Position numbers and translations under genes: made by a program. From the NCBI RefSeq assembly GCF_014654725.1, contig NZ_JACVZV010000006.1:1-64000 (forward strand): a stretch of DNA of 64,000 nucleotides, read 5' to 3'. This DNA comes from Vulcanococcus sp. Clear-D1 (GTDB taxonomy: Bacteria > Cyanobacteriota > Cyanobacteriia > PCC-6307 > Cyanobiaceae). This document shows positions 1-64,000 of the stretch, in pieces. The notes beneath the pieces are model-generated. The model had not been told where the DNA came from. It saw only the letters and a program-made list of their open reading frames with translations, and ran no database searches. Positions within the stretch are counted from its first letter, which is position 1. Every line of letters begins with the position of its first letter.

Positions 1-153
1 CAATGGCGCGACGACAACCAGAGCTGAACCCGTGATCAGACTTTGAATCGGCCCTAGCCGCCCAGTGAGGAGGCCCAGGATCGCCATCAACAGCAGCAAC
101 CACTGCGAATAACGGACACCTCGACGCTTGCGGCCTTCCGGTAGAGCCTGCAT
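1..153 (-). mobile_element. Transposase-like fragment, N-terminal part, runs off the left edge
   Basis: On the minus strand an open frame begins with ATG at 151-153 and continues past base 1. Its start reads MQALPEGRKRRGVRYSQW and is followed by a hydrophobic run and GLLTGRLG. This resembles the N-terminal 'H-repeat-associated' region of ISAs1-type DDE transposases, which have a P-x-R-R-x-R-G-x-R-Y stretch and then a leucine-rich helix ending near a G-x-x-G. The frame stays open upstream to about base 343 without a normal start codon, so the true N-terminus is unclear. The catalytic residues lie outside the window. Whether the element is intact cannot be judged. Family assignment is by pattern only. 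Confidence 0.42.
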
Positions 154-637
154 GAACGCGATCCGATCAGCAGTGGCAGCGGGGTCGGCCAACAGACGAG
201 AGCAGTCCCAACGAAATCGGCACCAGCATGGCCGCGCCAGCTGCCTTGTGCCTGACTTTCGGTCGGCCCTGAGGAGTACCAGATGCCGCTGGTCGCGAAC
301 AGGGCAGTGTTGACGGAGAAAGGCGATCAGTTCAGCATGCAGCTAGGCACGGGATGCCACTGGGACTTGGATTGGTTTCGCAGCCCCACGCTTTCATGGC
401 TACCGGCCCACCCAATCAGATGAAATCCGCTCTGTTGCAACGGGTCTCGGGCTTGTGCCACTCAGCCAGGTGGCGGGGCTTTCAGCAAACTCTTAGTAGG
501 CACCCCTGGGATGTACAGCGGGCTTCTAGAACCACCCAAAGGATTGCACCCGAATCAGCTTGCTGAATCTTTTGAGACCAAAGACTGTTCTTTACTATCA
601 TCTTAGCCGCCGCGACTGACACAATTAAGGATGCAAG
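154..637. other. Non-coding or decayed stretch next to the transposase fragment
   Basis: No reading frame here has a recognisable protein pattern. Two plus-strand open frames (128-313 and 354-566) are rich in Ser, Arg and His without any domain and look spurious. The position between a transposase-like fragment and a decayed gene copy suggests IS-flanking debris. I could not define terminal inverted repeats. Confidence 0.4.
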
Positions 638-1137
638 TCAATCAGACCACCCTAGCCATACCGAAATTCTGAACGGCAGACGCTCATGAAATCTGCATTC
701 AAGTCGATCGAGTGACAGCAGCAATGCCAATTCGGCAGCTACGTTGATAACGGGATCCAACAAATCAGGATACTCCAACCACACCAAAGCGTTGGCCAAC
801 GATAGGTTCGATTCGAACTTCAGCCGCGCTTCGAAGCCAAAGATAAACCGACGATACTTTTCGCTAAGCCATGGCAATCCTGTTGAAGCATGTTCGATCA
901 GCAGCTCTCAGGCCTGAAATCTCGCTTGGATTATCACAGTCGATCAAACAAGAAAGCTCGCAATTTTCAGGGCCTTGAGACATAAGTTAAACTATTCTCA
1001 CCAGTCCTCTGAAGCCTCGGAGGATCAAGCAGATCACGAAGAACCCGCTGTGACTTAGCGAGATAGTCATCAAATTTTATGGGATCCAGCTGGGACAGCA
1101 ACTGGACGGTACATACGCGGCTTTGCTCAAGTTTCAC
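638..1137 (-). pseudogene. Decayed second copy of the DUF1997 gene
   Basis: This minus-strand stretch aligns along its length with the intact gene at 1560-2060. The copy still begins with a GTG codon (1135-1137) and reads VKLEQSRVCTVQL, identical to the intact start. It stays alignable through YLAKSQRVLRDLLDPPRLQR, then loses one base in the codons matching 'SRPL' and runs into a stop. Further indels follow. The C-terminal third is again open (638-877) and matches the intact protein at FGFEARLK, NALVW, LDRLE-RF-ERLP. The frameshifts and internal stops make it a pseudogene. Confidence 0.85.
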
Positions 1138-1328
1138 GCTTCCGATAGAGCCATCAAGACCTGGTCAATTTCACAGATCGGGAAGTGGTTGCTCGCCTCG
1201 AGGGTGACACGAGCACTATACCGCAGGCGCTGACTATTGCCTCATAATAAGGCGCCTGGCTGAGCAGATCCGTAGTGCGGCGCATGATCCGCACCACATC
1301 ACCCTCATCCAGCGAGGTGCTGGCGATT
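1134..1328 (-). pseudogene. Remnant of the helicase 3' end
   Basis: About 195 bases match the last 195 bases of the intact helicase gene (2057-2252). Translated, the remnant reads SLDEGDVVRIMRRT-DLL-Q and then breaks: one base is missing in the codons equivalent to 'EAISQRL', shifting the frame. The TGA stop (1134-1136) and its 4-base GTGA overlap with the following DUF1997 copy are preserved, so helicase end and DUF1997 gene were copied together as one block. It cannot encode a helicase. Confidence 0.85.
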
Positions 1329-1332
1329 CAGA

Positions 1333-1491
1333 CTAGGCCGATAGACCAGCTAAATCCGAAGAATCGACTGCATAGCCCTTGCTAATAGCGAAATCAGCAA
1401 CAGCTTTAACGTTGACAGCTTCCTTGAGTTGCTTGAGCTCAGGCTTAACGTGAAGATCTTGCCGGAATCTCAGAAGCTCTTCCTCGGACAC
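1333..1491 (-). CDS. Nif11-like leader-peptide domain protein, 52 aa
   Basis: This short frame starts with GTG at 1489-1491 (an in-frame stop lies four codons upstream) and ends with TAG at 1333-1335. The protein begins VSEEELLRFRQDL, continues KPELKQLKEA, VKAVADFAISKGY and AVDSSDLAGLSA. This is the layout of Nif11 domains: an S-E-E-x-L start, a P-x-L-x-x-x-L-K-x-A middle, and a '(V/I)A-x-x-x-G(Y/F)' helix followed by a D-L. Nif11 domains serve as leaders of ribosomally made peptides (prochlorosins and relatives) or as stand-alone small proteins. No double-glycine site and no core peptide follow. The stop lies about five bases from the duplication junction, so the gene may have been truncated by it. 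A promoter candidate sits about 30 bases upstream. No strong ribosome binding site is visible. Confidence 0.5.
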   Translation of the reverse strand: MSEEELLRFRQDLHVKPELKQLKEAVNVKAVADFAISKGYAVDSSDLAGLSA

Positions 1492-1520
1492 AATCTGATT
1501 TCAGCGACAATTTGGCGTAT

Positions 1521-1549
1521 ATATTGACCCAACCAACCAAGCAGGTCAA
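1521..1549 (-). promoter_or_regulatory. Sigma70-type promoter candidate for the Nif11-like gene
   Basis: Reading the minus strand, TTGACC (1544-1549) is followed after 17 bases by CAATAT (1521-1526), within a TATATA-rich patch that stands out in this GC-rich DNA. The distance to the GTG start at 1491 is about 30 bases. It lies just after the stop of the DUF1997 gene. Inferred from sequence only. Confidence 0.4.
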
Positions 1550-1559
1550 GCCCGGCACC

Positions 1560-2060
1560 TCAGCCAGCTCGCCGCAGCCATGCTTCCGCTTTAAGCGGCA
1601 AACGCTCCTGGAATCTGTTTTCAAGCCGATCTAGTATCTGCCGAAAGGTCAATTGGGCAGCTGGCCTGACCACCGCGTCGAGAACACCTGGAAACTCTAT
1701 CCACACCAAAGCTTTGGCCGATAAACCTTTCGATTCAGCTTTAAGTCGTGCCTCGAGACCAAAGCTGAAATTGCGATATGTATCACCAAGCCCAGGCAGG
1801 CCTTTTGAGCGATGTTCAATCTGGAGCTCTCCATCCTTGAATCTCGTCTGAATCGCCACCTTCGGCTGAATAATAAAACCAGCAATCGTCAGCGGCCTTG
1901 ACCCATAGGTAAAAGTCTCCGAACCGGCTCTCTTAAGCCGCTGCGGATCAAGCAATCCACGCAAAACCCGTACCGGTTTAGAGAGATAGTCCTCAAGTTG
2001 TACCGCATCCCGTAGGGAATCCAGCTGGACTGTACATACGCGACTTTGCTCAAGTTTCAC
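1560..2060 (-). CDS. DUF1997-like protein, 166 aa
   Basis: The protein looks like cyanobacterial/plastid DUF1997 proteins: an early 'YL-x-x-P-x-R-V-L-x-x-L-x-D-P-x-R-L' segment, a central beta-rich part (FIIQPKVAIQTRF), and a C-terminal helix LDRLENRFQERL. There is no signal peptide or membrane helix. Function is unknown. It starts with GTG (2058-2060), overlapping the helicase stop by four bases (GTGA), so the two are probably translated together. A decayed duplicate lies at 638-1137. The family assignment rests on pattern resemblance. Confidence 0.6.
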   Translation of the reverse strand: MKLEQSRVCTVQLDSLRDAVQLEDYLSKPVRVLRGLLDPQRLKRAGSETFTYGSRPLTIAGFIIQPKVAIQTRFKDGELQIEHRSKGLPGLGDTYRNFSFGLEARLKAESKGLSAKALVWIEFPGVLDAVVRPAAQLTFRQILDRLENRFQERLPLKAEAWLRRAG

Positions 2061-4822
2061 GATTGTGATGGAGCCATCAAGACCTGGTCAATTTCACACA
2101 CCGGGAAGCGGTTGATCGCCTTGAGGGCAGCGCGGGCGTGATCGCGCAGGCGCTGGCTGATCGCCTCGCAATAGGGCACCTGGGCGAGCAGATCCACGGT
2201 GCGGCGCATGATCCGCACCACATCACCCTCATCCAGCGAGGTGTTGGCGATCAGGTCGTTCCAGCTCACGCCCTTGGCCCAGGCGTACACCAGGCCCATC
2301 AGCTCCGGCTCGAACCACAACGGCATCACCACCGAGGCCCGCTCCTGCTGGCGCTGCAGCTCGCGGCGGATGCCGCGCAGATCGTGCAGAGCCTCCTCGG
2401 ATGCCGGCGACGGCGGGAAACCACTCCACAGATCTGGACGGTTCACCTCCGTGGAGATCGCTTCAAACACCGCTGCCAGATCCGCCGGCTCCAACTCATC
2501 GAGGTGACCGCTCATCAGCGCCAGCCCCAACCAGAGCTCGTTATCGCCCCGCAGGACCCCCACGGTGCGGCCGATCTCCGTGGGTTCAAGCCCCTCCTCA
2601 CCGGCCAGGCAGCCGAAATGGCGCAGGATCTCGATCAACGCCAGGACGGTTTCCCAATGGCGATTGGCGCGGAAGTGCAGGATGCGCTGCCGCTCCTCGA
2701 TCTCCGCCTCCAACTCTTCGATGCGGAAACGCTGCTTGCGCAGCTTCTTGCGATCGCCGGCGCGGTGGGCTGGATGCAGCTCCAGGGCCAGCTCCAGCTC
2801 CCGCACCAGATGGACCTGGGCTTGCACCTCGCCCGCCAGGTCGTACTGCGGAGTGGTCATGTCGTGGCGGCGGGCCATGTGGGCCACCGCCAGGGCCAAG
2901 CCGCCGCTGGCCTGATCGCCATGGCGCAGCTCACCGGCGCGGTGCAGCTCCGGCGCCGCAATCTCCTTCACCTGGAGGCAGCTGAGCTCGGCGTGCAGGC
3001 TCACCACCGCCGTGCAGGGCACCAACACCCACACGTTCTCGTCGGTGAGGCAGAGCAGCAGCGGGAACTGGCCCGGGCCCTCCACCTTCTCCACGATCAC
3101 CGCCGGCGTGACCCGCCCCCGCAGCACCGGCGCCTTCAGGCTCACCAAGGCGCCTTCACTGGCGAAGCGGAGCGCCAGGGTGAGTTCATGGGCGAGGGTT
3201 TCCTCGGCCTGCTGCTGCAGGATCCGAAGCAGCCGCCGCTCCTCCCGCAGCCGGCCGCGCTGCTTCTCGTAGTCCTCGAAGTCGTCCCAGGCCACCTCCA
3301 CCGCCTCTTCACTGAGATGGCTGAGCTGCGCACGCAGTTCGGCGATCCGCGCTTCGTCGTCAGCTAGATCGAGCGTGGCCAGATAGCGCCCAAAGCTGCG
3401 TTCCACCAGCTCACGCGCCTTGGTGAGGTCGTAGCGCTGCAGCAGGTTGAGCACCATGCCGTAGCTGGGGGTGAACTGGCTCACCAGCGGATCGGCGGGA
3501 GCCGTAGCCAGCTGCCCCGCTTCGCGCACCCCTTCAAAGCGGCTCTGCACCGTCACCACATAGCCCTGGGTATCGAGGCCGCGGCGGCCGGCCCGGCCAG
3601 CCATCTGCAGAAACTCACTGCCCATCAGGGGCCGATGCCCCCGCTCCGTGCGCTTGGAGAGCGCTGAGATCACGGTGCTGCGGGCCGGCATGTTGATGCC
3701 CGCCGCCAGGGTTTCGGTGGCGAATACCACCTTCACCAACCCCTGCTGGAACAACTCCTCAATCAGCTCCTTCCAGGCGGGCAGCACCCCGGCGTGGTGG
3801 GCGGCGATACCTCGTAGCAGGGCCTCATCGTGGCCGCCATCGCGCACGGCTTCCGGGGTAGCCGCCACAAACGCTTCGAGCCGCGCCCGGATGCGGGCCT
3901 GCTCCTCCGGCGTCACCAGGCACACCTTGCCCAGATCGCGCACCGCTTTATCGCAACCGCGGCGGCTGAAGATGAAATAGATCGCGGGGAGCATCTCCCG
4001 CTCGGCCATCTGGGCCACCACAAACCCGAGCGGCGGCGCCTCGGGCTGCGGGGGCTTCGGGGTTTTCGGCCCCTTGCGCTTATTGCCCTTGGGGGCGCGC
4101 CAGACCTTGCAGTTGGGGTGCAGGTCGGTGCCCTCGTCGTTGAGCAGCGGATGCAGCCCCTTGGCACTGCAGAAGCTGAACTGCAGCGGCACCGGCCGGT
4201 AATCGCTCATCACCAAGGTGGTGGGGCCGTGCACCCGCTCAATCCAGTCGGTGAGCTGCCCGGCATTGGCCACCGTGGCCGAAAGAGCCACCAACTGCAC
4301 CACCGGCGGGCAGTGAATGATCGATTCTTCCCAGACAGTGCCCCGCTGGGAATCATTCATGTAGTGGCACTCATCGAGTACCACAGCTTCCACATCTTCG
4401 AGGGGGTCGTCGCCCTGATCCGCTTCCGCATAGAGCATGTTGCGGAAGATCTCGGTGGTCATCACCACGATCGAGGCCTCACGGTTCACCGTGAGATCGC
4501 CTGTCATCAAGCCCACCCGCTCGGCGCCGAACTGCTCGCGGAAATCGCGCAGTTTCTGGTTGGAAAGAGCCTTGAGGGGGGTTGTGTAAAACACCTTGCG
4601 CCCATGGGCCAGGGCGCGGTGAATGGCGTATTCGCCCACCAGGGTTTTGCCCGAGCCGGTGGGGGCGCTCACCACCACCGAGTGCCCTTGATTCAAGGCA
4701 TCGATCGCTTCCATCTGGAAGCCGTCGAGCGGGAAGGGGAAGAGCTCACCCAGCGGCGGCACAACACCGGATGCGGCGCCGGAAGTCGACGCGGCGTCGG
4801 AGGCCTGGGTGCTGCTTGCCAT
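2057..4822 (-). CDS. Ski2-like DEAD/DEAH-box RNA helicase with DSHCT domain
   Basis: The 921-residue protein has the superfamily 2 helicase motifs in order: Walker A APTGSGKT at residues 53-60, DECH (motif II) near 147, SAT (motif III) soon after, and QMAGRAGRRG (motif VI) near 405. The long C-terminal half fits the DSHCT region of Ski2/Mtr4-type helicases. Such enzymes unwind RNA and assist RNA decay or ribosome maturation; the substrate in cyanobacteria is not settled. The first 20 residues are a low-complexity Ser/Ala tail. It starts with ATG and is transcribed divergently from the biotin operon. The last 195 bases were once duplicated downstream. Confidence 0.9.
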   Translation of the reverse strand: MASSTQASDAASTSGAASGVVPPLGELFPFPLDGFQMEAIDALNQGHSVVVSAPTGSGKTLVGEYAIHRALAHGRKVFYTTPLKALSNQKLRDFREQFGAERVGLMTGDLTVNREASIVVMTTEIFRNMLYAEADQGDDPLEDVEAVVLDECHYMNDSQRGTVWEESIIHCPPVVQLVALSATVANAGQLTDWIERVHGPTTLVMSDYRPVPLQFSFCSAKGLHPLLNDEGTDLHPNCKVWRAPKGNKRKGPKTPKPPQPEAPPLGFVVAQMAEREMLPAIYFIFSRRGCDKAVRDLGKVCLVTPEEQARIRARLEAFVAATPEAVRDGGHDEALLRGIAAHHAGVLPAWKELIEELFQQGLVKVVFATETLAAGINMPARSTVISALSKRTERGHRPLMGSEFLQMAGRAGRRGLDTQGYVVTVQSRFEGVREAGQLATAPADPLVSQFTPSYGMVLNLLQRYDLTKARELVERSFGRYLATLDLADDEARIAELRAQLSHLSEEAVEVAWDDFEDYEKQRGRLREERRLLRILQQQAEETLAHELTLALRFASEGALVSLKAPVLRGRVTPAVIVEKVEGPGQFPLLLCLTDENVWVLVPCTAVVSLHAELSCLQVKEIAAPELHRAGELRHGDQASGGLALAVAHMARRHDMTTPQYDLAGEVQAQVHLVRELELALELHPAHRAGDRKKLRKQRFRIEELEAEIEERQRILHFRANRHWETVLALIEILRHFGCLAGEEGLEPTEIGRTVGVLRGDNELWLGLALMSGHLDELEPADLAAVFEAISTEVNRPDLWSGFPPSPASEEALHDLRGIRRELQRQQERASVVMPLWFEPELMGLVYAWAKGVSWNDLIANTSLDEGDVVRIMRRTVDLLAQVPYCEAISQRLRDHARAALKAINRFPVCEIDQVLMAPSQS

Positions 4823-4915
4823 TAGCAGATCCTATGGGCACCCGCTCAGCGGGCAGACTGAGGGCACCACAGCGCAGCAGCGGGCTTGGTCGAGGCTCAC
4901 GCCACCAGCTCAGAG

Positions 4916-6076
4916 ATGTCCTGGCGTGCGCCTCTTGCGGACGATCTTGAGCAGCTACCCGCCGACCGGCGCCGCCAACCGCGCAGCTGGCAGCCAGCCG
5001 GAAGCGCTGGCCTGCAGAGCACAGCCCCAGGCAGCCCGCCCCTGCTGGATCTGGCCAGCAACGATTACCTGGGCCTGGCCGCGCACCCCGCCCTGGTGGA
5101 GGCCGCCAGCCAGGCGATGCACAGGGAGGGCGTGGGCGCCGGGGCCTCACGGTTGGTGAGCGGTGGGCGCAGCGTGCATGAGCAGCTGGAAACCGCACTA
5201 GCCGCCTGGCTGGGGCGGGAGCGGGTGATGCTCTTCCCCAGCGGCTTTCAGGCCAACCTGGCGGCGGTGCAGGCCCTGGCCGATCGCCACACCCTGGTGT
5301 TGGCCGATCGGCTGATGCATCACTCGCTGCTCGTGGGCATTCGCGCCAGCGGCGCGCGGCTGCAGCGCTTCGCCCACAACCAGCTCGATGCGCTGGAGCA
5401 GCGCCTGCTTCAGGCACGCCGCGATCAGCCCCAGCGCCGGCTGCTGGTGATCAGCGAAAGCCTGTTCTCGATGGAGGGCACCTCCCCCGATCCGGCCCGC
5501 CTCAGTGCGCTGTGCCAGCGCTACAACGCCGCCCTGCTGCTGGATGAAGCCCATGCCCTGGGTGTGCTGGGCCCCGGCGGCCGCGGCCTGGGCTACGGCC
5601 TGGCGGGCGTCAGCCTGATCAGCGGCACCTTCGGCAAAGCCTTCGGCAGCGGCGGAGCCTTTCTGGCGGGCGAGGCGCTGGTGGGGGAATGGCTGCTGCA
5701 GCACTCAGGCCCGTACCGCTACACCACAGCCCTCGCCCCGCCCCTGGCGGCGGCAGCTCTGGCGGCCCTGACACAGATCAACAAACACCCTGAACGCGCC
5801 AGCCAACTGCTGGAGCGCGCCGAGCGCTGGCGCAACCGGTTGGAGGCGGCTGGATGGCCGCGGCCATCTGGGCAAGGCCCGATCCTGCCGCTGCTGGTGG
5901 GCGACAACCAGCGCGCCCTGGCGCTGCAACAGCAGCTGGAGCAAGCCGGGCTGCTCAGCGTGGCGATCCGCCCCCCAACGGTGCCGGCGGGCACAGCCAG
6001 GCTGCGGCTGGTGCTGCGCCACGATCTGCCCCCAGGCAGCCTGGCGCTACTGATCAGCGCACTGGGATCACCATGA
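4916..6076 (+). CDS. bioF: 8-amino-7-oxononanoate synthase
   Basis: This PLP-dependent enzyme condenses pimeloyl-ACP (or -CoA) with alanine, the first step of the biotin ring pathway. It belongs to the alpha-oxoamine synthase family: N-terminal SNDYLGL, the G-A-G-A-S-R-L-V-S-G stretch, LLLDEAHALGVLG with the Asp/His pair, and the PLP lysine in SGTFGKAFGS near residue 240. I prefer the ATG at 4916 (MSWRAPLADD, 386 aa); an in-frame TTG at 4886 would add ten residues. The stop overlaps the next gene by four bases (ATGA). It heads the bioF-bioH-like-bioC-bioD operon. Confidence 0.93.
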   Translation: MSWRAPLADDLEQLPADRRRQPRSWQPAGSAGLQSTAPGSPPLLDLASNDYLGLAAHPALVEAASQAMHREGVGAGASRLVSGGRSVHEQLETALAAWLGRERVMLFPSGFQANLAAVQALADRHTLVLADRLMHHSLLVGIRASGARLQRFAHNQLDALEQRLLQARRDQPQRRLLVISESLFSMEGTSPDPARLSALCQRYNAALLLDEAHALGVLGPGGRGLGYGLAGVSLISGTFGKAFGSGGAFLAGEALVGEWLLQHSGPYRYTTALAPPLAAAALAALTQINKHPERASQLLERAERWRNRLEAAGWPRPSGQGPILPLLVGDNQRALALQQQLEQAGLLSVAIRPPTVPAGTARLRLVLRHDLPPGSLALLISALGSP

Positions 6077-6780
6077 GCCAGGCGGCCTGGACGACCCAGC
6101 TGATCGCCCTCCATGGCTGGGCAGGCGACAGCCGCGCCTGGCAGCCCTGGGCCGAGCTCGCTGAGGCCCGCGGCTGGCGGTTCAGCGCCGCTGAACGCGG
6201 CTACGGGGGTCTGCCCCCCCAGCAACCCCGCTGGGATCCCCAGGCCCAGCAGCGCGTGGTGATCGGCCATTCCATGGGCCCTCACCTGCTTCCAGCTCAG
6301 GTGTGGCAGCAAGCGACAACGGCGGTTTGGCTGGCCAGCTTCGCGGCCTTCGTACCCCCAGGGCGGCAAGGGCGCAGCATCCGCGCGGCCCTCCAGGCCA
6401 TGGGTCAACGGATCGCTTCCGGCGACACTACCGCGCTGCTCAGGGATTTCTTCCGAGAAGCGGCAGCACCCTTTCCTCCTTCGGCCTTGCCGCTGGGGCC
6501 CCTGGAGCACGGCATCACGACCACTGGGCGCCAACGACTGCTGGACGATCTGGAGCGGCTTGAGCACAGCGCAGGACTGCCGGCTGGCTACCCAGAGGGG
6601 GCCAAAGCCTTGATCGTGGAAGCGGCCGACGACCGGATCGTGCACCCAGTCAGCTGCGCCGCCCTGCGTGAGCAGCTGCCACAGGCCCAGGTGTGGAACC
6701 TTGAACCAGCTGGGCACTGCTTGCTCGATCCCACGCTGGCGGAACGGGTGCTGGATTGGATCGCCGATGAACAGCCCTGA
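6073..6780 (+). CDS. Alpha/beta hydrolase, BioH-like pimeloyl-ACP esterase candidate
   Basis: The 235-residue protein has the alpha/beta hydrolase layout: an N-terminal LIALHGWAGD oxyanion segment, nucleophile elbow GHSMG, an acid in AADDRIV and a late histidine in PAGHC. Its place between bioF and bioC suggests it does the job of BioH, cutting the methyl ester of pimeloyl-ACP to stop chain elongation. That role is inferred from context; overall similarity to E. coli BioH is limited to the catalytic motifs. The ATG at 6073 overlaps the bioF stop, and the end overlaps bioC by 14 bases. Confidence 0.75.
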   Translation: MSQAAWTTQLIALHGWAGDSRAWQPWAELAEARGWRFSAAERGYGGLPPQQPRWDPQAQQRVVIGHSMGPHLLPAQVWQQATTAVWLASFAAFVPPGRQGRSIRAALQAMGQRIASGDTTALLRDFFREAAAPFPPSALPLGPLEHGITTTGRQRLLDDLERLEHSAGLPAGYPEGAKALIVEAADDRIVHPVSCAALREQLPQAQVWNLEPAGHCLLDPTLAERVLDWIADEQP

Positions 6781-7537
6781 ACCGCCATTCAGCATCACGG
6801 TGGAGCGCTGTTTCAGCCTCGGCGCCAGCACCTACCAACGCAGCGCCAGCCTCCAGGCCGCCGTGGCCGCTCGGCTGGCCCGCCTGGCACGGCCTCTGGC
6901 CAGTTCGCTGCCGCCAGGGCCGCGCGCCGATCTGGGCGCCGGGAGTGGCCTGCTGGCCCGTGCCATCGAATCCAAGCTGGGCGGGCCCTCGCTGCTGCGC
7001 CTCGATGCCTGTGCGGCCCTGCTGCAGCAGGAGCAGCCACCGGAGCACGGACTGCAACGCCTGTGGGACCTCAACCAAGGCCTGCCGGTGGAGCTGGACG
7101 GAGCCTCGCTGCTGGCCTCAAGCTTCGCGTTGCAGTGGCTGGAGCAGCCTGAGCAGGAGTTAAGCCGCTGGCGCGACGCCCTCCGCCCCGGCGGTGCCCT
7201 GCTGCTGGCGGTGCCCTGCCGCGGCAGCTTCCGGATCTGGCATCAGGCGGCAGACGCGGCTGGGGTGCCCTGCACAGCCCTACCCCTGCCGGATGCCCAG
7301 GGGCTGATGCAGCTCGCCGCCAGCGCTCTGCAGCTGCGCCACTGCCAGCTGCTGCGCTTCAGCCGCCCCAACCCCAGCGCCAGGGCCTTCCTGCATCAGA
7401 TCAAAGCGATTGGCGCCCAGGCGAGCCCTGCCGCCCGCCTGCAGCCGGGTGAGCTGCGGCGGCTGATCCACCACTGGCCCGGCCCGGAGCACGCCATCGT
7501 GTGGCACGTGCTGGTTTTGGTGGGGCAAAAACGATGA
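6767..7537 (+). CDS. bioC: Malonyl-ACP O-methyltransferase
   Basis: This SAM-dependent methyltransferase primes pimeloyl synthesis by methylating malonyl-ACP so fatty acid synthesis can extend it. It has the SAM-binding DLGAGSG loop near residue 55, the BioC-typical SFALQWLEQP stretch and then LRPGGALLLAVP. The protein is 256 aa from the ATG at 6767. It lies within the bio operon, overlapping both neighbours (14 bases with the hydrolase, four with bioD). Confidence 0.88.
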   Translation: MNSPEPPFSITVERCFSLGASTYQRSASLQAAVAARLARLARPLASSLPPGPRADLGAGSGLLARAIESKLGGPSLLRLDACAALLQQEQPPEHGLQRLWDLNQGLPVELDGASLLASSFALQWLEQPEQELSRWRDALRPGGALLLAVPCRGSFRIWHQAADAAGVPCTALPLPDAQGLMQLAASALQLRHCQLLRFSRPNPSARAFLHQIKAIGAQASPAARLQPGELRRLIHHWPGPEHAIVWHVLVLVGQKR

Positions 7538-8187
7538 CCAACCGCCTGGTGGTGTGCGGCACCGACACCGAGGTGGGCAAAACCGTGGTGAGCGCCCTGC
7601 TGGTGCAGGGCCTCGGGGCCCACTACTGGAAGCCGGTGCAGTGCGGCCTCGAGGATGGCGAAGGCGATCGCGACCGGGTGCAGCGCTGGCTGGAGCTGCC
7701 GGCTGAGCGGATCATCCCGGAGGCCTACCGGCTGACGGCGCCTGTTTCCCCCCACTGGGCCAGCGCCCTGGAGAGCGGTGATCCCGCGCAGCCCAGTGCC
7801 CCGATCGATCCCGATCGGCTGCAGCTGCCGCCCCATCAGGGCCCCTTGGTGGTGGAAACCGCGGGTGGCTTGCTGGTGCCCCTGCGGCTGGATCTGCTGC
7901 AGATCGAGCAGATCCAGCGTTGGCAGCTCCCGGTGCTGCTGGTGGCCCGCAGCGGCCTGGGCACCCTCAACCACACGCTGCTGTCTCTGGAGGCCCTACG
8001 GCAGCGGCAGATCCCGGTGGTGGGTGTGCTGCTCAATGGCCCGGCCCATCCCAACAACCTCAGCACCCTCGAGCAGCTGGGGGGCGTACCGATGCTCGGC
8101 TGTCTCTCCCCCCTGGAGGCGATCAACCCCACCAGCCTGGGTGAGCAATGGCAGCAGCTGGAGCTCTCCCATAAGCTCCAGGCATGA
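7534..8187 (+). CDS. bioD: Dethiobiotin synthetase
   Basis: This ATP-dependent enzyme closes the ureido ring from 7,8-diaminopelargonate and CO2. The P-loop is GTDTEVGKT at residues 9-17. Later conserved stretches include YWKPVQCG, a VVETAGGLLVPL and LNGP. The 217-aa length is normal for the family. The start overlaps the bioC stop (ATGA). No transaminase gene (bioA) or BioU-like gene follows; the next gene is a small membrane protein. Confidence 0.93.
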   Translation: MTNRLVVCGTDTEVGKTVVSALLVQGLGAHYWKPVQCGLEDGEGDRDRVQRWLELPAERIIPEAYRLTAPVSPHWASALESGDPAQPSAPIDPDRLQLPPHQGPLVVETAGGLLVPLRLDLLQIEQIQRWQLPVLLVARSGLGTLNHTLLSLEALRQRQIPVVGVLLNGPAHPNNLSTLEQLGGVPMLGCLSPLEAINPTSLGEQWQQLELSHKLQA

Positions 8188-8200
8188 CACGCCCCGGTGC

Positions 8201-8365
8201 ATGAAACGCTCCCACGTTGCAATCAGCGCCGCTGTTGCCGCCCTTTGCGCGGGCATCCTCGTGCTGTTTACCGACATCGAAGTGTCGATGGTGCGCTGGT
8301 TCAGCTGCGGCCCCTTCGCCACCCAGGGTGAAGACCAGAGCGACGTGTGCAAACGCAAGCTCTGA
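8201..8365 (+). CDS. Small conserved membrane protein, 54 aa
   Basis: One hydrophobic N-terminal helix (AISAAVAALCAGILVLF) is followed by a short polar tail with two cysteines (FSCGPF and SDVCKRKL). It resembles short hypothetical proteins of picocyanobacteria. It sits 13 bases after bioD on the same strand. Function unknown. The helix may be an uncleaved anchor. Confidence 0.6.
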   Translation: MKRSHVAISAAVAALCAGILVLFTDIEVSMVRWFSCGPFATQGEDQSDVCKRKL

Positions 8366-8407
8366 GGGTCGCTAGGCCTGGCCGGGTCTGGGGCTTGGCG
8401 AAGCTGA

Positions 8408-8689
8408 TTAGTGCAAGCGGCGCGCCTTGATCGGGCAGTGACCGCTGAGCACTGCCAGATTGTTTTCAGCCAGCGCCAGAGGCCATCCCTGCCGCAACTG
8501 ATCATGGATCTGCTCGATCTGCAGCGCATTCCAGCCCCGGGCCTCGAGCTGCACACGCACGCTCTGCCACTGCCCTTCGGCAAACACCTCCGTGAGGCTC
8601 CAGGCGCGGCCGGCCTGGGGAGCGGCGAGCTGCTCCGGCTGCAGGAAGCGGTTCGAGACCTGCGGATGGCGGTGGGAGGTGCTGTCCAT
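8408..8689 (-). CDS. Small hypothetical protein, 93 aa
   Basis: I start it at the ATG 8687-8689 (MDSTSHRHPQ). The frame is open upstream to 8797, but that would overlap the DUF3143 gene by 50 bases. The protein has a predicted helical C-terminal half (ALQIEQIHDQLRQGW) and a closing CPIKARRLH. There is no signal peptide and no known domain. It follows the J-domain and DUF3143 genes on the same strand. Confidence 0.5.
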   Translation of the reverse strand: MDSTSHRHPQVSNRFLQPEQLAAPQAGRAWSLTEVFAEGQWQSVRVQLEARGWNALQIEQIHDQLRQGWPLALAENNLAVLSGHCPIKARRLH

Positions 8690-8747
8690 CAGGCCCCTCG
8701 ATCGTCTTCCCATGCTGGCGGCGATCGGCGCTCCTGTCAGGAGGGCA

Positions 8748-9014
8748 TCAGGGTCCGGCGAGAATGGCCGCTTCCACATCGGCGCGGCTGAAGCCATAAG
8801 GAAAGTGGCGCTCCACCGGCACCTCAGCGGCTTGCCAGCGGATGCTCAACTCCTCCACGTCCAGCTCGATCTGAGCGCTCCAGCCGCCCAGCTCCAGATC
8901 CCAGAGGCAGGAATGGGGCCCGTGTTGCACGGCGCCCAGATCCCTCAGCCACTGCTCAAGCGCCGGCAGCGGATGGTTGTACAGCGGCGCCTGAGGGGGC
9001 GGCAGGGACGACAT
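8748..9014 (-). CDS. DUF3143 family protein, 88 aa
   Basis: The sequence [18 protein letters not shown], then CLWDLELGGWSAQIELD and a closing FPYGFSRADVEAAI, is the cyanobacterial DUF3143 pattern. Proteins of this family are commonly encoded directly after a J-domain protein gene, as here, where the two overlap by 59 bases in different frames. Function unknown. Soluble. Confidence 0.75.
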   Translation of the reverse strand: MSSLPPPQAPLYNHPLPALEQWLRDLGAVQHGPHSCLWDLELGGWSAQIELDVEELSIRWQAAEVPVERHFPYGFSRADVEAAILAGP

Positions 9015-9465
9015 CCGCAGCAGTGAAGGGCAAAGTCTGAGCAGTCTGCTCGTCCCCCGGCCACCAGCTGGGCTCGCGCAACAACTCGGTGCCACGGGCC
9101 CAGGCCAGGCCGACCCCCAGCACCAGGCTGAACGCCACCGCCAGCCCCAGCAGCAACAAGGCGAACCATTCACCGCCGGAGAGCGCCCGCCGCACCGGTA
9201 CCGGCTGGGGGACGGCCAGGCGCACCGGCTTTACCGGAGGTGATGCGGGCTGCAGGCTGTGGTCGTACACCCGTCGACGCTCAGGATCGCTCAGGGTGAA
9301 GTAGGCCAGCTGCAGTTGGCGGAAGGCCTCCGCGGCTTGGCCTGCCGGTAGCTCAGTGGTGTCGGGGTGGTAGCGCTTGCTCAACCGGCGAAAGGCCTGG
9401 CGCAGCTCCTGCGGCGACGCATCCTGGGCGATCTGCAGCAGCTCGTAGTGATTGGCAGCTGCCAC
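8956..9465 (-). CDS. J-domain protein with a C-terminal membrane helix
   Basis: Residues about 5-65 form a J domain ([20 protein letters not shown]) with the essential HPD in KRYHPDT. A transmembrane helix ([20 protein letters not shown]) follows near residue 105, then a short tail. Such proteins recruit DnaK to a membrane site; the client is unknown. The start is taken as GTG 9463-9465. Upstream, the frame is open but would collide with the divergent rsmG. It overlaps the DUF3143 gene. Confidence 0.8.
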
Positions 9466-9523
9466 CAGCGGGGCACCGGGTGTGGGGGATCCTAGAGAGC
9501 AGGAGACAACGCCGCCCGAGGGA

Positions 9524-10273
9524 ATGCCCGCTGCCACACCCGACACCGCCCTCTGGCAGGAGCTGGGCTGGCAGCCGAGCCCAGAGCAGTTGCAGCAGTT
9601 GCTGCAACTGCAGGAGGAACTGCGCAGCTGGAACAGCCGCGTGAACCTCACCCGCCTGGTGGAGGGCGACGACTTCTGGATCGCCCAGGTGTTCGACAGC
9701 CTCTGGCCGCTGCGGCAGCTGCTCAACGAGCAAGCCGAGGCGCCGCTGCGCTGCATCGATGTGGGAACGGGCGGGGGCTTTCCGGGGCTGGCGGTGGCGA
9801 TTGCCCTGCCGCAAGCGCAGCTCACCCTGGTGGATTCGGTGGGGCGCAAAACTCAGGCCGTGCAGGCGATGGCCTCGGCCCTGGGGTTGGCTGAACGGGT
9901 GCACTTGCGCTGCGAGCGGGTGGAACTCACCGGCCGCCATGGCCACTGCCGCGGCCAGTTCGATCTGGCCATGGCGCGCGCCGTGGCGGCCGCACCGGTG
10001 GTGGCGGAATATTTGGTGCCCCTGCTGAAGCCCGGGGGGCAGGCCCTGCTCTACCGGGGCCAGTGGACGGCCACCGACCAACGCGACCTGGAGCGCGCCT
10101 TACAGCTGCTGAAGGCAGAGCTCGTGCGCAGCGAGCAGCGGGAGCTGCCCGCCGGCCGGGGCCAGCGCACCGCCCTGTTCGTGGCCACCAACGCCCCCTG
10201 CCCCAAGGGCTATCCCCGCGCCGTGGGGATCCCCAGCAAGTTCCCGCTCGGCCAGAGCGGCGAGGCGCATTGA
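9524..10273 (+). CDS. rsmG: 16S rRNA (guanine-N7) methyltransferase G
   Basis: This SAM-dependent enzyme makes m7G527 in 16S rRNA (formerly GidB). Family signatures are NLTRL, the D-S-L-W segment, and the SAM loop [15 protein letters not shown] near residue 78, with the later [13 protein letters not shown]. The ATG at 9524 ([12 protein letters not shown]) gives 249 aa; the frame is open further upstream but those residues are not family-like. It is divergent from the J-domain gene and convergent with the aldo/keto reductase. Confidence 0.92.
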
Positions 10274-10280
10274 ACCGGAT

Positions 10281-11477
10281 TCAGCTGGCCATCAGCCGCC
10301 GAACGGCCGTGCCGCCCACCCGTTGGCGCAGATCCCTGAGCAGCTGCGGGATCTGATCAGCCCAGGGGCTGGCGACCAGCACCTGCTTCAGCTCCGCTTC
10401 GCTCACGGTTTGATCCAGGGCATCGGCATTGGCACCTGGGAACCAGTGACTACCGGCCCCCAGCAAGCCGTAGCGGGCTTTCGCATAGACCTCCAGGTCC
10501 CAGGCCTCCACCAGGTTGTGCAACCAAAGCAGGGTGGGGAGGTTGATCTGCCCCGGGGTGTCCTGCCAGGCGGGCAAACCCTGCTGCCAGCTGGCCAACC
10601 AGGCATCGCCCAGCACCTCGCGGCGCACCTGCTCCAGCCGGGCCACGATCGGGGGCAACACCTGCGCCGCTTGGGGCAGCAGCTGCACCGCCTGCAGATG
10701 CAACTCCAGATCCTCCGGCCGCGCCGCACCCACGCTGATGGTGTGAATGCCGGGAGCGCTGAGGCAGAACAGGTCGTTGAACACGATCGGATGCAACGGC
10801 GCGCACAGCTCACGCAGCAGCGGTGATGGCGTGTGCAGGTGACCGCCTTTATCGGTGGGGCTGATCACGAACACGCCCATGTCCTGGGCGATCGCCGCTT
10901 CAATCGCCGGGCGATTGTCCTGGCGAATGAAATACCAATGGAGATTGACGTAATCAAAAGCGCCGCTGTTGATCGCCTCCACGATCAGCGGCAGCGGGCC
11001 ATGGGTGGAGAAGCCCACCGATCCCACGCGGCCCTCCGCCTGCCAGCGCCGCACCACCTCCAGGCAGCCCCCGGGCCGCAGCGTCTGCTCGAGATGCTCC
11101 GGCAGGTTGAGGCCATGAATGGCCAGCAAATCAACCCGCTGCACCCCCAGCCGCTCAAAGCTCAGGCGCAGTTCGGCCTCAAAAGCCGCAGGATCAGACT
11201 GGGGCGGCACCTTGGTTTGGAGGATGCGGCCGGGATCGGGCACCTGGGGCAGCAACCAGCCCAGTTGGCGCTCGGAGCTGCCGTAGTGCCGCGCGGTTTC
11301 CACATGCCGAAATCCTGCTGACACCGCCGCCTCCAGGGTGGCGCGCAGGTTGTCCTGGCTCTCGGCGCTGATCTGATCCGCCGGCAGATCGTTCCAGCTC
11401 TGCTGAAAGCGCATGCCTCCAAGGGAGAGCACGGGCATCGGCAGCTCCGTGCGGCCGAAGCGGCGAACCGGGAGCAT
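10281..11477 (-). CDS. Aldo/keto reductase
   Basis: The 398-aa protein has an AKR TIM barrel: RRFGRTELPMPVLSLGGMR start, then a catalytic set readable as E60-Y65 (HVETARHYGSS), K89 (QTKV) and H121 (AIHGLN). Most AKRs have Asp where this has Glu60. The C-terminal third (from about residue 300) is an extension typical of cyanobacterial members and lacks an iron-sulfur motif. The substrate is unknown. Its ATG overlaps the stop of the upstream ferredoxin gene by one base, which suggests a shared transcript and possibly electron supply. Confidence 0.85.
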   Translation of the reverse strand: MLPVRRFGRTELPMPVLSLGGMRFQQSWNDLPADQISAESQDNLRATLEAAVSAGFRHVETARHYGSSERQLGWLLPQVPDPGRILQTKVPPQSDPAAFEAELRLSFERLGVQRVDLLAIHGLNLPEHLEQTLRPGGCLEVVRRWQAEGRVGSVGFSTHGPLPLIVEAINSGAFDYVNLHWYFIRQDNRPAIEAAIAQDMGVFVISPTDKGGHLHTPSPLLRELCAPLHPIVFNDLFCLSAPGIHTISVGAARPEDLELHLQAVQLLPQAAQVLPPIVARLEQVRREVLGDAWLASWQQGLPAWQDTPGQINLPTLLWLHNLVEAWDLEVYAKARYGLLGAGSHWFPGANADALDQTVSEAELKQVLVASPWADQIPQLLRDLRQRVGGTAVRRLMAS

Positions 11478-11869
11478 CAGGCGTGGGCGCGGGGCAGGGT
11501 GCGCCGCGGCCGCGAGGGTGTGGGCAGCCCCAGCGGCTGCAACTCCTGATGGCGGGTCTGCTCCTCGAGGGCCGGGAGCTCCTCGTAGCTCACCCAATGA
11601 ATGCAATCCACCGGGCAAGTGTCGATCGCCTCCTGGATCCGCTCGGTGCTGTCGCCGTCCTGGCGGATGGCCCGGGAACGCCCCCAGTCTTCCTCCACCA
11701 GGAAGGTGTTCGCCGCCACATGGGTGCAGTAGCGGCAGCCGATGCACACCGCTTCATCCACCCATACGGCCTTCTGGCGCAGGGCACCACCGAGCACAGG
11801 CTCGCGGCCTGAAACAATCGCCGCCGGCGTTGCAGCGGCTGCAAAGGCAACCGCAGGATCGACGCTCAC
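11477..11869 (-). CDS. 4Fe-4S ferredoxin-like protein, 130 aa
   Basis: Cysteines C42, C45 and C48 (CIGCRYC) plus C85 in CPVDC give one [4Fe-4S] site; C89 is a fifth cysteine. The core matches cyanobacterial/plant ferredoxin-like proteins that carry a single cluster and a WV(S)Y segment after the CP motif. The first 30 residues are Ala-rich and the C-terminus is Pro/Arg-rich. It starts with GTG overlapping the Ycf35 stop (GTGA). It is cotranscribed with Ycf35, DUF2997 and the aldo/keto reductase. Confidence 0.85.
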   Translation of the reverse strand: MSVDPAVAFAAAATPAAIVSGREPVLGGALRQKAVWVDEAVCIGCRYCTHVAANTFLVEEDWGRSRAIRQDGDSTERIQEAIDTCPVDCIHWVSYEELPALEEQTRHQELQPLGLPTPSRPRRTLPRAHA

Positions 11870-12255
11870 TCCCAGCGGGTGACCACCAGCTCGATCGAGC
11901 CATCGGCAGCCTGGCGCTGCTCGCTCACCTGGAAGCCTTCAGCGCTGGAAGCCGAAAGGATGCTGCGCAGGGCGTAACGCTGGGTGAGTTTGGCGAGAAA
12001 ACGCTCCACAGGAATGGGCTGACGCCAGAGGTCGAGGTCGGTCACCAGCTCATAGCTGCCGCTGGCTTCGCTCCAGCGGAAGCCGATATCACCGCCTTCT
12101 TCACCGAGCACCGCCAGATCCGCTTGCACGGTCTGACCGCGATAACCACGCACTGGGCGCTGACCTTCACTGGGGGCGTGCCCGAGGTCGCGCAGGGCGT
12201 CGATCAGGGCTGCGCGATCACGCAATTCCGTTTTAACGGTGCTGAAGTGCGACAT
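11866..12255 (-). CDS. ycf35: Ycf35 / DUF1257 protein
   Basis: The 129-aa protein starts MSHFSTVKTELRDRAALIDAL, contains GYRGQTVQADLAV and GGDIGF, and ends with a beta-rich tail, the pattern of Ycf35 from algal plastids and cyanobacteria. Function is unknown. It sits between DUF2997 (one-base overlap) and the ferredoxin (four-base overlap), a grouping common in cyanobacteria. Confidence 0.85.
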   Translation of the reverse strand: MSHFSTVKTELRDRAALIDALRDLGHAPSEGQRPVRGYRGQTVQADLAVLGEEGGDIGFRWSEASGSYELVTDLDLWRQPIPVERFLAKLTQRYALRSILSASSAEGFQVSEQRQAADGSIELVVTRWE

Positions 12256-12473
12256 CAGGAGACCGGCGAAGAAAGGGTCTGGGTCTGCTCGGGCGTCACC
12301 GCGGCATTGGAGGCCTGGAAAGCCTCAGAGGTGGCCTGGCGCTGCTGAACGCTGCCAAGCCGGGCCTCGATCCGCTCGGTGAGCTGCTCGCAACCACTGC
12401 CCGTGATGCCTTCCACCAGCTCTTCAACCCGGCCGTCAGGTCGGATCCGAAAGCGGATGGTTTGCTGAGCCAT
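12255..12473 (-). CDS. DUF2997 family protein, 72 aa
   Basis: The sequence MAQQTIRFRIRPDGRVEELV-G-x-G-x-x-C followed by LTERIEARLG fits DUF2997, a small protein regularly encoded next to Ycf35. I start at the ATG 12471-12473; the longer open frame to 12539 is not family-like. The last 25 residues are a Gln/Ser/Thr-rich tail. Confidence 0.75.
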   Translation of the reverse strand: MAQQTIRFRIRPDGRVEELVEGITGSGCEQLTERIEARLGSVQQRQATSEAFQASNAAVTPEQTQTLSSPVS

Positions 12474-12551
12474 TCCCGGGCAGGGGCGTGGGTCTGCGGA
12501 TGCTAGCCGCGTTGCCCAGAAGCTGGCGGCCCCGTGCAACAGAACTGGGAC

Positions 12552-13352
12552 TCAGCTCAACAGCCCCTCATCGACCAGCGTCTGCAGCCGCTCAAGCACC
12601 AGCGGATCCTCGAGCTGCTCCAGCGCAAGGCGGGCTTCATCGCGCACCGCCAGATCCGCGTCGTGGAGCATGGCGCCCAGCAGCGACTCCACCACCTCCA
12701 GCTGGCGCGGCTCCACCAGATCGCCATAGAGGCGCCCGAGCGACCAGGCGCTGTTGCTGCGCACCGCCGCCTCACTATCGATGCGAAGGGCCTGCAGCAA
12801 CTGACCAGCCGCCTGATCGGCTTTCGCCAGTCCGGTGGAACCGGCATCGGCCAGGGAGCTGGCCGCCCAGAGGCGCACGGCCGCGATATCGGTTTGCAGC
12901 GCGCGGATCAACGGGTTCATCACCGGCGCATCCGGGTAGCTGCTCAGGCTCCAGGCCACCGCCTTGCGCACATAGCCGTTGCTGTCGTTCTGGAGCAGGG
13001 CCAGCAGCGGGGTCACCGCCTGCAGATCCGGGTTACGGCCCAGGGCATACACCGCGCTCATGCGCAGGATCGGGCAGCTGGCCTCCAGCAAAGGCACCAG
13101 CAGAGCCGGGGCACGGGGGTCGCGATGTTCACAAAAGATGCGCAGACCCTGCATGCGTTCTTCATGGCCGCCGCGCAGCAGTTCCAGGCCGAGATCACAT
13201 TCCGCCGCCACATCCGCCAGCGCAACGGCGGGATCGTCGAGTTCGTCGAGCGGATCGCCTAACAGCTCTTCGGCCAGTTCCCGCGCGAGCAGTTCCGGAT
13301 CCAGCGCCAAATCAGCCGGACTCTGAGAAAACTCGGGAAACGGACCTGTCAT
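12552..13352 (-). CDS. HEAT-repeat protein, 266 aa
   Basis: After an acidic N-terminal segment the protein consists of helical repeats, e.g. ILRMSAVYALGRNPD, GYVRKAVAWSLSSYPD, AVRLWAASSLADAG, AVRSNSAWSLGRLYGD and AVRDEARLALEQLED. These are HEAT / PBS-lyase-type repeats found in CpcE-like bilin lyases and in scaffold proteins. No phycobilisome gene is adjacent, so a general protein-binding role is as likely as a lyase role. It precedes the DUF2997-Ycf35-ferredoxin-AKR row on the same strand. Confidence 0.8.
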   Translation of the reverse strand: MTGPFPEFSQSPADLALDPELLARELAEELLGDPLDELDDPAVALADVAAECDLGLELLRGGHEERMQGLRIFCEHRDPRAPALLVPLLEASCPILRMSAVYALGRNPDLQAVTPLLALLQNDSNGYVRKAVAWSLSSYPDAPVMNPLIRALQTDIAAVRLWAASSLADAGSTGLAKADQAAGQLLQALRIDSEAAVRSNSAWSLGRLYGDLVEPRQLEVVESLLGAMLHDADLAVRDEARLALEQLEDPLVLERLQTLVDEGLLS

Positions 13353-13389
13353 GCCGGGGATCGTAAGGGCCGGGCCCGTCGTGATCGGC

Positions 13390-13539
13390 TCAGCTGATGG
13401 GGGCCGGGGCGAGCATGTCGCCCGGCAGCCAGATGCGCGCGCTCACCGCAAACAGGGCCAGGCCGAAGAGCAGCACGATCGCCGCCGGTAACAGGGTGGA
13501 ACGCAAGAACTGCACAGATCCAAGCCGATGTGCAGTCAT
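13390..13539 (-). CDS. Small membrane protein, 49 aa
   Basis: This frame starts at ATG 13537-13539 preceded by a GAGGAG ribosome binding site and ends at TGA 13390-13392. It encodes a short head (MTAHRLGSVQFLRS), one hydrophobic helix (LLPAAIVLLFGLALFAVSA) and a tail IWLPGDMLAPAP. The tail resembles short hypothetical proteins of marine picocyanobacteria. It is divergent from the MFS gene. Function unknown. Confidence 0.6.
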   Translation of the reverse strand: MTAHRLGSVQFLRSTLLPAAIVLLFGLALFAVSARIWLPGDMLAPAPIS

Positions 13540-13590
13540 TCTCCTCGCCGAAAGACACCCCTAAGGTGCCGCCCATCTGCAGAACGCCGC

Positions 13591-14876
13591 ATGGGTGCGT
13601 CGGATTCAGCGCTGGCACCATCCCGCGGCACCATCCGGCGGCTGATTGCCGTGAGTGCTGAAGGGGTGGCCAGCGGCGCCCCCCTGATGGTGGGCAGCCG
13701 GTTGCTGCAGGGGTGGCTCGCCGCCAGCGGGGTTCCCCTCGCACTGATCGGCCTGATCCCCCTGGCGGAGCTCCCTTACACCCTCAAGCTGTTCTGGGCG
13801 CCACTGCTGGATCGCTGGCCGATCCCGTGGCCGGATCGGCGGCGGGGCTGGCTCCTGCTGATGCAACTGCTGCTGGTAGCCGTGATCGCCGCCATGGCTC
13901 TGCTGCGGCCGAGCAGCAACCCCACTCAACTCACCGCCGTTGGCCTGGCGGCGCTGGTGCTGGCGATCTGCAGCGCCACCCAGGACATCGCCGTGGATGC
14001 CTACCGCACCGATCTGCTGCCGGAGGCCGAGCGGGGCGCTGGCGCCGCGGCGGCAGCCCTCGGCTATCGCGCCGCCATGCTCAGCGTTGGAGCCGGCGGA
14101 TTCCTGCTGGCGGATCGGTTCGGCTGGCCCGCAGCGTTTCTCAGTGCCGGAGCCCTGGTGGCCGCGATGGTGCCGTTCACGCTCAGCGCTCCGAAGCTGC
14201 CTCCGCTGGAACACGCCGTCACCAGCCTGCGGCAGGCGGTGCTCGGACCTGCGCGGGAGTTTGTCCGTCGTGCCGGACCCAACCGCACCTGGCAGCTGCT
14301 ACTGCTCGTGTTGCTCTACCGCTGGCCGGATGGATTGCTGAATGCGATGGCCATCCCCTTCCTCAAGCTGCAGGGGTTCAGCGAAGCGGATATCGGGCTG
14401 GTGCAGGGGGGCTGGGCGATCGGCGCCACCATGCTCGGCACCGTGATCGGCGGCAGCCTGTTCGCCTGGCTGGGCATGAACCGCTCGCTCTGGCTGTTCG
14501 CCATCAGTGGTGTGATCGGCAACCTCAGCTACTGGGCCCTGGCGCGCTTCGGCGGCGGCGTGAGCGGCCTGATCACCGCGGTGAGCCTGGAGAACATCAG
14601 CGGCGGAATGGTGGGCGCCGTATTCGTTGCCTTGCTGATGAGCCTGTGCAACCCGCGCTTCTCCGCCACCCAGTACGCCCTGCTGTCTGGGATTTATGCC
14701 TTGAGCCGCTCGATCCTGGCGGCCCCGGCCGGTGTGGTGGCGGAACGGGCGGGCTGGCCTGGCTTCTTTCTGTTCACCGTGGCGGCGGCATTGCCGGCGT
14801 TCCTGCTCCTCTGGCGCATCGCCCCCTGGGGCGAACAGGAAGCACGGGGAGCCTTCGACCCCAGCCGCGATCCCAC

Positions 14877-14880
<4 letters not shown>
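13591..14880 (+). CDS. MFS permease, AmpG-like
   Basis: The 429-aa protein is very hydrophobic with about 12 membrane helices. AmpG-type features are [26 protein letters not shown] in the loop after helix 2, [14 protein letters not shown] and a late SGIYALSRS. AmpG carries muropeptides from periplasm to cytoplasm in peptidoglycan recycling; cyanobacterial relatives are mostly uncharacterised, so the substrate is an inference. The ATG at 13591 is chosen because the upstream codons are not family-like. It overlaps rlmN convergently by four bases. Confidence 0.8.
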
Positions 14881-22200
<7,320 letters not shown>

Positions 22201-22280
22201 GGCCGTGTAGCGCGCGGAGGTCGGAGGAAACGGAAGGGATCAGACGGTCACCCGCTGGGGTGGTCCGGATCGATCAGCAA

Positions 22281-25571
<3,291 letters not shown>

Positions 25572-25904
25572 GCGGGGAACCTGCAGGAACGGGTGGGGGA
25601 CGACGGGGACCTGGACAAGCGAGGCCTGCTGGGCGGTGAAGGGAGCGATGGGCCTGGACCGGCGCGCTCAGCGCCGACTGGCATCACGAATGGCACGAGA
25701 GACGACACAGCCAGCCCCTCCGTACGGAGAGACTGGCCAGCCGGCAGACCTATTCAGCTCGCTTCAACCCAGGAGACAACGACAACTCGAACCGGAAAGA
25801 CAACAGCACCAGGGGGACGGGCAGGCGCGCCAGAACAGTGGCGTGCGCTTTCAGGCTGCAGAGGGCTCGGATAAACCACAACCCGCTGCCAGGCCAATGA
25901 AACA
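25572..25904 (-). promoter_or_regulatory. rpoB leader / tatD-rpoB intergenic region
   Basis: This 333-base gap lies between the end of tatD and the start of rpoB on the same strand. I see no gene in it; plus-strand frames across it are rpoB antisense extensions. It holds one strong inverted repeat (25710-25737, listed separately). It presumably carries the rpoB promoter, but no convincing -35/-10 pair could be fixed by eye. Confidence 0.5.
25710..25737 (-). ncRNA. Leader hairpin candidate upstream of rpoB
   Basis: The two arms (25710-25722 and 25725-25737) are complementary around a central CTCCGTACGGAG palindrome. The two imperfect positions become G-U pairs in RNA of the minus strand but A-C mismatches in the other strand, which fits an RNA structure in the rpoB transcript. 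No T-run follows, so it is not a plain terminator. It could be a processing or attenuation element. Confidence 0.4.
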
Positions 25905-26726
25905 TCATACATTGTGAAGCCCGGCCCCAAACAGGGCGCAGGCGTTGGCCGTACTCTGGCGCGCCACCGCCTGCAGGGTCTCGCCGCGCAGCTCGGCCAC
26001 CCGCTCGGCCACGGCCGCCACGAAAGCAGGCTCGTTGCGCTTGCCGCGCCGGGGCACCGGCGCCAGGAACGGGCAATCGGTTTCCACCAGGTAGCGATCG
26101 GCCGGCACCAGCTGAGCGCAGGCGTGGGTGTCGGTGGCCTTGGGGAAGGTGACGTTGCCGCTGAAGCTGATGAACAGGCCCAGCTCGAGGAAACCGGCCA
26201 TCTCCTCCGGGGTGCCGCTCCAGCAATGCATCACCCCGCGGGGGCAGGCACCACGGCCGGCGCGCTCCCGCAGCTCAGCCAGCATCGGCTCCGCCGCATC
26301 GCGGCAGTGAATGATCACGGGCCGATCCAGCTCCACAGCCAGATCCAATTGGGGCCGCAGCATCGTCAGCTGGTGATCCAGGTTCTTGTCGCGGAACAGA
26401 TCCAGGCCCAGCTCGCCGATCGCCACCACCCGGGGGTCGTCGAGGGCGGCGGCCCTCAAGACATCCGGCGTGTCGCTCTGCCAATGCTCAGGATCCAGCG
26501 GATGCACGCCCACGGCGTAGCGCAGCTCCGGAAAGCGATCGGCCAGAGCCCGGATCGCCGGGATCTCCGAAGGTTCCACACACGCGTGAAGGAGGCGCCC
26601 CACGCCGGCATCACGCCAGCGCTGGGCCACCTCCTCCAAGTCGTCGTCAAAATTTCGGAAGACGATGTGGCAGTGGCTGTCGATCAGGGGAGCATCCAGG
26701 CTCTCGAGGGCGACGGCCGCAGCCAT
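25905..26726 (-). CDS. tatD: TatD family metal-dependent hydrolase
   Basis: The 273-aa protein has the TatD TIM-barrel motifs: DSHCH near the N-terminus, AVGVHPLDP, AIGELGLDLFRD with the metal-binding Glu, VIIHCRDA, MHCWSGT and VETDCPFLAP. Members are 3'-5' DNases/RNases with two metals. I use the ATG at 26724-26726 because the upstream codons (to 26804) run into rpsT and are not family-like. It lies between rpsT and rpoB on one strand, a usual cyanobacterial order. Confidence 0.9.
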   Translation of the reverse strand: MAAAVALESLDAPLIDSHCHIVFRNFDDDLEEVAQRWRDAGVGRLLHACVEPSEIPAIRALADRFPELRYAVGVHPLDPEHWQSDTPDVLRAAALDDPRVVAIGELGLDLFRDKNLDHQLTMLRPQLDLAVELDRPVIIHCRDAAEPMLAELRERAGRGACPRGVMHCWSGTPEEMAGFLELGLFISFSGNVTFPKATDTHACAQLVPADRYLVETDCPFLAPVPRRGKRNEPAFVAAVAERVAELRGETLQAVARQSTANACALFGAGLHNV

Positions 26727-26781
26727 AAGAAAGGGTTCAGGCGAAGCCCGAACCCTAGACAACGCAGCACACCGAAGCCGA

Positions 26782-27156
<375 letters not shown>

Positions 27157-27184
27157 CTAGCTTGAACCAAGAACGCCCGAGGCC

Positions 27185-28534
27185 ATGAGCGCCACCGCTG
27201 CCAGCGCCGCCGCACCAGCCCAAACCAGCGGCGACCCTGCACCGCTGCACATTGAGCTGCTGCATGACGTGGAGGCCGCCGGGCACCGCCTCGAAGCGAT
27301 CGCCGAGCGCACCGGTAGCGGCCAGAGCCGCGAGGCTGCGGAGCGGGTGGACGCGATCCTGGAGCAGGTGCGCAGCCAGGGCGACGCTGCCTTGATGGAG
27401 CTCACCGAACGCTTCGATGGCGTCCGGCCCGATCCCCTGCGGGTGCCGGCCGCTGAGCTCGCGGCCGCCTGGGCGGCCACCCCGACCGATCTGCAGGAAG
27501 CCCTGCAGCTGGCCCACCGGCGCATCGTGGATTTCCACCAACGCCAAAAACCTGCGGACCTGCAGGTGACAGGCGTGCATGGTGAGCGCCTGGGGCGCCG
27601 CTGGAGGCCCGTGGAACGGGCTGGCCTCTATGTGCCCGGCGGCCGGGCCAGCTACCCGAGCACCGTGCTGATGAATGCGGTGCCCGCCCGCGTGGCCGGC
27701 GTGCAGCGCCTGGTGATGGTCACGCCGCCGGGTCCGGATGGCCGCGTGAACCAAACCGTTTTGGCCGCCGCCCATTTGGCAGGCGTTGAAGAGATTTACC
27801 GCGTGGGTGGCGCCCAGGCGGTTGCCGCCCTGGCCTACGGCACCGAATCGATCCCGCGGGTGGATGTGATCACCGGCCCCGGCAACCTCTACGTGACCCT
27901 GGCCAAAAAAGCGGTGTACGGCCGGGTATCGATCGATTCGCTGGCGGGCCCTAGCGAAGTACTGGTGATCGCCGACCACAGCGCCAACGCGGAGCACGTG
28001 GCCGCTGATCTCTTGGCCCAGGCGGAGCACGACCCGCTCGCCGCCGCCATCCTGCTCACCACCAGCGCCGAGCTGGCAGCGGCGGTGCCGGCCGCGATCG
28101 AAGCGCAGCTGACCGGTCACCCCCGCGCCGCCATCACCCGCCAGGCCCTCAACGACTGGGGACTGATCGTGGTGTGCGACAGCCTGGATCAGGCAGCACG
28201 CCTGAGTGATCGCTTTGCGCCCGAGCACCTGGAGCTGCAGGTGGAACGGCCGGAACCGCTGGCCGAACAGATCCAGCACGCCGGCGCCATCTTCATGGGG
28301 GCCTGGACCCCGGAGGCCGTGGGCGATTACCTGGCGGGGCCCAACCACACCCTGCCCACCTCAGGCACGGCCCGTTTCGCCGGTGCTCTCTGCGTGGAAA
28401 CCTTCCTGCGCCACACCAGCCTGATCCAGTTCAACCGCCAGGCCCTGGAGGCCACCGGTGGCGCCGCGGCCACCCTCGCTGACAGCGAAGGGCTGCACAG
28501 CCACGGCGAATCGGTGCGGCTGCGGCTGCGCTGA
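27185..28534 (+). CDS. hisD: Histidinol dehydrogenase
   Basis: This zinc enzyme oxidises L-histidinol to L-histidine in two NAD-dependent steps. The 449-aa protein shows the family signatures [44 protein letters not shown], the zinc and acid-base residues in LLAQAEHDP and FAPEHLEL, and [14 protein letters not shown] near the end. The first 20 residues are Ala-rich. It is a single gene here, away from other his genes, and convergent with rpiA. Confidence 0.95.
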
Positions 28535-28548
28535 GCGCGCCGGCCAGC

Positions 28549-29262
28549 TCAGCGCTTCACCAGATCGCGCACGCCGGCCACACCATCGTTGATCTCACCC
28601 ACGAGCACCTGGTCGGTGATGTTCACGAACAACCCGTTCTCCAGAACGCCGGGCAGGTTGTTGATGGTGCGCTCGAGGGTCACCGGATCGGTGATGCCAC
28701 CGACGAATTTCACATCGAGCACCAGGTTGCCCTGATCGGTCACCACCGGGCCGGCCTTCTTCACCGCCATCCGCAGCTGGGCATCTCCGCCCATTGCTTT
28801 GAGTTGAGCCTGCACCTGGCGCCAGGCACCGGGCAGCACCTCCACCGGCAGCAAGAAGCCCAGGTTCAGGGTGTCCACAAGCTTGGTGGAATCCACCACC
28901 ACCACAAAACGCTCGGCCCGGACGGCCACCAGCTTTTCCTGCACGTGGCAGGCACCGCCACCTTTGATCAGCTGGAAGGAGGGATCCACTTCATCGGCAC
29001 CATCGATGGCCAGATCGATGCGATCCACCGCATTGAGGCTTTGCAGAGGGATGCCGAGCTCAGCCGCCAGCACTTCACCCTGAAAGGAGGTGGTGACACC
29101 CACGATGTCGGTGAGCTCGCCGCTCTTGAGCTTGGCGCCGAGGGCCTGGATCATCAGCGCCGCGGTGGAGCCGGAGCCCAGACCCACCACCATGCCGCTG
29201 CGGATCTGTTCGGTGGCAGCAGCAGCCACCGCTTGCTTCATCTGGTCCTGAAGGTCCGCCAT
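28549..29262 (-). CDS. rpiA: Ribose-5-phosphate isomerase A
   Basis: The 237-aa enzyme interconverts ribose-5-phosphate and ribulose-5-phosphate in the Calvin and pentose-phosphate cycles. Motifs: [14 protein letters not shown], the [11 protein letters not shown] active-site loop, [16 protein letters not shown] with catalytic Glu and Lys, and GNLVLDVKF. The ATG 29260-29262 ([12 protein letters not shown]) is family-like; the open frame upstream overlaps the protease gene and is not. Confidence 0.95.
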
Positions 29263-29293
29263 CACGCCGTTCTTTCTGGCCCGTGACCGTAGC

Positions 29294-30394
<1,101 letters not shown>

Positions 30395-30414
30395 TCAGAC
30401 GGTTGATGCGCAGG

Positions 30415-31209
30415 CTAGGCAGCCTGGGCGGACGGCCAACGCAGCAGCTGGGTGGTGAGAGTCCCATCAGCGCTGAGCAGCAGCAGCCGACCACCCGGCC
30501 AATCGGCCTTGCCGAGCGGACAGGGCTGCACGGCGCTGAAGGCCGCAAGGGTGGAAGGGCAGGCCCAGAGCGGCAGCGCGGCTCCGCTGGGTCGTTCCAG
30601 CGCGCCTTGCCAGTGCTGATGCACGTGGCCAAACACCACCCCGGACACCCGAGGGCTAGCCAGCAAGGACTGCAACAACCCTTCAGGCTCCTGCAGGCCG
30701 ATGCGATCGAGCTCCGAACTGCCGATCGGCACCGGTGGATGGTGCAGCGCCACAAGCGCCGGCCCCTGACCGGCCTGCAGCTGATGCTCCAACCAGGCGA
30801 GCTGGGCCGGTTCGAGCCAACCGGCCACCGAACCAGGGCGATGGCTGCTCAACAGGAGTAGCTGCCAGCCGGCCAGCGGCACCACGGCCGGCGCAATCCA
30901 GGCCCAGCGCCCCAAGGCCGCCCGCAACAAACCGGGGTGATCGTGGTTGCCGCTCAGCAGAGCCGTGGGCACCGCCCATCGCTCCAGCAGCTCGCGCAGC
31001 CGCACATAACCGCCCAGGCTTTCGTCCTGGCAGAGGTCGCCGCTGATCAGCAGGAGATCCGGTGGCTGGCCAAGCTGCGCCAGGGCCTGCTGCCAAGCGT
31101 GGTGCAGGGCCCCCATGGCGACCCGACCGCGACAACGGCCGCGGGGATCCGCCAACAGGTGGGGATCACTCAGCTGAAGCACCCGCAGCACAGCCCGTTC
31201 CTCCGACAT
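30415..31209 (-). CDS. Calcineurin-like phosphoesterase, CpdA-like
   Basis: The 264-aa protein carries the metallophosphoesterase blocks in order: LSDPHL (D-x-H), LISGDLCQDE (G-D), LSGNHDHPG (G-N-H-D), then ALHHPPVPIG and FGHVHQHW (G-H-x-H). The order resembles CpdA cAMP phosphodiesterases, but the substrate is not shown. Start ATG 31207-31209. It is divergent from the next small gene with 24 bp between starts. Confidence 0.85.
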   Translation of the reverse strand: MSEERAVLRVLQLSDPHLLADPRGRCRGRVAMGALHHAWQQALAQLGQPPDLLLISGDLCQDESLGGYVRLRELLERWAVPTALLSGNHDHPGLLRAALGRWAWIAPAVVPLAGWQLLLLSSHRPGSVAGWLEPAQLAWLEHQLQAGQGPALVALHHPPVPIGSSELDRIGLQEPEGLLQSLLASPRVSGVVFGHVHQHWQGALERPSGAALPLWACPSTLAAFSAVQPCPLGKADWPGGRLLLLSADGTLTTQLLRWPSAQAA

Positions 31210-31233
31210 GGCCCTAAGTTGCCCGTTCTGCGC

Positions 31234-31524
31234 ATGGCTGGCATGGCCGCAATCCCCCCAGGCACTCGTCAACGCTGCTCGCTCTGCCAGGTGGAGATTC
31301 AGGGCATGGCTGGCGGCGGCGATCTGGTGCACTTCAGCCAGGGAGGTCCCTCCACCCGCTCCAAGCTGTGGGCACGGGTCTGCCAATACCTCCGCACCGA
31401 CGAACAGAAAGGCCAGTGCCTCAATCAAGACCCAACGCTGCGGGGTGAGCAGAAGCCGGGCGATGCCTACATGGAGCCCCCAGCTGTGGATCTCAACGCC
31501 CTGGGCGGGCCGCTTGGCGGCTGA
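31234..31524 (+). CDS. Small Cys-containing conserved hypothetical protein, 96 aa
   Basis: Starts at ATG 31234, or at a second ATG (31243). Recognisable parts are RCSLCQVEIQG, LVHFSQGGPSTRSKLWARVC and YLRTDEQKGQCLNQDP. One C-x-x-C pair plus two more cysteines could bind a metal. No membrane segment. I know the pattern only as a conserved cyanobacterial hypothetical protein. It lies upstream of rimP with about 170 bp between. Confidence 0.6.
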   Translation: MAGMAAIPPGTRQRCSLCQVEIQGMAGGGDLVHFSQGGPSTRSKLWARVCQYLRTDEQKGQCLNQDPTLRGEQKPGDAYMEPPAVDLNALGGPLGG

Positions 31525-31697
31525 AGGCCCGTGCAAGGGGCACACCTCGATCCTCTAGGGTCGGGATGTGCCCGGCGGGCACCCCTTGCTGCCCGTACAG
31601 TTTCGAAACGGCTTCCGCTTCGAAACCAACCGACAGCCAGGTTGCAGATCACTGCAGGTGCCGGACGGGTTGCCCGTCCCCCGACCAGCGATCCGGC

Positions 31698-32171
31698 TTG
31701 CCGCATCCACTCATCCCCGACCTCGAGCACCTGGCGAGCCAGGTAGCCGCCGACGCCGGATTTCAGGTGTGCGGCTTGCAGCTGCTCACCCACCGCATCC
31801 CGATGACGCTGCAGGTGCAGCTGCGTCTGGCGGATGGCGGCGACGTGAGCCTCGACAACTGCGCCAGCTTCAGCGGCGTGCTGGGCGAGGCGCTGGAGGC
31901 AGCCAGCCTGATCGAGGAGGCCTATGTTCTGGAAATCAGCAGCCCAGGCATCCCTGAAACGCTGAACGACGATCGGGATTTCCGCAGCTTTCGCGGCTTT
32001 CCGGTGTGCGTTCGCTATCGCGATGCCAAAACCGGTGCCGAGGCCGAACGGGAAGGCCTCCTGCTGGAACGCACCGACGACAGCGTGCTGATCAATGTGC
32101 GCGGCCGCTCGGTTCGCCTTTCCCGCGCCGATGTGATCACCGTGCGCCTCACCACGCCCACCGAGGGTTAA
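31698..32171 (+). CDS. rimP: Ribosome maturation factor RimP
   Basis: The 157-aa protein needed for 30S assembly. It starts (TTG) PHPLIPDLEHLASQVA, then D-x-C-A-x-x-S, YVLEISSPGIPETL with the family S-P-G, and a C-terminal SH3-like half. I chose the TTG at 31698 because the upstream residues (to 31566) are Cys/Ser-rich and not family-like. It opens the rimP-nusA-ylxR-infB operon. Confidence 0.88.
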   Translation: MPHPLIPDLEHLASQVAADAGFQVCGLQLLTHRIPMTLQVQLRLADGGDVSLDNCASFSGVLGEALEAASLIEEAYVLEISSPGIPETLNDDRDFRSFRGFPVCVRYRDAKTGAEAEREGLLLERTDDSVLINVRGRSVRLSRADVITVRLTTPTEG

Positions 32172-32224
32172 AGCGCCAGCCGCTCTCAGCCCACCCCGAA
32201 GACCACCCGTTTCTCCCTCCACCC

Positions 32225-33670
32225 ATGGCCCTGGTTCTCCTCCCCGGTCTGTCGAACCTGATCGAGGACATCAGCGAAGAGAAAAAGCTGCCTGCCCAGG
32301 TGGTGGAATCGGCCCTGCGCGAGGCTCTGCTCAAGGGCTATGAGCGCTATCGCCGCACCCTGTATCTGGGCATCAGCGAAGACCCGTTCGAGGAGGACTA
32401 CTTCTCCAACTTCGACGTGGCACTGGACCTCGATGAAGAGGGTTACCGGGTGCTCGCCTCCAAGATCATCGTGGAGGAGGTGGAGAGCGAAGACCACCAG
32501 ATCGCCCTGGCTGAGGTGATGCAGGTGGCCGAGGACGCCCAGGTGGGCGACACCGTGGTGCTCGACGTCACCCCCGAGAAAGAGGATTTCGGCCGCATGG
32601 CCGCCGCCACCACCAAGCAGGTGCTGGCCCAGAAGCTGCGCGATCAGCAGCGCCGGATGATCCAGGAGGAGTTCGCGGATCTCGAGGATCCGGTGCTCAC
32701 CGCCCGCGTGATCCGCTTCGAGCGCCAGAGCGTGATCATGGCCGTGAGCAGCGGCCTGGGCCGTCCCGAGGTGGAGGCCGAGCTGCCCCGCCGCGATCAG
32801 TTGCCCAACGACAACTACCGCGCCAACGCCACCTTCAAGGTCTTCCTCAAGGAGGTGAGCGAGGTGCCCCGCCGCGGACCGCAGCTGTTCGTGAGCCGCG
32901 CCAACGCCGGCCTGGTGGTGTACCTGTTCGAGAACGAGGTGCCCGAGATCCAGGAGGGTTCGGTGCGCATCGTGGCCGTGGCCCGCGAGGCCAATCCCCC
33001 CAGCCGCTCGGTGGGCCCGCGCACCAAGGTGGCCGTGGATTCGGTGGAGCGCGAAGTGGATCCGGTGGGTGCCTGCATCGGCGCCCGCGGCTCCCGCATT
33101 CAGCAGGTGGTGAACGAGCTGCGCGGCGAAAAGATCGACGTGATCCGCTGGTCGCAGGACCCGGGCCAGTACATCGCCAACTCCCTCAGCCCCGCCCGCG
33201 TGGAAGCGGTGCGCCTGGTGGACCCCGAAGGCCAGCACGCCCACGTGCTCGTGCCGCCCGATCAGCTGAGCCTGGCCATCGGCCGCGAGGGCCAGAACGT
33301 GCGCCTGGCCGCCCGCCTCACCGGCTGGAAGATCGACATCAAGAACAGCACGGAATACGACCAGTCCTCGGAAGACGAGAAGGTGGCTGAGCTGATCGCC
33401 CAACGCCAGGAAGAGGAAGCCCTGCAGGCGGAAGCCGAAGCCCGCCTCGAAGCGGAGCAGGCCCTGCGCGCTGAAGAGGATGCCCGTCTGCGCGAGCTAT
33501 ATCCGCTGCCGGAAGACGAGGAGGAGTACGGCGCGGAAGACGCTGACGAGGAATCCTCCAACGAAGAGCCTGCGGCTCAAGAGGGCACCGCAACAGCCAC
33601 GGAAGAGGCCAGCGAAGACACCACTGAAGACGTGGTGGCGGAAGCCGATGACGAGGATGGAGCCCGGTGA
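32225..33670 (+). CDS. nusA: Transcription termination/antitermination factor NusA
   Basis: The 481-aa protein has the N-terminal RNA-polymerase-binding domain, an S1 domain (DTVVLDVTPEKEDFGRMAA), and KH domains with IGARGSRIQQVVNEL and AIGREGQNVRLAARL. The last about 90 residues are an acidic Glu/Ala tail, not the Zn or AR2 repeats of proteobacteria. Start ATG 32225. It overlaps ylxR by four bases. Confidence 0.95.
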   Translation: MALVLLPGLSNLIEDISEEKKLPAQVVESALREALLKGYERYRRTLYLGISEDPFEEDYFSNFDVALDLDEEGYRVLASKIIVEEVESEDHQIALAEVMQVAEDAQVGDTVVLDVTPEKEDFGRMAAATTKQVLAQKLRDQQRRMIQEEFADLEDPVLTARVIRFERQSVIMAVSSGLGRPEVEAELPRRDQLPNDNYRANATFKVFLKEVSEVPRRGPQLFVSRANAGLVVYLFENEVPEIQEGSVRIVAVAREANPPSRSVGPRTKVAVDSVEREVDPVGACIGARGSRIQQVVNELRGEKIDVIRWSQDPGQYIANSLSPARVEAVRLVDPEGQHAHVLVPPDQLSLAIGREGQNVRLAARLTGWKIDIKNSTEYDQSSEDEKVAELIAQRQEEEALQAEAEARLEAEQALRAEEDARLRELYPLPEDEEEYGAEDADEESSNEEPAAQEGTATATEEASEDTTEDVVAEADDEDGAR

Positions 33671-33945
33671 GTGAGCGCAGCGTCCTCAGGCGCTGCGTGA
33701 CCTGCCGGCAGCTGTTGGATCGCCAACAGCTCTGGCGGGTCATCCGCCTGGCGGACGGAGGACTCGCTCTCGACAAGGGCATGGGCCGATCGGCCTACCT
33801 CTGCCCGAGCCAGAGCTGTCTCGAGGAAGCCAAGCGCCGCAAGAAACTGCAGAAGGCCCTGCGTTGCCAGGTTGCAGATTCCATCTACGCGGCATTGGAG
33901 CAGCGCCTGCACGCCACCTCATCTGCAGGCTCTGAGGCAAGATGA
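33667..33945 (+). CDS. ylxR: YlxR family RNA-binding protein (DUF448)
   Basis: The 92-aa protein has the DUF448 features RRCVTCRQLLDRQQLWRVIR, GRSAYLCPSQSCLEEA and a basic KRRKKLQKALR helix. It is always found between nusA and infB and probably binds RNA. It starts with GTG overlapping the nusA stop. Confidence 0.9.
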   Translation: MSERSVLRRCVTCRQLLDRQQLWRVIRLADGGLALDKGMGRSAYLCPSQSCLEEAKRRKKLQKALRCQVADSIYAALEQRLHATSSAGSEAR

Positions 33946-34009
33946 ATGTTGGCCTCACCGTGTGTGGAGGCCCGGTGGCACCCGTGGCACCGACCCTTTG
34001 GAGCACTGA

Positions 34010-37000
34010 ATGACCAGCAGCGGCAAAGTCAGGATTTACGAGCTGTCCAAGGACTTGGGCCTTGAGAACAAGGATGTGCTCGATGCCGCCGAGAAGCTCT
34101 CGATCGCCGCGAAGAGCCACAGCAGCTCCATTAGTGACGACGAGGCAGCCCGCATCCGCAGCCTGATCAAGACTGGCGCTAACGGCTCCAAGGCCGCCGC
34201 CGCACCAGCCCCGGCTGCGCCGCCCCAGAAAGCCATTCTCTCGGTGAAGAAAGCACCGTCTGCCCCGGCTCCTGCCGCTCCTAAGGCACCGAAACCGGCA
34301 GCCAGCGCCCCTGCCGCACCGGTGAAACCGGCGCCTGTGCAACCCCCGGCCGCCGCGAAGCCCGCCGCAGCCAAACCTGTTGCCGCCAAGCCTCCCGTTA
34401 CGGCACCGGCCCGCCCTGCAGCGCCCGCACCGGCTGCGGCCAAACCCGCTGCTCCCGCTCCCCGGCCGGCCGCACCGGCCCCGCAGGCGGCCAAACCCGT
34501 CGCGCCCCCCGCACGCCCGGCTGCTCCGGTTGCGCCTCCGGCCCGGCCTGCAGCAGCCAAACCGGCTGGGGCACCAGCGCGCCCCGGCGCTCCGGCCCCC
34601 GGCCGCCCCGCTCCAGCAATCGTGTCGAAAGCGCCTGCGGGTGCGCCCCCTGCCCGCAAACCAGCACCTCCTAATGCCGCCACACCGGCTCGCCCTGTGG
34701 CACCGCCGCAACGGCCCGCAGTAGCACCCTCACGTCCCGGTGCACCGGCGCCCAGCCGTCCTGCAGCCGGTGGCGGCGGCAATAAGCCCCAACTCGTCGG
34801 GCGTCCCCAGAGCGGTCAGGGCGGCAGCCGCCCGGCGCCCCCGTCGGGTCGTCCATCCCTGAGCCAACGGCCGGGCATGCCCACACGCCCCGGCGCCCCG
34901 GCTCCCGTGCGCGGAGCCAAACCGGGCACTCCACCGGCCAGGCCGCAGGTCGAGCTGGTGGGCAAACCGATTCGCCGCGATGTGAGCGGCCCAGCTGGCG
35001 GCGGCAATCGCCCAGCGCCGCCCACACGCCCCGGCATGCCCGGCATGCGCAAGCCGGTGGCCCCTGGCGAGCTGATGCAGCTGCAAAAGCCTGGTGCACG
35101 CCCCGCCGCTGCCCCGCCCCGCCGCCCTGGTGCACCCGCAGGCGTGGGTGCTGGCGCCGCAGCCCCCGGCGGTGACGAGGCCGCCCGGCCGATCGCCACA
35201 CCTCCCTCGGCGCCCCGCCGCCCGAATTTCCGGGCACCCCAGCCTCCCGCTGGCGGCCGCCCCCGGCGCCCCGATTGGGACGACAGCGCCAAGCTGGAAG
35301 CCCTGCGCAGCCGCTCGCCGCAGAAACAGCGCCAGAAGGTGCACATCATTGGCGAGAACGACGATGCGCTGACGGCAGAAACTGGCGGCTTCGCCGGCGA
35401 ACAGGAAGCCGTGGTGCTGCAGGCCTCCCTGGCCCGCCCCGCCAAGCCGAAGAGCACTGCCACCGCCCAGCGCAAGCCCACGGCCGTTACCCGCAAGCGC
35501 AAGAAGGAAACCACCCGTCAGCGCCAGCGCCGCCGCGCCATGGAGCTGCGGGCTGCCCGCGAGGCCAAGCAGCAGCGGCCCGAAATGCTGGTGGTGCCGG
35601 AGGGCAACCTCACGGTGCAGGAGCTGGCCGATCGCCTGGGCGTGGACAGCTCCGAGATCATCAAGAGCCTGTTCTTTAAGGGCATCATCGCCACCGTCAC
35701 CCAAACCCTCGATCTCTCCGCGATCGAGACGGTGTCGGACGAGTTCGGCGTGCCGGTGCTCGAAGACGACGTGGAGGCCGCTGCCGCCAAGACGGTGGAG
35801 ATGATCGAGGAGAGCGACCTGGCTCACCTGATCCGCCGCCCGCCTGTGGTGACCGTGATGGGCCACGTGGACCACGGCAAAACCAGCCTGCTCGACTCGA
35901 TCCGCAAAACCCGTGTCACGGCCGGCGAAGCCGGGGGCATCACCCAGCACATCGGTGCTTACCAGGTGGAAGTGCCCCACGCCGGCGAGCAGCGCAAGAT
36001 CACCTTCCTCGACACCCCGGGCCACGAGGCGTTCACCGCCATGCGTGCCCGCGGCACCAAGGTGACCGATGTGGCCGTGCTGGTGGTGGCCGCCGATGAC
36101 GGCGTGCGCCCTCAGACCCTGGAGGCCATCAGCCACGCCCGCGCCGCCAAGGTGCCGATCCTGGTGGCGATCAACAAGATCGACAAGGAAGGCGCCTCTG
36201 CGGATCGGGTGAAACAGGAGCTCTCCGCCCACGAACTCGTGGCGGAGGACTGGGGCGGCAACACCGTGATGGTGCCGGTGAGCGCCATCAAGGGCGAGAA
36301 CATCGACAAGCTGCTCGAGATGATCCTGCTGGTCTCCGAAGTGGAAGACCTGCAGGCCAACCCCGACCGCATGGCCAAGGGCACCGTGATCGAGGCACAC
36401 CTCGACAAGGCCAAGGGCCCTGTGGCCACCCTGCTCATCCAGAACGGCACCCTGCGCACCGGCGATGTGCTGGCGGCAGGCCCGATCCTGGGCAAGGTGC
36501 GCGCCATGGTCGACGACAACGGCAAGCGCGTGAAGGAAGCCGGCCCCTCCTATGCGGTGGAAGCCCTGGGCTTCAGCGAAGTGCCCACCGCCGGCGATGA
36601 GTTCGAGGTCTACCCCGACGAGAAGGCCGCCCGCGCCGTGGTGGGCGATCGCGCCACCGAGGCCCGCGCCACCCGACTGGCTCAGCAGATGGCCTCCCGC
36701 CGGGTGTCGCTGGCGTCGATGTCGGGCCAGGCCAGCGAGGGCGAGCTCAAGGAGCTCAATCTGATCCTCAAAGCCGACGTGCAGGGTTCGGTGGAAGCCA
36801 TCCTCGGCTCCCTCGAACAGCTGCCCCGCGAAGAGGTTCAGGTGCGGGTGCTGCTCTCGGCACCGGGCGAGATCACCGAAACCGACGTGGATCTGGCCGC
36901 TGCTTCCGGCGCCGTGATTGTGGGCTTCAACACCTCGATGGCACCGGGCGCCAAGCGCGCCGCCGATGCCACCGGTGTGGATGTGCGCGATTACGACGTG

Positions 37001-37363
37001 ATCTACAAGCTGCTCGAAGACATCCAGATGGCCATGGAAGGCCTGCTGGAACCCGAGCTGGTGGAAGAGAACCTCGGCGAAGCCGAAGTGCGGGCCGTGT
37101 TCACCATCGGCAAGAGCGCTGTGGCGGGCTGCTACGTCACCAACGGCAAGCTGCAGCGCAACTGCAAGGTGCGCGTCTGGCGCGGCAAGGAAAAGGTGTA
37201 CGAGGGCGACCTCGACTCCCTGCGCCGCGGCAAGGACGACCAGAAGGAAGTGGCCACCGGCTTCGAGTGCGGCATCGGCTGCGATCGCTTCGCCAACTGG
37301 CAGGAAGGCGACCGCGTTGAGGCCTACAAACTGGTCACCCAACGCCGCACACTGAGCACCTGA
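34010..37363 (+). CDS. infB: Translation initiation factor IF-2
   Basis: The 1117-aa GTPase brings initiator tRNA to the ribosome. The first about 50 residues are an IF2-N domain. Residues about 60-410 are a very Pro/Ala-rich, disordered linker with many near-repeats of PAAPA, ARPAAP and RPGAP type. A second IF2-N domain follows ([20 protein letters not shown]), then the GTPase with G1 GHVDHGKT near 618-625, DTPGHE (G3) and NKID (G4). The C-terminal domains are complete. It starts at ATG 34010, 64 bases after ylxR. Confidence 0.96.
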
Positions 37364-37379
37364 TCTGCAGCCGCACCCC

Positions 37380-38273
37380 GTGAATCCGGCAAGACGCGAA
37401 CCCCTGCTGTGGCTCCAGCTCCTGGGGCTCGCGGCCTTGCCGCTCGAGGCGCTGCTGCTGCTTCTGGTTCTCGCTGGAGCGGATCCTGGCCCTCTGCCTG
37501 GCTTCGAACGGTTGCTGGCTTGGGCCCTGGGTGCGCTCGCGCCGGCTGTGTTGTTCTGGCGACTACCTCCCGACCTCTGGTCGCTGCTGCTGCTTCAGGT
37601 GCCCCTGCGCGGTCGCCGGCCCGAGCAACTGCGGCTGAGCGCTCTGCAAACTGCCCTGCCTCTGAAGGTGATTGCGGCCTCGGGAGCCGCCGTGCTCCTG
37701 CCGCTCATTTGGATGATGGATGCCAACGCTGGCTTGGCGTGGGCCTGGTCGCCCCTTTCGGCCAGCCCGCGGTTGGTGGTGCTCCTGGTGAGCCTGCCGC
37801 TGCTCAGCTTGATGCAATGGCACTGGCACCAGCTGGTGCAAACCCTCTGGCTGTTCAGCCAGCCTGCGGCACTGGTGGAGCAAAGCCTGCCCCTCACCCA
37901 GGCACAGGCCGCCGATCACCGCCTGAATCTGGGACTCCCTCTGCTGCTCTTGCCGCCGCTGACGATCGAATCACCGGCGCCCAAACCCGAACCCACCTCC
38001 CAACCCGAGGCTGCAACGGAACGCGCCACACCTCCGCAGCCTGAACCAAGCGAAGCGGTTACTGAAGAGCCCATCGAGGAAGCCGCCCCGGAAGCTCCGG
38101 CTCAAGCTCCGATGCAGGAGCCTGAGCCCGAAGCCAACCCCGAGGCTGACGCCGACTCAGGCGGCTTCATCGTCGAGGCTGGGGTTGCGGTCGCGCCAGA
38201 GGAGACCGCCGAAGAGCACGAGAGCCCCAATCTGGATCCCAAGGTCGCTGAGGGCGACGGCCTCACCAGCTGA
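37380..38273 (+). CDS. Low-complexity-tail membrane protein, 297 aa
   Basis: The N-terminal 190 residues hold about four hydrophobic segments (e.g. LLGLAALPLEALLLLLVLAG, LLPLIWMMDANAGLAW). The C-terminal 110 residues are a Pro/Glu/Ala low-complexity tail (PEPTSQPEAATE and similar). This two-part design is seen in cyanobacterial 'low-complexity tail' membrane proteins of unknown function. It starts with GTG 16 bases after infB, so is likely cotranscribed. Its tail overlaps the convergent DUF3493 gene by 117 bases. Confidence 0.7.
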   Translation: MNPARREPLLWLQLLGLAALPLEALLLLLVLAGADPGPLPGFERLLAWALGALAPAVLFWRLPPDLWSLLLLQVPLRGRRPEQLRLSALQTALPLKVIAASGAAVLLPLIWMMDANAGLAWAWSPLSASPRLVVLLVSLPLLSLMQWHWHQLVQTLWLFSQPAALVEQSLPLTQAQAADHRLNLGLPLLLLPPLTIESPAPKPEPTSQPEAATERATPPQPEPSEAVTEEPIEEAAPEAPAQAPMQEPEPEANPEADADSGGFIVEAGVAVAPEETAEEHESPNLDPKVAEGDGLTS

Positions 38274-38426
38274 AGCGCGCATCGTCATCGTGGCGAGGCC
38301 TACGGCCGCGGACGCGGTGAAAGCCAGCCAAAGCCCTCGCCTGAGCCCACGCCAAGGTGTCTTGGCTTCCTGCAGCAAACGCGCCCGCAGGGCTGGATCC
38401 AGGGGCTCGCGGGACTGTGGTGCCAT
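38157..38426 (-). CDS. DUF3493 family membrane protein, 89 aa
   Basis: A soluble head (LDPALRARLLQEAKTPWRGLRR) is followed by two membrane helices (LWLAFTASAAVGLATMTM and DLGIQIGALVLFGGLLW), the pattern of DUF3493. Function unknown. The last 117 bases lie on the opposite strand of the tail of the preceding gene, an unusually long convergent overlap. Confidence 0.75.
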   Translation of the reverse strand: MAPQSREPLDPALRARLLQEAKTPWRGLRRGLWLAFTASAAVGLATMTMRASAGEAVALSDLGIQIGALVLFGGLLWRDRNPSLDDEAA

Positions 38427-38475
38427 AACGCGAGCCCGAAGGGCGCAACAGCCTGAATGCTAATTTGATGCGGCT

Positions 38476-38547
<72 letters not shown>

Positions 38548-38789
38548 TTTTCAAAGAGTCAAAACAGAGCGCTAACGCCTGTACTCCAAGGGGTATTGTC
38601 CGCTTGATCAGCTGATCGCAAGCTCTCTCTCTTTCGGCAATGACATCATTAGAAGAGCACATGATTCATCAGGCATGCCACCTGATTGCAATTCGTGGGG
38701 ATTGCGTTCAGCCTGAATGATCTTCACCAGAGGGTGCTGAAACACCTGCGCTGGCGTGCACATTCAGAACAGCCAGCCAGAATCCGGCC

Positions 38790-39854
38790 ATGGCCGATCT
38801 GTTCTCCCCCCTGCGCCTAGGCGAGCTGGAGCTCCCCAACCGCATCTGGATGGCACCGCTCACCCGTTGCCGAACCGAAATCGGCCACGTGCCCGGCGAT
38901 CTGATGGCGGAGTACTACAGCCAACGCGCCAGTGCCGGGCTGATCGTGTCGGAGGCCACGATGGCGATGGAAGGTCATTCAGCCTTCTGGCACGAACCCG
39001 GCATCTACAACGACGCTCAGATCGAGGGCTGGCGCCTCACCACGGAGGCCGTGCATCAAGCCGGTGGTCGCATCGTGCTCCAGATCTGGCATGGCGGACG
39101 CGCCTGCCATCCCCTGCTCAATGGAGGGAGACAGCCCGTCGGCCCCAGCCCCCTGGCGATCACAGGCGATGAAGTACGTACGCCAGAAGGGAAGAAACCG
39201 TATGTGACGCCGCGGGAGCTCTCGGATCAGGAACTCCCGCTCATCGTGGAAGGCTTCCGCCTAGCTGCGCGCCATGCCCTCCGCGCTGGTTTTGATGGCG
39301 TCGAAATCCATGGCGCCAACGGCTACCTGCTGGATTCATTTCTGCGGGATGGCAGCAATCAACGCCAAGGACATTACGGCGGCTCTCTGGAGAACCGCTC
39401 TCGGCTGTTAATGGAGGTGCTTGAGGCGGTCTCTCAGGAAACACCCCTGATGGGTCTTCGGCTTTCACCCCTCAACAGCTACAACGCGATGCGCGATTCA
39501 GATCCCATCGGACTGATCAGCTGGTTGGCGGAGCAGCTCAACGCGGTTCCCCTCGCCTATCTGCACCTGATGCGAGCCGACCTGCTTGGTCAGCAGCTCG
39601 GTGATGTGTTGACTCCCGCCAGGGAACGGTTCAAGGGCGTCTTGGTCGCCAACCTGGGGTATGGAGCCAAGGAGGCCAACGCCGCCATCCAATCCGGCGC
39701 CGTGGATGCCGTGGCCTTCGGCCGGCCGTTCATCGCTAACCCCGATTTGCCGGCGCGTTTTCAGGCGAACGCCCCGCTCAGTACGGCCGATCCCACCACG
39801 TTTTACAGCGCCGGGCCCACTGGCTACATCGACTATCCACGCCTCAATGGGTAG
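38790..39854 (+). CDS. Old Yellow Enzyme family alkene reductase
   Basis: The 354-aa FMN enzyme reduces activated C=C bonds with NAD(P)H. OYE marks: LPNRIWMAPLTRCR at the N-terminus, LQIWHGGRACHP with the flavin-contacting residues, FDGVEIHGANGYLLDSFL, the GGSLENRSRL arginine block and a late AFGRPFIANPDL. NemA-like in layout. The physiological substrate is unknown. It is followed after 16 bases by a deaminase on the same strand. Confidence 0.9.
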   Translation: MADLFSPLRLGELELPNRIWMAPLTRCRTEIGHVPGDLMAEYYSQRASAGLIVSEATMAMEGHSAFWHEPGIYNDAQIEGWRLTTEAVHQAGGRIVLQIWHGGRACHPLLNGGRQPVGPSPLAITGDEVRTPEGKKPYVTPRELSDQELPLIVEGFRLAARHALRAGFDGVEIHGANGYLLDSFLRDGSNQRQGHYGGSLENRSRLLMEVLEAVSQETPLMGLRLSPLNSYNAMRDSDPIGLISWLAEQLNAVPLAYLHLMRADLLGQQLGDVLTPARERFKGVLVANLGYGAKEANAAIQSGAVDAVAFGRPFIANPDLPARFQANAPLSTADPTTFYSAGPTGYIDYPRLNG

Positions 39855-39870
39855 GCCCCGGGGTTGAACG

Positions 39871-40320
39871 ATGGATCAGACCACCATGCAGCGCTTGATG
39901 GCTGAAGCCCGCCAGGAAGCGGAGCAAAGCTGGGAGGAGGGTGGAATTCCAATCGGCGCTGTGCTCGCCCAGGAAGACGGCACGATCGTGGCCCGGGGGC
40001 ACAACCAACGGGTGCAGAACGGTGACCCCACAAGCCATGGGGAAACCCAATGCATCCGCAATGCGGGGCGGCGCCGCGACTGGCGCGATCTCACGCTCGT
40101 CACCACACTTTCGCCCTGCCCAATGTGCGCTGGCACCGCCGTGCTGCTGGGCTTTCGCCGCGTGCTGATCGGTGAGCGAAAGAGCTTTCAGGGCGCCGAA
40201 CAGTGGCTGCAGGAGGCCGGCATCCGCGTGGACTGCCTGGATGATCCGGCCTGCGAAGCCCTGATGCAGAAGATGCTGCAGGGCAAACCCGAACTGTGGG
40301 CGGAAGACATCGGCCAGTGA
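39871..40320 (+). CDS. Nucleobase/nucleoside deaminase, cytosine-deaminase-like
   Basis: The 149-aa zinc enzyme has H56-x-E58 in SHGETQ and the PCPMC cysteines C83/C86. The first zinc ligand is the single His and the proton shuttle is Glu58. The C-terminal part resembles yeast-type cytosine deaminases more than tRNA adenosine deaminase TadA, which needs a longer basic tail. It may act on cytosine or a related base; exact substrate unproven. Downstream partner of the OYE gene. Confidence 0.8.
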   Translation: MDQTTMQRLMAEARQEAEQSWEEGGIPIGAVLAQEDGTIVARGHNQRVQNGDPTSHGETQCIRNAGRRRDWRDLTLVTTLSPCPMCAGTAVLLGFRRVLIGERKSFQGAEQWLQEAGIRVDCLDDPACEALMQKMLQGKPELWAEDIGQ

Positions 40321-40351
40321 TGGGCTTGGGTCCTCACCACATGCGCCCAAC

Positions 40352-40376
40352 AAAAAGCCCCCGCTAACGCGGGGGC
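40352..40376 (-). terminator. Rho-independent terminator of psbA
   Basis: GCCCCCGC (40357-40364), loop TAAC, GCGGGGGC (40369-40376), preceded on the plus strand by AAAAA, which becomes the U-run in minus-strand RNA. It lies 41 bases after the psbA stop. It may also serve the convergent deaminase gene weakly. Confidence 0.85.
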
Positions 40377-40417
40377 CTTCCGATTCAACCAAGGTTGAAC
40401 CGTGTTGAGGATCAACC

Positions 40418-41497
40418 TCAGCCGATGGCAGGTGCAGTCAGAGCCACGGGGGTGGCTTCTGCAGCAGCCAGGTCGAGGGGGAAGTTGTGAGCGTTGCGCT
40501 CGTGCATCACTTCCATGCCCAGACCAGCGCGGTTCAGCACGTCAGCCCAGGTGTTCAGAACACGACCCTGGGAATCCAGGATGGACTGGTTGAAGTTGAA
40601 ACCGTTCAGGTTGAAGGCCATGGTGCTCACGCCCAGGGCGGTGAACCAGATGCCAACCACGGGCCAGGCAGCCAGGAAGAAGTGCAGGCTGCGGCTGTTG
40701 TTGAACGAGGCGTATTGGAAGATCAGGCGACCGAAGTAACCGTGGGCAGCCACGATGTTGTAGGTCTCTTCCTCTTGGCCGAACTTGTAGCCGTAGTTCT
40801 GGCTCTCGCTCTCGGTGGTTTCACGCACCAGGGAGGAGGTCACCAGCGAGCCGTGCATGGCGGAGAACAGGGAGCCACCGAACACACCAGCCACACCAAG
40901 CATGTGGAAGGGGTGCATCAGGATGTTGTGCTCAGCCTGGAACACCAACATGTAGTTGAAGGTGCCGGAGATACCCAGGGGCATGGCGTCCGAGAAGGAG
41001 CCCTGACCGAAGGGATACACCAGGAACACAGCAGAGGCAGCAGCCACGGGTGCGCTGTAAGCAACGCAGATCCAGGGACGCATGCCCAGGCGGTAGGAGA
41101 GTTCCCACTCACGACCCATGTAGGCGTAGATGCCGATGAGGAAGTGGAAAACAACCAGCTGGAAAGGACCGCCGTTGTACAGCCACTCGTCGAGGCTGGC
41201 GGCTTCCCAAATGGGATAGAAGTGCAGACCGATGGCGTTGCTGCTGGGGATCACAGCGCCGGAGATGATGTTGTTGCCATACATCAGGCTGCCGGCCACA
41301 GGCTCACGGATGCCGTCGATGTCGACGGGGGGAGCTGCGATGAAAGCAACGATGAAGCAGATGGTGGCTGCCAGCAGGCAGGGGATCATCAGAACGCCGA
41401 ACCAACCCACATAGAGGCGGTTGTCGGTGCTGGTGACCCACTCGCAGAACTGGTTCCACGCAGAAGCGCCTTGGCGCTGCTGGAGAGTGGTGGTCAT
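40418..41497 (-). CDS. psbA: Photosystem II D1 protein, Glu130 form
   Basis: The 359-aa protein is the D1 core subunit with five membrane helices. It starts [20 protein letters not shown]; the ATG at 41495-41497 is chosen over the open upstream frame. Residue 130 is Glu (YMGREWELS), the form linked in other cyanobacteria with high-light D1. The C-terminus ([12 protein letters not shown]) keeps the processing site after Ala344, so CtpA would cut off 15 residues. Only one psbA copy is in this window; others are likely elsewhere. Its own terminator follows and a long leader precedes. Confidence 0.98.
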
Positions 41498-41742
41498 GAG
41501 TACGGGATACGTAGTGCTCAGCGGCAAAACCTGAAATCAGGTCCAGCGCCGGAGCGGGAAGGAAGGACAGGCCGGTAACCCGCCCTGCCAAGACCCAATG
41601 TAACGGATGTTTGCGCCGTGTGACGCGCTCTTAAGGCAATCGGCGAGCTGAGCCCTTCTGATCACACTGATCAGCTCCACTGATGCGCCGCCTGGTCAAT
41701 CCCCGAGATCGCTGCTAGGAGTTGCCTTTCTCCGCCCTGGCC
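41498..41742 (-). promoter_or_regulatory. psbA upstream region with leader hairpin
   Basis: This 245-bp gap lies between psbA and the divergent lipoprotein gene. An inverted repeat ACCTGA-AA-TCAGGT at 41529-41542 lies about 32 bases before the psbA start, and in the psbA direction is followed by TTTT. It could be a small leader hairpin. An AT-richer patch (around 41595-41615, reading TTACATT on the minus strand) may hold the -10 region, but I cannot fix a promoter. No ribosome binding site of usual strength precedes psbA. Confidence 0.4.
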
Positions 41743-42045
41743 ATGCGCCTCTCCGCCATTTCTCTGGCTGCCGCGCTGCTCTTGGTGGGTTGCCAGAGCA
41801 ATCCCTCCGCCGAGAACGAGCGCCTCAACCGCATCGAACTGAGGCTGCAGCAGCTGGAGCAGCGTCAGGCCAGTCCAGGGGCGGGGAGCACAGCGGACCC
41901 TTCGGGCAAAGCGCCCGCCGGGCCGGTGAAGTCGCTCACGTTCCGCATGGGCACCAGCGACGACAGGCTTCGGATTTACTGGGCCGACGGCACCAGCAGC
42001 GATCTGCCCTGCACCAAGGAACAGAGCACCTGGGCCTGCGGCTGA
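41743..42045 (+). CDS. Lipoprotein, 100 aa
   Basis: Starts at ATG 41743 with a lipoprotein signal MRLSAISLAAALLLVGC (lipobox LVGC, Cys17). A short coiled-coil-like stretch (ERLNRIELRLQQLEQRQ) and a soluble tail with two cysteines (DLPCTKEQSTWACG) follow. Likely anchored in a membrane facing the periplasm. Unknown function. It precedes a secreted protein gene by 21 bases. Confidence 0.7.
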   Translation: MRLSAISLAAALLLVGCQSNPSAENERLNRIELRLQQLEQRQASPGAGSTADPSGKAPAGPVKSLTFRMGTSDDRLRIYWADGTSSDLPCTKEQSTWACG

Positions 42046-42066
42046 GCTCCCACCACCTCGAACCCC

Positions 42067-42480
42067 ATGCCACGCCTCACCCCGATCGCCGGCGCTTTCG
42101 CCGCTGCCGCTGCCACTGCCCTGGCGCTCACCCCTGGCGCCGGCTTCGCCCAGGGCGTGAATCAAACCCTTGAGCGGATCGACCAGCTGCAGCAGCTGGC
42201 ACCAGCGCGGCAACGCGCCTTGAACCTGGCCCGCAACACCGTGGTGCAACTCAATGGCGGCCTGAGCCAGTACATGCCGGACGCCTGCATGTTTTCTTCG
42301 GGGGGCAGCGGCGGCAGCTGCCTGGTGAGCAGCACTGATCAGGGCTTCCTGTTCCGCTTCAACGGAGGTGCGCCTGGCTGGCAGCAACTGGGCAAGACAC
42401 CCACCATCTCCAGCGAGATCCTGATCAGCCCCGATGGGCGCACCGTTGCTCAGCTGATTTACAACGGCCCACTCCGCTGA
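42067..42480 (+). CDS. Secreted protein, 137 aa, unknown function
   Basis: A typical signal peptide (MPRLTPIAGAFAAAAATAL, cleavage near GFA-Q) precedes a small domain with two cysteines (DACMFSSGGSGGSCLVSS) likely forming a disulphide. No known family recognised. It forms a pair with the lipoprotein upstream. It overlaps the convergent aspartoacylase-like gene by 22 bases. Confidence 0.65.
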   Translation: MPRLTPIAGAFAAAAATALALTPGAGFAQGVNQTLERIDQLQQLAPARQRALNLARNTVVQLNGGLSQYMPDACMFSSGGSGGSCLVSSTDQGFLFRFNGGAPGWQQLGKTPTISSEILISPDGRTVAQLIYNGPLR

Positions 42481-43400
42481 ACCAACGCGCCCAGGGCCTC
42501 GGCCCAGCTGAGTTCACAGCTCCACAGCTCCCGGCGGCAGAGGCTCAGGGCGATGCCCTTTTCGCCGTAGGCGGCCTCGTTGATGAACACCGGCCAGCGG
42601 GCGCCAGCCTCCAGAGCTGAGCCCCGCTCCAACGGCAGGGCGGCACCATCAGCGCTCCAAAACAGGGGATCACCCGGTTGCAGCGGCTGCCAATCACGGT
42701 GCTGCCGCAGGGGATGCAGGGCTGCGGCCGGAACCCCCTGCGGGCTACGGGGGAGATCGAGGCTGCTGTGGTGCAGGTGCACCTGCAGGCCATGCGGAAG
42801 CCGGAGCCGGCCCGCTGCAGCCGCGGCCAGGGTGTCGAGAGCGGCTTCCAGGGCCAGCTGGGTCTGGCGGCAGATCACCGCCGACACCAAACCCTGGGGC
42901 ACGGGCCCCACTTCGATCACCAACCCCGCCGGCCAACGCTCCACCAGAAATCCGGTCTGCGCCGAATCGGCCTCATGCAGGTACACCGGCAGCCCCAACC
43001 GGGCCTGAATGCCGGCCGCCAGGGCCAGATCCGCTGGCCGCCGGCCGTACACCACCAACGAATTACCCATGGCACTGGTGGTGCTGTGCAGATCAAGCAC
43101 CACGGCGCAGGGCTGGGCACCATCGGGGCCATGGGCCGCGAGCAGGTCGCGGGCGCGCTGCACCTCGCTCTCCGTGCGGCTGGTGTCAGCCAGGAGTTCG
43201 GGAGTGAAGCAGCGATTGAGATCGCGATCGAGGTAGCGGCGGTTGGCAGCAAACGCCTCGGGATTGCCGATTTCGAGATGCAGCTCAAGCCCTCCGCTGC
43301 GCAGCAGTTCCGGCCGCGCCCTCCATTGCTCGAGCAGCCAGGGGGCATTGCGCTCGTTGCCGTGGGTGGCTGCCACCACCAGAACTCGGCCCTGGCCCAT
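42459..43400 (-). CDS. Succinylglutamate desuccinylase / aspartoacylase family protein
   Basis: The 313-aa zinc carboxypeptidase-like protein has H13-x-x-E16 in ATHGNERNAPW, the RDLNRCF substrate loop, DLHSTTSAMG with the third ligand, and VEVGPVPQG. This is the aspartoacylase layout, cutting N-acyl amino acids. Picocyanobacteria have one such gene; the real substrate is not established. Start ATG 43398-43400. Confidence 0.88.
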   Translation of the reverse strand: MGQGRVLVVAATHGNERNAPWLLEQWRARPELLRSGGLELHLEIGNPEAFAANRRYLDRDLNRCFTPELLADTSRTESEVQRARDLLAAHGPDGAQPCAVVLDLHSTTSAMGNSLVVYGRRPADLALAAGIQARLGLPVYLHEADSAQTGFLVERWPAGLVIEVGPVPQGLVSAVICRQTQLALEAALDTLAAAAAGRLRLPHGLQVHLHHSSLDLPRSPQGVPAAALHPLRQHRDWQPLQPGDPLFWSADGAALPLERGSALEAGARWPVFINEAAYGEKGIALSLCRRELWSCELSWAEALGALVQRSGPL

Positions 43401-43447
43401 GCCTGTTCTCCGGCGGGTTGCTGCGCCAGCCTGGCAGTGATCCAGCG

Positions 43448-44422
43448 ATGCCGGCGATGGCCATTCCTCCAGCCGTGGTGAGCGCCGCCCGGGCCGGTTG
43501 GCACTGGCAATGGCTGCAGCTGATGCAGGGCCTCGGCCCTGCCGATCGCGATGGCAACTACCGCAGACCGGCATCTGCCTTCAGCGCGCTGCCGCCTCTG
43601 CCCGCCAATGCCGCAGACGCTGAATCCCACGTGTTGATCGTGGGGCGCAGCTGCCCCTGGGCCCACCGCGCCTGGCTGGTGTGGGCGCTGCGGCAACTGC
43701 AGCAGTCGATCAGGTTGCTGATCGTGGAACCCGATCCGCAAGCCGGCCGCTGGCGCTTCCGCACACCGTTTCTGGGCTGCAACACCCTGCAGGAGCTTTA
43801 CCGGCGCTCAGGCGCCGACGCCAACCAGCGGGCCACGGTGCCGGTGTTGGTGGAGGCTGCCAGCGGCCGCGTGGTGCTGGGGGAGAGCGCACGGTTGATC
43901 GAACTGCTCAACCAGTGGCCGATGGCAGACCCCGCGCACGATCTCGTTCCGAAAGCGTTGATCCCTGAAATCATGCGCTGGCGGGAGCTGTTGCAGGGGG
44001 CCGTCAACGACGGGGTGTATCGCTGCGGTTTTGCCCGCAACCAGGCGGCCTACGACCGAGCCGAGAGCGAACTGTTCGCCGCCCTCGACCAGGCCGAAAC
44101 CGCCCTGGCAAGCACTGGCGCGGGGCCCTGGCTCTGCGGCGAGCAGATCACCCTGGCGGATGTGCAGCTGTTCCCCACCCTGATTCGCCTGGAGCTGGTG
44201 TACGCGCCGCTGTTCGGGGTGTCGCGGCGGCCCCTGTGGCAACTGCCCGCCCTGTGGCAGTGGCGCCAACGCTTCTATGGCCTACCCGGCGTGGCGGACA
44301 CCTGCTGCGATCAGGCCTGGCGCGAGGACTACTTCGGGGCCCTCTTTCCCTTGCATCCATCGGGGATCGTGCCCGCCGGACCCGCCCTGGCCACACTGGT
44401 GCAAGCGCCGCCGCCGCCATGA
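43448..44422 (+). CDS. Glutathionyl-hydroquinone reductase (Xi-class GST)
   Basis: The 324-aa protein has the Xi-class catalytic motif GRSCPWAHRAW with Cys69, the R-T-P-F-L-G-C, VPVLVEAASGRVVLGESARL, and a helical C-terminal GST domain with DVQLFPTLIRLELVY. Such enzymes reduce glutathionyl-hydroquinones. Starts at ATG 43448 (another ATG at 43457). It overlaps the DUF2301 gene by four bases. Confidence 0.82.
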   Translation: MPAMAIPPAVVSAARAGWHWQWLQLMQGLGPADRDGNYRRPASAFSALPPLPANAADAESHVLIVGRSCPWAHRAWLVWALRQLQQSIRLLIVEPDPQAGRWRFRTPFLGCNTLQELYRRSGADANQRATVPVLVEAASGRVVLGESARLIELLNQWPMADPAHDLVPKALIPEIMRWRELLQGAVNDGVYRCGFARNQAAYDRAESELFAALDQAETALASTGAGPWLCGEQITLADVQLFPTLIRLELVYAPLFGVSRRPLWQLPALWQWRQRFYGLPGVADTCCDQAWREDYFGALFPLHPSGIVPAGPALATLVQAPPPP

Positions 44423-45041
44423 CCAGCTTCGAAGGGGTCTACGGGCCGTACACCATCACGGCGGAGGATGAACGGGAGGTGTTCGGCTACAGGCTGGCCC
44501 TCTGCATCGCGGCGATCGCCCAGGCAGGGCTGCTGCTGCAATGGCGCCAATGGGGCGGTGCCTGGCTGTGGCCCTGGCTACTGCCGCTGCTGCTGGGGGT
44601 TGGGCTGGCCCTGCGCTGGATTCACATCTACCTGAGGCCCCTCCATCACGCCCTGCAGCTGCTCTGGTTACTGGGGAGCGTGGGCTTTATGGCCCTGGCC
44701 ATCAGCGCTGGCCCGGCCCGCATGGCGGATGCGGTGGCTGGCCACCCGGCGTGGCTCTGGGCGATCGGCCCCTTCTTTGCCGCCCTGGCCGGCATCGGCT
44801 TCAAGGAGTTCTTCTGTTTCCGCCGCCCTGAGGCGATCGGCGTCACGCTGCTGTTGCCGGTGGCCCTGCTTGGCGCCCTGAGCGGCCTGCTGCCGGCGGC
44901 GGCCAGCGGCACCTTGATGGGGGTGGAGGCCGCGCTGCTGCTGGTGCTCACCCTGCGCAAGTTCCCAATGCCCGCGGCCGCTGATGTGGGCGATAAGAGC
45001 GTGTTTGCTTATCTGGAAGCTCAGCGGCGGCAGCCTGGTTC

Positions 45042-45045
<4 letters not shown>
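44419..45045 (+). CDS. DUF2301 membrane protein, 208 aa
   Basis: An N-terminal soluble head (FEGVYGPYTITAEDEREVFG) is followed by six or seven hydrophobic helices and a cytoplasmic-like tail with LEAQRRQPG. The central GIGFKEFFCFRRPE is typical of DUF2301 proteins. Unknown function. It is translationally coupled on both sides: ATGA with the GST and GTGA with the ABC-F gene. Confidence 0.75.
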
Positions 45046-46989
<1,944 letters not shown>

Positions 46990-47009
<20 letters not shown>

Positions 47010-47487
47010 CAGCGCTGCTGCGGCGCCGGCGCAACTGGTGGGGGAGCTCAGCGGCTGCGGGCCGGCAGGAGGCCGGCCGGGCGGTCAACTCGCAGCGGGG
47101 AGCGGGGGTGGGGTCCGAGCCCAGCCAGGGCTGCCGGCACAGCCGACCTGTCCGCAGCTCCTCCTCTTTCAGGGCGGTGGGCTTGTAGTCGTCCACCCCG
47201 CGTTGCAGCGCCATCTCATCGCCCATCCGGCGCAGGTAGAGATCCAGTGACCACTGCACCTGGTTGTGCTCAAACGCCTCACAGGCCGCCTGGAGGGAGC
47301 TGAAGCGCTGGCTCACCAGGCCGCTCGGGGCGCATTGCTTCCACACGAGCACCTCGTCGAAGCTGAGGCCGCTTCGCCACTGGCGCTGCTCGGAGAGATA
47401 GCAGTGATGCTCCGGACCGTTGATCCAATAGAGACGACCGCGGTCGTCGATGAAGTGGCGGTCGCGGCGTTGGCGAATGCGTGTCAT
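46990..47487 (-). CDS. Conserved hypothetical protein, 165 aa
   Basis: Starts at ATG 47485-47487: a basic head (MTRIRQRRDRHFIDD), then GRLYWINGPEHHCYLSEQRQ, VLVWKQCAPSGLVSQRF and a C-terminal Pro/Arg-rich region. I do not recognise the domain. The last 20 bases overlap the end of the ABC-F gene on the other strand. Confidence 0.6.
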
Positions 47488-47652
47488 GGCCCCAGGAGCC
47501 TGGTGAACTCTCGATAGCAACGCCGGAGCAAGAACGCCGCAGACAACGGCACCAGGCCGAAATCAGAAGCCCACCACAAACCCCGTCCAGCAGGACTTGC
47601 AGCCCGTATGGTGTGCACGACGTCGAGCGGCCGAGCACTTCCGGCCTCCTCC

Positions 47653-47871
47653 ATGACCACGATCGACGAGCACATCGCCAAGGACAAGTCCGAGATCGAA
47701 GCGGCCCGCGCTGCCGGCGATCAGGGCAAGGTCCGTCACCTCGAGGAAGAGGTGAAGAGCCTTGAGGAATACAAGGCGCACCACCCTGAGGACAAGCACG
47801 ATCCCACTCCTCTGGAGGTGTTCTGCGACCTCAACCCCGACGCTCCTGAGTGCCTCGTTTACGACGACTGA
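47653..47871 (+). CDS. cp12: CP12, Calvin-cycle regulator (C-terminal Cys pair only)
   Basis: The 72-aa disordered protein locks GAPDH and phosphoribulokinase together in the dark. The C-terminal disulphide pair C58/C67 (FCDLNPDAPEC) that inserts into GAPDH is present; the N-terminal Cys pair used to bind PRK is absent, as in many marine picocyanobacteria. The middle (EEEVKSLEEY) is helical. Starts at ATG 47653; an upstream in-frame codon would give a non-homologous extension. Confidence 0.9.
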   Translation: MTTIDEHIAKDKSEIEAARAAGDQGKVRHLEEEVKSLEEYKAHHPEDKHDPTPLEVFCDLNPDAPECLVYDD

Positions 47872-47905
47872 GTCGTCCTTGAGCCGAGCCTGCCTGGAAC
47901 GAGCC

Positions 47906-48895
47906 TCAGATCCCGAGCTCCTTCCAGGTAGCCGCCAGCAGTTTGTCGAGATTGTGTGACGTGGCGGCGGAGATCGCCAGAACAGGCTGGCCGCAGTGGT
48001 CGCTGGCCTGCTGAATCCTCTCCTCCAGTTCGTCATCGAGCAGCAGCTCAGTTTTGTTGAGCGCCACCAGGCAGGGCCGTTCGTCGAGGCCGTTGCCGTA
48101 GGCCGATAGCTCCTGCTGCACCACGTGCAGATCGCGCACCACATCGTCGGAGCTGGCATCCACCAGGTGGATCAGCAGGCGGGTGCGCTGGATGTGGCGC
48201 AGGAAATCGTGGCCGAGGCCAGCCCCTTGCGCCGCCCCGGCGATCAGGCCTGGGATATCGGCGAACACCGTGCCATCACCGGTGGGACGGCGCACCACAC
48301 CAAGGTTGGGCACCAGGGTGGTGAACGGGTAATCGGCGATCTTCGGCCGCGCTGCGGACAGCACAGAAATCAACGTGCTCTTGCCGGCATTGGGCAGGCC
48401 GATGATCCCCACCTCAGCCAGCAGCTTGAGCTCGAGTTGGAGGTTCCATTCCTCACCATCGCGGCCCTCGGTGCACTTCTCAGGAGCGCGGTTGCGGTTG
48501 CTCAGGTAGTGGGCATTGCCGAGGCCACCGCGGCCGCCCACCGCCACCAGCAGCTTTTGGCCCTGTTCGGTGAGGTCCCCCAGCAGGATGCCCGTGCGTA
48601 GATCGCGCACCTCCGTGCCGCAGGGCACCTTGATCGTGAGCCCGTCACCGCTGGCACCGGTGCTCTTGTTCGGGCCGCCGCGGCGACCATCCACCGCCTC
48701 GAACAGGCGCTTGTATTTGAAGTCAAGCAGGGTCTGGAGGTTGGAATCAGCCTCCAGCCACACGTCACCGCCGCGGCCGCCGTCCCCACCGGAGGGACCG
48801 CCAGCTGGCACGTATTTCTCCCGGCGGAACGCCACGATGCCGTCGCCGCCGCGGCCGGCCCGCACCGCAATGCGGGCCTGATCAATGAACTGCAT
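47906..48895 (-). CDS. obg: GTPase Obg
   Basis: The 329-aa ribosome-assembly GTPase has the Gly-rich Obg fold ([19 protein letters not shown]), G1 [31 protein letters not shown] (G3 and switch) and NKTE. There is no OCT C-terminal domain. It is convergent with CP12 and divergent from the ABC ATPase. Confidence 0.95.
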
Positions 48896-48934
48896 TTGAC
48901 CAACCCTAGGATCGGGCCGCCGCGTGGCCTGGTC

Positions 48935-50179
48935 TTGGCAGAGGTTCGCTTCCAGCAGGTCAGCAAGACCTATCCACCGCGGCGGGGTAGTGCGCCGGTG
49001 GAGGTGCTCCGCCAGGTGGATCTGCAGATCGCCGACGGTGAATTTCTAGTGCTCGTAGGCCCCTCCGGCTGCGGCAAGAGCACGCTGCTGCGGCTGTTGG
49101 CGGGCCTGGAGGCCCCCACCGGCGGCGAAATTTTTGTGGGAGATCGCTGCGTCACCGGGCTCCGGCCAGCCCAGCGGGATGTGGCGATGGTGTTCCAGAG
49201 CTACGCGCTATATCCCCACCTCAACGTGGCCGACAACATCGGCTTCGGGCTGCGCCGCCAGGGCCGGCGCAGCGCCGCCCAGCAACTGCAAGACAGCCTG
49301 CACCGCGCCAGCCGCGGCCTGCCCAAGCCGCTCCGCATCCCGTCCAGTCGGGAAAGGCGAATCGAAGCTCGGATCCAGGAGGTGGCGGCCACACTCGAAC
49401 TCGACCACCTGCTCGATCGCCTGCCCAAGGAGCTCTCCGGTGGCCAGAAGCAGCGGGTGGCCCTGGGCCGCGCCATCGCCCGCCAGCCGGCGGTGTTCCT
49501 GATGGATGAGCCCCTCAGCAACCTCGACGCCAAGCTGCGCACGGGCACCCGCGCCCAGATCGTGGAGCTGCAGCGGCGCCTGGGTACCACCACCGTCTAC
49601 GTGACTCACGACCAGGTGGAGGCGATGACCATGGGTCACCGCATCGCCGTGCTCAACCGCGGCCACCTGCAGCAGCTGGGCACCCCCACGGAGCTCTACC
49701 AGTGGCCCAGCAACCTGTTCGTGGCGCAGTTCATCGGCAGCCCCCCGATGAATCTGCTGCCGGTGCGCAGCGCAGGCCAGGGTCAACTGCAACTGGGCAG
49801 CCGCCGCTTCATGCCCGAAGGCCCCATCGCCGAAGCGCTGCTGCAGTGGCAAGCCCGTGGCGGTAGCGAGGAGCTGAACGGCGGCCTGCGGGCCGAGCAC
49901 CTCCAGCTGGCCCCCGCCACCAACCGCAACCTGCCGGCGGAGGTGTGCCACGTGGAGGGCCTGGGCAATGAACAGCTGCTCACCGCCCGCCTGCTCGAGG
50001 GCGATCACCTCGTGCAACTGCGGGCTGAACCCGATCAAGCACTGGTGCCGGGCCAGAGCGTGCACCTGGAAGTGGACCCCCTGGGATGGCGTTTGTTTGA
50101 TCAGGCGGGGGAGGCGATCCCCCGGCCTGAACCGGCCACCCCGCCCGGCCGCGAACCCGTCCTGCCGGCGCTGAGCTAA
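48935..50179 (+). CDS. ABC transporter ATP-binding protein, sugar-type
   Basis: The ATPase of a sugar or osmolyte importer of the MalK/UgpC/GgtA type. Walker [19 protein letters not shown] (Q-loop), [22 protein letters not shown] (Walker B) and YVTHDQVEA are complete; the C-terminal regulatory part (TOBE domain) ends near residue 400. An insertion between Q-loop and signature carries [13 protein letters not shown]. No permease or binding-protein gene is beside it. The TTG at 48935 is taken as start ([15 protein letters not shown]); a TTG at 48896 is an alternative. In cyanobacteria similar ATPases serve glucosylglycerol/sucrose uptake; that is inference. Confidence 0.82.
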
Positions 50180-50200
50180 CTCACGCGGCAGGCCGAGCCT

Positions 50201-52735
50201 CTATTTCGGCCAGATCACACTGCAGCCCTGGCCGCCGTCGCCCTGTTCGGCGTCGCTGACGCGCTCCACATAAGGCACAGTGGCCAGCCACTCACGCAGA
50301 CCGCGCTTGAGTTTGCCGGTGCCGATGCCGTGGATCACCCAGAGCGGACCGCTGGCGGTGCGCAGGCGCTCTTCCACCGCAGCCTCGGCTTCATGCACGC
50401 GCATGCCGCGCACATCCACGGTGTTGCGCTCGGTGCGCACATCGGGGCTGCGGCTGCCGATGGGGGTGCGGCTGCGCACCTTCACGGTGGCCTCAGGCGG
50501 CGCCGGCTTCTCGCCGTTGAGCCCCTCGATGGCCGAGAGCTCCAGGTTGAGCCGCATCACACCGCAGCGCACCGTGAGCTCACGGCCATCGGCGGAGAGA
50601 GCCAACACTTCACCGGCTTTACCCAGCGACAGCACCCGCACCCGATCGCCCACGCCAGGTCGCCAACCCTTGTGATCGCGGCGCTCCGGCTGGGGCCGGT
50701 GCTGCTGCTCGAGCTTCTTGAGCCGTTGGCCGGCACGGCGCGCCGTTTCGCCGAGGCTGCTGGTGTCCACATCGCGGCCCTGGCGCAGGCGGCGGATGAT
50801 GCGGCGCACCTCCTTCTGGCCGTCGCGGATCGAGCGCTCGAGCTCCTGGCGGCGTTGCTCCTGCAGTTCGGCGCTCTGCTCCTTCTGTTGCTGCCAGCGC
50901 TGGAGCAGCTCCTCGTGGAGCAATTCGGTGCGCGCCAACAGGGCCGCCGCCTCTTCGGCCGCGTCTTGTTGCCGCTGCCGCTGATGTTCCAAACCAGCGA
51001 TCACCTGATTCACTTCCCCTTCGCCGCGCGGAGCCAGCAGCGCCTGAGCATCCGCCAGCACAGCCGGATCGAGCCCCAGCCGAGTGGCGATGGCCAGGGC
51101 GTTGCTGCGGCCGGGGATACCCCACTGCAAGTGATAGGTCGGCGAGAGGGTTTCCACGTCAAACGCCACAGAGGCGTTCTCAAAGCGGGGGTCGTCGTAT
51201 TTGAGGGCCTTGAGCTCCCCGAAGTGGGTGGTGGCAATCGTGAGCCGCGCCCGCTCCGCCAGCTGCTTGAGCAGGGCGATCGCCAGGGCCGTGCCCTCCG
51301 TGGGATCGGTGCCGGCGCCCACCTCATCGAGCAGCACCAACGAGGCACCGGCTGCGCTGGCCAGATCCGCACCGGCCGGCGGCAGCGCCTCAAGGATGCG
51401 GGCGATCCGGCGCACATGGCCGCTGAAGGTGGAGAGGTTCTGCTGCAACGACTGCTCATCGCCGATGTCAGCCAGCACCTGGGCGCACCAGGGAAGCCGC
51501 GGGCTGCCACTGCAGGGCAGGAACAAGCCGGCCCGAGCCATCAAGGCCGCCAAACCCACGCTCTTGAGGGTCACGGTTTTGCCGCCAGTGTTGGGGCCGG
51601 TGATCGCCACCACCCGCAGCCCCTCGTGCACCCGCAAGCTCACCGGCACCACCGAACGTGAGCCTTCGCGGCGCTCCTGCCAGAGCAGCAGCGGATGGCG
51701 CAGACCCTCGAGCTGCAGCGGCGCCAGCGGATCAGGGTCGAGTTCGGGGCGCACGGCCCCGAGCCAGGCGCCGTAACGGGCCCGCGCCAGCCCGCAATCG
51801 AGCAGCAGCAACACGCGCTGCAGATGATCCAGGGCCGGTTGCTCCTGCCCCACCAGGCCGCTGAGCTCCAGCAACACGGCTCGCTCGGCTTCCCGTTCCT
51901 CGCCCTCCAGCTGGCGTAAGCGGTTGCCCAGGGGAATCACCGCCTGGGGCTCGATGAACACCGTGCTGCCGGAGGCTGAGCTGTCATGCACCAGGCCCGG
52001 CAACTGGCTGGCGGCACCAGCCTTCACCGCCACCACTGGCCGGCCATTGCGCTCGGAGATCACGTTGTCCTGCAACAGGGCGGCGTAACGACGCAACAAG
52101 TCGTTCAGCCGATCGCGGCGCTCCTGGCGAGCGGCGCCGATCTGGCGGCGCAACTGGGCCAGGGGCGGGCTGGCCCGATCCGCCACGCGACCCCCGTCTT
52201 CGATGCAGAAGCGCAGGCGCTGCTCCAACTCCGGCAGGGTGCGCAGCTCCTCCACCAAGGCCGTGGTGGTGGGCCGCAGCTCGGGATCATCGATCTGCCG
52301 GCGCAGCCGCCGCGCCGCCGCCAAGGTGGTGGCCACATCGAGCAGCTCATCGGCTGAGGCCACCCCGCCCTTGGCGCAAAGCTGCACGGTGCGGCTGAGC
52401 TCCGCCACCCCCTGAAAGCTGAGGCCGCCCTCCAGCACGCCATCGAGGGCCAGGAGTTCGGTGGTTTGCGCCAGAAGCTGGCGGCTGGCCTCAAGGCTGG
52501 GAGCCAGGGGCAGCTCGCGGCACACGCGGCGGCCAGCAGTGGTGCTGGCGAAGCCGGCCACATGCTCGCCAAGCCCGCCCCACTCGAGCAGCTCGAGGGC
52601 CTCACGCTGAATGCCGCTCAACGGGGCCGCGTCGACAAGGGGCTCTTCAGGAATCTCCGGTTCAAGAGAGTGCTGCGAAGGCAACACCCGTGGCCATGGC
52701 TCCACCGGATGCTCGGCACCTGGTGCAGCCGTCAC
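50201..52735 (-). CDS. mutS2: MutS2 family protein
   Basis: The 844-aa protein has the MutS2 plan: a helical core, ATPase with GPNTGGKTVTLK and LDEVGAGTDPTEGTA, a long coiled coil (QQKEQSAELQEQRRQELE) and a C-terminal Smr domain (VDVRGMRVHEAEAAVEE, HGIGTGKLKRGLREWL). MutS2 suppresses recombination and rescues collided ribosomes. GTG start overlaps the VOC stop (GTGA). Confidence 0.95.
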   Translation of the reverse strand: MTAAPGAEHPVEPWPRVLPSQHSLEPEIPEEPLVDAAPLSGIQREALELLEWGGLGEHVAGFASTTAGRRVCRELPLAPSLEASRQLLAQTTELLALDGVLEGGLSFQGVAELSRTVQLCAKGGVASADELLDVATTLAAARRLRRQIDDPELRPTTTALVEELRTLPELEQRLRFCIEDGGRVADRASPPLAQLRRQIGAARQERRDRLNDLLRRYAALLQDNVISERNGRPVVAVKAGAASQLPGLVHDSSASGSTVFIEPQAVIPLGNRLRQLEGEEREAERAVLLELSGLVGQEQPALDHLQRVLLLLDCGLARARYGAWLGAVRPELDPDPLAPLQLEGLRHPLLLWQERREGSRSVVPVSLRVHEGLRVVAITGPNTGGKTVTLKSVGLAALMARAGLFLPCSGSPRLPWCAQVLADIGDEQSLQQNLSTFSGHVRRIARILEALPPAGADLASAAGASLVLLDEVGAGTDPTEGTALAIALLKQLAERARLTIATTHFGELKALKYDDPRFENASVAFDVETLSPTYHLQWGIPGRSNALAIATRLGLDPAVLADAQALLAPRGEGEVNQVIAGLEHQRQRQQDAAEEAAALLARTELLHEELLQRWQQQKEQSAELQEQRRQELERSIRDGQKEVRRIIRRLRQGRDVDTSSLGETARRAGQRLKKLEQQHRPQPERRDHKGWRPGVGDRVRVLSLGKAGEVLALSADGRELTVRCGVMRLNLELSAIEGLNGEKPAPPEATVKVRSRTPIGSRSPDVRTERNTVDVRGMRVHEAEAAVEERLRTASGPLWVIHGIGTGKLKRGLREWLATVPYVERVSDAEQGDGGQGCSVIWPK

Positions 52736-53139
52736 GCCGGAAACACCGCAATCGGCTCAGCGCCAGTGTTGGAGGGAATGCCACCGGCCGGCTCGTAGAG
52801 CATCTCCAGCCAGTTGCCTTCCGGATCCTGCATGTAGAAGGAGGCGGTGCCATCGCGGTGATCGTGCACCGGCCCGCAGCTGTGGCCCTCCTCCACCAAC
52901 TGCTCACGGATCCGATCCACCTCGGCGCGGTTGTTGAAGTGGAAGGCGAAGTGGGGGCCGGCGGCGCGGTAGCTGGGGCTCAGCAGGGCGATGCCTTCGC
53001 CGGTGGCGGGCCACTGCACATAGCACCAGTCATCGGCATCCCAGGTGAGCTGCAGGCCGAGACCCAGATAAAAACGCTTGGCGCGGTCCATGTCCTGCAC
53101 CCGCAGGGCGACATGGCCGAGTCGGTGGCTGGCGGACAT
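52732..53139 (-). CDS. VOC family protein (glyoxalase-like)
   Basis: The 135-aa protein has a glyoxalase/bleomycin-resistance fold: LGHVALRVQDMDRAKRFYLG with His, GIALLSPS, HFAFHFNNRAEVDRIR, and FYMQDPEGNWLEMLYEP with the metal-ligand Glu. The substrate is not clear. Starts at ATG 53137-53139. It couples to mutS2 by a GTGA overlap and is divergent from the HlyD-like gene. Confidence 0.8.
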   Translation of the reverse strand: MSASHRLGHVALRVQDMDRAKRFYLGLGLQLTWDADDWCYVQWPATGEGIALLSPSYRAAGPHFAFHFNNRAEVDRIREQLVEEGHSCGPVHDHRDGTASFYMQDPEGNWLEMLYEPAGGIPSNTGAEPIAVFPA

Positions 53140-53226
53140 GGACCTGATCGACGATCCTTCCATTGTCAACGCTGCCACCCATCGCGGAGGACCGGCAGAA
53201 ATCATGCAGCGAAAGGACGGCCTGCC

Positions 53227-54543
53227 GTGAACCTGAAGCCATCACTGGAGGCCCTCAGGGGATGGGTGCATCGCCAGGCCAGTGACCAGGAGGGCCAGGT
53301 GCTGCTCAGCCTGATCGGCATGGGCAGCCTCACCACGTTGTGGGCCTTGTTCTGGCCTGTTCCCACCGAGGTGGTGGGCCGTGGTGTGGTGATCGTGCCC
53401 GGCGGCGCCACCATCCTCGATAGCCGCGCCGAGGGCCAGATCCGCGAGCTGAAGGTGAAGGTGGGCGATGTGGTGCGCCAGGGCCAGCTGCTGATGGTGC
53501 TCGATCAGCCGGCCCTGGAGAAGCAGCTCGAGCAGCAGCAGCGCGATTTGCGCGAACTGGTGCAGATCAACACCGACCTCAACCGCCGCGACGCCATCCG
53601 CCTGCAGGCTGCCCGCGACGTGCGCGACACAGCCCTGCGCAAGCTGGAGCGGGAGCGCCAGCGGGTGCGCACCCTCCAGAGCACCTACGCCCAGAAGGTG
53701 GCCGACTTCGCCCATCTGGCCCGCACCGAAGTGGTGGCGCCGCTCTCGCTGGAAGTCGTGAGCACCTCCGATCGCAACACCCAGCTGCAGGTGGAGCTCG
53801 ATGAGCTCGCCATCCGCGAAAAGGATGTGATCAGCGCCTACACCAAGGTGAAGCTCGACATCGACACCGAGCAGCAGCAACGGCGCTTCCGCATCGACAA
53901 CACCCGCCGCGAAGTGCGGGTGACCGAGGCCAAACTCAAATACCAGGGCCACCTCACAGCCAAGCGCGACGGCAGCGTGCTCGACCTGCAGGTGATCCAT
54001 GGCCAAACCGTGAAACCGGGGCAGCGCCTCGGCACCCTCGGTGCGGCCACCGCCACCAACCGCAACAGCACGGTGCTCCGGGCCATCGCCTACTTCCACC
54101 CCGCCGATGCCCGGCGCCTACAACACAACCAGGGCATTGAGGTGGTGCCCGACTGGCAGCAGCGCGGCCGCTTCGGAGGCATCCAGGGACTCGTGGAACG
54201 GGTGAGCCTGCTGCCCGCCACTCCGGAAGACATCAACACCACCATGGGCAACCCACCGCTGGCGGAATCGCTGGTGGCCAGCGGCCCGGTGATCCGCACC
54301 GAAATCGATCTCCTGCCCGGCCGCCGCAGCGACGACGGCTACCGCTGGACCCTCTCCAAGGGCAGCAGCGTGTTTCCGATCCGCGAAGGCCTCACCCTCA
54401 AGGCGCACGCCTACGTGGAATGGCGCACACCGGTGAGCTATCTCCTGCCGATCCTGAGGGATCTCACTGGCACCTACCGCACGCCTCAGCTCGATCTGCA
54501 GCAGGATCAGCCGAGCCGCCGCCAGGAGGGAACCCTGCCATGA
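53227..54543 (+). CDS. HlyD-type membrane fusion protein (NHLM bacteriocin-system-like)
   Basis: The 438-aa protein has one membrane helix near residues 25-44, a lipoyl half-motif (PGGATILDSRAEGQIREL), LDQPALEKQLEQQQRDL, a long coiled coil with HlyD-like Glu/Gln/Arg heptads (about 90-245), and a second lipoyl half (AKRDGSVLDLQVIHGQTV). The QPALEKQL style and absence of a peptidase resemble secretion proteins of NHLM-type peptide export. A matching ABC transporter is not in the window. It starts with GTG and overlaps the next small gene by four bases. The TolC-like gene lies convergent downstream. Confidence 0.7.
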   Translation: MNLKPSLEALRGWVHRQASDQEGQVLLSLIGMGSLTTLWALFWPVPTEVVGRGVVIVPGGATILDSRAEGQIRELKVKVGDVVRQGQLLMVLDQPALEKQLEQQQRDLRELVQINTDLNRRDAIRLQAARDVRDTALRKLERERQRVRTLQSTYAQKVADFAHLARTEVVAPLSLEVVSTSDRNTQLQVELDELAIREKDVISAYTKVKLDIDTEQQQRRFRIDNTRREVRVTEAKLKYQGHLTAKRDGSVLDLQVIHGQTVKPGQRLGTLGAATATNRNSTVLRAIAYFHPADARRLQHNQGIEVVPDWQQRGRFGGIQGLVERVSLLPATPEDINTTMGNPPLAESLVASGPVIRTEIDLLPGRRSDDGYRWTLSKGSSVFPIREGLTLKAHAYVEWRTPVSYLLPILRDLTGTYRTPQLDLQQDQPSRRQEGTLP

Positions 54544-54749
54544 AGCGCGAATGGCCCTTCCTCGCCCTGGAAGTTGTGCTTCTGGCGGTGCTGCTGCAGA
54601 GCAATGCCCCGGAGGTGTGGTTCTGGTTCATCGCCCTCCTGGTGCTGCTCACCTGGCGCAGCCTGGCGCTGCGCTCGCGGCTGGAGCAGCGGCGCCTCAA
54701 CGCTGAAAGCGCTACGGCCCCTGAGGCACCGGATCCACCGACAGGGTGA
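54540..54749 (+). CDS. Small membrane protein next to HlyD, 69 aa
   Basis: Starts ATGA-overlapping with the HlyD gene. A charged head (MKREWPF), then two closely spaced hydrophobic helices (LALEVVLLAVLLQ and VWFWFIALLVLLTW) and a Pro/Ala tail. Probably cotranscribed with HlyD. Function unknown. Overlaps the convergent TolC-like gene by 38 bases. Confidence 0.65.
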   Translation: MKREWPFLALEVVLLAVLLQSNAPEVWFWFIALLVLLTWRSLALRSRLEQRRLNAESATAPEAPDPPTG

Positions 54750-56394
54750 GTGGCAGGTTCGGTGCACGCTCCGGCTGCTGGGGGACCGGCTGCAGCTGAC
54801 GCAACATCCGCGCGTAGCTCACATTGGCGAGGGTGGTGGATTCGGCGATCCCCTCCATGGAGCGCGTGAGCAGCATGATCGTTTCGCTCACATCGGTGTA
54901 ATCCGCCAGCCCCAGCTGGTAGCGGGCGCGGGCGTCACGGAACGCCTCGCGGGACGCCTGATAGGAGGCCTCCGCCGCCGCCAGCTGACTCAAGGAAGCC
55001 CGGTAGTCGTAGAAGGCGGTTTCCAGCTCCTGGCGGATCTGGTTGCGCTGGCGGGCCAGGCGCTGCAGCACCGCTTCAGCGGCCGCGCGGCTGGCCTGCG
55101 CCTCGCCACCCGACACGCCCGCATCGAAGAACCGCCAGTGCAGCCGCAATCCAGCCACCCAGTCAGCACTCTGAGTTGACATCTGGGGGGTATTCATCGA
55201 GGCGCAGCAGCCATTGAGATCAATCACCGGCTTGGTGAGTAGATCGGTGCCGCCTCCACCGGCGGCAAACAGCTGCAAGCTCGGGAGGAGTTGGGCCTGC
55301 CGGCGGTCGGCCTGACGCAACAGAGCCTGGCGCTCCGCCGAGAGCTGCTCCAGGGCCGGGTTATCTCGCAATCCAGCCACCACCGTGGCATCCAGGGCCA
55401 ACGGCCAGGGGGGTTGCAGCGCCACATCCGTCTGGGCCCGCAGCAGCGTGGTGAACGCCACGTTGAGCAGATTGGTGAGCACCTGTCGGCGGCTCTGACG
55501 AAGCGCTTCTGCCTGCTCCTGGCGGAAGCGGCTCTGCTGCAGCGCTGCCTCCGCCCGCAGCAGATCGAGCCTCGGCACCAACCCCGAGCCCTTCAGGGCT
55601 GCCACTTGGTTACGCACCAGAGCGTCGTTGCGCACCACGGCCTGTCGGATGCGCAGCAGCTGATCAGCCAGCTGCAAGCCGTAATAGGCCTCGCTCACCT
55701 GGAGCTGCAGCTGGCGCAGGGCATCGCCGTATTGCTCGAGGCTGGCGGTGAGGCGCTGATCCTGCTCCGCCAGGGCGGCGCCGCGCTCGAAGCTGATCAG
55801 CTCCCAATCCAGATCGAGCCTGCCCCAGGCGCTGCCCTGGTTAGCCTGAATCCGGTTCCAGCCATTCTCCGCCACAAGAAACGCTGCACCAGGAGCGGGA
55901 GCCGCTGGATAGATGCCGGCGTTGTCCCGGAGCACTAGGTTGTAGTCGCTGCGCTGGGCGAAGGCTCCACCCAGGTTGAGCGCAAGCCGCGGCCAGAAGC
56001 GCCCCAGCACCGAGCGCTGCAAGCCGCGCATTTCAGCGATGCGGGCACGGCGCTCCGCCAGTTCGGGGCTATTAGCCACCGCCACGCTGAGGGCCTGCAC
56101 CAGGCTGAGCACGCGTTCCTGGGGTTGATCAGCGGCAGCGGTGCTCACTGGGGCGGCCTGGGGATCCGGAGGTTGGAGAGCGGGATCCGACAGGCTGAAG
56201 GTCGTCGGGTCGCTTGCACCCTGAGACCGCAGCGCCCCATCGAGCTCCAGCAGATCGCGCTCGAATGACGCCAGCGATCGCACTAGCCCCGGCGACGGTG
56301 GCATGGCTGTGGTGAGAGGAGCCGCAGCGGCAGTGGTGACCCAGAAGCCGGCCCCCAGCCACACTCCACCGCGCAGCAGCAAACGCAACCCCAT
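54712..56394 (-). CDS. TolC family outer-membrane efflux protein
   Basis: The 560-aa protein has a signal peptide (MGLRLLLRGGVWLGAGFWV, then AAAAP) and two similar halves of long helices. TolC-like marks: LVQALSVAVANSPELAERRARI, GDALRQLQLQVSEAYYGLQLADQ, and the second-half SRAAAEAVLQRLARQRNQIRQELETAFYDY and YQLGLADYTDVSE. It forms the outer-membrane exit duct for type I export. It is convergent with HlyD, and preceded by two small membrane proteins on its own strand. Confidence 0.85.
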   Translation of the reverse strand: MGLRLLLRGGVWLGAGFWVTTAAAAPLTTAMPPSPGLVRSLASFERDLLELDGALRSQGASDPTTFSLSDPALQPPDPQAAPVSTAAADQPQERVLSLVQALSVAVANSPELAERRARIAEMRGLQRSVLGRFWPRLALNLGGAFAQRSDYNLVLRDNAGIYPAAPAPGAAFLVAENGWNRIQANQGSAWGRLDLDWELISFERGAALAEQDQRLTASLEQYGDALRQLQLQVSEAYYGLQLADQLLRIRQAVVRNDALVRNQVAALKGSGLVPRLDLLRAEAALQQSRFRQEQAEALRQSRRQVLTNLLNVAFTTLLRAQTDVALQPPWPLALDATVVAGLRDNPALEQLSAERQALLRQADRRQAQLLPSLQLFAAGGGGTDLLTKPVIDLNGCCASMNTPQMSTQSADWVAGLRLHWRFFDAGVSGGEAQASRAAAEAVLQRLARQRNQIRQELETAFYDYRASLSQLAAAEASYQASREAFRDARARYQLGLADYTDVSETIMLLTRSMEGIAESTTLANVSYARMLRQLQPVPQQPERAPNLPLTLSVDPVPQGP

Positions 56395-56630
56395 CAGGAG
56401 GCCGGCCGATCCATCGCCGACGCGCTCTCATGCTTGGCGCGCTGGGCCATGTCGTGCAGGCCAACGCTGGTGCGCGCCAGGCAGCCGATCGAAAAGCAGA
56501 TACAGGCGCTGCCGAGCAGGCCCCAGTGCACGCGGCCACTGAAGGAGTGGATCTTGGTGACCATCAACAGCACAGCCACTGCCGTGGCCCAGGGGATGCC
56601 AATGATCAGCAGAACAGAGGAGCGGCTCAT
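56394..56630 (-). CDS. Small membrane protein, 78 aa (paralog of the next)
   Basis: Two hydrophobic helices: an N-terminal one (LLIIGIPWATAVAVLLMVT) and a central one (WGLLGSACICFSIGCLART). The second part is shared with the neighbour: GLLGSA-x-ICFSIGC. It ends with a charged tail. It overlaps TolC's start by one base (TGATG). No family known to me. The repeat of the GLLGSA-ICFSIGC segment shows the pair arose by duplication. Confidence 0.65.
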   Translation of the reverse strand: MSRSSVLLIIGIPWATAVAVLLMVTKIHSFSGRVHWGLLGSACICFSIGCLARTSVGLHDMAQRAKHESASAMDRPAS

Positions 56631-56641
56631 CGCGGCAGGGC

Positions 56642-56887
56642 TCAGTGGAGCACCAAGTGCTCAAGCTGCTGTTCGGCGGCAGTGCGGCGCCGGTTCAACT
56701 GAGCCAGCACCCACGACACCTTGCACACGCAGCCGATCGAGAAGCAGATCGAGGCGCTGCCCAGCAACCCCCACCCATGGCCATGGAGGCTGAAATCTTC
56801 AGCCAGCAACAGGCGGAAAGCCAGGATCACCATCAGCGAAGCGGCGATCCAGGGGCCGTGAACCCAGAGGAGGAGGTAGCGGGCCAT
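56642..56887 (-). CDS. Small membrane protein, 81 aa (paralog of the previous)
   Basis: Again two helices: WIAASLMVILAFRLLL near the start and WGLLGSASICFSIGCVCKVSW in the middle. The GLLGSA-x-ICFSIGC block is nearly identical to that of the adjacent gene, while the rest differs. The tail (LNRRRTAAEQQLEHLV) is amphipathic. It lies between hemB and the other paralog, spaced 11 bases from it. Function unknown. Confidence 0.65.
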   Translation of the reverse strand: MARYLLLWVHGPWIAASLMVILAFRLLLAEDFSLHGHGWGLLGSASICFSIGCVCKVSWVLAQLNRRRTAAEQQLEHLVLH

Positions 56888-56943
56888 CGGGGGTCACGGA
56901 TGTTGCCGGAGCCCCCGGAGGATCGCACCGACTGCGCCTGCCC

Positions 56944-57945
56944 TCAACCCTCGCGCAACCACTGGGCCGCATCACAAGCGTGATAAGTGAGGATCAGATC
57001 GGCGCCGGCCCGCTTGAAGCAGAGCAGGGTTTCCAGCACCACAGCCCGCTCGTCGATCCAGCCCTTTTCGGCGGCGGCCTTCACCATCGCGTATTCACCG
57101 CTCACGTTGTAGGCGGCAATGGGCAGCTCGCTCTCTTCGCGCAGGCGATGAATGATGTCGAGATAAGCCAGACCTGGCTTCACCATCATGATGTCGGCGC
57201 CTTCCTGCTCATCGAGCTGGGCCTCGGTGATCGCTTCGCGGGCGTTGGCCGGATCCATCTGATAGGTGGACTTGTCCTTGGGGATCGGCTTGCTGGCGGC
57301 CGCGCGAGGCGCTGAATCCAGGGCCTCACGGAAGGGGCCGTAATAGGCGGAGGCGTATTTGGCCGTGTAGCTGATGATCCCCACATGCTCGAAGCCTTCT
57401 TCATCGAGGGCTTCGCGGATGGCACCGACGCGGCCGTCCATCATGTCGCTGGGGCCGATCAGATCAGCACCGGCGCGGGCCTGGGCGACGGCCTGTTTGC
57501 ACAGGATCGCGACGGTCTCATCGTTGAGCACCACACCCTCACCGCTCACGATGCCGTCGTGGCCGTCGCAGGAATAGGGATCCAGGGCGACGTCAGTCAT
57601 GATCGCCATCCCCGGGTGCACCTCCTTGAGGCGGCGGATGGCGCGGGGGATCAGGCCACCCTCGTTGAAACACTCAGCGCCGTCCTCGGTTTTGAGGCCA
57701 TCGGCCACCTTCGGGAACAGCACCACGCAGCGGATACCCAGATCCCATGCGCGGCCCACTTCCTGAACAAGCCCCTCGAGGCTCCAGCGCTGGCAGCCGG
57801 GCATGGCGCCGATGGGCTCATTCGTGGCGCCCTCGTGCACGAACAGGGGATAGATGAAGTCGGCGGCGCTGAGGGAGGTCTCGCGCACCATCGCCCGCAG
57901 GGCAGGGGTGCGGCGCAGGCGACGGGGGCGGTAGGTGAGCTCCAT
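56944..57945 (-). CDS. hemB: Delta-aminolevulinic acid dehydratase
   Basis: The 333-aa enzyme joins two ALA into porphobilinogen, feeding heme, chlorophyll and bilins. Schiff-base lysines are in SYTAKYASAYYGPF (about K199) and MMVKPGLAYLD (about K252). The metal loop reads DVALDPYSCDGHDG, aspartate-rich rather than the triple-Cys zinc site of animals, so magnesium-type. Starts at ATG 57943-57945. Confidence 0.95.
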   Translation of the reverse strand: MELTYRPRRLRRTPALRAMVRETSLSAADFIYPLFVHEGATNEPIGAMPGCQRWSLEGLVQEVGRAWDLGIRCVVLFPKVADGLKTEDGAECFNEGGLIPRAIRRLKEVHPGMAIMTDVALDPYSCDGHDGIVSGEGVVLNDETVAILCKQAVAQARAGADLIGPSDMMDGRVGAIREALDEEGFEHVGIISYTAKYASAYYGPFREALDSAPRAAASKPIPKDKSTYQMDPANAREAITEAQLDEQEGADIMMVKPGLAYLDIIHRLREESELPIAAYNVSGEYAMVKAAAEKGWIDERAVVLETLLCFKRAGADLILTYHACDAAQWLREG

Positions 57946-58017
57946 CAGGGCTGGCGCAGCGGCGCCGGGCGGGCAGGGGCGGATCCTACGGAGCTTGCTG
58001 CGCCGAAGGCTTCCGAA

Positions 58018-58281
58018 TCAGCCGCCCAGATCCAGCTCCACCTTCACCACATCCACGGGCCCGCGGCCCTCGGCATTGAGCTCCCGGGCCGCACGCAGCG
58101 CCGACTCATGCACGTGAAAGAGATGGGCCTGATCGGCACTGTTCACCTCGACCAGGGCCTCACCATCAGGCCCCACGGCCAGGAAGGTGCCTTTCTCCAG
58201 CAGCTGGATGGCATAACGCTCCGGCTGGGTGCAGTCCTCGGGATGGGCCGGGTCGAGATGGGGCGACCAAAAATGCAGCAC
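58018..58281 (-). CDS. Small hypothetical protein, 87 aa
   Basis: Soluble and acidic: RYAIQLLEKGTFLAVGPDGE, then ADQAHLFHVHESALRAAREL and VDVVKVELDLGG. No domain recognised. It is on the same strand as hemB (72 bp upstream of it) and divergent from feoA, whose operator lies between them. Confidence 0.55.
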   Translation of the reverse strand: MLHFWSPHLDPAHPEDCTQPERYAIQLLEKGTFLAVGPDGEALVEVNSADQAHLFHVHESALRAARELNAEGRGPVDVVKVELDLGG

Positions 58282-58355
58282 CGACCTGAACAGAGCAGTC
58301 GTTCGAGGCCAACGTAATCAATTTCGACTGGAGCGCCAGCCAGCACGTTTAAGAT

Positions 58356-58374
58356 ATTGCAACTCATTCGCAAT
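58356..58374. promoter_or_regulatory. Fur-box-like operator before feoAB
   Basis: The 19-bp sequence ATTGCAACTCATTCGCAAT has mirrored ends (ATTGC/GCAAT) and a central run like Fur sites of other bacteria. It lies 12 bases before the feoA start, where repressor binding would block transcription. This suggests iron-responsive control; binding is not shown. Confidence 0.5.
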
Positions 58375-58386
58375 AGGCATCCATTG

Positions 58387-58620
58387 ATGCGAGCGGTCTC
58401 CCAGCTGGCGGATCTGCCCACCGGCGCCACGGCCACGGTGAAGGCCTTGGCAGCGGATGCTGGGCTTCGTCAGCGGCTGGAGGCGCTGGGTCTACGGCCC
58501 GGACAATCCGTTCAGGTGCTGCGCCGAGGCTGGTGGTCCGGGCCACTGCATGTGCGCGTCGGCATGACCGAATTGATGCTGCGCCGCCGCGACGCCGCCC
58601 GGGTGAGCCTGGCCGCGTGA
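58387..58620 (+). CDS. feoA: FeoA family protein, 77 aa
   Basis: A small SH3-like partner of the ferrous iron transporter: LADLPTGATATVKAL, LRQRLEALGLRPGQSVQVL and PLHVRVGMTELMLRR. Starts at ATG 58387 (a TTG lies one codon earlier). Overlaps feoB by four bases (GTGA). Confidence 0.9.
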   Translation: MRAVSQLADLPTGATATVKALAADAGLRQRLEALGLRPGQSVQVLRRGWWSGPLHVRVGMTELMLRRRDAARVSLAA

Positions 58621-60416
58621 GCACCATTGCCGTTCTCGGCATGCCCAATACGGGCAAGTCGACCTTGTTCAACCGGCTCACCGGCCACCACGCCCATATC
58701 GGCAACTGGCCCGGCCTCACCGTGGATCTCCTACAAGCCGATCTGCAGCTGAGCGGCCGCAGCGTGCAGCTGGTTGACCTGCCAGGCATCTACGACCTAC
58801 GCGGCCACAGCGACGACGAAGCGGTGGTCCGCCGGTTCCTCGAACAAACACCCGTGGATCTGGTGCTGGTGGTGCTCAATGCCAGTCAGCTCGATCGCCA
58901 GCTGCGGCTAGCCCTGCAGGTGCAACAGCTCGGTCTGCCGGCCGTGCTGGCCCTGAACATGGCTGATGAGGCGGCACGCTTCGGGGTGAGCATCCAGGCC
59001 GAGAGCCTGAGCGCAGCCCTCAACCAACCCGTGCTGCCGCTCAGCGCCAAATACCGCCAAGGCCTTGAAACCCTCCAGCACACACTGCTGGCCCAACTGG
59101 AGGCACGCGCCGATCACCCCGCCGCCATCCCCGAGCAGCTCGAGGAACGGCTGGCGGCGATGGATGCCGATCTCGATGGTGCCATGGCCGAGCTGGTGGA
59201 GCGCTGCGTCACCCTGCCGGCCCGCTGGCGGGACAGCCGCAGCCGCCGCCTCGATGCCGTGCTGCTGCATCCACTCCTGGGGCTGCCGCTGTTCTTCCTG
59301 GCGATGGCCCTGATGTTCCAGGGGATCTATGCCATCGGGGTACCTGTACAGGAAGCACTGGGCAGCCTGTTGGACCAGTTCGGCCAGGCAGTGCTCAAGC
59401 CCCTGATCGCGCCCCTGCCAGCCCTGCTGCAGGGTTTCCTGCTGGAGGGGCTGTATCAGGGCCTGGGCACGGTGATGGCCTTCCTGCCAGTGATCGCCTT
59501 GTTCTTCCTGGCGATGGGCCTGGTGGAAGACAGCGGTTATCTGTCGCGGGCGGCCTATCTGATGGATGCCTTCATGGAGCGCCTCGGCCTCGATGGCCGC
59601 AGCTTCGTGCTCTCGCTGATGGGCTTCGGCTGCAACGTGCCAGCGATCCTCGGCACGCGGGTGATGCGCGATCGCGGGCTGCGGCTGCTCTCGATGCTGG
59701 TGATCCCGTTTTCGCTGTGCTCGGCCCGGCTGAACGTGTTCCTGTTCATGGCAGCGGTGTTCTTCCCGCCGCGCATCGGGGGCCTGGTGATCTTTGGGCT
59801 CTATCTGATGAGCTTTGTGGCCGCCATGCTCACGGCCCTGTTGTTCCGCGGCCGCTTCCCCAGCAATGAGCCCCTGGTGCTGGAGCTACCGCCCTATCGG
59901 CTGCCCACAGCGGGGCAAATGCTCAGCCGCGCCTGGAGCGAGGTGAAGCACTTCTGGCTGTGGTCGCGCCGGTTCATCATCTTCGGGGTGGTGGCGGTGT
60001 GGCTGCTCAACAACCTGCCGGTGGGCGTGGAGCCCGCCTCCAGTGCCAGCCTGGCCGGCCAGCTCGGCACCCTCACCCAACCGCTGCTGGCGCCGATCGG
60101 CATCAACCCCAAACTTGCGGTGGCGCTCCTGTTCGGCTTCATCGCCAAGGAGATCGTGCTGGGGGGCTTGGCGGTGATTTACGGCCAGGCGGATCCCGTG
60201 GCACTCAGCCGCGCGATCGCCAGCGATGTGAGCTGGCCCCAGGCGCTGAGCTTCATGCTGTTCACCCTCCTCTACACGCCCTGCCTCTCCACCGTGGCGG
60301 TGATCCGCAGTGAATCGAAAAAACTGAGCTTCACGCTGCTGAGCGTGGCCTGGTCATTGCTGCTGGCCTGGCTGGTGAGCTTTGTGGCCTTTCAGACGAT
60401 CACGCGCCTGAGCTAA
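58617..60416 (+). CDS. feoB: Ferrous iron transporter FeoB
   Basis: The 599-aa protein has the N-terminal G domain (G1 GMPNTGKST at 8-16, LVDLPGIYDL G3, LALNMADE G4) and a membrane domain with two Gate-like motifs, including GFGCNVPAILGTR and KEIVLGGLAVIYG. Imports Fe(II) into the cell. Starts with GTG overlapping feoA. It lacks the extra C-terminal extension of some FeoB. Confidence 0.95.
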   Translation: MSTIAVLGMPNTGKSTLFNRLTGHHAHIGNWPGLTVDLLQADLQLSGRSVQLVDLPGIYDLRGHSDDEAVVRRFLEQTPVDLVLVVLNASQLDRQLRLALQVQQLGLPAVLALNMADEAARFGVSIQAESLSAALNQPVLPLSAKYRQGLETLQHTLLAQLEARADHPAAIPEQLEERLAAMDADLDGAMAELVERCVTLPARWRDSRSRRLDAVLLHPLLGLPLFFLAMALMFQGIYAIGVPVQEALGSLLDQFGQAVLKPLIAPLPALLQGFLLEGLYQGLGTVMAFLPVIALFFLAMGLVEDSGYLSRAAYLMDAFMERLGLDGRSFVLSLMGFGCNVPAILGTRVMRDRGLRLLSMLVIPFSLCSARLNVFLFMAAVFFPPRIGGLVIFGLYLMSFVAAMLTALLFRGRFPSNEPLVLELPPYRLPTAGQMLSRAWSEVKHFWLWSRRFIIFGVVAVWLLNNLPVGVEPASSASLAGQLGTLTQPLLAPIGINPKLAVALLFGFIAKEIVLGGLAVIYGQADPVALSRAIASDVSWPQALSFMLFTLLYTPCLSTVAVIRSESKKLSFTLLSVAWSLLLAWLVSFVAFQTITRLS

Positions 60417-60662
60417 TCAGGTCCAGTTGCCACCGAACATGTCGTCGTAGCCCTCATAGGGGTCGTATTCGGCCCAGCCTGGGCTGGCCTCATCGAAGAG
60501 CCCGTAGCGAGCGGCCTCGTCGTCCATGAGGGTGTTGCCGGTGGGGCGGGTGTCGCAGGTGATGCCACCGCCTGAGGCGGGCTGGCAATCGGTGAACTCC
60601 ACCCCGGCCTGGGCCGGCAGCGCCGCAACCAACACCAGCAGCGGAACAAGCCATCGAGTCAT
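60417..60662 (-). CDS. Small secreted protein, 81 aa
   Basis: From ATG 60660-60662: signal peptide MTRWLVPLLVLVAALPAQA, then a small acidic mature part with two cysteines (DCQPASGGGITCD) and many Asp/Glu/Tyr (YDPYEGYDDMFGG). No family recognised. Stop is adjacent to the feoB end (convergent). Confidence 0.6.
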   Translation of the reverse strand: MTRWLVPLLVLVAALPAQAGVEFTDCQPASGGGITCDTRPTGNTLMDDEAARYGLFDEASPGWAEYDPYEGYDDMFGGNWT

Positions 60663-60716
60663 GGACGCCACGCGGGGTGCACTGAGATGATGGCGCCTCT
60701 TGTGAGCCCGAGCGCG

Positions 60717-60827
60717 ATGTACACCGACTGGACCGCCGTTGCCCTGTTGCTGCTCACCGCGGCTCCTCTGCTGTTGGTCGTGGCCACGACAGCGTTCTTC
60801 ATCTGGCGCCAGAAATCGAAGCGCTGA
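60717..60827 (+). CDS. Small single-helix membrane protein, 36 aa
   Basis: The frame from ATG 60717 to TGA 60825-60827 reads MYTDWTAVALLLLTAAPLLL then TTAFFIWRQKSKR. It has one transmembrane helix and a basic tail, the shape of small photosystem or cytochrome subunits, but I do not match it to a known one. In-frame ATGs at 60687 and 60690 could extend it. It overlaps the convergent DnaJ-type zinc-motif gene. Confidence 0.45.
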   Translation: MYTDWTAVALLLLTAAPLLLVVATTAFFIWRQKSKR

Positions 60828-61050
60828 TCTCCACGCTGGCCCCTCGGGCCCAACGCTTGCAGGGTTCGGCGGCCGGCGGTGCCGCTGGATCCGGCAACCC
60901 AAACACCGTTTCAAAGACTGGGCTCTGGCCTTGGCCCAGACACTCCAGGCAGGTGCGGTAGCCGGCAGCCTCGGTGCGGAGCACCCCACTGCCGCCACAG
61001 CAAGTGCATGCACTGCCGTTGGACTGTGCGCCTCGCTGGGAGCTTGCCAT
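60799..61050 (-). CDS. Small protein with two DnaJ-type zinc motifs, 83 aa
   Basis: Two CxxCxGxG motifs are present: CTCCGGSG from C15 and CLECLGQG from C34. These can form one zinc finger like those of DnaJ or BSD2-type proteins. The rest is Ala/Pro-rich. Conserved in picocyanobacteria as a small protein; a chaperone or assembly-factor role is possible but unproven. It starts at ATG 61048-61050. Confidence 0.65.
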   Translation of the reverse strand: MASSQRGAQSNGSACTCCGGSGVLRTEAAGYRTCLECLGQGQSPVFETVFGLPDPAAPPAAEPCKRWARGASVEISASISGAR

Positions 61051-61103
61051 CGTGAATCGTTCTGTTGACGATCACTCTGGGGAGTTTTCAGCCATTTGAT
61101 CCC

Positions 61104-61123
61104 GAAGGCTTCCTTAAGCCTTC
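61104..61123. repeat. Inverted repeat at the gluQ end
   Basis: GAAGGCTT (61104-61111), loop CCTT, AAGCCTTC (61116-61123) forms an 8-bp stem at the gluQ stop codon. No T-run follows on the minus strand, so it is at best a weak terminator or processing hairpin. Confidence 0.3.
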
Positions 61124-62057
61124 AGGCTCGCCTGCAGAGCACGGCTTGAAGCCGATCCAGGCTGCAGTCCTGCAGTAATTCGCCGCTGCTGAGGCGGCTG
61201 CCGGGCGGAACCAGCTGCAGGCTCGCCGCCATCAGCCCCACCACAGCGGCTGCATCGAGGCCCTGGTCGCTGAGGCTGTCGAGCCCCAAGCCGCCATCAC
61301 GCTTCGACAGCCGCTGGCCCTGTTCATCCAGCCAAAGCGGCAGATGCCAGTACTGCGGCGGCTCTCCATCAAGTTCCCGCATCACCGCCACCTGCGGGCC
61401 CGTGGCAGACCAGAGGTCGCAACCGCGCACCACATCGGTGATGCCCAGGGCCAGCTCATCCACGGCCGTGGCCAGGTGGTACGCGAGGAAGCCATCGGCG
61501 CGGCGCAGCACCACATCGCCCACCTCCGTTTCCGCCGCAAGGTTGCCGTGCTCGGCCAGCTGCTCAGACCAACCGAGCACGCCAGGCCTCAGCCTGAGAC
61601 GCCAGCTGGGCAGACGCCCCTGCTCCGCCCCCCAGCCACTGGCGCGGTTGCGGCAAAAGCCCGGATACACCGCTGTGGCGCCGTGGGGGGCAGACACATC
61701 CGCCAGCATCCGGCGACTGCAGCGGCAGGGGTAGAGCCGGCCGTTCCGGCGCAGCGCCGAGAGCACCGAGGCGTAGAGGCCGCGGCGCTCGCTCTGGCGA
61801 ATCAGCGGCCCATCCCACTCCAGCCCCAGGCAACGCAAATCGCTGAGGATGGAGTCCTCGGCATTGGGCCGGTTGCGGGGGATATCGAGATCGTCGATCC
61901 GCAGCAGCCACTCACCACCCTGCAGCCGGGTGATCAACCACGAGATCAGGGCTGTACGCAGGTTGCCCAGGTGAAGACGACCGGTGGGGGATGGCGCAAA
62001 ACGCCCCCGGTTGCCGCGGCGGCAGGCGAGCTGGCGCTGCAGATGCTCGGGCAACAC
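61122..62057 (-). CDS. gluQ: Glutamyl-Q tRNA(Asp) synthetase
   Basis: The enzyme charges queuosine of tRNA-Asp with glutamate. It has the class I HLGN in RGRFAPSPTGRLHLGNLRTAL, DDLDIPRNRP, a cysteine-containing zinc part (YPCRCSRRML) and RLSKRDGG as KMSKS-like loop; it lacks the anticodon-binding domain of GluRS. I chose the GTG at 62055-62057 as start. An upstream GTG at 62106-62108 would place the start on the edge of the hup terminator, so is less likely. Confidence 0.88.
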   Translation of the reverse strand: MLPEHLQRQLACRRGNRGRFAPSPTGRLHLGNLRTALISWLITRLQGGEWLLRIDDLDIPRNRPNAEDSILSDLRCLGLEWDGPLIRQSERRGLYASVLSALRRNGRLYPCRCSRRMLADVSAPHGATAVYPGFCRNRASGWGAEQGRLPSWRLRLRPGVLGWSEQLAEHGNLAAETEVGDVVLRRADGFLAYHLATAVDELALGITDVVRGCDLWSATGPQVAVMRELDGEPPQYWHLPLWLDEQGQRLSKRDGGLGLDSLSDQGLDAAAVVGLMAASLQLVPPGSRLSSGELLQDCSLDRLQAVLCRRA

Positions 62058-62108
62058 TGGGCTGGGGCGGGAAGCGGAGAGGCCTTCAGCATCCCGCACC
62101 AAGGGCAC

Positions 62109-62133
62109 AAAAAAGGCGGTCTTCTGACCGCCT
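62109..62133 (-). terminator. Rho-independent terminator of hup
   Basis: GGCGGTC (62115-62121), loop TTCT, GACCGCC (62126-62132), with AAAAAA (62109-62114) on the plus strand that becomes the U-run in minus-strand RNA. It ends hup transcription 26 bases after its stop and lies just before gluQ. Confidence 0.85.
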
Positions 62134-62158
62134 CATCTGCGTCATGCCGGTGAGGCGA

Positions 62159-62434
62159 TCAGCCCTGCACGCGGTCCTTAAACAGCTTGCCGGCGGTGAA
62201 GGCAGGCACGCGCTTGGCGGGAATCTTGATCTTGTCGCCGGTCTTGGGGTTCAGACCCTGACGGGCGGAGCGCTCGCGGGGCTCGAAGGAGCCGAAGCCA
62301 AGGATCGACACTTTTTTGCCTTCCACCACCGAATCAATGATGGTGTCGATGGCGGCATCCACCACCTGGGCCACGTCGGTTTTGGTCAGCTCGGTGCGGG
62401 CAGCAACGAGGTTGACGAGATCAGCTTTGTTCAT
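62159..62434 (-). CDS. hup: DNA-binding protein HU
   Basis: The 91-aa histone-like protein begins MNKADLVNLVAARTELTKTD and has the GFGSFEPRERSARQGLNPKT arm and the IPAKRVPAFTAGK C-terminal block. It bends and compacts DNA. Cyanobacteria usually have one HU. The upstream 180 bp is non-coding and should hold its promoter. Confidence 0.95.
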   Translation of the reverse strand: MNKADLVNLVAARTELTKTDVAQVVDAAIDTIIDSVVEGKKVSILGFGSFEPRERSARQGLNPKTGDKIKIPAKRVPAFTAGKLFKDRVQG

Positions 62435-62615
62435 CGGACTGGGGAAGCCTCTGGGTCAGTAGCAGCCGGGCGGCTCGGGAACACCGACCGCCACTGGGTT
62501 CAGCGCGCCAATGGTATGGGTGTTGGCAAGGCCCGGCAACCATCGGACCCCTTTTGCAGCCACGGTTTTGCCACTTTTGTGACCCATTCGCCACCGCCGC
62601 GGGGTCCATCGAGCC

Positions 62616-63305
62616 TCAAACAGGCTGCTGAGTGGCCAGCGCATCCAGGTCGAGCTGATCCAGCAGCGCCCGCGCCGACGGCACCAGCGCCTCACCGCGC
62701 AAGGCACCCAATCCGGCGCCACTCGCCAGCCAGTGCGGCTGCCCCGGCGGCAGCCAGGCGCGCAAGCGATCCAGGCTGCGCAGCCAACGGCCCCAATGAA
62801 AACTGCGGCGCGTACGCAGCGGGCCTGCCTGCCCTGGAGCCAGTGGGCTCAACAGCCGGCCGCAGAACAAGATCCCAGGCTGCTCCGCCAGCAACACGGC
62901 GGTGCCGGGGCTGGGGCCAGGCGTCCACAACAGCCGCAGCCCTGGCTCCAGCTCCGTCTGCTCGGCAAAGCCGATCAGTTGTTGCGCTCCGGGCAACAGA
63001 TAGGCCTCCTGCTCCTGCACATGCACGGGCCAGCCCAAAGCCTCCTGAAACCGACGCAGGCGGCCATGCCCCTCGCGGCCGGTGAGCACGATGCGGCCGG
63101 CGGGCTGCTGCTGCAGGAACGCCAGGTTGGCGTCGTTGAAGGCCGGGCAATCGATCAACACGCCGGAGCGATCGGCCGCAGAGGGCTCAAGCCACCAGGA
63201 GCTGCCGCCCTGGGTATCGCGGTTGGGGGCGAACAGCCAGAGCCCCTCCTGAACCTGCCGAGGCGGGCGCCCGGCGGCTGTGGGTTGTGCTTGGAGCCAT
63301 GACAT
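62616..63305 (-). CDS. MBL-fold protein with degenerate metal site, 229 aa
   Basis: The beta-strand pattern and LLWTPGPSPGTAVLLAE match the metallo-beta-lactamase fold, where this block normally reads TPGHTPGS. Here the metal-binding His is Pro, and the HxHxDH site is also absent (LTGREGHGRLRRF). It therefore probably lacks hydrolase activity. Function unknown. Starts at ATG 63303-63305, divergent from the glgX-like gene. Confidence 0.65.
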   Translation of the reverse strand: MSWLQAQPTAAGRPPRQVQEGLWLFAPNRDTQGGSSWWLEPSAADRSGVLIDCPAFNDANLAFLQQQPAGRIVLTGREGHGRLRRFQEALGWPVHVQEQEAYLLPGAQQLIGFAEQTELEPGLRLLWTPGPSPGTAVLLAEQPGILFCGRLLSPLAPGQAGPLRTRRSFHWGRWLRSLDRLRAWLPPGQPHWLASGAGLGALRGEALVPSARALLDQLDLDALATQQPV

Positions 63306-63361
63306 CGGGGGGCAAGACCCGCAGACAACACCTAGCTTGTGGCAGAGGCCTCCAGGCTCCG

Positions 63362-64000
63362 GTGCGCACGATCCGACTGGGACAACCCTGGCCCCTGGGG
63401 TCGAGCGCCACCGAACAGGGCGTGAACTTTTCCCTGGTGGCCCCGATGGCCACCCGTATTGAGCTGTTGATCTTTCCGGCGGGCAACGCGCCGGAACCCG
63501 ATCAGGTGGTGGAGCTCGACCATCGCCACCGCTCCGGCGACATCTGGCATGTGGAGGTGAGCGGGGTCGGCATCGGCTGCTGCTACGCCTACCGGGTGTT
63601 CGGCCCGCTGCTGCCGGGCCGCCACGGCTTCAACCCCTCCAAGTTGCTGCTCGACCCCTGCGCCCGAGCGATCACCGGCTGGGATGTCTACCGCCGGGTT
63701 GACGCTGTTGGGGCGATGCCGAACACCGCCAGCTGCCTGAAGGGGGTGGTGACGGAACGGGATCGCTTTGATTTCCGCTCCGCGCCGCGGCCGCGCCACA
63801 GCTGGCAGCGGACCGTGATCTACGAGCTGCATGTGGGGGGCTTCAGCCGCGGCCCAGGCAGCCCGGTGAGCGAAGCCGCGCAGGGCACCTACCTGGGGCT
63901 GATCGAAGCGATTCCCTATCTGAAGGAACTGGGCATCACCACGGTGGAACTGCTGCCGGTGATGGCTTTCGACCCGCACGATGCCCCAGCGGGCCGGCTC
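63362..64000 (+). CDS. glgX: Glycogen debranching enzyme GlgX-like, N-terminal part
   Basis: The frame runs off the right edge. It begins with the E-set/CBM48 domain: RLGQPWPLGSSATEQGVNFS, then LVAPMATRIELLIFP, YRVFGPLLPGRHGFNPSKLL, LLDPCARAITG, and the start of the TIM barrel RTVIYELHVGGFSRGPGSP and IPYLKELGITTVELLPV. GlgX removes branches from glycogen. I use GTG 63362; an in-frame ATG at 63299 would overlap the divergent gene's start and adds a non-family N-terminus. Confidence 0.88.
   Translation, partial: MRTIRLGQPWPLGSSATEQGVNFSLVAPMATRIELLIFPAGNAPEPDQVVELDHRHRSGDIWHVEVSGVGIGCCYAYRVFGPLLPGRHGFNPSKLLLDPCARAITGWDVYRRVDAVGAMPNTASCLKGVVTERDRFDFRSAPRPRHSWQRTVIYELHVGGFSRGPGSPVSEAAQGTYLGLIEAIPYLKELGITTVELLPVMAFDPHDAPAGRL

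Follow-up and report, generated by a model that had tools for sequence, protein, structure and literature searches.

A short Nif11-domain frame beside a decayed duplication in Vulcanococcus sp. Clear-D1, probably the relic of a longer gene

How does a 52-codon frame resembling a Nif11 leader come to lie between two copies of the same helicase and DUF1997 sequence, and is it of any use to the cell? This question is raised by the beginning of the 64,000-nt stretch of the Vulcanococcus sp. Clear-D1 genome analysed here (hereafter, the window), whose first base is also base 1 of contig C6. Read along the minus strand, the helicase gene is followed by DUF1997, then by the Nif11 frame, and finally by a degraded second "helicase end + DUF1997" unit, running from approximately 1328 down to 617. 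The features concerned are the following:

2057..4822, minus strand: full-length gene of 921 aa, presumably a helicase (so named in the sequence-only reading and for its type of sequence), with a duplicated 3' end
1560..2060, minus strand: intact DUF1997 gene of 166 aa (PF09366, 52.5 bits), adjoining the helicase gene; copy B
1521..1549, minus strand: promoter-like site TTGACC-17-CAATAT, an 8/12 match at chance level, not listed by a 9/12 scan
1333..1491, minus strand: 52-aa frame with a GTG start; a full Nif11 domain (residues 1–47), then five residues and TAG
1134..1328, minus strand: remnant of the helicase 3' end; the start of copy A, bordering the Nif11 frame
617..1137, minus strand: decayed DUF1997 copy A and duplicated 3' flank, with in-frame stops and a frameshift

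A genuine Nif11 domain

The sequence-only reading had described a GTG-started frame of 52 codons belonging to the Nif11 family, and our data agree with it in coordinates, start and sequence, as well as in the family assignment. The Pfam model PF07862 matched the frame at 23.4 bits (E 7.3e-5), with profile positions 1–48 of 48 falling on residues 1–47; this is 0.4 bits below the curated gathering cut-off of 23.8 bits. An in-frame stop lies four codons upstream of the GTG, and the C-terminus reads ...SSDLAGLSA. An alignment of four sequences places a one-residue gap inside the domain, and such a gap, together with the sub-cut-off Pfam score, would fit relaxed selection.

The same shortfall of 0.4 bits would also be expected of an open frame that resembles Nif11 by accident, as would the mere 17.1 bits (E 0.025, below the cut-off) that the locus obtained in a six-frame PF07862 search of the whole genome. 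Against such an accident, the domain is matched in full length, and the start codon coincides with model position 1. Moreover, an HMM made from the Nif11 domains of genus loci other than that of the 52-aa frame gave the frame 25.3 bits; among 1146 window segments, the runner-up reached 8.7 bits, and the maximum over the best frames of 40 randomised 64-kb windows (first-order Markov shuffles of the window) was 9.1 bits. The similarity is therefore real and goes beyond chance; on these randomised-window scores, we rejected the accidental reading, whose probability we regard as close to nil.

The six-frame search of the same genome yielded 16 places at E≤10, nine of them above the cut-off. Above-cut-off domains occur in all 25 genus genomes, with 2–17 matches each at E≤0.01; many of the best-scoring genus matches are of a GEYN-tailed type. 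The genome also carries two neighbouring 319-aa frames (L012 and L013, C24:142798-143990) with identical weak Nif11 scores of 14.6 bits, apparently a tandem duplicate.

The duplication junction and its surroundings

The duplication proposed from sequence alone was confirmed, with about 617–1328 corresponding to 1525–2252. Its copies share 88% identity over 1236–1327 (92 nt) and 76% over 971–1235 (265 nt), running on into DUF1997, to the end of which the homology extends. The duplicated stretch even seems to pass the DUF1997 stop, reaching about 1525/617: an anchored comparison over 50 nt was equalled by 0.002 of 1000 shuffles, and one over the longer tails by 0.056 of 500. Over its roughly 690 nt, copy A has acquired two in-frame stops as well as two single-base indels. 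An Rfam search of window positions 1–5000 returned no match.

The stop codon of the Nif11 frame occupies 1335–1333, and the helicase homology sets in at 1327 or 1328, or at 1332 when judged by BLAST against relatives. The two are thus separated by 0–5 bases, depending on the alignment, in line with the distance of about five bases noted earlier. A gapped alignment pushes weak helicase similarity up to 1351 (equalled by 0.028 of 1000 shuffles over 25 nt), in which case the last residues of the Nif11 frame would derive from helicase DNA. Under either alignment, the Nif11 stop lies in or beside the junction. Judging from the coordinates, the Nif11 frame and the helicase remnant would be in different reading frames.

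The helicase itself is held by all 25 genus genomes searched, Clear-D1 included. At 17 of the 23 relative loci with downstream DNA, it is followed by the same short protein (among frames of at least 100 aa), which we take to be RlmH. Nif11 was found beside the helicase at none of the 25 genus loci (23 with downstream DNA), where the only scores obtained with the Nif11 model were 3.9 and −0.2 bits, both at one locus (L085). Outside the genus but within the family, 12 of 13 loci examined (out of 24) have the helicase adjoining a 36–46% identical DUF1997, the thirteenth being a 2-kb fragment; hence, the helicase and DUF1997 pair is not unique to our genome. None of the 24 loci of other genera has Nif11 beside DUF1997. 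Within the sets searched, a Nif11 frame next to this pair occurs in this genome only.

As for DUF1997, its matches within the genus lie away from the helicase, unlike in several genera elsewhere in the family, and Clear-D1 has a further DUF1997 gene, on contig C3, matching about as well as the genus ones. A DUF1997 scan of the genome_contigs set gave no match.

No close relative of the Nif11 frame came up in the sets searched. At E≤0.01, it matched proteins in two of 59 other genomes, with 40% and 41% identity, and at E≤1e-5 it had no relative in 387 other genomes of the class. Neither the plasmids set nor genome_contigs and viral_contigs contained one, the latter two being covered by pattern scans whose reach is limited to close relatives. 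When 201 genomes of the family were searched at the DNA level, matches to the helicase remnant were widespread; the Nif11 frame had a single 34-nt match, to its first codons (G100), and a further 55-nt match fell on the DUF1997 flank (G151). Neither match site encodes Nif11, with nothing at E≤10 at one (L137) and a short unrelated frame of 3.6 bits at the other (L138), and both were rejected as Nif11 relatives.

A stranded fragment or a short functional protein

The end of the frame is its most unusual part. We compared 48 distinct frames scoring above 15 bits, that of the window included, drawn from the best-scoring loci of the genus matches. Past the Nif11 domain, five residues follow here versus 15–132 in 45 of the 47 other frames, all 45 of which reach Nif11 model position 43 or later. 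The remaining two stop short within the model, at positions 20 and 14, and have tails of zero and three residues. The genus Nif11 matches listed all lie in open frames of at least 63 aa, versus 55 aa for the open frame here.

Taking together what is directly seen at this locus, namely, homology to Nif11, a stop at the border, no tail and a decayed duplicate, we consider the frame to be most likely the remaining 5' portion of a Nif11-domain gene that was cut by a rearrangement and stranded at the junction. Such an isolated copy, truncated at a decayed duplication and with neither the tail nor the cleavage site of a precursor, is probably an ordinary gene relic. The scenario would start from a Nif11-domain gene that was once longer. 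A rearrangement would have put a second copy of the helicase end and DUF1997, now decayed, beside this gene and cut it right behind the domain, removing the rest, with the stop codon now in or next to the junction. The short frame left over would then persist as a relic, probably a non-functional one. The sequence-only reading had supposed that the duplication cut off a longer precursor; the truncated-looking end at the junction, with its 5-aa tail, speaks for the cut, while the precursor role did not hold up (see below).

Several observations run counter to a relic. The frame is intact over the entire domain and starts at its first residue, whereas the neighbouring copy A is broken. Yet at the rate of damage in copy A, only about 0.9 disrupting events are expected in 159 nt (a rough hand calculation from the roughly 690 nt of that copy), so an open frame is unremarkable. 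GC content by codon position (0.67/0.33/0.46) is coding-like, which counts against a relic, and is similar to that of DUF1997 copy B (0.64/0.43/0.48). Codon adaptation provides no separation, being 0.383 for the Nif11 frame versus 0.447 for an antisense frame. Two further Nif11 frames of the same genome have tails of 15 and 17 aa, which makes a naturally short form conceivable.

Such evidence could also point to a functional stand-alone Nif11 protein, short by nature and transcribed either from a promoter belonging to it or through read-through of the upstream DUF1997 gene. The intact domain and start, the coding-like base composition and the position of the start, 68 nt past the upstream DUF1997 stop on the same strand, would all suit such a protein. 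On the other side stand a tail shorter than in the 45 other frames reaching the domain end, the failure to find an orthologue in the sets searched, a decaying neighbourhood and the lack of convincing expression signals. None of the five Shine-Dalgarno-like tetramers tried occurs within 29 nt upstream of the GTG. The promoter proposed in the sequence-only reading is present (TTGACC-17-CAATAT, 1549–1521 on the minus strand), but agrees at no more than 8 of the 12 positions. There are 13 such 8/12 sites in 600–2200, where 15.1 would be expected, and of 1000 random stretches of 90 nt, 217 (about 22%) contain one; being at chance level, the site was rejected as evidence of expression. Since the duplication seems to reach about 1525/617, the proposed −35 hexamer would lie inside the duplicated DUF1997 flank. 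Overall, we regard a naturally short functional protein as unlikely.

Far less likely still is a truncation that created a tail-less stand-alone Nif11 domain, still expressed and acting in trans. If this were true, such a domain could, for example, occupy a partner that normally recognises the other Nif11 proteins of the genome.

Returning to the truncated gene, its missing 3' part was absent from window positions 1–700 as searched by DNA alignment and with the genus model, a further point against the relic reading. A simple tandem duplication carrying Nif11 would be expected to leave a second Nif11 after copy A. In 1–640, however, the genus Nif11 model gave every frame −0.9 bits or less, so that such a duplication does not readily account for the Nif11 piece lying between the copies. 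The best DNA alignment in 1–700 (36 points, about 44–48 nt) lies near 212–255, displaced from the expected place, and is weak, being matched by one of 100 simple shuffles and 10 of 1000 Markov shuffles. Given the protein-level maximum of −0.9 bits in 1–640, we rejected a Nif11 copy there.

Lanthipeptide leaders and other known Nif11 systems

The sequence-only reading had connected the frame with leaders that guide lanthipeptide-type products. Seen this way, it would be the leader of a prochlorosin-like precursor, either truncated or operating in trans, and its best outside match is indeed a precursor of the Gly-Gly type (L018; 41% identity, E 5.1e-4). However, inspected to its end, the 52-aa frame contains neither a Gly-Gly motif nor a core peptide. 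On TIGR03798, the model for RiPP precursors with a Nif11-like leader, it obtained 18.1 bits versus a cut-off of 32.3, while the precursor-type relative L018 and L001 of our genome reached 58.3 and 56.7 bits. Of the synthetase searches proposed along with the leader idea, LANC_like was blank throughout the genome at E≤0.01, its control being found in two of 14 genomes. DUF4135 (LanM) was blank in our genome and in all 25 genus genomes, which carries little weight because no control gave a match either. On the missing motif and core, the TIGR03798 score and the blank LANC_like search, we rejected a lanthipeptide leader, a very improbable reading in our opinion; without tail, cleavage site and core, this frame most likely yields no useful peptide.

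The genome does encode a C39-peptidase ABC exporter, located on contig C37, away from the Nif11 frame. Directly upstream of it sit four consecutive small frames on one strand (L111:226-444, 477-692, 751-966 and 1003-1317), carrying the motifs VNGGWG, IAGGWG, VTGGFR and ISGGRF. These four had no NCBIfam match at E≤0.01 and, from their sequences, look like double-glycine exported peptides.

Beyond annotation, a Nif11 relic is of little consequence. The case suggests that a short picocyanobacterial Nif11 frame can be the relic of a rearrangement, and before such frames are counted as natural-product precursors, their tail, cleavage motif and synteny should be checked.

How, then, does the frame compare with known systems? 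With the PF07862 family, it shares all 48 aligned domain positions and a start at model position 1, differing in its slightly sub-threshold score, the one-residue gap and the 5-residue tail. With the N11P precursors described by TIGR03798, it has the first part of the leader in common (model positions 1–49 of 68), but falls 14 bits short and lacks both the core and a cleavage region of the ELSDEELEAVAGG type, the motif given for N11P leaders, together with a leader length of 69, in Haft et al. 2010 (PMC2887384). Unlike the prochlorosins and synechococsins, it has no core and no D/EELExxxGG, the prochlorosin motif in a 2023 survey (PMC10783134), and its genome has no LanC-like match at E≤0.01. 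The survey also sets apart a GEYH/N-tailed group, described there as of unknown function (PMC10783134), which L001 of our genome resembles in its GEYN end. What the 52-aa frame does retain of the prochlorosins and synechococsins is its beginning, MSEEEL, which is similar to the MS/TEEQL N-terminus reported in the same survey (PMC10783134).
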